This document shows positions 1-53,097 of a stretch of 53,097 nt of DNA, piece by piece. Under the pieces are notes generated by a model. It was not told the origin of the DNA. It worked only from the letters and a program-made list of their open reading frames with translations, and ran no database searches. Within the stretch, counting starts at the first letter, position 1. Each line of letters starts with the position of its first letter. Both the position numbers and the translations under genes were made by a program. Origin of the DNA: Bacteroidaceae bacterium (GTDB taxonomy: Bacteria > Bacteroidota > Bacteroidia > Bacteroidales > Bacteroidaceae); assembly GCA_017483665.1 (NCBI GenBank), contig JAFUVM010000078.1, positions 1 through 53,097 on the forward strand. The letters run 5' to 3'.

Positions 1-3000
1 ATTGGAGGTAAAGGCAAAGAAGGAACTGCATCCGTTAATTTTGACGGCAAATACTTCCGTTGGTCGCTGACGCCTGTGTTGCAATCGAAGACGATTGGCA
101 CCAACAGCCTGTCGAACCAGTATAACCGCACGGCATCGTTCACCATTGCCGCTGCGCCGACGAGCCGTCTAAGCGTGGATGTCTATCGCGTGCCGATGGC
201 TGATGTCACTGGCGGTAGCAAGTATGACATGGAAGATGTGTTCACCAACTACAACTTCGACAATGTCACCAACGAGACACTGGATTATCTGAAGAGAGAA
301 ACCAATATACCCGACCACGGTGCTGCGAGCAGCTTCGTGTTCCGCACACGTGGCGGCTATACCTCTAACCCATGGGAGGACGCCCGCAAGACGCGCTTCT
401 ACCAGGCTGGTTCGCTGCTCGACGAGCGCACGCTGAAGATAAATAACCCAACCCTCAGCCTCGACAAGCACAGTGTGAGCGGCGTGTCTGTAAACGATGC
501 TGCGCGCTTCAAGGTTTATCTGTCTAACGAGAGCGAGAAGCCAGAGGCTACTGGCGGCATGAGCGTATTCACGCTATTCTCAGTGGACCAGGCTAATCCT
601 AACGGAGCAAAGCTGAGCGTAAACGGACAGACGCTGACCTCAGGCGGCATGAACGTATCGGTAGTGCCGGGCATGACCACGCAGTTGGAAATGGAGGTGC
701 GTGCAGGTAACGGTTTCGACTATGAGGGATTGACCCTCGGCTTGATGTCGCCTGGCGATGCCGCCCATACTACGACGACGGCTTCGTTTGACGTACACTT
801 CCTGCGTGAGGCTGGTGCGGTGAACATATCGGCGCCTGCCAACAAGTGGGTGCTGAACACCAGTGCGCAGAAAGACCCTGACCGCGGTTGGTACATACCT
901 GTGACCATAAACGGATTTGACCGCCATCAGCATAACTTTGACCATATCGAGTTCCAGTATAAGGAGTCGCAGCGTGGCGACGACACGTGGACGAACCTCT
1001 GTTCGTACTATGCCGACTCGCTACTGATGGCTAAGGCTAACGGCGTATGTGAGATGATGAAGCCAAACGACAACATCGTCACGCAATTCTATGGCGAAGG
1101 CTGGGAGATAGAGCGCAGCTACGACCTGAGGGCCGTACTCTTCTGCCGCAACGGTGGCACATACCTGACCATGCCGTCGAATGTTATCAGCGGTATCAAG
1201 GATACACGCCGTCCGCAACTGTTCGGCACGCCTGAACCAAAGAGCGGATTGCTGCACCAAGGAGAGAATATAGTGTTCAACTTCTCAGAGGATATAGAAT
1301 ACAATAACCTGAGCGGCACCAACAACTTTGAGGTGAAGGGCGAGGTGAACAACGGCGACCTCTCAGAGATGGTGAGCGTGCAGTTCAGCGGACAGGCAAG
1401 CATGGAAACTGAAGCAAAGCGCAACTTCAGCGGAAAGGACCTGACCATAGACCTGCAGATAAATCCTGCTGAGACGGGTCGCGATATGCCGATCTTCTCA
1501 CACGGAGGCAACGGACAAAAACTGCAGTTGTGGCTGACCAGCGACAGAAGGTTGCGTGCGATAATCAACAAGCAGACTTTCGAATCGCAGTTGCCAATCA
1601 AGGAGAGCGGCTTCAGCCCTATAGCTATAAGCATAGACCAGAAGAACAGCACACTGATGTTCTACTGTGACGGCGAGATAATAGGCAAGGACTACAAGAT
1701 AGAAGCCCCATATACTGGTACAGGTCCGCTTATCTTCGGACGCACCAACGAGCTCGAACGCTCAACAAGCCAGTACTACGAGGGCCGCATGATGGAGGCT
1801 CGCCTGTGGTATCGTGCTATGAGCGCAGGAGTAGTAGGCACATACAGCCTGCATCGCCTGACGGGCTACGAGAAGGACTTGGTGGACTACTACCCGATGA
1901 ATGAAGGCTCTGGCGACTATGCCGTTGACCACACTCAGGGTGCCAATGCCAAGTTGATAGGCACCAGTTGGGCAATACCGCGTGGAATGTCGCTGCACCT
2001 GGACAAGGAAGACAAGGGCATGCGACTGACTAATAATGCCATCAACAGAACCGCCGAGCAAGACTACACGCTGATGTTCTGGTTTAAGACCGACAATAAG
2101 GGAGACGGCACACTGCTGTCAAACGGACGAGGACTGAAGGAGGACAGCGGCGCAAAGGACCAGTTCAACATAGGATTTGAGAAGGACAAGCTGATGTATC
2201 GCTCAAACGGCTTTGCTACTGAGATTTCTGGCAAGTGGAACGACAATCAGTGGCACCACTACGCGATGACTGTCAACCGTGCCCACAACGTAGCAAACAT
2301 CTATGTGGACAAGAAGCAGATTACGACGTTTGGCACTGACAGTCTTGGCGGCATTAGCGGCGAGAACATGATGATTGGCGCTACCCGTTACAGTACTACA
2401 GGTGTGGATACTCAGGAAGGCGTAACGCCGCTGAGTGGTAACATCGACGAACTGCTCTTCTTCCAGCAGGCACTGCCGCAGACGCTTATCAGCAGCTATG
2501 CGACAAAGAGTCCGCAGGGCGATGAGTATGGACTGATGTCATACCTGAGCTTCGACCATCAGGAGCGCAATGCAAACAACGAAATAGTCATGGCTCCTTA
2601 TGCATACAGCAGGAAGCTATACCTGGACGAAAAACGCAATATTCGCTACCAGCAGGATCCTGCGACGATGCAGTTTACGAACATACCTGTGCGCGACTAT
2701 CTGTTTGCTGATGATATAAGTAAGGTAACGGCACACATCGATGCTTCTATGGCTGCTCCGGTGGTACCATTTGAAGAGCTGCACAACCTGAACTTCTCGT
2801 ACATAGGCAAGGGTAACCAGCTGTTAGTGGAGCTTGATGAGCCTGCTGCCAAGCTGCACCACTGCAACATATATGTGACGGTGCGCGACGTAGAGGACAG
2901 GAACGGCAACATGATGGCTTCGCCGAAGACGGCAAGTTATCTTGTTACCAACAGCAGCCTGGAGTGGTTGGTGAACCAAGTTGAGCACACTACCAAGTAT

Positions 3001-4641
3001 GGCGTAGGCAAGGAACTGAAACTGCCATTCTTCAACTACGGAGCCACAAGCCACACATATAAGATTGAGAATTGTCCGAGCTGGCTCACGCTCAGCAACT
3101 ATGGCGACGTGCTTGCACCACAGAGTCTGGGAGGCGTATCAGCTGTAATCAACAAGGACCTGAACATCGGCACATATAATGAGATAATATATCTGACCGA
3201 TGAAGAGGGCATAACCGAGCCGCTGTACCTGAACCTGACAGTGGAGGGCGAGAAGCCAGAATGGGCAGACAATATAGACAACGACCTGCTGCAGTACTCA
3301 ATGAGCATCAGCGGACAGGTATATCTGTATGGAGAACTGGACACTGACTCACGCGACATAGTGGGTGCTTTCGACAGCCAGAACGTATGTCACGGATATG
3401 CTAACATCAGCCACTCAGAACAGACTGGCGAGACGGCTCTGTACATGACTGTTTATGACAACAAGACTGAGGGCAGAGACCTGAAGTTCAGACTGTGGCA
3501 GTATAGCACTGGACGCGAGATAGTGCTGGAAGCTAAACCGGCTATAAAGTTTAAGCAGGATGCTATACTGGGTGCTGATACGCCAATACGCTTCGAGGGC
3601 GGCGATAATTTCGTACAGTACTTCAAACTGAAGAAGGGCTGGAATTGGGTATCGTTCAACGTCAGCAGCAAGAAGAATACTATCAACTCACTGCTGGGCA
3701 GCATGCCTTGGAAGAATGGTGACGCACTGACCGAGATAGGCAGCAACAATGCAATGGTATATGATAACGGTGAATGGACATTCTCTGGTCAGGTGCAGGA
3801 TGTTCCTATCTCATCGAAGAGCGCTTACGCTATCATGGTTCATGAGGATTGCACATTGCCTGTAGAGGGTACCGTGGTCATGGACAAGGATGAGCGCACC
3901 ATTGATGTGAAGCAAGGATGGAACGGCATAGGATATACTCCGACCGTGAACCTGAGCGTAGAGACGGCACTGAGCGACTACTACGACTATGCACAACCAG
4001 GCGACGTGATAAAGAGTCACACGGAGTTTGCTTACTTCACAAAGTCGGGCAACAGCGGACAGTGGCGCGGAAGCCTGCAGTACATGAAGCCTGGCGAGGG
4101 TTACATGATGCTGCGCAAGGGCAACGACGATGTATCGTTCACGTATCCGTACTTCGACATGGGCAGCAACTACCGTGAGGACTGGTCGCAGGCAACTAAC
4201 AGCAGTAGCGCCCAGAACTCTGCTCACACGATGAGCCTCTCTGCCGTAGTCAATGGATTTGAAACCGAGGAGGGCGACCTCTTGGTGGCATATTCTGACG
4301 GAGAGGTAGTAGGATGTGAAGAGGCAAGAGCGGAAGGTGAGAACTATACCGACGCTGAAGGCAAGCCGCTATTCTTCATGAGCATCGCAGGAAAGGCTAA
4401 GGACGGTATATGGTTTGCTATCGAGCGTGACGGCGAGATAGTGGCTTCTACCAATGAGATCATGACCTTCAGGGTTAATGATGTCATTGGCAGCCCTGAT
4501 GAACCGACGGCAATCAACTTCACGCAAGCTGATAACCGAGAGGTTGGCTACTGGTACACAATAAGCGGCTTGAAGCTGCCTGGCAAACCTGCACAGAAGG
4601 GCCTCTATATCTACAATGGTCATAAGATAACAATAAAGTAA
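1..4641 (+). CDS. Giant secreted LamG-domain protein, 5' end outside the window
   Basis: The frame is open from base 1, so the true start lies upstream; 1546 residues are visible. Two concanavalin-like LamG domains can be seen at about residues 475-640 and 667-850, with motifs such as WHHYAMTVNR and GNIDELLFF, followed by an Ig-like stretch (about 1000-1085, PSWLTL). Two small modules of the type 'AF...xG' lie at about 1119-1136 (DIVGAFDSQNVCHGYANI) and 1426-1440 (LLVAYSDGEVVGCEEA). The C-terminus ends GLYIYNGHKITIK, a tail common on secreted Bacteroidales proteins and repeated in the protein at 30190-31389. LamG domains usually bind glycans or proteins, so a surface adhesion or substrate-binding role is inferred. 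The downstream lipoprotein starts 37 bases later and is probably co-transcribed. Confidence 0.8.
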   Translation: MGGKGKEGTASVNFDGKYFRWSLTPVLQSKTIGTNSLSNQYNRTASFTIAAAPTSRLSVDVYRVPMADVTGGSKYDMEDVFTNYNFDNVTNETLDYLKRETNIPDHGAASSFVFRTRGGYTSNPWEDARKTRFYQAGSLLDERTLKINNPTLSLDKHSVSGVSVNDAARFKVYLSNESEKPEATGGMSVFTLFSVDQANPNGAKLSVNGQTLTSGGMNVSVVPGMTTQLEMEVRAGNGFDYEGLTLGLMSPGDAAHTTTTASFDVHFLREAGAVNISAPANKWVLNTSAQKDPDRGWYIPVTINGFDRHQHNFDHIEFQYKESQRGDDTWTNLCSYYADSLLMAKANGVCEMMKPNDNIVTQFYGEGWEIERSYDLRAVLFCRNGGTYLTMPSNVISGIKDTRRPQLFGTPEPKSGLLHQGENIVFNFSEDIEYNNLSGTNNFEVKGEVNNGDLSEMVSVQFSGQASMETEAKRNFSGKDLTIDLQINPAETGRDMPIFSHGGNGQKLQLWLTSDRRLRAIINKQTFESQLPIKESGFSPIAISIDQKNSTLMFYCDGEIIGKDYKIEAPYTGTGPLIFGRTNELERSTSQYYEGRMMEARLWYRAMSAGVVGTYSLHRLTGYEKDLVDYYPMNEGSGDYAVDHTQGANAKLIGTSWAIPRGMSLHLDKEDKGMRLTNNAINRTAEQDYTLMFWFKTDNKGDGTLLSNGRGLKEDSGAKDQFNIGFEKDKLMYRSNGFATEISGKWNDNQWHHYAMTVNRAHNVANIYVDKKQITTFGTDSLGGISGENMMIGATRYSTTGVDTQEGVTPLSGNIDELLFFQQALPQTLISSYATKSPQGDEYGLMSYLSFDHQERNANNEIVMAPYAYSRKLYLDEKRNIRYQQDPATMQFTNIPVRDYLFADDISKVTAHIDASMAAPVVPFEELHNLNFSYIGKGNQLLVELDEPAAKLHHCNIYVTVRDVEDRNGNMMASPKTASYLVTNSSLEWLVNQVEHTTKYGVGKELKLPFFNYGATSHTYKIENCPSWLTLSNYGDVLAPQSLGGVSAVINKDLNIGTYNEIIYLTDEEGITEPLYLNLTVEGEKPEWADNIDNDLLQYSMSISGQVYLYGELDTDSRDIVGAFDSQNVCHGYANISHSEQTGETALYMTVYDNKTEGRDLKFRLWQYSTGREIVLEAKPAIKFKQDAILGADTPIRFEGGDNFVQYFKLKKGWNWVSFNVSSKKNTINSLLGSMPWKNGDALTEIGSNNAMVYDNGEWTFSGQVQDVPISSKSAYAIMVHEDCTLPVEGTVVMDKDERTIDVKQGWNGIGYTPTVNLSVETALSDYYDYAQPGDVIKSHTEFAYFTKSGNSGQWRGSLQYMKPGEGYMMLRKGNDDVSFTYPYFDMGSNYREDWSQATNSSSAQNSAHTMSLSAVVNGFETEEGDLLVAYSDGEVVGCEEARAEGENYTDAEGKPLFFMSIAGKAKDGIWFAIERDGEIVASTNEIMTFRVNDVIGSPDEPTAINFTQADNREVGYWYTISGLKLPGKPAQKGLYIYNGHKITIK

Positions 4642-4678
4642 TTCGATATATCGACTAAACGACATAACGAAAATAACA

Positions 4679-5464
4679 ATGAAATCAATGAAAAATATAA
4701 AGATAGTATTTGCACTGCTGGCAAGCCTCATTCTGGTGGCTTGCGGCAGTGACAGCAATGATTCAGACAGCAGCAACGGCATTGCCTATTATGTGGAGTC
4801 GGTACAGAGCGAGGCTCCCGTATGGCAGGTGGATTGGAACTACAACCATGAGCGCCCTGACTGGAAGGAGCCGACAGTGACTTACGAAAACTGGACCATA
4901 CTGATGGTGCAGATAGAGGAGGAACTGCAGCCATACGTGACCAAGGACGATATGATGGCAGCATTCGTGAATGACGAACTGCGAGGTCTGGCTCCTAGCC
5001 CTGCTACAAACGTGAGCGGCAAGCAGACAGATAAGGCGAAGTTCATAATAAAGGCTGGTGGCAACGAGACAGGCTCAGAGACGGTGAACATCTCGCTGAG
5101 ATACTACTGCCATAAGCTGAAGCAGATATTCACGCTGTCAGAAAACATGAAACTGGACGCTGACGTGAGTACGGGCATCGACGAGAACTATATACCTGAG
5201 TTTACCAAGGGTTCTGCAAAGTATCCTGTAGTGAAGACGGTGACAGCGGAGTCGATACTGAGGTCAGTGCTCTTGAAATCTGCCAGCGGCAATACGGTAG
5301 CAGCATTTGTGGGCGACGAGTGTCGCGGCAAGGTGAAATTGTCAGAAACGGGTAGCACCCCGCTGGTGATTTTCGGTCGCAGTGCGGGTGAGTCAGTTTC
5401 CCTGAAGTATTTTGACAGCATCAACGGCATAATATACGTCATTCCCGGCATCGTGAAAATGTAA
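4679..5464 (+). CDS. Lipoprotein sharing modules with the upstream LamG protein
   Basis: This 261-residue protein has a lipoprotein signal with lipobox LVAC (cysteine near residue 21) followed by a Ser/Asp/Asn-rich linker, so it is predicted to be lipid-anchored. Two copies of a short module are visible, DMMAAFVNDELRGLA at about residues 91-105 and TVAAFVGDECRGKV at about 206-219. The same kind of module occurs twice in the giant protein just upstream. The shared modules and 37-base spacing suggest that the two proteins act together at the cell surface; this is inference. No enzyme motif is seen. A second ATG four codons in is possible, but the first gives the better signal peptide. Confidence 0.75.
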   Translation: MKSMKNIKIVFALLASLILVACGSDSNDSDSSNGIAYYVESVQSEAPVWQVDWNYNHERPDWKEPTVTYENWTILMVQIEEELQPYVTKDDMMAAFVNDELRGLAPSPATNVSGKQTDKAKFIIKAGGNETGSETVNISLRYYCHKLKQIFTLSENMKLDADVSTGIDENYIPEFTKGSAKYPVVKTVTAESILRSVLLKSASGNTVAAFVGDECRGKVKLSETGSTPLVIFGRSAGESVSLKYFDSINGIIYVIPGIVKM

Positions 5465-5479
5465 TTCTAAAAAGCATTA

Positions 5480-5543
5480 GGCAAGTACTTGGCAAGTACT
5501 TAGCAAGGGGTAGGCAAGTCCAAACCCCCTGTTTGGACTTGCC
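5480..5543. repeat. GGCAAGTACTT direct repeats and a perfect hairpin
   Basis: GGCAAGTACTT occurs twice back to back at 5480-5490 and 5491-5501. A related GGCAAGTCCAAAC at 5513-5525 pairs perfectly with GTTTGGACTTGCC at 5531-5543 across a 5-base loop. The hairpin could end the transcript of the preceding lipoprotein gene, but no T-tract follows it, so its role is unsure. Confidence 0.6.
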
Positions 5544-5597
5544 AAGTGCTTGCCTACAGCTTGCTTACTCCCTCAGAAGGGTGGGAGAAATGGTAGC

Positions 5598-6058
5598 CTA
5601 AATAGCATAATCTGGCCACAGTTTTTGGTATATTTCCTTACTACCCATGGGAACATGAAGAACACATTTCCTGCTTCGTATTTTAAAGGGCTTCACTTCG
5701 CCATTCGGATTTCCAAAATCATGATGCTCTGGTGGAACAACACCCTCAAAATAGATGTCAGACAAGTTGTCACAGCCTATGAAAGCATCTTTATATATTT
5801 CTGTCACACTTGAAGGGATTTTGATGGTTTGCAGGTTTCTGCACCTTAAAAAGGCATGTTGACCTATCTGTCTTGTTGGGGGGCAAATCTTACCGACGTT
5901 AGGGAAATACAATCGCAGAAAGCTTTATATCCAATAATCTCAACATCAAATGTTGAAGAGGCTTGGCAAAATGGTGGAAACCTTAATAATTTCTTTTTAT
6001 CTTTATCATATAAGACGCCATCTAAAGTCGAATAATCAGGATTGTCTTCGGACTCTTC
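5598..6058 (-). pseudogene. BspA-like leucine-rich repeat protein, broken
   Basis: On the minus strand two frames carry LRR_5 (BspA-type) repeats. The upstream part reads DNPDYSTLDGVLYDKDKKKL and GYKAFCDCISLTSVRF (about 6055 down to 5864). The downstream part reads IGQHAFLRCRNLQTIKIPSS and DAFIGCDNLSDIYF (5912 down to the stop at 5598). The two halves fit one protein only if a frameshift lies near 5885-5915. The 5' end is lost where IS1182-like transposase sequence begins (about 6047-6060). BspA proteins are surface adhesins of Bacteroidota; this copy should be non-functional. The same frame stays open further upstream antisense to the transposase, but that stretch is not LRR sequence. Confidence 0.7.
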
Positions 6059-6712
6059 CCCAACCCCAACGATACCAGCACCATGATTCCCTTCCTCTCC
6101 TCGTTCTCCATGCGCTATGACCGCCTGCCCAGGGAAGGTTGCGCAGATGCCGGCTACGGCAGCGAGGAGAACTACGCATACATGGAGGCCAACGGCATAG
6201 AGGCATACGTCAAGTACAACTACTTCCACAAGGAACAGAAGAAGGCCTTCAAGGATGACATCTTCCGTATAGAGAACCTCTACCACAACTCCGCCGATGA
6301 CTACTACGTCTGTCCGATGGGCCAGCACATGGAAAGAGTAGGCACCAGGCGCGACAGGACGGACAGCGGCTACAGGACGGAGAGTGCCGTCTACAGGGCG
6401 GGGAACTGCGAGGGATGCCCGCTCAGGTGGGGATGCTACAAGAAGCGGCAGGGCAACAGAGAGATTGAGGCCAACCACCGGCTCATAGAGTACAAACAGC
6501 AGGCAAGGGACAGGCTCACATCGGAGAAGGGACTCGAACACCGCTCCAAGCGTCCCATAGAGCCGGAGGCTGTCTTCGGGCAGATGAAATACAACATGCA
6601 ATACAAGCGCTTCCGTCACTTCGGCACGGACAAGGTCACTATGGACTTTGCCTTCTTCGCCACCGCCTTCAACATCAAGAAAATGATTGCAAAGATGAAA
6701 AGGACGGCATAA
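6047..6712 (+). pseudogene. IS1182-type transposase, C-terminal remnant
   Basis: The visible part begins around NPNDTSTMIPFL and continues with DAGYGSEENYAYMEANGIEA, which is the C-terminal half of the DDE domain in IS1182-like transposases. The conserved CPMG..C..CPL..C cysteine region and the final FGQMKYNMQYKRFRHFG segment are present. Nothing from the N-terminal half is seen: the frame has a stop at 6023 and upstream sequence matches the BspA-like gene on the other strand. The element is therefore 5'-truncated and cannot move by itself. The first ATG in frame is at 6083, but it is not a real start. Confidence 0.8.
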
Positions 6713-6887
6713 AAGCCCTCTTGAAGTGCAGTTTTTCACTATATACGGGGCTGTATGAGGTCATTCAACCCAATATAAGTAAATTTAGAGATGAAAAAAA
6801 GAAAATCAGCAGTGGAAGAATTGTCGGGGCGAACAAACTGACAATTAAGAGACAAAAAAGAGAATGTGCCTATTTTGACACACCCTC
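6047..6887 (+). mobile_element. Truncated IS1182-like insertion sequence
   Basis: The transposase remnant is followed by about 175 bases without a gene that end in ATTTTGACACACCCTC near 6872-6887. That sequence resembles the outer end of many Bacteroidota IS elements, so it is probably the right inverted repeat. No matching left end is seen, in keeping with loss of the 5' half during or after insertion into the BspA-like gene. The boundary calls are approximate. Confidence 0.5.
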
Positions 6888-6898
6888 TTAGTTTTCCT

Positions 6899-8094
<1,196 letters not shown>

Positions 8095-8150
8095 TTATGA
8101 CGTGATAACGTTATTTCGTTATTTCGAGGTTGTTTCGGCATCCCGATGTT

Positions 8151-8172
8151 CCCCCTAAAGGGGGTTAGGGGG
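8151..8172. repeat. C-rich/G-rich palindromic repeat (family A), mutL-trpS gap
   Basis: CCCCC and GGGGG at 8151-8155 and 8160-8164 pair around TAAA, followed by TTAGGGGGTCC. This is one of six sites of a palindrome family in this window. It lies just after the mutL stop codon and might also act as a terminator on the minus strand. Confidence 0.6.
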
Positions 8173-8176
8173 TCCT

Positions 8177-9979
8177 TTAGCTGAACATCTTGTCTATTGC
8201 CTCCTGCTGGAGGATGGTGAGGATGGTCTTCCCGGTGGGGGAGAGGTTGGGGTTCTCACACTGGAAGAGGTCGCCGATGATGTTTTCCATCTGCACGGGC
8301 GTGAGCACTTCGCCCACCTCGATGGCATTGTGGCGTGCCAGTACGAGGGCGAGCCTGTGGTGCAAGGCATCGGCATGACCGCCGTCCTGCTGCTTGACCG
8401 ACTCCACCATCTCGCGTACGACGGAGAGCGGGTCGTCCTGCCCCGACGGAGCTCCGCCGATGGAGAAGCTGCTGCCGCCCAGCGACGAGATGTCGAAGCC
8501 CAGGGCCCGCACATCGTCGAGCATGGCTGTGAGGACGGCAGCGTCGGAAGGCGACAGCTCGAGCAGCTCGGGGAAGAGCAGCCCCTGCGTGGCGGCATTG
8601 TGCTCCTGCATCTGCCGGAGGTAGCGCTCGTAGAGAATGCGCTCGTGGGCACGTCGCTGGTCGACTATCATCAGGCCCGACTGCACGGCGGTCAGTATGT
8701 ACTGTCCCTTGTACTGGTAGTGCTGCGTGCTGCGGTCCGCCTCGGGGAAAAGGGTTTCATTAGGGGTAAGGAGCCCTTGCTCCATGTCCCTTGCTCCTTG
8801 CTCCATGCCCCTTGCTCCTTCGAACATCTTCTCCCAGTGCCGCACGGGGTTGCGGTTCTGGCTGTGGGTGCTGAAGGGATTGTAGCTGACGTCGAGCTGA
8901 ACGCGGGGTGCCTTGATGCCGGAGAGGTCGCCGCCCTGGTAGGTCGGGATGTCGGGCCGTCCCTCCACGTCGAAGTCGATGGTGGGCACAGCGTTGAACT
9001 TGCCCAAGGCGTCGCGCACGGCTGCCACGACGATGCTCCATATCTCCTGCTCGTTCTCGAACTTGATCTCCGTCTTTGTGGGATGAATGTTTACGTCGAT
9101 GGCGGCTGGGTCTACCGGGAAGAAGATGAAGTAGGGCACCTGTTCGCCCTCGGGGATGAGGTGGTTGAAGGCCTCCATCACAGCATAGTGGAAGCGCGGA
9201 TGGCGCATGAAGCGGCCGTTGACGAAGAGGTACTGCGAGGCGCCCTTCTTGCGGGCCGACTCAGGCTTGCCCACGAAGCCGCTTATCCGGACCAGCGTCG
9301 TCTCCACCTGTACCGGCAGGAGCTGTTCGCTCATCTTCTTGCCGAAGATGTTCACGATGCGTTGCAGGGAACTGCCCGCCGGCAGCTGCATCAGGCTGTT
9401 GCCGCCCGACGTCAGGGAGAAGGTGACGGAGGGATTGACCAGCGCGATGCGCTCAAAGTCCTGTATGATGTTGCCCAGCTCCGTCTGGTTCGTCTTGAGG
9501 AACTTCCGTCGCGCCGGAACGTTGAAGAAGAGATTGTTGACCTCGAAGTTGGCTCCCACCGGACACGAGCATACCTCCTGCCCCACGAAGCGCGAGCCCT
9601 CGATGCTGAGCCGCACGCCCAGATCCTGGTCGGCCGTGCGTGTGGTGAGCCTTACCTGTGCCACGGCCGCGATGGAGGCCAGCGCCTCGCCGCGGAAGCC
9701 CATAGTGTGGAGCTTGAAGAGGTCCTCGGCATGCAGTATCTTCGACGTGGCGTGGCGCTCGAAGGCCATGCGGGCATCCGTCTCGCTCATGCCCTTGCCG
9801 TCGTCGATGACCTGGATGGACGTACGCCCCGCATCCTGCACCAGCACGTCGATGGTCGACGCACCGGCATCCACGGCATTCTCCATCAGTTCCTTGATGA
9901 CGGATGCCGGACGCTGCACAACCTCGCCTGCGGCGATTTGGTTGGCAACAGAGTCGGGAAGAAGGTGTATGATGTCCAC
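8177..9979 (-). CDS. mutL: DNA mismatch repair protein MutL
   Basis: MutL couples mismatch recognition by MutS to strand removal. The GHKL ATPase motifs are all visible: ELMENAVDAGAS at about residue 30, DDGKGM at about 59 and TMGFRGEALASIAAV at about 91-105; the opening DSVANQIAAGEVVQRP is typical. The C-terminal dimerisation domain covers about 420-600. No DQHAxxER..E endonuclease motif of the usual form stands out; the region reads DQRRAHERILYE. The linker at about residues 385-400 contains GARGMEQGARDMEQG, produced by a short DNA repeat. It is the sixth gene of a minus-strand run starting at guaB and starts 52 bases after the small membrane protein gene. Confidence 0.97.
   Translation of the reverse strand: MDIIHLLPDSVANQIAAGEVVQRPASVIKELMENAVDAGASTIDVLVQDAGRTSIQVIDDGKGMSETDARMAFERHATSKILHAEDLFKLHTMGFRGEALASIAAVAQVRLTTRTADQDLGVRLSIEGSRFVGQEVCSCPVGANFEVNNLFFNVPARRKFLKTNQTELGNIIQDFERIALVNPSVTFSLTSGGNSLMQLPAGSSLQRIVNIFGKKMSEQLLPVQVETTLVRISGFVGKPESARKKGASQYLFVNGRFMRHPRFHYAVMEAFNHLIPEGEQVPYFIFFPVDPAAIDVNIHPTKTEIKFENEQEIWSIVVAAVRDALGKFNAVPTIDFDVEGRPDIPTYQGGDLSGIKAPRVQLDVSYNPFSTHSQNRNPVRHWEKMFEGARGMEQGARDMEQGLLTPNETLFPEADRSTQHYQYKGQYILTAVQSGLMIVDQRRAHERILYERYLRQMQEHNAATQGLLFPELLELSPSDAAVLTAMLDDVRALGFDISSLGGSSFSIGGAPSGQDDPLSVVREMVESVKQQDGGHADALHHRLALVLARHNAIEVGEVLTPVQMENIIGDLFQCENPNLSPTGKTILTILQQEAIDKMFS
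8774..8820. repeat. CTTGCTCC/CTCCATG repeat inside the mutL linker
   Basis: CCTTGCTCC and CTCCATG units alternate over about 47 bases, giving the repeated GARxMEQGAR peptide on the minus strand. The repeat falls in the variable linker between the two MutL domains, where insertion is tolerated. Confidence 0.65.
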
Positions 9980-10031
9980 TTTGCTTATGTTGTTTCGGAG
10001 TAATCTGTGTTGTTGGCGTATTTGGAGCGTG

Positions 10032-10325
10032 TTATCTTAGTCCCGTGAGCAGGAAGCGCCACATAACCAGCAGGCCGAAGATGATCAGTATGGCTAAGGG
10101 CCAGCCCAGCTTCGATTCGCTCTCCTTGTGCTTCTTCGCCCGCGGAGTATAGTTGATGAACGTGCCCCGGAACTTGTCGGGGTTGTAGGGCTCGTCGTGT
10201 GCCGGCGCTTCGCCCTGTTCGCGCTTCACGTCATCGACCAGCTTCTGCAGCCGGTCGCGCGACTCATCGGTGTAGATACTCACGCGGCGGTAGCTGCGTG
10301 GCTTCCTCGTGCTGAACAGTTTCAT
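10032..10325 (-). CDS. Small single-span membrane protein of the mutL operon
   Basis: The 97-residue product has a charged, basic N-terminal part and one hydrophobic segment at about residues 74-95 (WPLAILIIFGLLVMWRFLL), so it should be a tail-anchored inner-membrane protein. Its start overlaps the stop of the OstA-like gene by four bases (10322-10325), which suggests translational coupling. Similar small proteins are often found between ostA-like genes and mutL in Bacteroidota. No function is recognised. Confidence 0.8.
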   Translation of the reverse strand: MKLFSTRKPRSYRRVSIYTDESRDRLQKLVDDVKREQGEAPAHDEPYNPDKFRGTFINYTPRAKKHKESESKLGWPLAILIIFGLLVMWRFLLTGLR

Positions 10326-12190
10326 GGGTTGTCGTCTTTATTGTCGTTGGTTTTGTCGTCCTTGCCGGTCTCGTTCTCTTTGGCGGCCTCGACATCCTTG
10401 TTTTCTCCTTCGTCCTCCTTGCCTGCCTCAGCATCCTTGTTTCCCTCTATGGTCTCAGGGACTGTCTCCTCCCCCTCGGGGGAGGTTGGGAGGGGGCTTG
10501 AGGTTTGGTCTTGGGCGGGACTTATCCCTCTCTGCTTCTTGATGTCGCTGAGCCTCTGCTTGGGCGCAGCATGGCGCACGCTCTCCTTCAGCTCGCTGCC
10601 GGCCTTCTTGGGGCGCCACTCGAAGATGTCGTCCTTGTTGAGCGGACGTATGTAGTCGAACCATGCGAAGTTCTGCAGGTAGAGCATGTTCTGCGGGATG
10701 AGCGGGATGGGGTACATGGTGCCTGTGGCGGCAGGCATCCAGATGCGGTCCACCTTTCTGTCCGTCAGGAACATCTTTAGCAAAGTGGTCTCCGTATGGT
10801 TCATCTCCACCATGATGCTGTCTTCGTCGAAGGGATAGTAGTTGACGAAGACATTGCCCTCGGAGGTGGACAGATACATCTCCCCGTTCTTGAAGTAGGA
10901 ATGCATCTCGTGTCCTGCCACTTGGTTGTAGTGCGTGTCGTCGAGCCGTTCCACCGAAAGCGCCTGCCGCAGCACCCGGGTGCTGTCGATGGTGCTGTCG
11001 TTGAAGAAGATCTGTATCTCTTCGCCCAGCTGCTGCTGTCCGGCTTGCCAGAGGATAGGGTCGCGGTACATGACGAGGATGCTGTCGCGTGTGTCGTAGA
11101 CCATCGAGTCGCACACCGCCTGGAGGTCGCGGCGGAAGGCTCGCATGTGGTGGTAGGCATGTACGACGCGGTAGGTGGAGTCCGTGTCGAGGTTGAAGGT
11201 GAAGACCTTGAACGTGTCGGCATGGGCGTACATCGTGTCCTTCTGGCTGTAGTCGATGGAGACGGCACGGTCGGTCGTCATGACGTATTCGGTGCTGTCC
11301 TCGTAGTAGCAGTACTCGCCGGTGAACATGTTCTTGTTGACGGCATCGGAGTAGACCACGTTGCCGAAGGCCTCGGCCGTGGACTTGTCGTTGTTCCACA
11401 CCACGCTGTCGCCCACGAGCCGCTTGCCGTTGTTGGTCAGAATGCTGCGGTCCAGCAGATGCGAGTGCTTCGTCTGCGTGTAGTAGTAGCCCAGCTCGGA
11501 ATAGATGTGGTTCTCGCCGTTCTCGATGTTGGAGGGGCCTACGATGTGCGCTATGGCCGTCAGCGTGTTGTAGTGCAGCGTGTCGGAGATAAGCACCGTC
11601 TCAGGCTTGGCAGGAGGCGCGGGGTTGACCAGCCGGACATTGTAGTTGAAGACGGATTCGCGTGTGGCCGGGCTGTATTCGCCCCAGTCGCTGGTCAGCT
11701 CGTTGTCTTGGTCCAGGAGCCGTCCGCCCTCGAAGAAGTATCCGAGGTCGTAGAGGCGGTCGTAGTCGAGGCTGTCCGTGTAGATGGTCGTGGTGCCGTG
11801 CTCGAGCACGACATCATAGCGGGCCCGTGCCAGCTGGTCGAGGCCGTTGTAGTAGAGCACTTCGCTGTGGAGCAGGAGCGTGTCGCCCTGGTTCAGGAGG
11901 ACATGCCCGAAGGCATCAAGGGAGTTCGTGGATTCGTAGAAGAGCGCGCTGTCGCAGTAGAGCAGGGCGCCGTCGTGGCTGAATTGTACGTTGCCCACCA
12001 GGAATTGTGCCGTGCGATGCTTCCGCTCGTCGAAGAAGAGGCGGTCGGCATGCAGCAAGTGCACCTTGCTGTCGGACGGCGGCCTGTTCTTGTCGGTCCG
12101 ACGCTGGGGCGTTACTGCCATAAGCAGGCAAAGGCCAAAGAACAGTGACGCACAGAGGATGTATAGCCGCTGACCTTTCACTTTACCCAA
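10322..12190 (-). CDS. OstA/LptA-like envelope protein
   Basis: The 622-residue protein begins with one N-terminal membrane segment or uncleaved signal (about residues 8-26) and then has a long beta-repeat region of the OstA-like type, with SKVHLLHADRLFFDERKHR and later 'YxTxxxxGNV' style repeats. Proteins of this fold carry lipopolysaccharide across the periplasm, so a role in LPS transport is inferred. The first 13 bases overlap the end of the surA-like gene, indicating coupled translation. The C-terminal 70 residues are low-complexity and acidic and include SSPLPTSPEGEETVPE, which is the translation of a palindromic repeat. The tail is unlikely to be needed for the core function. Confidence 0.85.
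   Translation of the reverse strand: MGKVKGQRLYILCASLFFGLCLLMAVTPQRRTDKNRPPSDSKVHLLHADRLFFDERKHRTAQFLVGNVQFSHDGALLYCDSALFYESTNSLDAFGHVLLNQGDTLLLHSEVLYYNGLDQLARARYDVVLEHGTTTIYTDSLDYDRLYDLGYFFEGGRLLDQDNELTSDWGEYSPATRESVFNYNVRLVNPAPPAKPETVLISDTLHYNTLTAIAHIVGPSNIENGENHIYSELGYYYTQTKHSHLLDRSILTNNGKRLVGDSVVWNNDKSTAEAFGNVVYSDAVNKNMFTGEYCYYEDSTEYVMTTDRAVSIDYSQKDTMYAHADTFKVFTFNLDTDSTYRVVHAYHHMRAFRRDLQAVCDSMVYDTRDSILVMYRDPILWQAGQQQLGEEIQIFFNDSTIDSTRVLRQALSVERLDDTHYNQVAGHEMHSYFKNGEMYLSTSEGNVFVNYYPFDEDSIMVEMNHTETTLLKMFLTDRKVDRIWMPAATGTMYPIPLIPQNMLYLQNFAWFDYIRPLNKDDIFEWRPKKAGSELKESVRHAAPKQRLSDIKKQRGISPAQDQTSSPLPTSPEGEETVPETIEGNKDAEAGKEDEGENKDVEAAKENETGKDDKTNDNKDDNP
10468..10495. repeat. Palindromic repeat (family A) inside the OstA-like gene
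   Basis: CCTCCCCC at 10468-10475 and GGGGGAGG at 10478-10485 form an 8-bp stem, followed by TTGGGAGGGGGC. It is read in frame by the OstA-like gene and yields the SSPLPTSPEGEE peptide in its acidic tail. Confidence 0.7.
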
Positions 12191-13530
12191 CCGTCATATT
12201 GAAAATCGCAGTTCCGCCAGTCCGGATTGATGCGAATGTATGTGCTCTGTTGCTTCTCCTTTATCCATTTCCGAATTGCCTCCTCACCTTTTTTCTGCTT
12301 CACGACGTTGTTCAGCACCTGGAAGTCTTCGGTGACGCTTGCTCGGTGTGTCGTGGTACGGTTCTTGAGGCGGGCGATGGCGCAGATGGTCATGCCCCTC
12401 TTGTTGAGCATTGTGAAGGGCTTCGAAATCTCGCCGACCTCCAGGGGGTCGACCACACGGGCCAGCTCGGGCGAGAGGGCGGAGAGCTCGCTCATTTCGA
12501 AGCGAGTGGTGGTCTCGCCCGTCTCCTTCAGGTTGGACATGATGCCGCGGTTGTTGCGTGTGTCCTTGTCGTCCGAAGCATAGCGAACGGCATCCTCGAA
12601 GGAAATCTTTTCGCTCTTGATGTCCTTGGTGATGGAGTCCAGGATGACCAGAGCGCTGTCGATGTCGGCCTGTGCCACCTCGGGGCGCTTCAGGATGTGG
12701 CGGCACTTCACCTTGTCGCCGCGCTTGTCGATGAGCTGTATGATGTGGAAGCCAAATTCGCTCTGTGCAATTTTGCTCACCTTCTTGGGGTCCGTAAGGC
12801 TGAAAGCTACGTTGGCAAAGCCCGGGTCGAGCTCGCCTTTACCCATGTAGGGCATCTCGCCGCCTTGACGTGCCGACCCCGGGTCTTCGCTGTAGAGGCG
12901 AGCCAGGGTGGAGAAAGAAGTCGTGCCGCTGTTGACACGCTCGGCATAGTCGCGTAGCAGGGCCTTGACGCGGTCTATCTCGGCCTGCGGGATGCGCGGC
13001 TGCAGCACGAGCAGCTGCACCTCCACCTGTGTGGGGATGAGCGGCAGGCTGTCCTCGGGCAGGTCCTTGAAGTAGCGGCGTACCTCGGCGGGCGTCACCT
13101 TGATGCTGGATGTGAGCTGTTCGCGCATACGCATTGCCGTGGCTTCGTTCCTGTACTGTTCGAAGAGTTCCTCGCGTATCTGCACCATAGGCATCTTCAT
13201 GTACTCCTCGAGCTTCTCCTTCGAGCCAGCCACCATAATCTTCTGATTGATGTCGTTCTCGACAAATTGGTTGACGTCGGCATCGGTCACGTTGATGCTG
13301 TCGATGATGGCCTGGTGCAGGAAGAGCTTCTGTATGGCCAGCTGTTCGGGTATGACACAGTAGGGGTTGCCTTTGATTTGCGAGCCGTAGTCCAGGCGGC
13401 GCTTCTCGATGTCGGAACGCAGAATGGCCTCGTCGCCCACAATCCAGACAACTTCGTCGATGACATTCTTCTGTGCCACGGAGAGCAGGCTGCAGAGGAC
13501 TGAAACCAGGCAGAGTGCGTATCGTTTCAT
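12178..13530 (-). CDS. surA: SurA-like periplasmic peptidyl-prolyl isomerase
   Basis: This 450-residue protein has a cleavable signal peptide (about residues 1-19) and SurA-type architecture: an N-terminal chaperone segment (DEAILRSDIEKRR) and two parvulin-like domains at about 170-270 and 275-380. The first has the conserved ARLYSEDPGSARQGGEMPYM and FGFHIIQLIDKRGDKV. SurA escorts unfolded outer-membrane proteins through the periplasm. It lies 12 bases after a second parvulin gene and overlaps the OstA-like gene, so these envelope genes form one unit. The symbol is given by family; the second domain is more diverged than the first. Confidence 0.88.
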   Translation of the reverse strand: MKRYALCLVSVLCSLLSVAQKNVIDEVVWIVGDEAILRSDIEKRRLDYGSQIKGNPYCVIPEQLAIQKLFLHQAIIDSINVTDADVNQFVENDINQKIMVAGSKEKLEEYMKMPMVQIREELFEQYRNEATAMRMREQLTSSIKVTPAEVRRYFKDLPEDSLPLIPTQVEVQLLVLQPRIPQAEIDRVKALLRDYAERVNSGTTSFSTLARLYSEDPGSARQGGEMPYMGKGELDPGFANVAFSLTDPKKVSKIAQSEFGFHIIQLIDKRGDKVKCRHILKRPEVAQADIDSALVILDSITKDIKSEKISFEDAVRYASDDKDTRNNRGIMSNLKETGETTTRFEMSELSALSPELARVVDPLEVGEISKPFTMLNKRGMTICAIARLKNRTTTHRASVTEDFQVLNNVVKQKKGEEAIRKWIKEKQQSTYIRINPDWRNCDFQYDGWVK

Positions 13531-13542
13531 GTTTTGTCCGGC

Positions 13543-14967
13543 TTAATGATTGTTGACGGTCTTGAGGACTTCCTCGTCTATCTCGAAGGAATAGCGTTTG
13601 CGCAGTTCTGCCACGAACTCATCCTCCTTGAGGCGCTGGTAATCGCTCACGACCTGACTGCTGACGTCGGTCCACTGTGCGGGACCCTTCTTGAGAACCT
13701 TGCCGAAGACGCCGACGTTCGGGAAGCCTTTCACGGGCTTCAGATCGGCATCCTTCACCTTGAAGGCCAGACGGTCTACGTTGGAGTTGTCGCCCTTCTT
13801 GAAGACACGGCGCTCCACGCGCACCATGATGCTGTCCTTGTTGAACGTCTCGCGGATGGCTCCCATCCACTTGTCCTGCGGCAGCTTCTTGACGAGCTTC
13901 TGCACGGCCTTGATGTCGGCTTCGTTCTTGCAGTAGTAGACCATGCCGCTGTAGTGCGGCTCGTCCCAAGCGTACTGCTTCTTGTTCTTCTTGAAGTAGT
14001 TCTGCAGTGCCAATGTGTCTTTGGCGGCAGGTTCCCATATCTTGCTGTTGCATTCCTCGAAGAGGAGGAGTCCGTCGTGGTACTCCTGCACGAGATACTT
14101 CAGTTCGCTGTCCTTGGCGCAGAACTCCTCGGTCTTTTCGTCGAGGATCTGTTCCACGGTCTTCGGTTCCTCGCCTTGGCTGGCGAGCGAGTCGAGGACC
14201 TGCTGTGCAAGCTGCTGCTCGATGCCCTGGCTGTCGAGGTACTTCATGATCATGTCGTGCAGTTCCTCGTAGGTTTCAAGGTCTTTCTTGCCGATGAGCT
14301 TGATGATGTCGTAGCCGATGGGCATAAGGAAGGGTTCGCTTATCTCGTTCACGTCGAGAGCGTATGCGACGTCCTCGAACTCCTTCATCACCTGGTTGGG
14401 ACCGATCCAGGGCAGCATGCCGCCGCGTCCTACCGAACCCGGGTCCTGCGATACCTGCTTGGCAAGTTCGGCAAAGTCGGCGCCGTCCTTCAGGGCCTGG
14501 TAGACAGAGTCGATGGTTGCTTTGGCCTTGACGCGGTCGTCTTCCGATGCATCCTGTGGCAAGCGTATCAGGATGTGAGCTGGCTGCAGGAGTTGCTTTC
14601 CGTCGAGGCGGGCCAGCATGCCGTCGTAGTAGGCGCGGCATTCGCTTTCCTTTGCCCCTTCGGGCACGAGGAGCGGACGTATCTGCTGGTCGCGGTACTG
14701 GCGGAACTCCTTTTGGTAGCTTGAGAGCGTGTCGAGGTGGTCGTCCAGGGCGGCGAGCACCTTGAGCTTATAGTTCACGAAGAGTTGTGCGTACTCCTCG
14801 ACGTTCTTCTTGTCGATGACGCCCTCGGAGTTGTTCTTGTTGTAGTTGTACTCGAATTCGCTGCGTGTGACGGGCACGTCGCCGATGCGCATCACGATGG
14901 GGTCCTCCTGGGCGGCAGCGGTCAGGGTCAGGGCTGACAGCGCAAGGCTGAAAAGTATCTTCTTCAT
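13543..14967 (-). CDS. Exported parvulin-type peptidyl-prolyl isomerase
   Basis: The ATG at 14967 opens a clean signal peptide (MKKILFSLALSALTLTAAAQ) and gives 474 residues; the longer open frame upstream only reads through a 9-bp repeat and the end of guaB. An N-terminal SurA-like segment (VTRSEFEYNYNKNNSEG) precedes one parvulin domain at about residues 125-225 (AHILIRLP, VSQDPGSVGRGGMLPWIG, IGYDIIKLIGKK). The C-terminal half is diverged. The protein is a likely periplasmic folding catalyst for outer-membrane proteins and acts beside the SurA-like product encoded 12 bases downstream. Two tandem parvulin genes between guaB and the OstA-like gene are a Bacteroidota pattern. Confidence 0.88.
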   Translation of the reverse strand: MKKILFSLALSALTLTAAAQEDPIVMRIGDVPVTRSEFEYNYNKNNSEGVIDKKNVEEYAQLFVNYKLKVLAALDDHLDTLSSYQKEFRQYRDQQIRPLLVPEGAKESECRAYYDGMLARLDGKQLLQPAHILIRLPQDASEDDRVKAKATIDSVYQALKDGADFAELAKQVSQDPGSVGRGGMLPWIGPNQVMKEFEDVAYALDVNEISEPFLMPIGYDIIKLIGKKDLETYEELHDMIMKYLDSQGIEQQLAQQVLDSLASQGEEPKTVEQILDEKTEEFCAKDSELKYLVQEYHDGLLLFEECNSKIWEPAAKDTLALQNYFKKNKKQYAWDEPHYSGMVYYCKNEADIKAVQKLVKKLPQDKWMGAIRETFNKDSIMVRVERRVFKKGDNSNVDRLAFKVKDADLKPVKGFPNVGVFGKVLKKGPAQWTDVSSQVVSDYQRLKEDEFVAELRKRYSFEIDEEVLKTVNNH

Positions 14968-14982
14968 TTGATAGATGTTTTT

Positions 14983-15051
14983 TATAGGTCTTATAGGTCC
15001 TATGGGTCTTATAGGTCCTATGGGTCTTATGGGTCCTATGGGTCTTATGGG
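14983..15051. repeat. 9-bp tandem repeat between guaB and the parvulin gene
   Basis: Seven complete units of TATRGGTCY (TATAGGTCT, TATAGGTCC, TATGGGTCT and so on) run from 14983 to 15045, with a partial eighth. On the minus strand the same 9-mer family occurs again at 35607-35651. Copy number of such arrays may vary between strains. Confidence 0.85.
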
Positions 15052-15053
15052 AT

Positions 15054-18359
<3,306 letters not shown>

Positions 18360-18383
18360 CGTCATAACGAAAAACATACCAGA

Positions 18384-19799
18384 ATGAAAAGAAACATAGA
18401 CAGACGAGACTTCCTCAAAGTCTCAGGCGCCACGGCTGCAACGGCAGCCCTGGCATCGTGCGGCATACAGGGCGGCAGCGCTGACGGCGAGGTCGACTAC
18501 ATGGGACACCACGAAGGCCCCATTCCATCGGATAAAATGACTTATCGCATCAACCCCAAGCAGGGCGACAAGGTCAGTCTGCTGGGCTACGGATGGATGC
18601 GCCTGCCGACCACCAAGAACGGCAGCGCCCGCACACAGGAAAACGCCAATGGCGACGCCCTCGACCAGGAGCAGATTAACCGCCTCTGCAAGTTTGCGCT
18701 CGACCACGGTGTCAACTACTTCGACACATCGCCGGCCTATTGCCGCGGACAAAGTGAGGCCAGCCTGGGCATCGCCTTGGAAGCCAGCGGCTACAAGCGC
18801 AGCGACTACTTCATTGCTACGAAGCTCTCCAACTTCTCGCCCTCGCAGTATGACTTCGAGGAGGGCAAGGCCATCTTCGAGCGCAGCCTGCAGTACCTGA
18901 AGACCGACTACATCGACTACCTCCTCCTGCACAGCATCGGCGGCGGTGGCATGGGGCCCGTGCACCAGCGCTTCCTCGACAACGGTCTGCTCGACTGGCT
19001 CATGGAGCAGCGCGAAGCAGGCCGCATCCGCAACCTCGGCTTCTCGTTCCACGGCGACGTCGCCGTCTTCGACTGGGCCCTTGCGCACCACGACCAGTAC
19101 CACTGGGACTTTGTGCAGATTCAGGCCAACTACGTCGACTGGAACAACGAGCAGGACAAGGGGCGCTCCGGCAAGTATCTCTACGATGAACTGGTGAAGC
19201 GTAACATTCCCGTCGTTATCATGGAACCGCTGCTCGGCGGACGTCTCTCGAAGGTGCCCGACCATGTCGTGGCGCACTTCAAGCAGCGCAAGCCGGAGGA
19301 CAGCGTGGCTTCATGGGCTTTCCGCTACATCGGCTCCAAACCCGCAGTGCTGACCGTGCTGAGCGGCATGACCTACATGGAGCATCTTGAGGACAACCTG
19401 CGCACATACGCCCCGCTCGAACCCCTCACCGAAGAGGAGCAGGACTGGCTGGAGAACGAGACGGCGACACTCATCAAGAGCTATCCCACCATCGACTGCA
19501 ACGACTGCAAATACTGCATGCCGTGCCCCTACGGACTCGACATACCGGCCATCTTCGTACATTATAATAAATGTGTGAACCAGGGCAACGTCCCCGAGAG
19601 CCAGCAGGCTGAGAACTACCAGAAGGCACGCCGCGCCTTCCTCGTCGGCTACGACCGCAGTGTGCCCCGCCTCCGTCAGGCCAACCACTGCATACAGTGC
19701 CGCGAATGCGTCAGCCACTGCCCGCAGCAGATCGACATCCCGCGCGAACTGCAACGCGTGGACAACTTCGTCGAGAAGCTCAAGCAAGGCACGCTCTGA
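18384..19799 (+). CDS. Tat-exported aldo/keto reductase with Fe-S tail
   Basis: The N-terminus carries a twin-arginine motif (RRDFLK, residues 7-12) and a lipobox ending at Cys26 (LASC), so this 471-residue protein is a predicted Tat lipoprotein. The aldo/keto reductase barrel shows GYGWMRLPT, YFDTSPAYCRGQSE (about residue 112, catalytic Asp), ATKLS (Lys) and LLLHSIGGGG (His). The C-terminal part holds cysteine clusters CNDCKYCMPCPYG (about 372-384) and CIQCRECVSHCPQQ (about 435-449), which fit a 4Fe-4S ferredoxin domain. An exported reductase cannot use cytosolic NADPH easily, so electrons probably come from the polyferredoxin upstream. The substrate is unknown. Confidence 0.85.
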   Translation: MKRNIDRRDFLKVSGATAATAALASCGIQGGSADGEVDYMGHHEGPIPSDKMTYRINPKQGDKVSLLGYGWMRLPTTKNGSARTQENANGDALDQEQINRLCKFALDHGVNYFDTSPAYCRGQSEASLGIALEASGYKRSDYFIATKLSNFSPSQYDFEEGKAIFERSLQYLKTDYIDYLLLHSIGGGGMGPVHQRFLDNGLLDWLMEQREAGRIRNLGFSFHGDVAVFDWALAHHDQYHWDFVQIQANYVDWNNEQDKGRSGKYLYDELVKRNIPVVIMEPLLGGRLSKVPDHVVAHFKQRKPEDSVASWAFRYIGSKPAVLTVLSGMTYMEHLEDNLRTYAPLEPLTEEEQDWLENETATLIKSYPTIDCNDCKYCMPCPYGLDIPAIFVHYNKCVNQGNVPESQQAENYQKARRAFLVGYDRSVPRLRQANHCIQCRECVSHCPQQIDIPRELQRVDNFVEKLKQGTL

Positions 19800-19820
19800 C
19801 GGACGCCGCACACCCCTCTC

Positions 19821-19865
19821 GCAGAAGCGCCAGGCCCTTCCAAAATAAGAGCCTGGCGCTTCTGC
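19821..19865. terminator. Perfect 15-bp hairpin between convergent genes
   Basis: GCAGAAGCGCCAGGC at 19821-19835 pairs perfectly with GCCTGGCGCTTCTGC at 19851-19865 over a 15-base loop. It lies between the aldo/keto reductase gene and the convergent GH92 gene, where a two-way terminator is expected, but no T-tract follows. Its right arm is the first unit of the 22-bp array. Confidence 0.5.
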
Positions 19866-19954
19866 AATAAGAGCCTTGCGCTTCCGAAATAAGCACAGGG
19901 CGCTTCCGGAATAAGCGCACGCCGTGTCGGAAACAAGGGCGTGGGCTGTTACTT
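19845..19954. repeat. 22-bp tandem repeat array, five units
   Basis: Units of exactly 22 bases start at 19845, 19867, 19889, 19911 and 19933 with the pattern ATAAG....GCGCTTCYGRA; the later units are diverged. On the opposite strand they match the arrays at 6899-6964 and 40300-40431. The last unit touches the end of the GH92 gene at 19949. Confidence 0.8.
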
Positions 19955-22189
19955 TTTCTCGCTCATGGTGAAGTCGAGTGTGCCGCCTTCGGTGAGCTGG
20001 CGGTGCGTGAGCTTCCAGTCCGTTATCTTCTGTCCGTTCAGCTTCACACCCTTCACGTAGATGGCCTTGTCCGACTTGCGCGGTGCGTTGATGACGAGGT
20101 CCTTGCCGCCAGGCATGTGCAGCACGGCACGGCGGAACAGCGGCGTGCCGATGACGAACTCAGCCGAACCGGCATTGAAGGGGTAGAATCCCAGCGAGGA
20201 GAAAATGTACCAGGCCGACATCTGGCCGCAGTCGTCGTTGCCCGCATAGCCGCAGGGCGTGGCGTTGTAGAACGTGCTGCGCACCTGTTCCACAAGTTCC
20301 TGCGTGCGCCAGGGCTGGCCCGCGAAGTTATAGAGGTACACGGTGTGGTGGCTCGGCTCGTTGCCGTGGGCATATTGTCCGATGAAACCGCTGGCATTGC
20401 CGTTCACCTCGCCGCTCGTTTCGGTCAGTGTGAAGTTTTTGTTAAGTTTCTCGATGAAGGGCTTCACACCGCCGAAAAGGTCGATGAGTCCTTGCGGATT
20501 CTGCGGCACGAACCACATGTACTGCCATGCGTTGCCCTCCACGAAGCATGGATTCTCGTAGCTCAGGGGGTCGAAGGGCTCTATCCAAGCCCCCTTGTCG
20601 TCCTTCGGCTGGAAGAAACCTGTGGCCGGATTGAACAGGTTGCGATAGTATTCGCTGCGCTTGCTGAAGCGTTCAAAATCGCCCGTTTTACCGAGCTTTT
20701 TAGCCACAGCTGCTACGCACCAGTCGTCGAAGGCCTGCTCCATCGTGATGCTCACGCTGGTGTTCTGTCTGTTCTGCGGCATGTAGCCGAACTCCTCCCA
20801 CACCTCGAAGGGACTGTTGGGGTGCGTGCGTGTACTGCTCTCCACCATGGCCCGGTAGGCACGCTCCACGTCGAGGCCCGGCAGCTCGCTGAGGATGGCG
20901 TCGGCCACGACGGGGATGGCATGGTTGCCTATCATGCAGTAGTTGTCCTGACCCCACAGGTCCCAGATGGGCAGGTAGCCGTAGGTCTCGTGGTGCAGCA
21001 CCATGTCGCGGACGAACTGCACGGCGGTGTTGGGGTAGAGGAGCGTGTAGAGTGGATGGGCGGCGCGGAAGGTGTCCCACAGACTGAACGTGCTGTGGTA
21101 GGCCTGTCCCTTTGGCATCTGTTTGATTTCGAAGTTGGTGTCCATGTAGCGGCCATCCACGTCGCTGACCGTGTTGGGCTGCATCAGTACGTGGTAAAGG
21201 CCGGTGTAGAAGATGGTCTTCTGCTCGTCGGTGCCCTCGATGTCGATGGTGGAGAGTTCCTTCTCCCAGGCATCGTGCGCAGCCTTCGTGTAGTAGCCGA
21301 AGTCCCACGACTGCGCCTCAGCCTGCATGTTGCGGCGGGCTCCGTCGTTGTCAACGGCCGAGATGGCAACCTTCACCATCACTTCCTTGCCCTTCGATGC
21401 GTCGAAACGGAGCGCAGCCCGCAGCGTCTTGCCGTTCACCACGTCGCTGCCGCCGGCATTGCGCCCACCGTCCATCAGGATGCGGCTTGCTATGGGGCGC
21501 GAGAACTCGGCCCGGAAGTACACTTTGCGCAGCTTGGCCCAGCCCGTCACGACGCGGAAGCCTTCGATGGTCCTGTCGTCAATCACGCGTATCTGGCTCT
21601 GGATGATTTGGTAGGCACGCCGTCCGGAGTAGTAGGCATCGCCCCGCCACGTCATTCGGTCCAAGTCGAGGATAATGTTTTGCTCCATTCCATCGGGAAA
21701 AACGTACTTGTGGATGCCCGCATGTACGGTAGCCGACAGCTCGACGTGAATGTTTTCGCCGCCCAGCAGGTCTACCGAGTAGAATCCCGGCGCGGCGCTC
21801 TCCCTGTCGTGCTTGAAGGGCAGGGCAAAGATGCCTTTGCGCAGCACTTCGGGCGTGACGCGCTTGACGGTCGGCATCAGCGAGATGTCGATGAGGTCGG
21901 TGCAGCCCGTGCCGCTGAGGTGCGTGTGCGTGAAACCGAAGATGGAGTCGCGGTTGTAGTCGTAGCCGCAGCAGGGGTCCCACGTGACGTACTGCTCTGT
22001 CTCGGGAGCCAGCTGCACCATGCCCTGTGGCATCGTGGGGCCTGGGAAGGTGCTGCCGCTCAGGGCGCCCGTGTCGTCGGTCTGAGTCCCTATGAAGGGA
22101 TTGACGTACTTCGTGTAGTCTGCTGCCATACAGCCCAGGCAGAAACAGGCTGTGAGGCATACCAATGCTATTCGTTTTGGGTAGAACAT
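19949..22189 (-). CDS. GH92 family alpha-mannosidase, exported
   Basis: The 746-residue protein starts with a signal peptide with a lipobox-like LGCMA, so it may be a lipoprotein. The opening YVNPFIGTQTDDTGALSG, then GFTHTHLSGTGC, QYAHGNEPSHH and GNDDCGQMSAWYIFSSLGFY are hallmarks of glycoside hydrolase family 92, calcium-dependent exo-acting alpha-mannosidases that trim N-glycans or mannans. The paired glutamate/aspartate region near GNEPSHH and GNDDCGQM fits the known catalytic pocket. Most such enzymes are periplasmic or on the surface. No SusC/SusD pair adjoins it, so it is a lone gene here. Linkage specificity cannot be read from the sequence. Confidence 0.93.
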   Translation of the reverse strand: MFYPKRIALVCLTACFCLGCMAADYTKYVNPFIGTQTDDTGALSGSTFPGPTMPQGMVQLAPETEQYVTWDPCCGYDYNRDSIFGFTHTHLSGTGCTDLIDISLMPTVKRVTPEVLRKGIFALPFKHDRESAAPGFYSVDLLGGENIHVELSATVHAGIHKYVFPDGMEQNIILDLDRMTWRGDAYYSGRRAYQIIQSQIRVIDDRTIEGFRVVTGWAKLRKVYFRAEFSRPIASRILMDGGRNAGGSDVVNGKTLRAALRFDASKGKEVMVKVAISAVDNDGARRNMQAEAQSWDFGYYTKAAHDAWEKELSTIDIEGTDEQKTIFYTGLYHVLMQPNTVSDVDGRYMDTNFEIKQMPKGQAYHSTFSLWDTFRAAHPLYTLLYPNTAVQFVRDMVLHHETYGYLPIWDLWGQDNYCMIGNHAIPVVADAILSELPGLDVERAYRAMVESSTRTHPNSPFEVWEEFGYMPQNRQNTSVSITMEQAFDDWCVAAVAKKLGKTGDFERFSKRSEYYRNLFNPATGFFQPKDDKGAWIEPFDPLSYENPCFVEGNAWQYMWFVPQNPQGLIDLFGGVKPFIEKLNKNFTLTETSGEVNGNASGFIGQYAHGNEPSHHTVYLYNFAGQPWRTQELVEQVRSTFYNATPCGYAGNDDCGQMSAWYIFSSLGFYPFNAGSAEFVIGTPLFRRAVLHMPGGKDLVINAPRKSDKAIYVKGVKLNGQKITDWKLTHRQLTEGGTLDFTMSEKK

Positions 22190-22253
22190 GTTAAATAAGT
22201 TTTAATGTTTGTGCAAAGTTCGGGAAATCTTTTGTTTTTTGCAAAGAATTGTA

Positions 22254-22261
22254 TACTTTTG
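22254..22261 (+). promoter_or_regulatory. Bacteroidota -7 box before the small exported protein gene
   Basis: TACTTTTG matches TAnnTTTG; TTTTTTG at 22235-22241 lies at a plausible -33 distance. The transcript would begin about 25 bases before the ATG at 22293. Confidence 0.55.
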
Positions 22262-22292
22262 TGGCGAAAAACGATAAACACATTATATTAAA

Positions 22293-22721
22293 ATGCTATA
22301 CTATCCTCTCCTCGCCTTAATGTTCCCGTTCATGCAGGCCGACACAACGCAGGTCGACAGCACTCGGACCGACAACACCATCCGTGTCGACACACTGAAG
22401 GAATTGGAAGTGCGTGGCGACTCTACCCTGCGCGTCAACGATGCCATACGACAAACAATCGGACGAGAACTGCAGTATCGTCAGGGTACTCCTACCGTGA
22501 GCGATGTCATCGGTGGCAAGGCGACAGACATGATTATGCACCCCTTCGCCATAAAGGACCGCAAGCGGGACCGCAAACATGCGCGTGACCGTAAGATTCT
22601 GGAGGAATATGAGCAGCTGGGACGCGTTAAGACCTTCGAGGAACTCCTCGACGAGGCCATCCGTCAGCAAGCCATCGAGGACGGTAAGGAACCGCCCTCG
22701 CGCTCCGGCAAGAAGGAGTAG
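22293..22721 (+). CDS. Small exported protein of unknown function
   Basis: The 142-residue product opens with a short hydrophobic leader (MLYYPLLALMFPFMQA) that looks like a signal peptide, followed by a Thr/Asp-rich stretch. The C-terminal half is highly charged (KDRKRDRKHARDRK and EEYEQLGRVKTFEELLDEAI) and probably helical. I do not recognise the family. A -7 box lies just upstream, and the deaminase gene follows after 32 bases. Confidence 0.7.
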   Translation: MLYYPLLALMFPFMQADTTQVDSTRTDNTIRVDTLKELEVRGDSTLRVNDAIRQTIGRELQYRQGTPTVSDVIGGKATDMIMHPFAIKDRKRDRKHARDRKILEEYEQLGRVKTFEELLDEAIRQQAIEDGKEPPSRSGKKE

Positions 22722-22753
22722 CATCGTCCACCCCCGATAAATCTTTCTTCGCC

Positions 22754-23227
22754 ATGAATAAACAAGACACAAACTTCATGCAGCAGGCCATCGACCTGAG
22801 TGTTCAGAACGTAGCCAACGGCGGCGGTCCTTTCGGAGCTGTCATCGTCAGGGACAACGAGGTGGTTGCTACCGGCGTCAACCGCGTCACCGCCAACAAC
22901 GACCCGACGGCTCATGCTGAGGTCTCTGCCATACGGGCTGCCTGCCAGCGGGAAGGTTCGTTCAAGCTGGAGGGCTGCACCATCTATTCCTCCTGCGAAC
23001 CCTGCCCCATGTGCCTGAGCGCCATCTATTGGGCTGGCATCAGCCGCATCTGCTTCGCCTGTACAAAGCAGGACGCCGAGGACATCCACTTCGGCGACAA
23101 GTTCATATACGAAGAAATGGCGCGTCCGATCTTCGAACGCGCCATTCCTATTGAAACCTTCATGCGCGAGGAAGCGTTGCAGGCATTCCGCGCATGGGAT
23201 GAAAAAACTGATAAGGTAGAATACTAA
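22754..23227 (+). CDS. Guanine deaminase-like CDA-fold enzyme
   Basis: The 157-residue protein is a zinc-dependent nucleobase deaminase. It shows the HAEVSAIR motif (about residue 54) and the CEPCPMC motif (about 82), which supply the zinc ligands and the catalytic glutamate, plus GGGPFGAVIV. The length, the AIYWAGISR segment and the C-terminal aromatic region match the GuaD-type guanine deaminases that turn guanine into xanthine. tRNA adenosine deaminase (TadA) is the main alternative but usually has a different C-terminus. The next gene starts one base after its stop. Confidence 0.83.
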   Translation: MNKQDTNFMQQAIDLSVQNVANGGGPFGAVIVRDNEVVATGVNRVTANNDPTAHAEVSAIRAACQREGSFKLEGCTIYSSCEPCPMCLSAIYWAGISRICFACTKQDAEDIHFGDKFIYEEMARPIFERAIPIETFMREEALQAFRAWDEKTDKVEY

Positions 23228-23228
23228 T

Positions 23229-24074
23229 TTGAGTTTGCACAAGCTTTCCCCCGCCGTCCTCACCCTGCTCATCTTCCTTCTGATGCAGGGAGTGGGCACA
23301 GCAGCCCTGTTCGGCATAGGCATCTTCCTTTCGCCAGAATTTGCTTTGGCTCTTAGGGAATTTGCCTGCGGTACGACGGACGAGCTGCCTCTGTTCACCG
23401 CATTGCCTGTTTCGTTCTTCGCGCTGACCCTGATGGCAACCAACATCTTGGCCGTCATTGTCTGCCGCTTCGTGCTGCACAACATCTGTTTCAGGTCAAC
23501 TTTCGACGTCTCTTCTGTCAACTGGCAGCCAGGCATGCTGGCGCTGCTCGGCGGCATCTTCGGCGCCATTGGCATGTCGGTCGTGACCGATTCCGTCGAG
23601 ATGCCCGACTCCATGCAGCAGGCATCACTGGCTCTGTCGCACAACATGTGGGGCTTGCTTACACTTGTTGTTGTCGGCCCCGTCACCGAGGAACTCCTCT
23701 TTCGCGAGGCCATAGCAGGCGAGATGCTGCGCCGTGGTGCCGCTCCTTGGGCGGCCATCCTCATCTCGGCGCTCTCCTTCAGCGTCGTGCACCTCAACTT
23801 TGCCCAAGGCATCTATGCGCTCCCCCTCGGCATCCTGTTCGGCGTTATCTATTACAAGACCGGAAACATCGTGCTCTCCTCCGTGCTACACATATTTAAT
23901 AATGGTATGGTTGCACTTCTGCTTTGCGTCTCCGGCAGCGACTTTGCCGACGCTTCTTATGCAGATTGGTTCGGCGGGATGACTATACCTTATATAATAA
24001 TGTCATTTAGCTTCGTGCTTTGTTGTGCCTTGATGTACGTATTTTGGCATCGATATTCACCCTGTGAAGAGTAA
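23229..24074 (+). CDS. CPBP family intramembrane metalloprotease
   Basis: The 281-residue protein has about seven or eight hydrophobic segments. The CPBP (Abi/Rce1) motif PVTEELLFREAI sits at about residues 151-162; the further conserved histidines are seen in SVVHLNFAQG and LHIFNNG. Such proteases process membrane proteins or protect against bacteriocins; the substrate is unknown. The frame begins with TTG one base after the upstream stop codon, which fits translational coupling; the next ATG, at about 23283, would cut into the first membrane segment. The gene ends 234 bases before the coiled-coil lipoprotein. Confidence 0.82.
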   Translation: MSLHKLSPAVLTLLIFLLMQGVGTAALFGIGIFLSPEFALALREFACGTTDELPLFTALPVSFFALTLMATNILAVIVCRFVLHNICFRSTFDVSSVNWQPGMLALLGGIFGAIGMSVVTDSVEMPDSMQQASLALSHNMWGLLTLVVVGPVTEELLFREAIAGEMLRRGAAPWAAILISALSFSVVHLNFAQGIYALPLGILFGVIYYKTGNIVLSSVLHIFNNGMVALLLCVSGSDFADASYADWFGGMTIPYIIMSFSFVLCCALMYVFWHRYSPCEE

Positions 24075-24200
24075 CAAGCAATGAAGATTTTTTGGAAAGA
24101 GAAGAGGAAAAAGAAGGTTAAAATTCTGAAATATGCAAAAAGTTTTGTTAAAATAGCTTAAACACCCCTCTTCTGTTATCCTCAATTCGTTATATTGTTT

Positions 24201-24208
24201 TACCTTTG
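24201..24208 (+). promoter_or_regulatory. Promoter of the coiled-coil lipoprotein cluster
   Basis: TACCTTTG is an exact -7 box. It leaves an untranslated leader of about 95 bases, A-rich near the ATG (TTAAAAAATG), as in strongly expressed Bacteroidota envelope genes. I see no gene in 24075-24308. Confidence 0.65.
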
Positions 24209-24308
24209 CAGAACATTAGCTCTCAAAAGGGTGTACTATGTAGATAAGAAGACGGAAGTAAAGCAACAAAACACATAACCAATTCTATTATAACAAACTT
24301 ATTAAAAA

Positions 24309-27300
24309 ATGAAAAAGAAACTCATTCAATCACTCACGCTACTGTTAGTGGCAGTATGTGTGGGAGCGTTCGTATCTTGTAAGGATACCAACGAGGATTT
24401 GTACAACGAGTATCGTGCAGAAGCTGCTGGGCAGTCCCTGACTTTGCAGCAGAAGCTTGAGGAGCTTGAGGGAAAAATAGCTGACCTCAAGTCGTGCACG
24501 TGCGACATGACTCTCGCCAACAGAGTAGAAACCCTTGAAGGGTTGGTTGCTGCCCTGGGTGGCGGCGGCAGTGGCAGCGTCGTTGACATTCTCGATGACT
24601 ACATTGACGATTTGCTTGGAGGTGGCTCCGGTAGCGGTGGCTTAACATTGGAGGACATTATTAGTATCGTTAACAACCTCCAGGGCGACGAGGGTGATTT
24701 AGCAAAGATCTACAATACCCTTGAGACTTATGGTAACGACATTACTACTATCCTGACAACGCTTCAGACTCATGGCGACAACATCCAGCTGCTTCTCACA
24801 AACCAGGCTGCTGCACAGGAGCTTCTCGCCAGCACGATTGAAGATCTGACAGCTCTCCAGGAAAAGGTTAATAACATCAAGCAGTGCGAATGCGACTTCA
24901 CTACCCTTTGGAATGCCATCCACGATCTGGAAGCTGGTCTGGCTGCTGCCGAGGCAAAGGCACAGAACGCAATGGATTTGGCTACAGCTGCCAACACAAC
25001 TGCCAACGAGGCTAAGCTGACTGCAGACGAGGCTAAGACTGCTGCTGATGCTGCAACAACAATCGCCAATGCAGCTACTGATTTGGCTCAGAAGGCTGTT
25101 CAGACTGCTGCAAATGCAGAGGACCTCGCTAAGGCTGCCGGCCTGACCGCACAGGAGGCTAAGGACTTCGCAGAATCTGCTAAGGCAAGTGCTGAGAATG
25201 CCCTCACTATCGCCAATAATGCAATCAGCGTTGCAACAACAGCCCAGACTACGGCAACGGCAGCTCTGGACCAGGCAAATGCTAATAAGGAGGCCATCGA
25301 TCAGCTCAAGAATGATATTCAAATCATTCAGACCACCCTCACACAGTATGGCGACCAGATTAACCTGAATACAACAAACATTCAGAAGAACGCTGATGCC
25401 ATTGCTGATGCAGTGAATAAGATTGAGACTAACGCTGCAAACATTCAGAAGAACGCTGATGCTATCGCTGATTTGCAGACTCAGATTACAACTGTTAGCC
25501 AGACTGCTGCCGAGGCTCTTCAGAAGGCAATCGATGCAGACGCTAAGGCAGAAGCCAACAAGTTGGCCATCGATAACCTGAAGCCCGCAGTTGAGGCCAA
25601 CACCGCAGCTATTACAGAACTTCAGAAGAAGACTCAGACTCTCGAGACCAACGTCACGAACCTCCAGACGGCTGTCAACAACCTCACCACTCAGGTTGAG
25701 AACAACACCACAGCTATCACCAACCTGAACAACACCGTCAACAACTTGACAAATCAGGTCAACACAATCGAAAGCACCGTCAACGACCTGAAGACTACGG
25801 TCGAACAGCACACAACCCAGATTGCTCAGTTGCAGCAAGACCTTGCTGACGCTAAGGCAGAATGTGCAGCTAACCTCGCAACAGCAAAGGCTTACACCGA
25901 CGCTGAGATTGCTGCTGCCAAGACTGCTATCCTGGCCGAGGTTGCCACTATGCTGGAGAACTACTATACAAAGGATAAGGTCTACACCAAGGAAGAGGTT
26001 GACGCTCTGCTCGATCAGCTCGATGTCAAGATTGAAGGCAATACCGTTAAGATTACGACTCTTGATGGCAGGGTTTCTACTCTCGAAACGACTGTCGACG
26101 GACACACTAGTAGCATCAACGCCATCAATGAAGAGATTGAGTTTATCAAGCAGCACCTTTGCGAGTGCGAGCCTGTTGACCTCACCGATATCCTGCAGCG
26201 TCTGACCGATGCTGAAGGCAACATTGGCAAGAACACTGAGGAGATCGAAAAGATTAAGCAGGAGATTGCTGACGTCATCAACAAGAACATTGAGGAGCTG
26301 GCAGAAAAGTATGATGACCTGAAGACTGTTATCGACAATCTGAAGTATGTTACTCCCGAGGAGCTGGACGACGTTGTTGACGCTCTCGTGGCTAAGGCTC
26401 AGGCCGACTCTACTGCCTTCAAGGAGCGCATGGACGTCATCGGCGACTCTGTCAAGACTGCTTTCCAGGACATTATCGACCTGAAGACTCTCGTCAACAC
26501 TCTCGAGAGCACAACAGTCAAGATTGACGACTATACAGCTGACAAGGAAGAAATCCTCAACAAGATTGATGCCAACACAACCAAGATTGAAGATGTTCAG
26601 GATGCAGTTGATGCCATCCAGGGTGAACTCGATGCATTGCAGGACGAACTCGATGAGCTGAACGACCGCATGGATGTTGCTGAGGCTAACATCGAGCAGG
26701 CTCTGGAGGACATTCAGGACCTCAAGGATGAAGTGTCAGCTGTTCAGGAGTTCCTCGCAAAGCAGGTAACCGGCATCATCATCCAGAGCACATACAATCC
26801 TGCCTTCGGCACACTGGATCTGCCCTTCGACGTTCAGTCCAACATCCTCGTTGCTTACTATGGCAAGCCCAAGAATGACGTTGAGTTCCCCACTTCGCGC
26901 ACAAGTAATTATGTACGCCCGGAGGAAGCTCTCACCGAAAAGGATATGGAGATGATTAACGGCGTTGAGGTCTTCGAACACATGGCCAACATTCCTCTCA
27001 TGTTCGAGAACAACTATGCTGGTAAGGTTTACATGACCATCAATCCCAACACTGCCGACCTCACTGGTCTGGAGCTGAGCATTGTCAACACTCAGGACAC
27101 TGAGTCTCCCATCAAGCTCGAAGGTGTGAAGAAGAGCACAGAGAAGCTGAAGTTCGGCTACACTCGTGGCGACAATGGCTTCTACGAGGCTGAAGCTGTC
27201 GTTGCACCCGTTGATGTTGAGAAGGTTGATCGCATAGCTGTTGACAAGGCTGCCCTCAAGGAAGCTTATAACGAGATTGCAAAGAATCGCCTCAATGCAA

Positions 27301-28901
27301 ACATCTCACAGGTAGCAACCGATTTCTATAAGTTTGTGAAGTCCGTTAAGCTTAACAAGAGCGGTCTGAAGTGCTCTTACACAGAGAACGGCAACACACA
27401 CTCTGTTTACTCTAATTACAATCTGGCTGCTACAGCAATCGATCCTCTCGACTTCGCTTCTTACAAGGACCTGAACTACCAGACTGTTCCCGGTTATGCA
27501 CGTGTCAACAAACTGCTCGACAGAATTTCCAACAGGGTCAACAATGAAGTACACGTATTCTTCAAGAACTTGAATGGAAACGGCATCACCGAGAAGCTCG
27601 CCAACCTTGAGATCAAGAAGATTGTCGTGAAGGACCTCAGCGAAGACCTCTTGGCAAAGTTCGACCTTGAGATTAACGAAGACTTCGAGATTGAAGGTCT
27701 GTCCTATCACCTGCAGCTGAACAAGGTTGTTGATGTTCCCGTCAAGTTTGATAAGGAGCTTTCAATTAACCTTAAGGGTCTGACAATTCCCATCAATATC
27801 CAGAAGGATGTAGAAGTTGACCTTACTGGTGTTGAGGTAAACACTCCCACTGTTGTCGTAACTGGTAAGGCTAGTGGTGAGGCAAATGCAGGAGCGGAAA
27901 TAGATCCTGTAACAAGTCTGCCTGTAAGAGATCCGGTTACTAATGAAATTGTCTTGAAGACGATACTCGTAGTTCCTATCTATACAAGCGAAAATCCTGC
28001 ACCGGGCGAGACTCCTGTAGGCTATGCACAACTTGATTTGGAGGACATCAAAGTTAATGCAGATATCAATGCCAGTGGTACTGCTGGTGATATCACGCTT
28101 AACGGTAACCCCGTCGCTCATGTTGAAATCAATCAGGATGTTACAATCGATGATGACCGATATGTTACATATGACTTGCATGTTGACGAGACCTTCCAGA
28201 CAACTATCAACATCGACGAGTGGTTCTACTTCGGTGACAACGGTACAGACAAGAAGACCTTCCACTTCGAGAAGACAATCAGCATGAGGAATGCAGTCGA
28301 GGAGCTCTGGGGCAATGCTCAGGATGCAATCGGCAGTGTTAACACCATGCTGGATCAGCTCCGCGACCTGGTTGATGCCGTCAACAGTGCCCTGAATCAG
28401 ATTAACAGCTACGAGGATAAGATCACAAGCACTGTTGATTCCTACATTGATCGGGTACGCAGCTACATTGACAGAATCAACAGTAAGATTGTCGGCTTTG
28501 TCAACAATACCAACAGCCGCTTCCAGCCCTTCATGGTTGCTGCAGACACCAAGGGTATCAAGAACCTGAGCGGTAGTAAGAACTATCCCACTCTGCTGAC
28601 GAAGGAGATTTCTCTCTATCCCACTTCTAAGACAATGGAGCTCCTCGTTCCCATTGCCAGAAAGCATGTCGCTGTCACCAACGTCTTCAAGGGTGAGGCA
28701 AGTGCTCAGGGTGGCGATGCCGACTGTCAGGCTCGTCTGAAGGATGCCAACACCGGCAAGCTCAACACCGTGCTGGATGGTAACATTCGTCAGATTGCCC
28801 TGAGCGGCCTGAAGAGTGGCTATGTATACGAGATTGCATACTCTGGCCTTGACTTCCACGGCAACATTGCTACTCGCAAGTACTATGTCTCTGTGAAGTA
28901 A
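24309..28901 (+). CDS. Giant coiled-coil surface lipoprotein
   Basis: The 1530-residue protein starts with a lipoprotein signal ending at Cys24 (FVSC) followed by KDTNED, which resembles the Bacteroidota export signal for surface lipoproteins. Residues about 40-840 are mostly heptad coiled coil with low-complexity Ala/Asn/Thr repeats (INLNTTNIQKNADAIAD and similar). Three CxC pairs are seen: Cys63/65, Cys193/195 and Cys618/620. YTKEEVDALL at about 559 resembles phage tail-fibre and trimeric-adhesin stalk motifs. Residues about 850-1380 look beta-rich, then a short coiled coil precedes a C-terminal domain. Codon use favours AAC, AAG and GCT, as in highly expressed genes. A trimeric or dimeric stalk is inferred; I recognise no named family. 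An OmpA-family gene follows after 36 bases. Confidence 0.85.
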   Translation: MKKKLIQSLTLLLVAVCVGAFVSCKDTNEDLYNEYRAEAAGQSLTLQQKLEELEGKIADLKSCTCDMTLANRVETLEGLVAALGGGGSGSVVDILDDYIDDLLGGGSGSGGLTLEDIISIVNNLQGDEGDLAKIYNTLETYGNDITTILTTLQTHGDNIQLLLTNQAAAQELLASTIEDLTALQEKVNNIKQCECDFTTLWNAIHDLEAGLAAAEAKAQNAMDLATAANTTANEAKLTADEAKTAADAATTIANAATDLAQKAVQTAANAEDLAKAAGLTAQEAKDFAESAKASAENALTIANNAISVATTAQTTATAALDQANANKEAIDQLKNDIQIIQTTLTQYGDQINLNTTNIQKNADAIADAVNKIETNAANIQKNADAIADLQTQITTVSQTAAEALQKAIDADAKAEANKLAIDNLKPAVEANTAAITELQKKTQTLETNVTNLQTAVNNLTTQVENNTTAITNLNNTVNNLTNQVNTIESTVNDLKTTVEQHTTQIAQLQQDLADAKAECAANLATAKAYTDAEIAAAKTAILAEVATMLENYYTKDKVYTKEEVDALLDQLDVKIEGNTVKITTLDGRVSTLETTVDGHTSSINAINEEIEFIKQHLCECEPVDLTDILQRLTDAEGNIGKNTEEIEKIKQEIADVINKNIEELAEKYDDLKTVIDNLKYVTPEELDDVVDALVAKAQADSTAFKERMDVIGDSVKTAFQDIIDLKTLVNTLESTTVKIDDYTADKEEILNKIDANTTKIEDVQDAVDAIQGELDALQDELDELNDRMDVAEANIEQALEDIQDLKDEVSAVQEFLAKQVTGIIIQSTYNPAFGTLDLPFDVQSNILVAYYGKPKNDVEFPTSRTSNYVRPEEALTEKDMEMINGVEVFEHMANIPLMFENNYAGKVYMTINPNTADLTGLELSIVNTQDTESPIKLEGVKKSTEKLKFGYTRGDNGFYEAEAVVAPVDVEKVDRIAVDKAALKEAYNEIAKNRLNANISQVATDFYKFVKSVKLNKSGLKCSYTENGNTHSVYSNYNLAATAIDPLDFASYKDLNYQTVPGYARVNKLLDRISNRVNNEVHVFFKNLNGNGITEKLANLEIKKIVVKDLSEDLLAKFDLEINEDFEIEGLSYHLQLNKVVDVPVKFDKELSINLKGLTIPINIQKDVEVDLTGVEVNTPTVVVTGKASGEANAGAEIDPVTSLPVRDPVTNEIVLKTILVVPIYTSENPAPGETPVGYAQLDLEDIKVNADINASGTAGDITLNGNPVAHVEINQDVTIDDDRYVTYDLHVDETFQTTINIDEWFYFGDNGTDKKTFHFEKTISMRNAVEELWGNAQDAIGSVNTMLDQLRDLVDAVNSALNQINSYEDKITSTVDSYIDRVRSYIDRINSKIVGFVNNTNSRFQPFMVAADTKGIKNLSGSKNYPTLLTKEISLYPTSKTMELLVPIARKHVAVTNVFKGEASAQGGDADCQARLKDANTGKLNTVLDGNIRQIALSGLKSGYVYEIAYSGLDFHGNIATRKYYVSVK

Positions 28902-28937
28902 AAAACGAAACGTCGAACCAGAAAAAAGAGAACAACT

Positions 28938-30086
28938 ATGAGAATTAAAGATATTATCATGTCTGTTGCCCTGTTTGCCGGATGCCTCACAGCATCCGCG
29001 CAGCAGGGAGCAGCTGCGCCCAGCGAGGAATTCAATCCTCACTGGTACGTTCAGGCTCAGGGTGGTGCACAGTACACACTGGGCGAGGTATGTTTCGGCG
29101 ACCTTATTTCCGGTACTGCTCAGATAGCAGGCGGCTACAACTTCACTCCCGTTTGGGGTGTGCGTCTTGCTGTCAACGCTTGGCAGAGCAAGGGCGGTAC
29201 TCATTTGGACTATCTCGGGCTTGGCGACAAGACCTGGAAGTATAATTATGTAGCTCCCACTGTTGATGTTGTCTGCGACCTCAGCAATTGGATTCTCGGC
29301 TACAAGGCAAAGCGTGTCTGCAACTTCGGTCTGCTGGCCGGCATCGGCGCCAACATCGGTTTTGGCAACGGTGAGGCCGGCGATGTCAGGGATGAGGTTT
29401 TGGCAGCAAGTGGCTATACACTTGACCCCGCCCACCTTATGTCCCTGTACTGGGACGGCACCAAGGCTCGTGTCGTAGGCAAGCTCGGCGCTTTCGTTGA
29501 CTTCAACCTGAGCCGTCGCGTGTCTCTCGGCCTGGAAGTGAACTGCAATCCGACTACCGACAGCTACAACTCCAAGAAGGCCGGCAACGGCGACTGGTAC
29601 TTCAATGCACTGGCTGGTGTGAAGGTAAGACTTGGCAAGGTGAGCCGCGAAGGTCAGCCTGTTGCTGCTTCTGCACCTGTTGTTGTAGAGAAGGTTGTGG
29701 AGAAGATTGTAGAGAAGCCCGTCGAGAAGATTGTCTACAAAGATGCTCCTGCTGCAAAGCGCGAGCCGCTCCGTCGCGACATCTTCTTCAACATCCGCGG
29801 TTCTCAGGTCAGCAAGACCGAGATGCCTAAGGTGGAGGATGTTGTGGCTTACCTCAACAAGTATCCCGAGGCAAAGGTTACCGTTACCGGTTATGCCGAC
29901 AAGGGCACTGGCAACCCGAAGATCAATGTGGGCTATGCTCAGAAGCGTGCCCAGATGGTGGCCGACCTGTTGGTTAACTCGTATGGCATTTCCCGCAGCC
30001 GCATCACTGTGGACAGCAAGGGCGACACCGTTCAGCCTTACGAGCAGAACGACCTGAACCGTGTCAGCATCTGTGTTGCCGAATAA
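28938..30086 (+). CDS. OmpA-family outer membrane protein
   Basis: The 382-residue product has a signal peptide (to about residue 21, TASAQQ), an N-terminal beta-barrel of about 215 residues, a linker of repeated VEK units (VEKVVEKIVEKPVEKIVYK, about 251-269) and a C-terminal OmpA domain (about 275-382) with FFNIRG, VTVTGYADKGTGN and NVGYAQKRAQMVADLL. OmpA domains bind peptidoglycan, so the protein should tie the outer membrane to the wall. It follows the coiled-coil lipoprotein by 36 bases and is probably on the same transcript; a hairpin follows it. Confidence 0.9.
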   Translation: MRIKDIIMSVALFAGCLTASAQQGAAAPSEEFNPHWYVQAQGGAQYTLGEVCFGDLISGTAQIAGGYNFTPVWGVRLAVNAWQSKGGTHLDYLGLGDKTWKYNYVAPTVDVVCDLSNWILGYKAKRVCNFGLLAGIGANIGFGNGEAGDVRDEVLAASGYTLDPAHLMSLYWDGTKARVVGKLGAFVDFNLSRRVSLGLEVNCNPTTDSYNSKKAGNGDWYFNALAGVKVRLGKVSREGQPVAASAPVVVEKVVEKIVEKPVEKIVYKDAPAAKREPLRRDIFFNIRGSQVSKTEMPKVEDVVAYLNKYPEAKVTVTGYADKGTGNPKINVGYAQKRAQMVADLLVNSYGISRSRITVDSKGDTVQPYEQNDLNRVSICVAE

Positions 30087-30115
30087 TTACAGAGTTATCG
30101 GCTGATACAAGAGAC

Positions 30116-30156
30116 ATTCCCCCGTCATTCTGCTTCTGGCGGAGTGGCGGGGGAAT
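30116..30156 (+). terminator. Hairpin after the OmpA-family gene
   Basis: ATTCCCCCG at 30116-30124 pairs with CGGGGGAAT at 30148-30156, with further partial pairing inside. No T-tract follows, so it may weaken transcription into the next gene or protect the mRNA end. Confidence 0.5.
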
Positions 30157-30189
30157 TCAGTTAAGAATTAATATTTGCTTTTGTTTATT

Positions 30190-31389
30190 ATGAATAGACT
30201 CTTCACATATCTGTTCGTTGCTTCTTTATTGAGCGTCGGAACAGTCAAGGCACAAAACGGAACCGGCTTTATCGGTAACGGCTATTACCGTGTCAGCAAC
30301 CTTGCTACCAGTCGTTACATCTATGTGACGGACAACAAGGACTACTACGATATGGCACGCGACAGGGAAGATTTTCAGGCTATACAGTTATGGAAGGACG
30401 TCAACCGTTATGCGTCCGACCCAGGCAGTGTTATCTACATCGAGCAGGTGACCAGCGACCATTTCGACCTCAGGGCGCAGGGCACGGGTGTCCATTCGCT
30501 GACGGGCTACTATGTTGGCGTCACGAAGAGTTCCGGCACCTACATTGTCTCGGCCAGTGTGACTAAGGCTGGCATGGAGGTGACCAAATATCTGACCGAT
30601 ACCGAACAGAGTTCGTCGGACCAGGGAACTATGGGTACAACCGGCAAGCTGAACTACCGTAAGTGGATAGTGGACAAGATAGAGACGGACCATGCCACCA
30701 ACTATTTTGGCATCAAGCCCACGATAGAGGTTGGCGGCAAGTATTATCAGCCGTTCTATGCTGCGTTCCCCTTCAAGGTGTCGAGTGCCGGAATGCACGT
30801 CTACTACTTAGAAGAGGTGGAGAGCAAGTACGCTGTCTTGAAAGAAATCGAGGGCGAGGTGCCTGCCGCTACGCCTGTCCTCATCGAGTGCGCTACGACC
30901 GATCCGTCGACTAACCGTATTGAGCTTCTTGCCTCTTCTTCGGCCAAGGTGACGGGCAACTTGCTTGGTGGCGTTTACTTCTGCAATGGCAAGCGCCCGC
31001 AGGAGTCGGTCGATGCCTACACAGCCTTCGATGCAGAGAAGATGCGTGTCTTCTCGGTTGTCGACGGCCAGCTTGTCATCACAAACAATGCCGATGCCCG
31101 CCTCAGTGAGATAAAGACAGTCGACTATACCACTTACTCCATGATAAAGGTGAAGTGCCTTCCTGCCAACACGAGTTACCTGAAGGCCGGTGCCGATACT
31201 CCGGCAGAGGTTCCTGTGTTCGTAGACGGCAATGTACCCGACGCCATTGGCAGCATCTTGGCTGAGCAGAAGCCGACGGCCGAGGGAGTCTATTCTCTCA
31301 GCGGCACGCAGCTCCGTTCTACAGGCGATTTGCAAGGACTGCCAGCAGGCCTGTATATCGTGAACGGGAAGAAAGTAGTGATAAGATAA
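30190..31389 (+). CDS. Secreted protein with GLYIxNGKK tail
   Basis: The ATG at 30190 opens a signal peptide (MNRLFTYLFVASLLSVGTVKAQ) and gives 399 residues; the frame is open five codons further up but without gain. The body starts with GTGFIGNGYYRVSNLATSRYIY, reminiscent of ricin-like or other beta-trefoil starts in Bacteroidota. The C-terminus ends GLPAGLYIVNGKKVVIR, the same tail type as the LamG protein at 1-4641. I do not recognise a catalytic motif. Its place after the OmpA-family gene suggests a role in the same surface structure. Confidence 0.75.
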   Translation: MNRLFTYLFVASLLSVGTVKAQNGTGFIGNGYYRVSNLATSRYIYVTDNKDYYDMARDREDFQAIQLWKDVNRYASDPGSVIYIEQVTSDHFDLRAQGTGVHSLTGYYVGVTKSSGTYIVSASVTKAGMEVTKYLTDTEQSSSDQGTMGTTGKLNYRKWIVDKIETDHATNYFGIKPTIEVGGKYYQPFYAAFPFKVSSAGMHVYYLEEVESKYAVLKEIEGEVPAATPVLIECATTDPSTNRIELLASSSAKVTGNLLGGVYFCNGKRPQESVDAYTAFDAEKMRVFSVVDGQLVITNNADARLSEIKTVDYTTYSMIKVKCLPANTSYLKAGADTPAEVPVFVDGNVPDAIGSILAEQKPTAEGVYSLSGTQLRSTGDLQGLPAGLYIVNGKKVVIR

Positions 31390-31419
31390 CGAAGAGACAG
31401 CCATATATAGTATAATAAT

Positions 31420-32655
31420 ATGTACGCGCGTATGAGGAAGCTTGCAACCGTTTTGTTCGTCCTGTCCGTGTCGGCTGCGATGTCGGCCCAGGAGGGCGGG
31501 AAGTCTTTCACTTCTGTGTTGGCCCAGAAGAACATCCTGAACCACATGGACGTTGGTGTCAATGTCGGCACGATGGGTGTCGGCGTCGATGTGGCGGTGC
31601 CTGTGGGCAACTATGTGCGCGTACGTGCCGGCTACCACTATATGCCTCGTTTCACCATCAACTCCGACTTCCCTGTCGAGACACGCGGCGGCAGTCTCAG
31701 CGAGTCGGACCTGAAGCGTTACATGGGCAAGATGAACCAGGTGACCGACATCTTGGAACAGAACGGTCTCAGCCTCGACAACTATCCTACGGAAAAGGCG
31801 CTGATAGACAAGTTCAATGGCGTGGACCTGAAGGACAAAGTGTCGATGGGAATGCGCCCCAGCATGCATCAGTTCAAGCTTTTGGTGGATGTCCTTCCTT
31901 TTAAGAACAACAAGCATTGGAGCCTGACGACTGGCATCTTTGTCGGTCCGGCGCAGGTGGGCGATGCTTGCAATCGGGACAGTGAGACGCAGCTGCTGCA
32001 GGCCATCAATGCCTACAACGACCTGTACGTCATGTCGTGCAAGTGGGATTTGTTTGGCGGCGCGGATATTTCCTACAATGGCAGGAACCTTCGCGAGACG
32101 TTTGCCCAGATGGGCGTTGCTGGCTTTCCTTTGGGAACGTTCAGCAGGGACGTTACGCGCGTTGTTACCGACGAGAACGGCGAGGAGCAGACGATTGTGG
32201 CAAGGCAGGGCACTAAGGCAATCATGGTGCCTTCTGCCGACGGCGCTGCACGTGCTGTGATGGAGGTAGCCAAGGTTCGCCCCTACATCGGGTTTGGCTA
32301 CAATACGCATCTCTCTCGCAACAAGCGATGGCGGCTGAACGTCGATGCAGGCGTGATGTTCCTTTGCGGCGCCCCGAAGGTGTACGTTGACAACGTCTAC
32401 ACTGTCGACGAGACGCTCATCGACCTCGACAAAGAGATGTACGACATCGTCCGTGCCAACGAAAACTACGACTACAGTGTTCCAGAAGACCCTGTAACAA
32501 ATCCGATGTATATCGTCGACACCCCTCTGTCGCACGTCGACCTGATTCGCGATGTGAAGGGAATCCCCGGCAAGGTGGGCGACCTGGTGGACGTTGTCTC
32601 CAAGTTCAAGGTCTACCCGAATGCTACGGTGACGTTCTCGTACAGGTTGTATTAA
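31420..32655 (+). CDS. Outer membrane beta-barrel protein of unknown function
   Basis: The product (411 residues, or 407 from the ATG at 31432) has a signal peptide ending AAMSAQ and then alternating beta-strand patterns (VGVNVGTMGVGVDVAVPVG, VRVRAGYHYMPRF) that end in TVTFSYRLY, a C-terminal aromatic typical of barrel proteins. The central part around residues 90-130 is helical. No named family is recognised. It is the last gene of the plus-strand cluster and is followed by a good terminator at 32670. Confidence 0.75.
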   Translation: MYARMRKLATVLFVLSVSAAMSAQEGGKSFTSVLAQKNILNHMDVGVNVGTMGVGVDVAVPVGNYVRVRAGYHYMPRFTINSDFPVETRGGSLSESDLKRYMGKMNQVTDILEQNGLSLDNYPTEKALIDKFNGVDLKDKVSMGMRPSMHQFKLLVDVLPFKNNKHWSLTTGIFVGPAQVGDACNRDSETQLLQAINAYNDLYVMSCKWDLFGGADISYNGRNLRETFAQMGVAGFPLGTFSRDVTRVVTDENGEEQTIVARQGTKAIMVPSADGAARAVMEVAKVRPYIGFGYNTHLSRNKRWRLNVDAGVMFLCGAPKVYVDNVYTVDETLIDLDKEMYDIVRANENYDYSVPEDPVTNPMYIVDTPLSHVDLIRDVKGIPGKVGDLVDVVSKFKVYPNATVTFSYRLY

Positions 32656-32725
32656 GGCCCCTCTCCAAACCTCCCCCAAAGGGGAGGCTTTTTTGTTTTT
32701 GGGGGAGGTTGGGGTGAGGGGAGGA
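32655..32725. repeat. Palindromic repeat (family A) after the beta-barrel gene
   Basis: CCCCTCTCCAAACCTCCCCC is followed by AAAGGGGAGG, then on the far side of a T-run by GGGGGAGGTTGGGGTGAGGGG, so two copies face each other. The first copy doubles as a terminator. Confidence 0.7.
32670..32697 (+). terminator. Rho-independent terminator of the surface cluster
   Basis: CCTCCCC (32670-32676) and GGGGAGG (32681-32687) form a 7-bp stem with a CAAA loop, followed by CTTTTTTG. It lies 15 bases after the stop codon at 32655. Confidence 0.75.
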
Positions 32726-32727
32726 CC

Positions 32728-32829
32728 TCAGTAGCTCAGGCACGAGGTGGTGCCCAGGGCGGTGAGGAAGGCTGTGAGGGCGGCGACGGCCATCTTCACG
32801 AGCAGTTCGATAAATCTGTTTTTCTTCAT
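32728..32829 (-). CDS. Smalltalk-type small membrane protein
   Basis: This 33-residue frame starts MKKNRFIELLVKM and ends LGTTSCLSY with a single hydrophobic segment (VAALTAFLTALGTTSC). The size, the MKKN start and the ALGTTSC ending match the 'smalltalk' small proteins of Bacteroidales, known for standing beside HU-related and cell-wall-hydrolase genes. Its ATG overlaps the stop of the upstream gene as ATGA, so translation is coupled. No function is established. Confidence 0.75.
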   Translation of the reverse strand: MKKNRFIELLVKMAVAALTAFLTALGTTSCLSY

Positions 32830-33293
32830 TTGTTCTGTTTGTAAAGTTCAAAACCTTTGTTGACGATCTCTTCGGACAGGAGCATCCCGCACTCCTGTCG
32901 GGCCATTGCGCGGACGAGTGCCGGCCATTCGTGCTCGGTGAGCTGCTGCATGTCGCCGAGACCGGTCCACTGGCAGACGTTGCGGATGTAACGCTCTGTG
33001 TCGTTCTCCGTGGGCGGCGCCCAGCGGCGGATGATGTGGCGGATGCAGACTGCACCATGCACGACGGCATAGGTGCGGAGGATGCAGAAGGCGGCGCGGA
33101 GGCCCCATTCCATGCTCTCAAAGCGGCAAAAAGCCCCTCTCCCGACCTCCCCCAAAGGGGAGGCCACACTGGCGCAGAGGGGTTGCTCGCCTGGGTTTCT
33201 CCCCCCAAAGGGTGAGCCAGAGGGGGTCTCTTCCCCCTTCCACTTCTGTCCCTTGACTCGACGGATGTTCAGCGGGTTGTTGTTAGAGTTCAT
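32826..33293 (-). CDS. Phage P5-like (lysozyme-type) protein with repeat insertion
   Basis: The 155-residue frame begins MNSNNNPLNIRRVKGQKWKG and continues FESMEWGLRAAFCILRTYA and RWAPPTENDTERYIRNVC. These are motifs of the 'structural protein P5' family, small cell-wall-related proteins common in Bacteroidota and phages. Between the two, residues about 18-55 are the translation of a palindromic repeat, read in frame. The fold may tolerate the loop, but activity is uncertain. The start lies within a run of ATG-bearing repeats (TTCATAGTTCATAATTCATA on the plus strand), so it could shift by a few codons. Confidence 0.7.
   Translation of the reverse strand: MNSNNNPLNIRRVKGQKWKGEETPSGSPFGGRNPGEQPLCASVASPLGEVGRGAFCRFESMEWGLRAAFCILRTYAVVHGAVCIRHIIRRWAPPTENDTERYIRNVCQWTGLGDMQQLTEHEWPALVRAMARQECGMLLSEEIVNKGFELYKQNK
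33127..33240. repeat. Palindromic repeat (family A) inside the P5-like gene
   Basis: CCCCTCTCCCGACCTCCCCC followed by AAAGGGGAGG, and a second part with TTCTCCCCCCAAAGGGTGAG, fill about 114 bases. The length keeps the frame, adding some 38 residues to the protein. Confidence 0.75.
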
Positions 33294-33345
33294 AGTTCAT
33301 AATTCATAGTTCATAGTTAAGAGTTTTGCTTTTTTGTTTTCGCGG

Positions 33346-33395
33346 CCGGTCCCCGCCTCCCCTTTGGGGGAGGAGGGGTCAGGGGAGGAGAGGGG
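33346..33395. repeat. Palindromic repeat (family A) between HU-related and P5-like genes
   Basis: GCCTCCCCTTTGGGGGAGG followed by AGGGGTCAGGGGAGGAGAGG; the arrangement is the reverse of the copy at 33127. It ends just before the stop of the HU-related gene. Confidence 0.7.
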
Positions 33396-33396
33396 C

Positions 33397-33858
33397 TTAT
33401 TCCAGTCCCTGGATGGTGTCCTGGTTCTTGATGACCTCGATGGCAGAGCTCTGTGCGGCGCGGGTGGGCACGAGCTGGAAGGTGGCTTCGTCGCGGAGGT
33501 TCAGGAAGCTCTTGCCGGGAGTCCAGCTGACGTTCACCTCCTTGATGTTGGAGGCGGAGAAGGCGTCGGCAGTCTTAGCCCCTACGGTCTTGAGCTGTGC
33601 CTGGAAGTCGCCCAGCTCGCCGAGCTTGACGCGCTTGCCTTCGAGGATGAGCTCGCGCAGGCAGCTGACGGCGATGGTGAGGACGGCGAGGATGTCTCCC
33701 TTGCTGTAGACGCAGCCGTGGCTGGTGATGTGGTTGGCGAAGGCGTTGATGTCGAGCACTTCGCTGGACTGTGCTACGCCGTAGGCTTTGGTTTCGGTGA
33801 TGTTTTCCTTCTTGGTTCCGGGCTGTGCGGACATAATGGCAATGCTGTAGTTAATCAT
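33397..33858 (-). CDS. HU-related DNA-binding protein
   Basis: The 153-residue protein has the HU-related fold of Bacteroidales: an N-terminal part (INAFANHITSHGCVYSKGDI, LTIAVSCLRELILEGKRVKL) and GELGDFQAQLKTVGAKTADAF, where HU has its beta-arm. It is longer than true HU at both ends. Such proteins may bind DNA and are often placed next to smalltalk and cell-wall-hydrolase genes, as here. A 12-base palindrome lies about 50 bases upstream. What the set does is not known. Confidence 0.82.
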   Translation of the reverse strand: MINYSIAIMSAQPGTKKENITETKAYGVAQSSEVLDINAFANHITSHGCVYSKGDILAVLTIAVSCLRELILEGKRVKLGELGDFQAQLKTVGAKTADAFSASNIKEVNVSWTPGKSFLNLRDEATFQLVPTRAAQSSAIEVIKNQDTIQGLE

Positions 33859-33906
33859 TGTTTTTGGGGGTTGGTGAGAGTTAATAAAAGATGTTAGTTG
33901 TATCAG

Positions 33907-33918
33907 AGAAGCGCTTCT
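33907..33918. promoter_or_regulatory. 12-bp palindrome upstream of the HU-related gene
   Basis: AGAAGCGCTTCT is a perfect palindrome about 50 bases before the start of the HU-related gene, placed where an operator could act. The 308-base gap 33859-34166 holds this, the hup terminator and no gene that I can see. Confidence 0.3.
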
Positions 33919-34036
33919 ACTTATATATACTGCGTTCTGGTCCGTTTGTAAACCCTTTGCCTGAAGTTTTCTTTATGTGGCGGATGTTTTTTCCCTCTGC
34001 ACATATTAAATAATATACGCGCGTACGAAACAAAAA

Positions 34037-34063
34037 GACCCCTCCCGACATTTGGGAGGGGTC
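34037..34063 (-). terminator. Terminator downstream of hup
   Basis: GACCCCTCCC (34037-34046) pairs perfectly with GGGAGGGGTC (34054-34063); on the minus strand the stem is followed by TTTTTG. It lies about 105 bases after the hup stop codon. Confidence 0.7.
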
Positions 34064-34166
34064 GCAGGAGAGGCTTTTGCTCTACCTCGGCACTAACAGA
34101 AACTTGTTGTGCCTACAAAAAAGACGCTTCCCACGGGGAAGTGCCTATGAGGATGAGTGGAGCCGA

Positions 34167-34430
34167 TTAGAATGCGAGTTCAGCGCCAGCCTTGAACTTA
34201 ACTACCTTCTTGGCGGGGATAGTGATAGTCTTACCTGTTGCGGGGTTGACACCCTTGCGAGCGCCGCGCTCTGCTACGGCGAATGTGCCGAAGCCAACCA
34301 GAGCTACCTTGTCGTCTGCCTTAACTGCTGCGGTGATGGCGTCCAGAGTTGCCTCCAGTGCCTTCTTTGCGTCTACCTTGCTCAAGCCTGCGCCCTCGGC
34401 GATCTTGGCTACTAATTCAGTCTTATTCAT
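34167..34430 (-). CDS. hup: DNA-binding protein HU
   Basis: The 87-residue protein is a canonical HU: MNKTELVAKIAEGAGLSK, the VALVGFGTFAVAERGARKG arm base and GVNPATGKTITIPAKKVVKF arm tip. HU bends and compacts DNA as a dimer. It has its own promoter at 34497-34504 and terminator, and is divergent from the rhomboid gene. The symbol is generic, since Bacteroidota carry several HU genes. Confidence 0.95.
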   Translation of the reverse strand: MNKTELVAKIAEGAGLSKVDAKKALEATLDAITAAVKADDKVALVGFGTFAVAERGARKGVNPATGKTITIPAKKVVKFKAGAELAF

Positions 34431-34496
34431 ACTTGAAAATTAAATTGTTGTTTGTAATTTGGTTGTTTATTATGCTAATTCTATAGTTTTGCCTTA

Positions 34497-34504
34497 CAAA
34501 TATA
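34497..34504 (-). promoter_or_regulatory. Bacteroidota -7 box for hup
   Basis: On the minus strand TATATTTG matches TAnnTTTG and leaves a leader of about 60 bases before the hup ATG. Confidence 0.55.
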
Positions 34505-34609
34505 GAGAAACTTGCTCTAACAGCAAAGGAATTAGATGAAAAAATGCTATAAATTGTGAAAATTTTATTTGTTTGATGCTTTTTCACCTTCTTCTCCGTC
34601 TATTTTTTG

Positions 34610-34617
34610 TACCTTTG
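34610..34617 (+). promoter_or_regulatory. Bacteroidota -7 box for the rhomboid gene
   Basis: TACCTTTG matches the consensus exactly. It lies downstream of the first possible in-frame start of the rhomboid gene and so supports the ATG at 34651. Confidence 0.65.
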
Positions 34618-34650
34618 CAGGCGAAAAAAGAAAACTACAGACCTATCGAT

Positions 34651-35601
34651 ATGAATAACATGCCTCCCATAACTAAAAACCTGCTCATCATTAACGTGCT
34701 ATGCTTTCTGGCCAGCCTGGCATTCAGTACGCACGGCATAGACCTCGAGGAATTGTTTGGCCTGCATTTCGTGCTGGCTGGCCATTTCCGCCCCTGGCAG
34801 TTCTTCACCTACATGTTCATGCATGCCAACTGGCAGCATCTCTTCTTCAATATGTTTGCCGTCTGGATGTTCGGACGCATCATGGAGCAGACGATGGGGC
34901 AGGGGCGTTTCCTCTTCTACTACCTGACGTGCGGCCTGGGCGCCGGCCTCATGCAGGAGCTGGTGCAGCTGGTGGAGTTCTGGTACTACGGCTTCGGCAG
35001 CTACGACCAGGTGTCGCTCGGCGGGGCGCTCGTCCCCATGGCCGACTATCTGGACCGCTGGAACACCGTCGGAGCCTCGGGTGCCGTCTATGGCATCCTG
35101 CTCTCCTTCGGCATGACGTTCCCCGAGGAGCGCATCTTCATCTTCCCCCTGCCCGTGCCCATCAAGGCCAAGTTCTTCGTCATGGGCTATGCCGTCATCG
35201 AGCTCCTCTCGGCACTCTCGCAGAAAGGCGACGGCGTGGCACACATGGCCCACCTGGGCGGCATGCTCGTGGGCTTCCTGCTGCTCCTCTACTGGCGCGG
35301 CGGAGGCGGCAAGGGCGGACGCGGCGGCTACCGCAGCTACGGGCGAGGCGACAGCTCGTGGGACGGCTTCCGAAGCTGGTTCTCCTCGCTGGGCGACAGG
35401 ATTTCGTCCCTGTGGAAACGCAAGGAGCCGCACATCGACGTCACCTACGGCGGGCAGTACAACCGCGAGACGGCCTACCGCCAACAGAAGAAACAAGAAG
35501 AGGAAGAGCTCAACCGCATCCTGGACAAGATAAAGAAGAGCGGCTACAACGAGCTCACCGACGAGGAGAAGCGCCGGCTCTTCGACATGAGCAGAAAATG
35601 A
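34651..35601 (+). CDS. Rhomboid family intramembrane serine protease
   Basis: The start at 34651 (MNNMPPITKNLL) is chosen because a promoter lies between it and the earlier open frame; it gives 316 residues. The serine motif GASGAVYGIL and the histidine in HMAHLGGMLVG form the catalytic dyad of rhomboids, and six membrane segments are visible, with HANWQHLFFNMFAVWMFG in the second. The C-terminal third is cytosolic, Gly/Arg-rich then charged. Such proteases cut transmembrane segments of other proteins; the substrate here is unknown. A 9-bp repeat separates it from the next gene. Confidence 0.92.
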   Translation: MNNMPPITKNLLIINVLCFLASLAFSTHGIDLEELFGLHFVLAGHFRPWQFFTYMFMHANWQHLFFNMFAVWMFGRIMEQTMGQGRFLFYYLTCGLGAGLMQELVQLVEFWYYGFGSYDQVSLGGALVPMADYLDRWNTVGASGAVYGILLSFGMTFPEERIFIFPLPVPIKAKFFVMGYAVIELLSALSQKGDGVAHMAHLGGMLVGFLLLLYWRGGGGKGGRGGYRSYGRGDSSWDGFRSWFSSLGDRISSLWKRKEPHIDVTYGGQYNRETAYRQQKKQEEEELNRILDKIKKSGYNELTDEEKRRLFDMSRK

Positions 35602-35606
35602 AACAA

Positions 35607-35651
35607 GGCCATAGGACCTATAAGACCCATAGGACCCATTAGACCCATAAG
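35607..35651. repeat. 9-bp tandem repeat between rhomboid and phosphatase genes
   Basis: Five units, seen on the minus strand as TTATGGGTC, TAATGGGTC, CTATGGGTC, TTATAGGTC and CTATGGCC. This is the same family as 14983-15051, in the opposite orientation. Confidence 0.8.
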
Positions 35652-35657
35652 TTCCCA

Positions 35658-36716
35658 ATGCAGAATTTTCTGAAGCGCTTCTCCATCAGCCTGTTGCTTG
35701 GTGCCAACGTCTGCACCACGCTGCTGCTGTGGCTGTGCGTGGCGCTCACCTTCGTCTCGCCCGATGCCATCCCGCGCCTCTCGCTCCTAACGCTCGCCTT
35801 CCCCGTCTTCCTGGCCGTCGAAGTGCTCTTCCTGCTCTTCTGGCTCCTGTTCTACGCAAGGCTTGCCTTGGTGCCCGTCGTCGGACTCCTCGTCGTTGGC
35901 GGCTACATCCTCGACTACTGTCCCCTGCGTCTCCCCGCCGAAACCGACGGCACGGACAGCGCCCTGACCGTCATCTCCTATAACGTAGGCGGCATGTCGG
36001 ACAAGGAACAACGCGCTGAACTGCTCAGCTTCCTCGGCACCGCCGATGCCGACATCGTCTGTCTGCAAGAGCTCCCTGGGCATTTCATCGAGAACCACCG
36101 GAAGTGGGTCGACTCCATGTCCTACCACACCCTGCAGAGCGGCAGCGTAGCCATCCTCTCGCGCCGTCCCTTCCTGAGCGACACCCTGCACATCAGCTTT
36201 CCCACCCGTTCCAACAGCAGCTTTGCCTGCCTGATAGACCTCGACGGCGACAGCCTGCTCGTCGTGAACAATCACCTGGAGAGCAACCACCTGAGCGAGG
36301 AAGAGAAGAGCGAGTATGCCCACACCATCACCGACCCCCATCGCCAGACCATCAAGAGCAGTTCGCGCATGCTCGTGGGCAAGCTGAGCGAAGCCGCGGG
36401 CTACCGCGGAGCACAGGCCGACAGCGTCTGCGCCTTCATCGACCGCTATACCGGCCACCCCACCATTGTCTGTGGCGACCTCAACGAGACGCCCATCTCC
36501 TACGTCTACCAGCAGTTCGACCGTCACCTCGTGTCGGCCTATCGCGAGGCAGGCACCGGCCCGGGCTTTTCTTACTCCCGACGCTCCTTCCCGGTGCGCA
36601 TCGACCACCTTTTCCACTCCCCCCATTGGACCTGCACGGCGTACCGCATCGACCGCACCATTTCGGTCTCCGACCACTATCCGCTCATCGTCCGTTTGCG
36701 GAAAAAAGTGCAATAA
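35658..36716 (+). CDS. Membrane-anchored endonuclease/exonuclease/phosphatase family protein
   Basis: The 352-residue protein has three membrane segments in the first 90 residues and then the EEP fold: ISYNVGG, VCLQELPGH, NNHLESNHL, VCGDLNETP, RIDHLFHS and SDHYPLIV. The catalytic domain should lie outside the cytoplasm. Members of this group cleave phosphodiesters in nucleic acids or lipids (for example sphingomyelinase-like), and the substrate cannot be read from the sequence. It follows the rhomboid gene by 56 bases and may share its transcript. Confidence 0.88.
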   Translation: MQNFLKRFSISLLLGANVCTTLLLWLCVALTFVSPDAIPRLSLLTLAFPVFLAVEVLFLLFWLLFYARLALVPVVGLLVVGGYILDYCPLRLPAETDGTDSALTVISYNVGGMSDKEQRAELLSFLGTADADIVCLQELPGHFIENHRKWVDSMSYHTLQSGSVAILSRRPFLSDTLHISFPTRSNSSFACLIDLDGDSLLVVNNHLESNHLSEEEKSEYAHTITDPHRQTIKSSSRMLVGKLSEAAGYRGAQADSVCAFIDRYTGHPTIVCGDLNETPISYVYQQFDRHLVSAYREAGTGPGFSYSRRSFPVRIDHLFHSPHWTCTAYRIDRTISVSDHYPLIVRLRKKVQ

Positions 36717-36772
36717 AACTCCTTTTATGCGTAAAAAAGTGGCAAAAACTCTTTTCTTTCAGGAAAAAAGCG

Positions 36773-36780
36773 TATCTTTG
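36773..36780 (+). promoter_or_regulatory. Bacteroidota -7 box for secDF
   Basis: TATCTTTG matches TAnnTTTG and leaves a leader of about 55 bases, A-rich before the ATG at 36840. Confidence 0.6.
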
Positions 36781-36839
36781 CACGCTATAATGCCCAAACA
36801 GAACAAAAACAAACAAAACATTAAATAAAATTACTAACA

Positions 36840-39800
36840 ATGCAAAACAAAGGATTTGTAAAGGTTTTCGCGCTCCTGCTGACGCTGGTGTGCATCTTTT
36901 ACTTGAGTTTCTCCGTTGTGACGAGTCACTTCGAGAGCAAGGCTGAGGCTATCGCACAGACCGAGGGTCAGGAAGCATCCGACCGTTATCTGGACTCCCT
37001 GCTCAACAACAAGGTGTACTGCAATGTGTGGACTCTGAAGGAGTGCCGCGAGATGGGCATCGGCCTGGGTCTCGACCTCAAGGGCGGTATGAATGTCATC
37101 CTCGAGGTAAGTGTACCCGACGTCATCAAGGCACTGGCCGACCACAAGGAGGAGACCGACGAAAACTTCCGCAAGGCCGTGGTGCAGGCAACAGCAGCCG
37201 CCCAGGGCAGCCAGAGTGACTTTATTACCTTATTTATTAAGAATTACAAGGAGCTGGAGCCCAATAAGGCCCTGGCCGAGCTCTTTGCCACACAGCAGCT
37301 CCGCGACAAGGTGACCACGAAGAGCACCGACAAGGAGGTGGAGAACGTGCTCCGCGCCGAGGTGAAGAGTGCCATCGACAACTCTTACAACGTGCTCCGC
37401 ACCCGTATCGACCGCTTCGGCGTGGTACAGCCCAACATCCAGGCTCTCGAAGGCCAGGAGGGTCGCATCATGGTCGAAATGCCCGGCGTGAAGGAGCCTG
37501 AGCGCGTGCGTAAGCTCTTGCAGGGCAGCGCCAACCTGGAGTTCTGGGAGACCTACAACACACAGGAAATCGTTCCCTTCCTCATCTCTCTCGACACCAA
37601 GCTTGCCGCAGCGCTGAGCACCATCGACGAGACAGCTCCTGCCGACACAGCAGCAGCCGTTGCTCAGACCGACGAGCTTCCCATCGAGGAGAAGGCCGAC
37701 ACAGCCAAGGCAACAGCCGACCTGGCTTCTGCCGTAGCCGAGAAAGAGGGCGAGAGCACACAGAGCATGTCTGCTGCCGACATCGAGAGGGCTCGCAAGC
37801 GCAATCCCCTGCTCAGCCGTCTGCAGCCCGCTCAGGGCGCCTATGGCTGCGTGGTAGGCTTTGCCAACAAGCGCGACATGGCTGCCATCGACGAGCTCCT
37901 CGCTTCTCCCGAAGCCAAAGAGGTTCTTCCCTCTGACCTCCGTCTCAAGTGGGGCGTGAAGGGCATGGGCGAAGGTGCCGGAGCCAATGTCTACGAGCTC
38001 TATGCCATCAAGGTGACCGAACGCAACGGCCGTGCTCCCCTGGAGGGCGACGTTGTGACCGATGCCAGCGACTCTTTCGACCAGGCTGGTCGTCCCTGCG
38101 TAAGCATGAAGATGAACGTCGACGGTGCACGCCGCTGGGCAGCCCTCACCAAGGCTAACCTGAAGCGCAGCGTTGCCATCGTGCTCGACGACAACGTCTA
38201 CAGCGCACCCACCGTGCAGAGCGAAATCACGGGTGGCAACTCCGAGATTACGGGTAACTTCACTGCAGAGGACACCCGCGACCTTGCCAACGTGCTGAAG
38301 TCCGGTAAGATGCCCGCTCCGGCCAAGATCGTGAGCGAGGAGATTGTAGGTCCCTCTCTGGGTGCCGAGTCCATCCGCCAAGGTATCTGGAGCTGCGTCA
38401 TCGCCTTCGTTATCCTGATGTGCTACATGATTATGATGTACGGCTTCATCCCCGGCATGGTTGCCAACGGAGCCCTCTTGCTCAACCTCTTCTTCACCAT
38501 CGGCATCCTGACCAGCTTCCAGGCAGCCCTCACCATGAGCGGTATCGCCGGTATGGTGCTGTCGCTGGGTATGGCCGTCGATGCAAATGTGCTCATCTAC
38601 GAGCGCACGAAGGAGGAGATGAAGGCCGGCAAGAAGGTGCGCGAAGCACTGGCTGCCGGTTACAGCAACGCCTTCAGCGCCATCTTCGACTCGAACCTGA
38701 CGTCCGTCATCACGGCTATCATCCTCTACTACTTCGGTACAGGTCCTATCCGCGGCTTCGCTACGACGTTGCTCATCGGTATCTGCGTCAGCTTCTTCAC
38801 CGCTGTGTTCCTGACACGCGTAGTCTACTCGCAGGTGATGGAAAAGGACAAGTGGCTCGGCCTGACTTTCCGTACAGCCATCGGCGACAAGATTTCCTTC
38901 CAGAACCCCACTTACAAGTTCATGAGCGCCTACAAGAAGAGCTTCACTATCTTCGGCGCACTGGCAATCATCAGCATCTGCTTCATGCTCACTCGCGGCT
39001 TCAGCAAGAGCATCGACTTCACCGGCGGTCGCAACTTCGTCGTGCTGTTCGAGAACGAGGTGCAGCCCGAGGTTGTCCGCGGTCTGCTCTCCGAGGCCTT
39101 CCCCGAAAGCAACACCAGCGCCATTGCGCTCGGTACAGAGGGCAAGACCATCCGTATCTCCACCAACTATCGCATTGAGGAAGACGGCATCGAGGTGGAC
39201 AGCGAGATTGAAAGCAAACTCTTCGAGACCCTGAAGGGCGGCGGTCTGCTGGCAGGCGACCTGACCTTGGAGAACTTCATCAACCGCGACGAGCGTGCCG
39301 GCGGCTCTATCATCAGCAGCCAGAAGGTAGGTCCCTCGGTGGCTGAGGACATCACCTACGGAGCCATCTGGAGTGTCATCCTGGCCTTCATCGCCATCTT
39401 CGTCTACATCTTCATCCGCTTCCGCAACCTGTCGTTCTCCATCGGTGCCATCACAGCCCTGTTTGTCGACATCATCCTCATCCTGGGTATGTACAGCATT
39501 TGCTGGGGCTGGATGCCCTTCTCGCTCGAGATCGACCAGACGTTCATCGGTGCCGTGCTGACCGCTATCGGTTACTCTATCAACGACAAGGTGGTTGTCT
39601 TCGACCGCATCCGCGAGTTCCTCCACCTGCACCCGAAGCGCGACAAGCAGGAACTCTTCAACGAGTCCTTGAACAGCACCTTGAACCGTACCATCAACAC
39701 CTCTGTATCTACGTTCATCGTACTTGCAGTCATCTTCTGCCTCGGCGGTGCCAGCATCCGCTCGTTCGCCTTCGCCATGATTCTGGGTGTCGTATTCGGT

Positions 39801-39887
39801 ACGCTGTCGTCCATCTTCGTGGCAGCTCCCACAGCTTACCTCACACGCGGTAAGAGCATCGTGGAAGTCGAAGAAGAGAAGAAGTAA
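36840..39887 (+). CDS. secDF: Protein translocase subunit SecDF (fused)
   Basis: The 1015-residue protein joins SecD and SecF, which use the proton gradient to help pull proteins through SecYEG. The SecD part shows DLKGGMNVIL (about residue 79), the extracytoplasmic P1 domain with a long Ala/Glu-rich insert (about 255-320), and GMAVDANVLIYERTKEE (about 578) in its membrane half. The SecF part starts near residue 700 with SIDFTGGRNFVVLF and has TAIGYSINDKVVVFDRIRE. Fusion is usual in Bacteroidota. It has its own promoter and stands alone. Confidence 0.97.
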   Translation: MQNKGFVKVFALLLTLVCIFYLSFSVVTSHFESKAEAIAQTEGQEASDRYLDSLLNNKVYCNVWTLKECREMGIGLGLDLKGGMNVILEVSVPDVIKALADHKEETDENFRKAVVQATAAAQGSQSDFITLFIKNYKELEPNKALAELFATQQLRDKVTTKSTDKEVENVLRAEVKSAIDNSYNVLRTRIDRFGVVQPNIQALEGQEGRIMVEMPGVKEPERVRKLLQGSANLEFWETYNTQEIVPFLISLDTKLAAALSTIDETAPADTAAAVAQTDELPIEEKADTAKATADLASAVAEKEGESTQSMSAADIERARKRNPLLSRLQPAQGAYGCVVGFANKRDMAAIDELLASPEAKEVLPSDLRLKWGVKGMGEGAGANVYELYAIKVTERNGRAPLEGDVVTDASDSFDQAGRPCVSMKMNVDGARRWAALTKANLKRSVAIVLDDNVYSAPTVQSEITGGNSEITGNFTAEDTRDLANVLKSGKMPAPAKIVSEEIVGPSLGAESIRQGIWSCVIAFVILMCYMIMMYGFIPGMVANGALLLNLFFTIGILTSFQAALTMSGIAGMVLSLGMAVDANVLIYERTKEEMKAGKKVREALAAGYSNAFSAIFDSNLTSVITAIILYYFGTGPIRGFATTLLIGICVSFFTAVFLTRVVYSQVMEKDKWLGLTFRTAIGDKISFQNPTYKFMSAYKKSFTIFGALAIISICFMLTRGFSKSIDFTGGRNFVVLFENEVQPEVVRGLLSEAFPESNTSAIALGTEGKTIRISTNYRIEEDGIEVDSEIESKLFETLKGGGLLAGDLTLENFINRDERAGGSIISSQKVGPSVAEDITYGAIWSVILAFIAIFVYIFIRFRNLSFSIGAITALFVDIILILGMYSICWGWMPFSLEIDQTFIGAVLTAIGYSINDKVVVFDRIREFLHLHPKRDKQELFNESLNSTLNRTINTSVSTFIVLAVIFCLGGASIRSFAFAMILGVVFGTLSSIFVAAPTAYLTRGKSIVEVEEEKK

Positions 39888-40011
39888 GAAGCAGGAATCC
39901 GACGGGGTCTGACCCCTGCAGATTCGCCTTGATAGAAAGAAGGACGTGTGTCAAGAGTCATTGGCACATGTCCTTCTTTGTCTTTCAACACGTGGTTATT
40001 ACCAGTACCGC

Positions 40012-40268
40012 CTGTTCGGCCGGATTTGCAATCCGGCCGTATCGAATATAGGGATTTGTAATCCCGCAATGATTATTGTTTCGCATTACAAATGCTTGTA
40101 TTCGCTGCTGGCGGATTGCAAATCCGCCAGAACGGGGAAGTGGCTGTTCGGACGGATTTGCAATCAGGCCGTATAGAATATAGGGATTTGCAATCCCGCA
40201 AAGATTGTTGTTTCGCATTACAAATGCTTATATTCGCTGCTGGCGGATTGCAAATCCGCCAGAACGGG
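40012..40268. repeat. Two copies of a palindrome-rich element, 132-bp period
   Basis: Copy 1 covers 40012-40136 and copy 2 40144-40268, nearly identical with a constant 132-base offset. Each holds three palindromes. In copy 1 these are at 40018-40038 (9-bp stem around TGC), 40051-40065 (GGGATTTGTAATCCC) and 40109-40129 (9-bp stem around GCA). All are variants of GGATTTGCAATCC. The layout resembles REP/BIME or MITE elements moved by another protein's activity. No gene is seen in 39888-40536. Confidence 0.8.
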
Positions 40269-40299
40269 ACACGGCACGCTCTTATGGCAAACACGCCTC

Positions 40300-40431
40300 G
40301 TGCTTATTTCCGAAGCGCCCCGTGCTTATTTCCGAAGCGCCTCGCGCTTATTTCCGAAGCGCCTCGTGCTTATTTTGGAAGCGCCTCGTGCTTATTTCCG
40401 AAGCGCCTCGCGCTTATTTCGGAAGCGCACG
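40300..40431. repeat. 22-bp tandem repeat array, six units
   Basis: Units of exactly 22 bases start at 40300, 40322, 40344, 40366, 40388 and 40410, with the core CTTATTTCCGAAGCGCC and little variation; a degenerate unit flanks each end. The same family occurs at 6899-6964 and 19845-19954. Confidence 0.85.
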
Positions 40432-40506
40432 GCGCTTTTTGTCCCGCCGCACGGAGCTGCAAGTCAGAATCTGTTTCGTTTCCTTTGTCATGTCGAATTT
40501 TATCAG

Positions 40507-40514
40507 TAACTTTG
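40507..40514 (+). promoter_or_regulatory. Bacteroidota -7 box for mutS
   Basis: TAACTTTG matches TAnnTTTG and lies 22 bases before the ATG at 40537, immediately after the repeat array. Confidence 0.6.
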
Positions 40515-40536
40515 CAGAAACAATTTACTTAAAGAC

Positions 40537-43158
40537 ATGGCAAAAGAAGCGCTGACACCGATGATGAAACAGTTCTACGACCTCAAGGCAAAGCACCCCG
40601 AGGCGTTGCTGCTGTTTCGTTGCGGCGATTTCTACGAGACGTATGCCGACGATGCTGTCATCGCTGCCGAGATTCTCGGCATCACCCTGACACGGCGGAA
40701 CAACGGCAAGACCGGAGCCGCCGAGAGCACCGCCATGGCCGGCTTCCCCTATCACGCCCTCGACACCTACCTGCCGAAGCTCGTCAGGGCAGGCAAACGC
40801 GTGGCTATCTGTGACCAGCTCGAAGACCCGAAGTTGACGAAGACGCTCGTCAAGCGCGGCATCACCGAACTCGTCACACCCGGCGTCACCATGTCCGACA
40901 CGGTGCTCAACCATCGCGAGAACAACTTCCTCTGCGCCATCCACTTCGGCAGACAAGCCTGCGGCATGGCCCTCCTCGACATCAGTACCGGCGAGTTCCT
41001 CGTCACGGAGGGCACCACCGACTACATCGACAAGCTCATGGCCTCCTTCGCCCCGAAGGAAGTCCTCTACGAGCGCGGCAAGAAAGGCATGTTCGAAGGC
41101 GCGTTCGGCACACGCTACGTCACCTTCGAGCTCGACGACTGGGCCTTCACCGAACAGACCGCACGCCAGAAACTCCTGCGCCACTTCGAGGTGAGCAGCC
41201 TGAAGGGGTTCGGCGTAGAGCACATGACGAGCGCAGTCGTGGCGGCGGGCGTCATCCTGCAGTACCTGGAGATGACGCAGCACCAGCAGCTCGGCCACAT
41301 CACCACGCTGCGCCGCATCGAGGAAGACCGCTACGTCCGTCTCGACAAGTTCACGGTGCGCAACCTCGAACTGGTGGGCAGCATGAACGAAGGCGGCATT
41401 TCGCTCCTCGACATCATCGACCGCACAGTCACCCCCATGGGCGCCCGCATGCTCCATCGCTGGATGCTCTTCCCCCTGAAGGACCCCGCCGAGATAGGCC
41501 GGCGCCAGGACGTCGTCGAATACTTCTTCCGCGACCCCGACCTGCGCGACGCCGTGCTGGAGCGCCTTCGCACAGTGGGCGACTTGGAACGCATCATATC
41601 GAAGGTCAGCGCACGGCGCGTCACACCGCGCGACATCGTGCAGCTCCGCATCGCCCTGCAGGCCGTAGAGCCCATCAAACAGATGTGCCTCACCTCCGAC
41701 GACCACACGCTCCACGACATCGGCGAGCGCCTCGACCTCTGTGCCGACATACGCGACCGCATCGCCCGCGAAGTGCGCCCCGACCCGCCTCTGCTCACCA
41801 CCGGAGGCGGCATCATCATGGACGGCATCAACAGCGAGCTGGACGAACTGCGGCACATCGCCTACCAAGGCAAGAGCTACCTGCTCGAGATGCAGCAGCG
41901 CGAAATAGAGAAGACCGGCATACAGAGCCTGAAGATAGGCTACAACAACGTCTTCGGCTACTACCTCGAGGTGCGCAACACCTACCGCGACCAAGTGCCG
42001 CAGGACTGGATTCGCAAGCAGACGCTCACCCAGGCCGAACGCTACATCACGCAGGAACTCAAGGAGTACGAGGAAAAGATTACCGGTGCCGAGGAACGCA
42101 TCTTCAGCCTCGAGGCCATGCTCTTCGACCAGCTCATCACAGCCCTCTCGGCCTTCGTCACCCCCATCCAGCACGATGCCTCGCTCCTGGCACAGCTCGA
42201 CTGTCTCCTCTCCTTTGCCCAAAGCGCGCAGGAGAACCGCTATATACGTCCCATCGTGGACGACAGCGACGCCATCGACATTCACGGAGGCCGCCATCCC
42301 GTCATCGAGAAGCAGCTCCCTGTGGGCGAACGCTACGTTCCGAACGACGTCTTCCTCGACACACAGCAACAGCAGATCATCATCATCACCGGGCCCAACA
42401 TGGCCGGTAAGAGTGCCCTGCTCCGCCAGACCGCCCTCATCACCCTGCTGGCACAAATGGGCAGCTTCGTTCCGGCCGAGCGGGCGCGTATCGGCTACGT
42501 CGACAAAATCTTCACGCGCGTCGGGGCCAGCGACAACATCAGCATCGGCGAGAGCACCTTCATGGTGGAGATGAACGAGGCTTCGAACATTCTGAACAAC
42601 CTCTCCGAGCGCAGTCTGGTGCTCTTCGACGAACTCGGTCGCGGCACGAGCACCTACGACGGCATCTCCATTGCGTGGGCCATCGTAGAGTACATCCACG
42701 AGAGTAACAAGGGCCGCGCCCGCACGCTTTTCGCCACACACTACCACGAGCTGAACGAGATGGAACGCAGCTTCCAGCGCATCAAGAACTTCAATGTCAG
42801 CGTCAAGGAGGTCGACGGCAAGGTCATCTTCCTTCGCAAGCTGGAGCGAGGCGGCTCGGAACACAGCTTCGGCATACACGTAGCCAAGATAGCCGGCATG
42901 CCTCGCGTCATCGTCCAGCGTGCCGGAGCCATCCTCGAGCAGCTCGAAGGCTCCGCGAGCCACAAGGACCTGGCAGGCCGCATCAAGGCCGGCACCGACT
43001 CCGAGAAAGGCGTGCAGATGAACTTCTTCCAGCTCGACGACCCCGTCCTCTGTCAGATTCGCGACGAAATCCTCGGTCTCGACATCAACAACCTCACGCC
43101 CCTCGAAGCCCTCACCAAACTCAACGACATCAAGAAGCTGGTGAAGGGAAACAGCTAA
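40537..43158 (+). CDS. mutS: DNA mismatch repair protein MutS
   Basis: The 873-residue protein recognises mismatches and hands over to MutL, also encoded in this window. The mismatch-contacting FYE motif ([10 protein letters not shown]) is at about residues 28-37, Walker A ([11 protein letters not shown]) at about 619-629 and the Walker B/D-loop region ([12 protein letters not shown]) at about 698-709; ATHYHEL follows. Length is typical of MutS1. The gene has its own promoter right after two repeat clusters. Confidence 0.98.
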
Positions 43159-43232
43159 GCCCGTGCATATCTCGTGGCGCCGTCAGCCTTTGTATGCCAT
43201 GAGCGCCTTAACGTGTGGAAAAGCAAACGTGT

Positions 43233-43991
43233 TTACTCGATTAGCTCGAAGTGCTGGAAGTCCTTGCACGAAGTCCAGTCGCCGCCCCACTCAAAGCCGG
43301 CCTCGGTGAAGAGACGGAAGCAGAGGTCGTCGTGGGTAATCTTGTAGGGGAAGTCCCACGTACGGTCGCAGTAGGCCTCGGCGGTGGCGGGCTGAATGAA
43401 ACGTGTACCGTCGTCACGATCCTTGTAATAGGGGTTGTAGAGTGTGTTGATGTCAATAGCCAGCCCCCGCGCATGTTTTGACAGATTAGTGCTGCCGGCA
43501 ATGGTACGGTAGCAGAAGCACGACGAGTTATTGTCGCGCATTTGCGTCTCATCGTCGGCATCGTAGACATCGGGGAGCAGCATCCGTTGGATGGGATATT
43601 TGGCATCAAACAGTTGTCGCAGGATGGTGCAGACGCGCTCGGCAATCGACTTGTTGACTATCATCTCACCGACATGCATCAGATTGTCGTAGTCCCAGTG
43701 CAGGGCTCGGATGTGGCGCAGGTCGTCACGACCGATGTGGGGGTTTTCCTTGTAGGTTTTGCCTTGCATCCGTGTCCACACACCGTCGGGGATGGGTTCT
43801 GCTGCAAAGCACTTGTCGATGCCACCGAAGGCTTCTACGGTTGCAGCATCAATGGTCTTTCCTGCCTGCCACTCCGTGAGCACCGTCATGTCGGGCACAC
43901 TTGGGTTATCACTATTGCTGCACGATGTCAGCACTGTTGCACCGCTGATTGCAAGGATGGCGGCCAGCATCCAAAATCTTTTCTTATTCAT
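43233..43991 (-). CDS. M15 family peptidase, lipoprotein
   Basis: The 252-residue product has a lipoprotein leader (ATVLTSCSNSDNPSVPD). The C-terminal half has the M15 (D-Ala-D-Ala carboxypeptidase-like) zinc motifs SKHARGLAIDIN and GGDWTSCKDFQHFEL, which supply His, Asp and His ligands. The enzyme would trim peptidoglycan peptides in the periplasm. The leader is closely similar to those of three other lipoproteins further down this strand. The gene is the last of a minus-strand run. Confidence 0.85.
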   Translation of the reverse strand: MNKKRFWMLAAILAISGATVLTSCSNSDNPSVPDMTVLTEWQAGKTIDAATVEAFGGIDKCFAAEPIPDGVWTRMQGKTYKENPHIGRDDLRHIRALHWDYDNLMHVGEMIVNKSIAERVCTILRQLFDAKYPIQRMLLPDVYDADDETQMRDNNSSCFCYRTIAGSTNLSKHARGLAIDINTLYNPYYKDRDDGTRFIQPATAEAYCDRTWDFPYKITHDDLCFRLFTEAGFEWGGDWTSCKDFQHFELIE

Positions 43992-44003
43992 CTTTTTCTG
44001 GTT

Positions 44004-44981
44004 TTAGTGTTTCTTTTTCCATTCCCTCGCTCTGACGGCAATGTTCTTGGCCAGACACTCGCTGTAGAGCCACGGTTCGCAGCTGTGAATGTCGCCCACG
44101 TTCAGGAAACCGCGGAAGGGAGGATATTCCGATGCGCTGTAGTTAGTGGCCACCAGAACGTGATATTCTGGTGAGACGGTGATGGTGATGGTGTCGTGGA
44201 GCGTAGCAGGTGTGGCATCAGTGCGCCAGTTCACGGGATTAATACAGATGTCGGAGCCTGCAATGAGGGGCAGCACGTACTTCACGTCTTTTACGGTGTT
44301 GTAACAGATGGTGACGCCCGTGTCGGTCTCTCCTTCAGCGGGTCGGATGTGACTGCACTCGCGCATGTCCTGTTCCGTCACCTTATAGCCCAGCACGTAA
44401 GCGGCAGCCAGCTGGCTGTAAGTTTCGTCATCGATATGTTTCAGCAGCTCCACCACGGCCAGACCGCCCTGGCTGAAGCCTGCGATGATGAGCGGACGAG
44501 TCTTGTCACGCAGGGTCTGAAAGCGGTCGAATGCCTCACAGACATCGCCCATCGACAGGCGGGTGCGCTGATAGACGGTGTCCTCGCTGTTGGTCATGAA
44601 GGCCTGGATGGTTGTGTGTCGGTAGAAGGGTGCGAAGAACCGGTTGCCGGGCGACATATAGGCCACAACCTTGTTCATCTCCAGGTTGGCCATGTGAGCG
44701 CGATGCTCGGCATTCCACACGTCGGCATAGTGGCACACCTTGCCGTCCGCTGTCGTCCAGTCGTCCTCCCACGTCGATACCACGTAGAAAATGTCGGCTC
44801 CCGTACCGTCCGTGTCACCGTCGGCAGTCACCCACATCGTCGGGTCGCCGTAGTCAGGTGCCTTCGGTATGTATCCAGCCGTCTGCTCCGACGGATTATC
44901 ATTGCTGCTGCAACAGGTGATGACGCTTGCACCGCAAAGAATAATGATGGCGGCACACATCCATAATGTTTTCTGCTTCAT
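44004..44981 (-). CDS. DUF3089 alpha/beta hydrolase, lipoprotein
   Basis: The 325-residue protein carries the leader IILCGASVITCCSSNDNPSE and then matches DUF3089-type alpha/beta hydrolases: DIFYVVSTWEDDW, ANLEMNKVVAYMSPGNRFFAP and the nucleophile elbow GFSQGG. The catalytic serine is in GFSQG. The substrate is unknown. It is 12 bases from the M15 peptidase gene and probably co-transcribed. Confidence 0.83.
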   Translation of the reverse strand: MKQKTLWMCAAIIILCGASVITCCSSNDNPSEQTAGYIPKAPDYGDPTMWVTADGDTDGTGADIFYVVSTWEDDWTTADGKVCHYADVWNAEHRAHMANLEMNKVVAYMSPGNRFFAPFYRHTTIQAFMTNSEDTVYQRTRLSMGDVCEAFDRFQTLRDKTRPLIIAGFSQGGLAVVELLKHIDDETYSQLAAAYVLGYKVTEQDMRECSHIRPAEGETDTGVTICYNTVKDVKYVLPLIAGSDICINPVNWRTDATPATLHDTITITVSPEYHVLVATNYSASEYPPFRGFLNVGDIHSCEPWLYSECLAKNIAVRAREWKKKH

Positions 44982-45010
44982 TTCTTCATATTGAGTTTAT
45001 TTCTTCATTG

Positions 45011-45991
45011 CTATAAACCAGTTGCTATCATGTCTATACAGATGTCCCTTTCAGGGATGTCGTAGGATGGGAAAACGTGCCAGAGACCTTCTCCGATGAT
45101 CAGCCTGCTTTTGGTTCCGGCAGCTTTCATCTTTTCATGGAGCAGGGTAATGTCAGGACGCAAGATCTCGTCGGTTCCACAAAAGATGAGCGTAGGTGGA
45201 AGTCCCGCCATGCTGCCATATAGTGGACTGACGCGCGAATCCCTGACGTCCAATTCTCCTGCCCAAAGCTTCCCAAGACCTGCAAGTCCGTAGGCTGAGA
45301 GAATAAAGTCTCCTTCTTCCAGCGCAGGGATGGCGGGATTAGTCATGGTAACGTCTATCCAAGGCGAGAGCAAGACAAGCCCCTCCGGCATAGGGACTCC
45401 ACTGTCCCGCAGGCTCTCGGCGAAGGCAAGAGCCAGGCCGCCACCGGAAGAGTCGCCCATCAGAACGACGGGTTTTCCTTCGCGCAGTGCCTCGGCATAT
45501 ACCCCCTGCAGGAATCGGAACGCATCGAGACAGATGCTTTTCAGCAGAATCGGATAAAGCGGCATGTAGACCTTGGCATTCATCCTCTGGGCCAGTTTGT
45601 CGCAAAACTCGATGTGGCTATCAAGGATGCCAAAGCAATAGGCTCCGCCGTGAAGGTAGATGACAAGGCAGTCGGCATTGTCGTTCTCCAGCGTATAGAC
45701 ATCATTATCGGCAATGACCATGTGTCCCTGTCGGTGCATGGTCTCCACCTCTGGATATTCTTGCTCCGACTGGCTCTGCAGGTACTCCATGAGCACAGGC
45801 CAGGTTTCCTCGGTGAAGATATATTTCTGTCCTCCAGCAGCCTTGATGTCTGCTCTCATCTCTGCTGCCTCTTCACTCATCGGTATGGTTACTGTCGACT
45901 CGTCGGCATCGGGCGTGACAGGATTGTCATTGCTACAGGCCACAAGGGACAGTGTGAAGAGTACGGTCAGTAAGAAAGATGCTTCCTTCAT
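45011..45991 (-). CDS. Alpha/beta hydrolase (HSL-type esterase), lipoprotein
   Basis: The 326-residue protein has a lipoprotein signal (SLVACSNDNPVTPD). The oxyanion motif HGGAYCFG, nucleophile elbow GDSSGGG and a late histidine region (GLWHVFPSYDIPERD) identify a hormone-sensitive-lipase-type esterase. It may remove acyl or acetyl groups from carbohydrates or small esters; that is family knowledge, not proof. It precedes the DUF3089 gene by 29 bases. Confidence 0.87.
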   Translation of the reverse strand: MKEASFLLTVLFTLSLVACSNDNPVTPDADESTVTIPMSEEAAEMRADIKAAGGQKYIFTEETWPVLMEYLQSQSEQEYPEVETMHRQGHMVIADNDVYTLENDNADCLVIYLHGGAYCFGILDSHIEFCDKLAQRMNAKVYMPLYPILLKSICLDAFRFLQGVYAEALREGKPVVLMGDSSGGGLALAFAESLRDSGVPMPEGLVLLSPWIDVTMTNPAIPALEEGDFILSAYGLAGLGKLWAGELDVRDSRVSPLYGSMAGLPPTLIFCGTDEILRPDITLLHEKMKAAGTKSRLIIGEGLWHVFPSYDIPERDICIDMIATGL

Positions 45992-46015
45992 TATTGTTTG
46001 TTGTCTGATTTTGAG

Positions 46016-46582
46016 TTAAAAAAGATAACCTACAGAAAGGTACAGACAGTTGTTCTTTTCCGTGATGTCATCTATCTTGTTGTTGTTCGTCAGTCCCCAT
46101 TTATAGCCGGCCTTCACACGGAAAGTTTCCTTGATGTCGCACCAGAGACCGCCGCCAAGTTCCAGTGATAACCGCCTGTTGTCGTTGTCGTAATAGTTGT
46201 AGGCGGGGTCTGTGGATGTGTCCTTCGACATGAGACCGTAGTAGATTGTCGGGCCTGCGTAGACCGAAAGGCTGAGAGCGTCGCTTACGGGGAATCGGTA
46301 ATTGAAATCTATGGGGACAAACAGACCGAGCTCTTTGTACTTGGCACCGTCGCTGTTGTCGAAGGAGTAGCTAAGTCCCAATCCTGGGGCAACGGAGAGT
46401 GCGCCCGTCAGGTTCAGGTTATAGTCGGCGGCAGCCATGAAGCCACTATAGTTACTTGAAGACTTAACACCTGCAACCTTTGACTTCTCAGTGTTTAACA
46501 GATAACCCAATTGCACACTCATCTGAGCGTTTGCCAACATTGCCCACATCAGCGTGATGGCCAGTAATAATAGCTTTTTCAT
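46016..46582 (-). CDS. Small outer membrane beta-barrel protein
   Basis: The ATG at 46582 opens a signal peptide (MKKLLLLAITLMWAMLANAQ), which gives 188 residues; the earlier in-frame ATG adds 13 residues before the signal. The mature part is an OMP_b-brl-type barrel (VQLGYLLNTEKSK, YNLNLTGALSVAPGLGLSYS) ending CLYLSVGYLF. No specific function is visible. Confidence 0.8.
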   Translation of the reverse strand: MKKLLLLAITLMWAMLANAQMSVQLGYLLNTEKSKVAGVKSSSNYSGFMAAADYNLNLTGALSVAPGLGLSYSFDNSDGAKYKELGLFVPIDFNYRFPVSDALSLSVYAGPTIYYGLMSKDTSTDPAYNYYDNDNRRLSLELGGGLWCDIKETFRVKAGYKWGLTNNNKIDDITEKNNCLYLSVGYLF

Positions 46583-46628
46583 GAATGTTTTGTTTAAACG
46601 TTTATACTTGTGTATTGCCATTAAGTTA

Positions 46629-47489
46629 TTACGAATAATATTGTTTCATCAGTTTACGTACGTAGAAACTGAAGAAAAGCTTCTCGACAAAGTTGGGCTT
46701 CTGGAAGACGATGCGAAGAATGACGTCAAGGGCGGCGAAGCGACCCGCCTGGGCATCGAAGGCGGCGTGATCGTCCTGTCCGGTGTATTCCTTGGCGAAG
46801 GCATCCCAGAAGCGGTGGAACTGCTCCAGGGTCATGTGGAAGATGTCCTGCACCCGCTTCATGGGAGCGTAAATGTGGCAGATGAGGAAGAGGTGACCAA
46901 TGTCGAACATGGGGTCGCCATACGCAAAGCGATCCAGGTCAATCCAATAGTAATCCGCTCCGGTCTGGATGATGTTCCCAGGCTGAAAGTCGCCGTGTAC
47001 GCAATGGCTGTTCTCCGGTATACTCTCGACGAAGGTGCGTAGCCGTTCCCTGTTCTTGCGGCTCACAAAAGTAGCCATCTCAATGGCCTGTAGCGCCTGT
47101 GCCTTCCTGCTGGGGAAGAATTCGGTGTTGCAGGGCGTAGCGAACAGTTCCTTCCCTTTGCAGCACAAGAGACGGGCCATCTCTTCGGTGCGTTCGGGTT
47201 CGTCGTGGCAGATGCGCGAGAGTGATTTTTTGTCCTTGATGCGCTGGGAGATGGTGGCATAGGCATCGCCTACCTGCACAATGCGATACATCGCGGGGAC
47301 AGAAATTTCGAGGCTGGCGACGGCCTTGGAAACATCGTATTCGTGCTTGACGGCTTCCAATGTGCTCAGACGGGCATTATTCACCTTGAGGATTTCGTCC
47401 GAATCAGCCGAGGTGACATAAGTCTTCCCGTTGCCGCCCTCGCCAATTTGGGTGTAGTCGTTCAGATCAATGGTTTTGTAAGTATTCAT
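46629..47489 (-). CDS. APH-fold kinase, TIGR02172-like
   Basis: The 286-residue protein has the phosphotransferase (APH/choline kinase) signature: glycine-rich IGEGGNGKTYV, catalytic HGDFQPGNII and metal-binding WIDLDRFAYGDPMFDIGH. It resembles the TIGR02172 group known from Fibrobacter and Bacteroidota. A small-molecule substrate is likely; drug resistance is possible but nothing shows it. It is cytoplasmic, unlike most of its neighbours. Confidence 0.8.
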   Translation of the reverse strand: MNTYKTIDLNDYTQIGEGGNGKTYVTSADSDEILKVNNARLSTLEAVKHEYDVSKAVASLEISVPAMYRIVQVGDAYATISQRIKDKKSLSRICHDEPERTEEMARLLCCKGKELFATPCNTEFFPSRKAQALQAIEMATFVSRKNRERLRTFVESIPENSHCVHGDFQPGNIIQTGADYYWIDLDRFAYGDPMFDIGHLFLICHIYAPMKRVQDIFHMTLEQFHRFWDAFAKEYTGQDDHAAFDAQAGRFAALDVILRIVFQKPNFVEKLFFSFYVRKLMKQYYS

Positions 47490-47534
47490 TTATTATCGTT
47501 ATTTTATTATCATTCTCAGCCTTCAGCATAACCT

Positions 47535-48560
47535 TTATTGCTTTTTCGAACCTTGTTTTATAAGGGCACGGAAATAACAGAGCGCATTCTCATAATCCAT
47601 GAAGCGCGAGGCATCGGCAGCACCGTTGGCGTGTTTTGCTACAGCCACTTCGGGATGGTATTGCAGACCTATAAAGAAGGGCTTGTCAGTACGTTCCACC
47701 GCCTCGATAATGTCAATGCCGCCGGTCTTGGTGACAGCAGTCACCTTAAGTGGCGTTTCCTCCACACTCAGCACGGCCTGATGGTGCCATGATGGCACAC
47801 GGCTGACCATTTCGCTGCCCACTATCTGCCTAAGCAGCGACGAAGGGTCGGTGACGGTGACATCATGAACGGCGAAGTCGCGCCCATGGTCTGATGCCGG
47901 TTCTGTGCGGTGCTCATCGGCATATGGCAGTCCCTGCGCCTCGAAATAGGTACGCAAATCCTGTATCATCTGTGCGCCAGAGACCACACTGAGCATCTGC
48001 ATACCCCGGCAGATACATAATACCGGTAGTGTCGGCTCCTGATCCAAGCACCATCTCATCAGTATATAGTCCGACACATCGCGCCGTCCGTCACAGTTGC
48101 CCTCCGCCTCGATACCGTGCCAAGGCTCCGGAGTCTTATAGAACGTAGGACTGATGTCCGCACCGCCCGTAAAGACAAGTCCGTCCAATGTGGCGAGCAG
48201 GCTGGCGATGTCCTGCCCTGCAAAGGGACTGGTCTTTACCTTGTCCGCATACTCCTGAAGTACTATGCCATGCGCGTCAGTGTACTGTGCCAGCAACTCA
48301 TCACCTTCGTATTCCATAAAGGGCGACTTCAGTAGTGGCAGTGGCACGGGTACGCCTCCCGCCTCGCGCACGCTCTGCAGCGCACTGGTGTAGGAGATGG
48401 ACGTACTGTCGCCACGCCATGCGATACCGATACGGACGGGAGTGTCGTCCTGCCCGGCGGCATTATCGCTATTGCTGCACGACGAAAAAAATGCCAAACC
48501 GCAGATAAGTGCGATGGCGTATATAATAACAATTCTCGTATATTTGTATGTATATGCCAT
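47535..48560 (-). CDS. Class I glutamine amidotransferase (PuuD-like), lipoprotein
   Basis: The ATG at 48560 gives 341 residues with a signal ending FFSSCSNSDN, so the enzyme is predicted to be exported and lipid-anchored. The class I amidotransferase triad is seen as CICRGMQML (Cys) and GLQYHPEV (His, Glu). The whole fits gamma-glutamyl-GABA hydrolase type peptidases, normally cytosolic. An earlier ATG lies seven codons up. The first codons and the bases before them are identical over 22 bases to the start of the Nudix gene at 49362. Confidence 0.83.
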   Translation of the reverse strand: MAYTYKYTRIVIIYAIALICGLAFFSSCSNSDNAAGQDDTPVRIGIAWRGDSTSISYTSALQSVREAGGVPVPLPLLKSPFMEYEGDELLAQYTDAHGIVLQEYADKVKTSPFAGQDIASLLATLDGLVFTGGADISPTFYKTPEPWHGIEAEGNCDGRRDVSDYILMRWCLDQEPTLPVLCICRGMQMLSVVSGAQMIQDLRTYFEAQGLPYADEHRTEPASDHGRDFAVHDVTVTDPSSLLRQIVGSEMVSRVPSWHHQAVLSVEETPLKVTAVTKTGGIDIIEAVERTDKPFFIGLQYHPEVAVAKHANGAADASRFMDYENALCYFRALIKQGSKKQ

Positions 48561-48561
48561 A
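48540..48561. repeat. 22-bp duplicate around two start codons, copy 1
   Basis: Bases 48540-48561 are identical to 49342-49363; in both cases the segment covers a start codon and the next six codons (MAYTYKY). The two genes otherwise encode unrelated proteins. Confidence 0.85.
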
Positions 48562-48571
48562 ATAGTTTTAA

Positions 48572-48928
48572 TTAGTCCCAACCCTCATCATCGTTATTCT
48601 CCATATAGCGGCTCATGCCGTTATCATCCATGTCATCTTCAGATGCAGGATCGAAACCACGCATGTTGTCCGGCTTGTGGAGAGGATGACCTTTTCCATC
48701 AGGTGGAGGTGGCGGCCCGCCAGGGTGCTTGCCATCAGGAGGTGGAGGTGGCCGATGTCCATCAAACCTGCCACTGTCTGGAGGTGGCATTTCTGGACGC
48801 ATAGAGTCAGATACCATGACATCTTCCACGTCACTTTGAGAAACGCCGTTTCCACTCTTTTTGCTATTACATGCCACCATAAGAAGTATGGCAAATGCAG
48901 CATAGATAATAAATTTGCTCTTCTTCAT
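48572..48928 (-). CDS. Proline-rich small lipoprotein
   Basis: The 118-residue product has a clear lipobox (LLMVACNSKKS). The middle is made of Pro/Gly/Asp/His repeats (PPPPPDGKHPGGPPPPPDG) and the end is acidic. It is probably an extended, disordered surface or periplasmic protein. The ATG overlaps the stop of the Nudix gene as ATGA, so the two are translationally coupled. No family is recognised. Confidence 0.75.
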   Translation of the reverse strand: MKKSKFIIYAAFAILLMVACNSKKSGNGVSQSDVEDVMVSDSMRPEMPPPDSGRFDGHRPPPPPDGKHPGGPPPPPDGKGHPLHKPDNMRGFDPASEDDMDDNGMSRYMENNDDEGWD

Positions 48929-49362
48929 TCTGTAACCTCCTTATATTTCCTTATTGCATCCTGCATAATGTCATAGTGATCGAATGCCAGATGTGGCAAG
49001 TCTGACAGTGGCCACCACTCAGCTTTGGCAGCATCATCCTGACCACTAACGTCCTTCGGTTCATCAACGACAGCGAGGTAAGCAACGGTCACAGTCCTTC
49101 CTCGTGGGTCACGGTCAACCTTGGAATAGGCTCCTATCTGCTGTATCTTCGTCACTCGAAGCCCCGTTTCTTCCTCCAACTCTCTGATGGCGCATTGCTC
49201 CGTGGTTTCGTCCATATTCATGAAACCACCGGGAAATGCCCATCCTCCCTTGAAAGGCATGCTGCCCCTCTGAATAAGCAACACCTTCGGCTCTGCTTCT
49301 CTCGTTATCACGATGCAGTCAGCCGTCACTGCCGGTCTTGGATATTTGTATGTATATGCCAT
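48925..49362 (-). CDS. Nudix hydrolase, ADP-ribose pyrophosphatase-like
   Basis: The 145-residue protein carries the Nudix box (GGFMNMDETTEQCAIRELEE, ending ETGL) at about residues 45-67. The QIGAYSKVDRDPRGRTVTVAY part is typical of the ADP-ribose pyrophosphatase subgroup, which cleaves ADP-ribose to AMP and ribose 5-phosphate. It lies 20 bases after an ADP-ribosylglycohydrolase gene, which would supply such a product. It is cytoplasmic. Confidence 0.87.
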   Translation of the reverse strand: MAYTYKYPRPAVTADCIVITREAEPKVLLIQRGSMPFKGGWAFPGGFMNMDETTEQCAIRELEEETGLRVTKIQQIGAYSKVDRDPRGRTVTVAYLAVVDEPKDVSGQDDAAKAEWWPLSDLPHLAFDHYDIMQDAIRKYKEVTE

Positions 49363-49363
49363 A
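49342..49363. repeat. 22-bp duplicate around two start codons, copy 2
   Basis: Second copy of the start-codon duplicate described at 48540-48561; here it begins the Nudix gene, where MAYTYKYPRP is a normal opening for the family. This copy is probably the original. Confidence 0.85.
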
Positions 49364-49382
49364 TTCGTTAATCTTCAGTCAT

Positions 49383-50231
49383 TTAATCCTTTGCCGTTTC
49401 TTCGTCACTATAGCTCGCAATAAAACTATCTCTTATGTTTTGCCTATAGAATTGCAGAACCACTCTTTTCATATCTGTAGGCAGATAGCCCAAGGCTTGC
49501 AGTTGCATTTCTTCAGGAATACCCCAGATTGCTTCAGCAATACTACCTACAATTGCTCCGAGGGTATCAGCATCAGCCCCAAGACTAACTGCTTTCCGTA
49601 CAGCATCCTCAAATGACGTGCTTTCACCAATAATCCACAGCGCAACAGGTACAGTTCCCTGACAAGTTTCATCAAATCTATTGATGACATCTTCTATTCT
49701 GATATTGATGTTATATCCAGCACGTCTTGCACAGGTCTCAACAAGATCCTTGATATGTTCTTGTGTAAAATTCGGGTGATAACACGGCAACTCTATTCCA
49801 TATTGAATAGCCAAGGCTACTGTCTGAGCACCCTTTATGCCCTCTGGATGGTTATGAGTACATGCAGCACTCTTTTCTGCCACATCCAACAGATACTTAA
49901 ACTCCAAGTCGATTGCTTCCCATGCCACAGGACTCACTCTCATTGCTGCACCATTACCGTAGCTCCCGTATGGCTGGGGATTGTCACTCCTTACCCACTG
50001 AGCAAATCTGCCGCCATAGCCTCCCATCGGATGAGGGTACTTGCGACACCATTCATGAATGTATTTGCCGAAGTCTTCTGAGTTATGGAGTATGGCATCA
50101 GCCACACCCACTGTACAAATAGTATCATCGGTAAAGCTGTTTTCATCCGACAGCCATTCAAAATTGTAGTCATTCGTGGGGTTAAACTCCCATCTGCTAC
50201 CAACGATATCTCCTATAATTGCTCCTAACAT
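49383..50231 (-). CDS. ADP-ribosylglycohydrolase family protein
   Basis: The 282-residue protein opens MLGAIIGDIVGSRWEF and has FTDDTICTVGVADAI and GADADTLGAIVGSIAEAIWG, the metal-binding aspartates and the glycine-rich motif of the DraG/ARH family. Such enzymes take ADP-ribose off proteins or small molecules. Neighbours are a Nudix hydrolase downstream and an EVE-HNH nuclease upstream (9 bases). It marks the point where the sequence becomes A+T-richer. Confidence 0.9.
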   Translation of the reverse strand: MLGAIIGDIVGSRWEFNPTNDYNFEWLSDENSFTDDTICTVGVADAILHNSEDFGKYIHEWCRKYPHPMGGYGGRFAQWVRSDNPQPYGSYGNGAAMRVSPVAWEAIDLEFKYLLDVAEKSAACTHNHPEGIKGAQTVALAIQYGIELPCYHPNFTQEHIKDLVETCARRAGYNINIRIEDVINRFDETCQGTVPVALWIIGESTSFEDAVRKAVSLGADADTLGAIVGSIAEAIWGIPEEMQLQALGYLPTDMKRVVLQFYRQNIRDSFIASYSDEETAKD

Positions 50232-50240
50232 ATATCAGTC

Positions 50241-51038
50241 CTATGATTTTGCAGATATTAATTTCTTTAATTCAGCAATAGTCACTGTTTTCCCGTCTTT
50301 TCCTCTATGCAGCATTGCATGACAGTTAGGGCAGACTGGAACCAAGTCCTTAACAGGATTCAATTTATATTCTTTCCCTATCGTAGAGATTGGTACTATA
50401 TGATGTACATGAATAAACCCTTTCCCCAGCTCTCCATAGATTTTTTCAAAGTTCATTCCACAAACGCGACATATGCAGCCATTTGCTTTTATACATTTAT
50501 CTCTAGCATTCCTGTCTCTTTCATACTTGTTGACGTAGACCTGTTTCAAGGCACCTTCGTAATAGTTCCCTGTATCTGTAATTTCGTCGTAACCGTTTGG
50601 TGAACTACTGAATGCTGAAAGAATATACTCTAACAACTGTCCGGACAATTTTCTTGGCCCTTGCGGAACACCCTTCATGCCCTGCTTTTTTAATTCTTCC
50701 AAGTGTAGAGACATTGAGGTAGACTCCTCTAACAGACTTAACCTGTGATATAGCGTGTTTGGATCCGTTGCTCCCTTTGGGCTATGTTTCTCTCCCCAGA
50801 ACTTATAATCGTTCATGGTGTCCCGATATGGTATGTTAATTGCGATGACTTCCGTCTTATAACAGATACGTTGAATCGGTCTTGTACGGTAGATAAACAC
50901 AATATCACCTACTTTAGGGGAGAAACTACCTTGCCAATCCACAAGATTCGTTTCGTTCAAGCATTCTTCAAGCTTGAATATACTATCATTCGATGAAATG
51001 AGCCAGTATTGCTTTCCCTTATTCTCCAGTGTATTCAT
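50241..51038 (-). CDS. EVE-like/HNH endonuclease, probably modification-dependent
   Basis: The first 100 or so residues match an EVE/PUA-like domain (KQYWLISSNDSIFKLEE, VGDIVFIYRTRPIQRI), a fold that reads modified bases. The C-terminal HNH domain has CRVCGMNF, HVHHIVPIS and VCPNCHAMLH, with the zinc cysteines and the catalytic histidines intact. Known EVE-HNH fusions restrict modified DNA, so a role in defence is inferred. It starts one base before the mcrC stop region (two bases apart) and is probably in the mcrBC operon. Confidence 0.85.
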   Translation of the reverse strand: MNTLENKGKQYWLISSNDSIFKLEECLNETNLVDWQGSFSPKVGDIVFIYRTRPIQRICYKTEVIAINIPYRDTMNDYKFWGEKHSPKGATDPNTLYHRLSLLEESTSMSLHLEELKKQGMKGVPQGPRKLSGQLLEYILSAFSSSPNGYDEITDTGNYYEGALKQVYVNKYERDRNARDKCIKANGCICRVCGMNFEKIYGELGKGFIHVHHIVPISTIGKEYKLNPVKDLVPVCPNCHAMLHRGKDGKTVTIAELKKLISAKS

Positions 51039-51039
51039 C

Positions 51040-52368
51040 TTATTTATATTTTAGTGATTCAACAAAAGCTCTTTCCATCCCTTGCATTTTTTCACAGAAA
51101 TCTGCATACGAAGACGCTTCCTTACTTATCTCAACACCGAAAATTGAGAGAGTAGAAGTACTATCCTTCAGTCGTGAGGTTGGCACTTTCTCTTGTTTCT
51201 TCTCCAATGGTGCAACAAAGCCACCTCTGGTAGCATGAAGAGCATTTATATAGGCGATAACCTGATGCACATCGTCTCTGTCAACCTTAGAAACCTTGTC
51301 ATAGCTGCCAAGTCGTTTGTACTTTGCATCCAGTACGAAGTCATCTTTATAGAAGTCTGGATAGCGTATGCCACTGTGGTCATCAAACAAGTAGATTCCA
51401 CCCTTATGCAGCTTATTCTCTGGATGGGTAAAGCCAACATTGCTCAGAATGGTATTCACATATTCCTCCCAGAGCCAAGCACCATCAAATAGAATACCAC
51501 ATATTTCATCATCGCTCTCACCGTATTTCACTTCTTCCATTCTAAGAATCTGCATACAGAGCGTTTGAAGAGGACGATACTCGGTGTAATAAGGGTGAAT
51601 CTTCATGCGGAGATTCCGGCTCATAATACTACCACGGTCATTCTTACTATATAAAGGAGTATGCTCAACGATAGTGTTGACATTCTCAATAGTCTCTTTG
51701 TCGATATTCAAGACGGCCTGGCCATACTTCTTGGTTTTCATAAACTCGATGGTATGGCGAATAAGTTCCGTCATGTTGTTATCGTGACTATATTCCCTTG
51801 TTGAATAGGCGATATTCCCAACAAAGGGGATATTTCTCGCTATGTGGCGGCCAATATCAATCGTCCCCTTCAGATTCGCATCGTTATGACGATAGTTCTG
51901 GTATTCCCTATAAACACCCTGACGCAAGGCTGATTTCAGAAAATATGGGAACATGAACATGATAAAGTCGAAAACATCCTCCTGCTCATTGTTGTGGCTG
52001 AGATTGAAGAGGTTAAATGAAAGCACTTTCTGAAGCATATAATGCAACAGGAAATCGTCACGCCCAGAATCAAATCTCGACTTTATCTTTATCTGGAGGT
52101 CACCAACACCGATAAAACCCATCACATTGCCCGTACTGATACGAACTTTCTCAGGGTCATCAGTATTCAGAATGCTCATGACAGAAGATTCCCCAATCCT
52201 ATCATCAGATGTCTCAATGCTGAAAGGGAAGATAAGCAGGTTCTCGTTCTCACGACACAACTCTGCTATTGTCTTGTCGGCAATAGGAAACAGCACAGCC
52301 ACATCATTCCTTTGGAATAACCCAGCATCCGGCTGTCCGATGTTGTTGTCTGTCAGATTAATCCTCAT
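51040..52368 (-). CDS. mcrC: McrC, nuclease subunit of a modification-dependent restriction system
   Basis: The 442-residue protein resembles McrC: a DNA-binding and McrB-contacting N-terminal part (GNVMGFIGVGDLQIKIKSRF) and a C-terminal PD-(D/E)XK site, YPDFYKDDFVLDAKYKR, with Asp, Asp and Lys in place. McrC cuts DNA when McrB hexamers translocate. The start overlaps the mcrB stop by 11 bases. The subtype (recognition specificity) is set by McrB and cannot be told here. Confidence 0.9.
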   Translation of the reverse strand: MRINLTDNNIGQPDAGLFQRNDVAVLFPIADKTIAELCRENENLLIFPFSIETSDDRIGESSVMSILNTDDPEKVRISTGNVMGFIGVGDLQIKIKSRFDSGRDDFLLHYMLQKVLSFNLFNLSHNNEQEDVFDFIMFMFPYFLKSALRQGVYREYQNYRHNDANLKGTIDIGRHIARNIPFVGNIAYSTREYSHDNNMTELIRHTIEFMKTKKYGQAVLNIDKETIENVNTIVEHTPLYSKNDRGSIMSRNLRMKIHPYYTEYRPLQTLCMQILRMEEVKYGESDDEICGILFDGAWLWEEYVNTILSNVGFTHPENKLHKGGIYLFDDHSGIRYPDFYKDDFVLDAKYKRLGSYDKVSKVDRDDVHQVIAYINALHATRGGFVAPLEKKQEKVPTSRLKDSTSTLSIFGVEISKEASSYADFCEKMQGMERAFVESLKYK

Positions 52369-53097
52369 CTATCAACTCTTCATTGTCAGTTGTCGTTTCT
52401 TCCTTTGTTTCAAAATAAGCAACTTTGAACTTGTCAAGGATCTCACTCGTCTTACGGAATCCACGCAGGTATTCCTTCAACAGCGGCTCAATGTTCATTT
52501 CCCAAAGCTTATCAAAATTGCCTCCATTGTTACCCAATTTCAGGAAATAAGACGGACCAATCTGATAGGCAGCTCCTAGACCATCGGTCTCAGCAATGGC
52601 TTTGTTCAATCGTGACATCGTAGCCTTTGCCTCACTTGCACAGGGAAGCGTATCAAGCATGGCCTCTGTGTCAGCTGGTGTCACCTCTTTCCAAGTAAAC
52701 CTCCTTCTCATGGCAAAGTCCATACTCTCAACAGAGCGGTCAATATCATTCATCGTTGCCAAGATATACACGTTTTCTGGTACATAGAAACCCTTGGCAA
52801 ACACGTCCGTCTCTGGCACAAGGTTCTGGTACTGTGTCTGCACCAGATTATCCTTCTTGCCTCGATAGCCAGGATCGATGGCAAAGAACAATTCACCAAA
52901 TATCTTCGATGCTTCGCCGCGGTTAATCTCGTCGATAATGAAAACAAATGGTTTCCTTTCCACTTTGTTGGCTTCCACAACAGGCATCTTCTGCTTCATG
53001 TCTCTGACCGCCTTAGTGATAACGTATGCGTATGAATCAGGCTGAGTTCCGAACTTGCGATGGAAATAATTGCGGATGTCTCTAACGATTTTCAAAG
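52358..53097 (-). CDS. mcrB: McrB, AAA+ GTPase subunit, 5' part outside the window
   Basis: Only the C-terminal 245 or so residues are visible; the frame runs off the right edge without a proper start (the first codon in view is TTG). The Walker B segment FVFIIDEINRGEASKIFGEL, the sensor-like ILATMNDIDRS and the DFAMRRRF arginine-finger region identify the McrB type of AAA+ NTPase. Walker A and the DNA-reading N-terminal domain are not in the window. The end is acidic (TTTDNEELIDED). Confidence 0.9.
   Translation of the reverse strand, partial: LKIVRDIRNYFHRKFGTQPDSYAYVITKAVRDMKQKMPVVEANKVERKPFVFIIDEINRGEASKIFGELFFAIDPGYRGKKDNLVQTQYQNLVPETDVFAKGFYVPENVYILATMNDIDRSVESMDFAMRRRFTWKEVTPADTEAMLDTLPCASEAKATMSRLNKAIAETDGLGAAYQIGPSYFLKLGNNGGNFDKLWEMNIEPLLKEYLRGFRKTSEILDKFKVAYFETKEETTTDNEELIDED

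Follow-up and report, generated by a model that had tools for sequence, protein, structure and literature searches.

The question raised by this locus is what a 1530-residue coiled-coil lipoprotein and the three genes behind it build in a Bacteroidaceae bacterium. The stretch of DNA analysed, referred to here as the window, comprises 53,097 nucleotides (contig JAFUVM010000078.1, assembly GCA_017483665.1). A first-pass annotation had proposed a surface stalk or fibril anchored to lipid and wall, and this proved to be the best reading of the sequence evidence, with the linkage of the first three genes borne out and that of the fourth less so. In the form that we favour, with modest confidence, the lipoprotein (LP) would be a lipid-anchored trimeric surface stalk braced by an OmpA-family protein, resembling a trimeric autotransporter of inverted polarity. 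The genes lie in the order LP-OmpA-P3-P4:

24309-28901, + strand: giant lipoprotein LP, 1530 residues (signal peptide 1-23, Cys24, stalk 25-805, head 806-1530).
28938-30086, + strand: OmpA-family protein, with a barrel-like N-terminus, a VEK-rich linker and an OmpA domain at residues 283-371.
30190-31389, + strand: P3, secreted-looking, of a weakly beta-trefoil-lectin-like family, with a sorting-type tail at 31300-31386.
31432-32655, + strand: P4, outer-membrane beta-barrel-like, with a start at 31420 or 31432.

For P3 a TTG start at 30175 was replaced by the ATG at 30190 because Met1 is invariant in the alignment, and the P4 start is probably 31432 since Met5 is nearly invariant.

The four genes had been described as a set. 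Across other genomes LP, OmpA and P3 almost always stay together, while P4 is linked less strictly. OmpA came after LP in 64/64 loci with room for it among 72 named loci, and OmpA and P3 both followed LP in 60 of the 61 named loci with room. The linkage was also kept in 15 of 16 further loci beyond the 72. P4 was found near LP-OmpA-P3 in other loci, but often in reversed orientation. Named locus L070 was without P3, and in one genome of the same genus (G016) OmpA and P3 were present although LP was not found there. The association of OmpA and P3 with LP is therefore not absolute. The best class of OmpA match (E 6.9e-156 or better) was compared with LP across 37 genomes of the genus and was present in exactly the 17 that bear LP. 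A GH92 gene lies upstream in the window, with a counterpart in 8 of 16 same-genus loci (largely repeating contigs of the named loci and hence not added to the 72) and none seen in the other 8, so the linkage persists in differing surroundings. Of 399 genomes sampled from the family, 82 contained the unit, and the co-occurrence of its genes across genomes is more than chance. Ruminant or rumen appeared in the titles of 39 of the 72 named records, the other titles giving codes only. A limited search of the open-access literature found no description of this lipoprotein-OmpA unit and we know of none; it looks like an undescribed gene set of ruminant-gut bacteria.

Relatives of LP were then compared in a set of 82, made up of 72 named loci, 16 others and the window (89), less one without a match to the head start, three without a recognised lipobox and three (L129, L130 and L143) each on the contig of a named locus. 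The set includes several close relatives (L097 and L099, for example), so counts are not independent. The description of LP as a giant coiled-coil lipoprotein was confirmed: it has 1530 residues, a lipobox FVSC with Cys24 and a stalk of about 780 residues. A lipobox with Cys at +1 was present in 85 of 88 LPs, and two of the three misses start at a contig end. After the lipid cysteine LP begins CKDTNED, an acid-rich start resembling an export signal; acidic residues at +2 to +7 numbered 3.2 in LPs versus 0.8 in a small and redundant control set, the 41 further lipoproteins predicted at these loci. According to one report, surface lipoproteins of Bacteroidota carry an export signal consisting of an acidic stretch at +2 to +7 after the lipobox, with K-(D/E)2 as the tested signal (PMC5080379). 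LP shares the lipobox followed by acidic residues at +2 to +7, but CKDTNED matches neither K-(D/E)2 nor SDDDD exactly. To our knowledge no surface-exposed Bacteroidota lipoprotein has been described with a long trimeric stalk.

The mature protein was divided into two parts:

24381-26723, + strand: coiled-coil stalk, 781 residues; of the 24 DNA repeat spacings listed, 10 are multiples of 21 nt.
26724-28898, + strand: conserved LP head, aligned with its relatives (66 sequences); the window head has no Pfam family at cut-off.

The head consists of a conserved region (~810-960), a variable middle, a second helical region (~1335-1400) and a conserved terminal domain (~1410-1530) which forms the C-terminus of LP. 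It diverges faster than OmpA in 54/54 loci, the comparison covering those named loci in which all four genes were found, the lipobox was recognised and OmpA had at least 360 residues. Outside its coil, LP is not covered by any Pfam or NCBIfam model. Attempts to name a family gave Pfam, NCBIfam and PDB profile matches of coiled-coil type, none of them fitting; NCBIfam LA_3659 passes its cut-off, on the LP coil. A YadA-type membrane anchor was absent among the Pfam and NCBIfam matches of LP up to E 0.1.

Heptad (3.5) periodicity was clear in sequence windows from ~127 to 504 and from 715 to 840, and from ~505 to 714 it was weak, with a 3.6 signal taking its place in part. At a threshold of our own setting, 84% of LP stalk residues fell in sequence windows with a heptad-range signal, and 6 of the 82 stalks had no heptad signal. 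Stalk length in the 82 LPs, the window included, ranged from 80 to 1002 residues (~12-149 nm), while the rest of LP was near-constant (median 652 residues), a combination that favours display over the spanning of a fixed gap. With a coiled-coil rise of 0.15 nm per residue, the window stalk would measure ~116 nm if continuous. The shortest relatives, with stalks of 80-93 residues, would hardly clear the lipopolysaccharide.

The core of the stalk carries a recurrent polar layer:

25359-26117, + strand: nine IxxN[T/A]xxI / VxxHTxxI layers, residues 351-603, in a single heptad register.

IxxNTxxI as such is a trimer marker. Asn triads at d recur in trimeric coiled coils (PMC12933892), and Asn layers are described in trimeric autotransporters (PMC6173795). 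In the 82 stalks IxxNTxxI was observed 78 times versus 3.8 in shuffles, which preserve residue composition only and not heptad pattern or relatedness. When N in the pattern was replaced by D, K, E or A there were 0 occurrences, and with Q there were 3 versus 3.0 shuffled. Asn at d was enriched 6.6x and His at d 8.8x, with Asn at a at 0.86x. IxxNTxxI was found in 38 of 82 stalks and [IV]xxNxxx[IV] in 60 of 82; the LP heads hold 14 copies of [IV]xxNTxx[IV], a count made without shuffle comparison. The trimer motif is thus neither universal in stalks nor exclusive to them. As judged from this core, the LP stalk is very probably a parallel trimer.

Identification of the second gene as an OmpA-family partner was upheld, with a Pfam OmpA (PF00691) score of 49.1 bits versus a cut-off of 27.2 and a match to PDB 9uu2 (E 3.8e-15). 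Its N-terminal region scored 28.2 bits against OMP_b-brl, just below the cut-off of 28.7. Asp321 and Arg337 were invariant in 24/24 aligned sequences, and we take them to be the peptidoglycan-holding pair after Acinetobacter OmpA, the correspondence having been drawn by eye. The genome itself has two further, weaker matches to the OmpA profile. With the major OmpA-like proteins of Bacteroidales (Pgm6/Pgm7 type) the partner shares a barrel-like N-terminus and an OmpA domain, and it differs in that its subclass co-occurs exactly with LP in the 37 same-genus genomes.

A lipoprotein together with an OmpA protein bearing a domain of the peptidoglycan-binding type also makes a wall-tethering pair, and the surface exposure of LP is something that we infer. 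LP could instead be periplasmic, a coiled-coil tether or spacer linking outer membrane, wall and perhaps inner membrane much like an oversized Lpp, and OmpA would be its partner on the side of the wall. We consider this unlikely: stalk length ranges more than 12-fold among relatives and many stalks would be several times as long as a periplasm is deep, the start of LP is acid-rich and resembles an export signal, the head diverges fast, and a neighbouring gene, P3, belongs to a family in which adhesin repeats occur.

With respect to P3, matches to RicinB_lectin_2 up to E 1 were obtained for 16 of 31 family members, the best at E 0.0016 and none in the window P3 itself, and the protein appears weakly lectin-like. 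One P3 relative has a dockerin domain. Big_2, MBG_2 or InlB-type repeats were present in 10/10 longer relatives scanned, these being 10 of the 26 above 450 residues. The curated type A sorting domain TIGR04183 gave 0 matches in the window P3 and was weakly matched by 3 of 31 family members (best E 0.0073); the genome has four TIGR04183 matches, the P3 tail not among them, and no other curated type IX sorting model matched P3. The tail is nevertheless shared with other large proteins: a search with it gave 23 places at E <= 1, and 19 of the 20 matches examined, P3 included, end within three codons of a stop. SprA is encoded in the genome (SprA_N, E 3.7e-218; 0/14 control genomes), and P3 has the appearance of cargo for type IX secretion. 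P4 matched 4rl9 (E 6.2e-4), OMP_b-brl was weakly matched by 5 of 32 P4 members, and P4 relatives end in F, Y or W in 55 of 58 cases.

These properties of P3 bear on a second alternative, that of a nutrient-capture arm in which LP and P3 would capture glycans of plant or host origin and pass them on to the cell, with no role in attachment. The weakly trefoil-lectin-like P3 family, the dockerin of its one relative, the ruminant or rumen titles (39 of 72) and the GH92 gene near 8 of the 16 same-genus loci are all in keeping with it. However, GH92 was not seen in the other 8 of these loci and a stalk this long seems beyond the needs of uptake, and we regard nutrient capture as the less likely reading, preferring a surface stalk with an adhesive role.

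Expression signals were sought around the genes:

24201-24208, + strand: -7 box TACCTTTG (TAnnTTTG), ~100 nt before the LP ATG.
30116-30156, + strand: strong hairpin between OmpA and P3, with a 19-pair stem (G-U included) and a 3-nt loop.
32670-32687, + strand: terminator-like hairpin with a T-run after P4; the whole scan gave 7 such hairpins versus 7.4 shuffled, no excess.

TAnnTTTG, which we take to be the Bacteroidota-type -7 consensus, was present in the 300 nt preceding LP in 79 of 81 loci, against a mean of 13.5 and a maximum of 19 in shuffled sequences. It was found upstream of OmpA in 1/67, of P3 in 3/64 and of P4 in 9/58, the low OmpA and P3 counts being partly due to control regions that lie largely in coding sequence. 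A TTG 17-23 nt before the box was present in 41 of 81 loci and absent in the window. The strong promoter suggested earlier was therefore supported as regards the box and its conservation, but not as regards a TTG at the expected distance. A sigma-70 scan gave no clear excess (11 versus 7.0, sd 2.5). Codon use of the type of abundant proteins, also suggested, held for LP (0.757) and OmpA (0.745), which are close to rpoB (0.742), and not for P3 (0.604) and P4 (0.639), which were ordinary. LP and OmpA have the look of an abundant core, P3 and P4 that of lesser or looser members. In 63 of 70 other loci the OmpA-P3 gap likewise holds a hairpin of at least 10 pairs, bulges allowed, with five or more T in the following 10 bases in only 19 of 70; it is a putative attenuator or 3'-end stabiliser. 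Rfam gave two matches up to E 1, both far below gathering scores.

The conservation of the promoter box, and a codon use in LP and OmpA that resembles that of ribosomal genes, would also suit an abundant structural coat, S-layer-like or fibrous and with no specific ligand, for which OmpA would be the bulk anchor. A patchy spread (82 of 399 family genomes) and extreme length variation fit poorly with such a coat and the conserved head suggests a ligand, so that we give this explanation little weight.

Two further sequence elements of the stalk had been pointed out, three CxC pairs and a tail-fibre-like motif, and both were recovered:

24495-24503, + strand: CxC pair 1, residues 63 and 65, at the stalk base, a conserved paired-cysteine site.
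24885-24893, + strand: CxC pair 2, residues 193 and 195.
26160-26168, + strand: CxC pair 3, residues 618 and 620.
25983-26012, + strand: YTKEEVDALL, residues 559-568, not family-wide.

Paired cysteines were located 30-65 residues past the lipid cysteine in 61 of 82 LPs (CxC in 44, Cx3C in 17) and were absent from the stalk base in 21. CxC was observed 95 times versus 2.5 shuffled. CxC occurred in 51 of 82 LPs and YTKEEVDALL, as a relaxed pattern, in 15 of 82, so neither defines the LP family. Matrilin-type and fibrinogen-type coiled coils are disulphide-stapled through CxC or Cx3C beside the coil; LP likewise has such pairs beside its coil, although those proteins are eukaryotic and unrelated and the staple in LP is putative. 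A phage-tail-derived or injection-system fibre co-opted by the cell, to which YTKEEVDALL and weak PHROG tail-fibre, tape-measure and fibritin matches might point, was set aside as very improbable, since those matches lie mainly on the coil (phrog_1330 alone runs into the head), the coil also matches SMC, Rad50 and others, the motif is confined to 15 of 82 LPs, a lipobox is present in 85 of 88, and no phage structural gene was recognised by Pfam among 10 neighbouring genes in the window.

The closest known systems are trimeric autotransporter adhesins (type Vc) such as Acinetobacter AtaA, with which LP shares a long trimer-type stalk, Asn layers and a distal head, the Asn-at-d layers being present in LP as a sequence signature. 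LP differs in having no YadA-type anchor, in being a lipoprotein and in its N-terminal anchor and C-terminal head. The AtaA partner TpgA is co-operonic, has an OmpA-type peptidoglycan-binding domain, is reported to be a non-lipoprotein and reaches the outer membrane through AtaA (PMC5861075). The LP operon also encodes an OmpA-domain protein, but one with its own barrel-like N-terminal region; it scored 32.3 bits against the NCBIfam TpgA model (cut-off 350), one of many OmpA-domain models matching. In enterobacteria a trimeric adhesin, SadA, is encoded with a trimeric lipoprotein, SadB (PMC3953254). SadB is a small inner-membrane lipoprotein aiding adhesin export, whereas here the lipoprotein is the giant stalk itself.

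In the surface stalk that we propose, LP would be exported to the cell surface and form a parallel homotrimer, anchored in the outer membrane by its N-terminal lipids, and the three-stranded coiled coil would raise the conserved C-terminal head off the cell. Paired cysteines near the stalk base would staple the three chains. OmpA, presumably co-expressed and in the same membrane, would contact the LP assembly and tie it to peptidoglycan, and the wall would thereby bear the pulling force on the stalk. P3, lectin-like and probably type IX-exported, and P4, a small outer-membrane barrel, would be lesser-expressed helpers, perhaps as tip lectin or as assembly or anchoring factor. Polarity would be reversed relative to a trimeric autotransporter adhesin, with the anchor N-terminal, the head C-terminal and lipid in place of the autotransporter barrel. 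We suggest, tentatively, that this could represent a new class of Bacteroidota surface fibre, an inverted lipid-anchored trimer of up to ~150 nm, displayed by way of outer-membrane lipoprotein export and stapled at its base, with a dedicated OmpA, a type IX modular lectin and a length tuned over evolution by the gain or loss of heptads.

If this is true, Bacteroidota have a route of their own to long trimeric stalks at the surface, one that dispenses with the autotransporter barrel, and the question becomes how lipoprotein export carries as many as 1,735 residues in one chain across the outer membrane. One cluster would join a lipoprotein, an OmpA protein and probable type IX products, and the unit may be relevant to the attachment of these bacteria to feed particles, to one another or to host surfaces.

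The four genes lie on one strand of the window, which belongs to contig C11 of a genome of 3.06 Mb with a completeness rating of 78%, and are arranged as follows.

24309-28901, + strand: LP, the giant lipoprotein, with a signal peptide ending FVSC, a 781-residue stalk and a 725-residue head
28938-30086, + strand: OmpA (P0002), starting 36 nt past LP
30116-30156, + strand: strong hairpin occupying the OmpA-P3 gap
30190-31389, + strand: P3 (P0003), 3' of OmpA
31420 or 31432-32655, + strand: P4, 3' of P3, with two possible starts

Just 5' of LP (23229-24074) is a CAAX-type intramembrane protease gene (PF02517); a gene of like size occupies the same place in most loci sharing the window's surroundings and is absent from the others read. 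At 76-4638 a 1521-aa ORF containing two Laminin_G_3 stretches encodes a further large protein that may belong to the surface.

A search for LP relatives was positive in 16 of 36 genomes of the same genus and, outside the genus, returned one weak match, to coiled coil only. With a head profile, LP was detected in 82 of the 399 family genomes (the window's own counted), representing 10 of 30 genera, and in 4 of 295 genomes of the order, these being the window's own and three from other families; at class level the LP search identified only the window's own genome among 295. A scan of named genomes produced 222 LP relatives, of which the best 80 were retained, corresponding to 72 loci; ruminant or rumen is named in the titles of 39 of these, the remainder carrying codes only. 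OmpA came after LP on the same strand in all 64 named loci that had over 1.5 kb of room, and P3 in turn came after OmpA in 60 of the 61 that had over 3 kb (the exception, L070, is without P3), the relatives counted not being independent of one another. Of the 55 named loci with over 6.5 kb of room, 37 had P4 on the same strand and 14 on the opposite strand, and in 4 no P4 was found. Fifteen of 16 further loci, three of which are contigs already among the named loci, retained OmpA and P3; in the other, L135, neither was found. Such absences are soft because the genome bins are incomplete. The window's upstream GH92 gene was seen in only 8 of 16 same-genus loci (one of the 8 without it begins at a contig end), and the LP unit is thus preserved in differing surroundings. 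Four loci carry an extra small lipoprotein-like gene (204-215 aa) between LP and OmpA.

L054, 12166-12780: small lipoprotein-like gene
L111, 11773-12420: small lipoprotein-like gene
L137, 9159-9785, - strand: small lipoprotein-like gene
L144, 8247-8894: small lipoprotein-like gene

Among 37 same-genus genomes, the top OmpA class (E 6.9e-156 or better) comprised exactly the 17 LP-bearing genomes, the next-best match being at E 1.5e-132. P3 at E <1e-80 was present in these 17 and two more, with weaker matches in three further genomes. Of the two additional genomes, G007 has a contig that stops within OmpA; in G016 OmpA and P3 were present and no LP relative was found. The OmpA class has partners other than LP. 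Related OmpA genes without LP were seen beside P3 in G016 (L177, 8441-9523 and 9618-12650) and, in G029 (L179, 4780-12747), flanked by two other large secreted-looking proteins.

The window stalk is rich in A, T, L, D, E and N, and proline is nearly absent (0.4%). Across 82 LPs, the stalk had a median length of 418.5 residues, with extremes of 80 and 1002, and the remainder a median of 652 residues (320-838), some truncated by contig ends; at our own threshold the heptad signal was missing in 6 of the 82 stalks. When compared with shuffled sequences, which preserve residue composition only, the stalks were enriched for Asn at core position d ([IV]xxNxxx[IV], 280 vs 42) and for His at the same position ([IV]xxHxxx[IV], 23 vs 2.6). 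Asn at a between Leu was not enriched (30 vs 35), and a looser Asn-at-a pattern (I, L or V) gave 258 vs 152. The motif IxxNTxxI, present in 38 of the 82 proteins, occurred 78 times vs 3.8 shuffled, as against 78 times vs 6.5 for IxxNAxxI; replacing the N of IxxNTxxI with Asp, Lys, Glu or Ala gave no occurrences, and with Gln 3 vs 3.0. Heads also contain the trimer-type Asn-Thr motif (14 copies). Window residues 351-596 hold nine N or H layers in a single register, with a mostly I or V and d mostly L or N. Trimeric coiled coils recurrently contain Asn triads at position d together with a chloride ion (PMC12933892), and trimeric autotransporters are reported to have layers of Asn (PMC6173795). 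All 24 spacings listed for direct DNA repeats in the stalk gene are multiples of 3, and 10 are multiples of 21 nt, i.e., whole heptads.

Past the lipid Cys, the 82 stalks contain 308 cysteines, among which CxC pairs numbered 95 vs 2.5 shuffled, with Asp following directly in 64; Cx3C was the second commonest short spacing (24 cases). In 61 of the 82 proteins a pair (CxC 44, Cx3C 17) is located 30-65 residues beyond the lipid Cys, and because two spacings share one place this conserved pair suggests a putative staple. A lipobox was recognized in 85 of 88 LPs, followed by Lys at +2 in 79 and Asp at +3 in 84. Acids at +2 to +7 averaged 3.2 vs 0.8 in a control of 41 other predicted lipoproteins encoded at these loci, a set both small and redundant. 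This start is similar, but not identical, to K-(D/E)2 and SDDDD, export signals that have been tested (PMC5080379).

P0002 has an OmpA domain above the curated cut-off, with Asp321 and Arg337 invariant in 24 of 24 aligned sequences, and a barrel match just below its cut-off. A weak beta-trefoil lectin match was obtained for 16 of 31 P3 members and was not found for P0003 itself. One of the 31 has a Dockerin_1 match (E 3.1e-11); a P3 relative in L100 (12829-13989) carries a dockerin-like end in place of the usual tail. All 10 longer relatives scanned, from 26 exceeding 450 aa, gave strong Big_2, MBG_2 or InlB-type repeat matches, lying on the stretch that joins the trefoil-like part to the tail. 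The P3 tail (31300-31386, about GIYIVNGKKVVIK) is similar to the C-termini of other proteins of the genome, most of them large: of 23 matches, 20 were examined (P3 included), 19 lying at most 3 codons from the stop and the twentieth at most 5. SprA is present in the genome. P0003 did not match the curated type IX sorting-domain model, which matches four places in the genome and poorly catches this type of tail. P4 is a barrel-like protein with a weak structure match to CarO; 55 of 58 relatives end in an aromatic residue.

With respect to expression, TAnnTTTG precedes LP at 79 of 81 loci, OmpA at 1 of 67, P3 at 3 of 64 and P4 at 9 of 58, the OmpA and P3 controls being largely coding sequence. 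LP, OmpA and P3 are probably served by one promoter. A TTG 17-23 nt ahead of the box was observed in 41 of 81 loci (1.8 shuffled) and was not found at this spacing in the window. Codon use, referenced to tuf (fragment), rplK, rplA, rplJ and rplL, placed LP (0.757) second and OmpA (0.745) third among the 30 window ORFs, behind SecDF (0.765) and close to rpoB and rpoC; P3 and P4 were ordinary. Of 70 other loci, 63 have a hairpin of at least 10 pairs between OmpA and P3, its sequence differing from group to group and mostly without a T-run (at least 5 T in the next 10 bases in 19 of 70); the hairpin may act in partial termination or 3'-end protection, holding P3 low.

Pfam and NCBIfam offered no family describing LP beyond its coil, and no description of such a unit was found in the part of the literature search results covered. 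In its way of working, the LP unit appears to resemble trimeric autotransporters that have a TpgA-type OmpA partner (PMC5861075). LP is itself not a trimeric autotransporter, given the absent YadA anchor match and the opposite polarity. SadA/SadB (PMC3953254) is the nearest lipoprotein case, with roles exchanged relative to the LP unit.

Taken from sequence, LP is most likely a lipid-anchored, stapled, trimeric stalk, braced by OmpA, which would present its head outside the cell. In all 54 loci compared, the head had diverged more quickly than OmpA (median identities to the window of 43% and 61%, respectively), as expected of a surface part, and the variation in stalk length is more in keeping with display than with a fixed span. 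The natural role of such a stalk would be adhesion.
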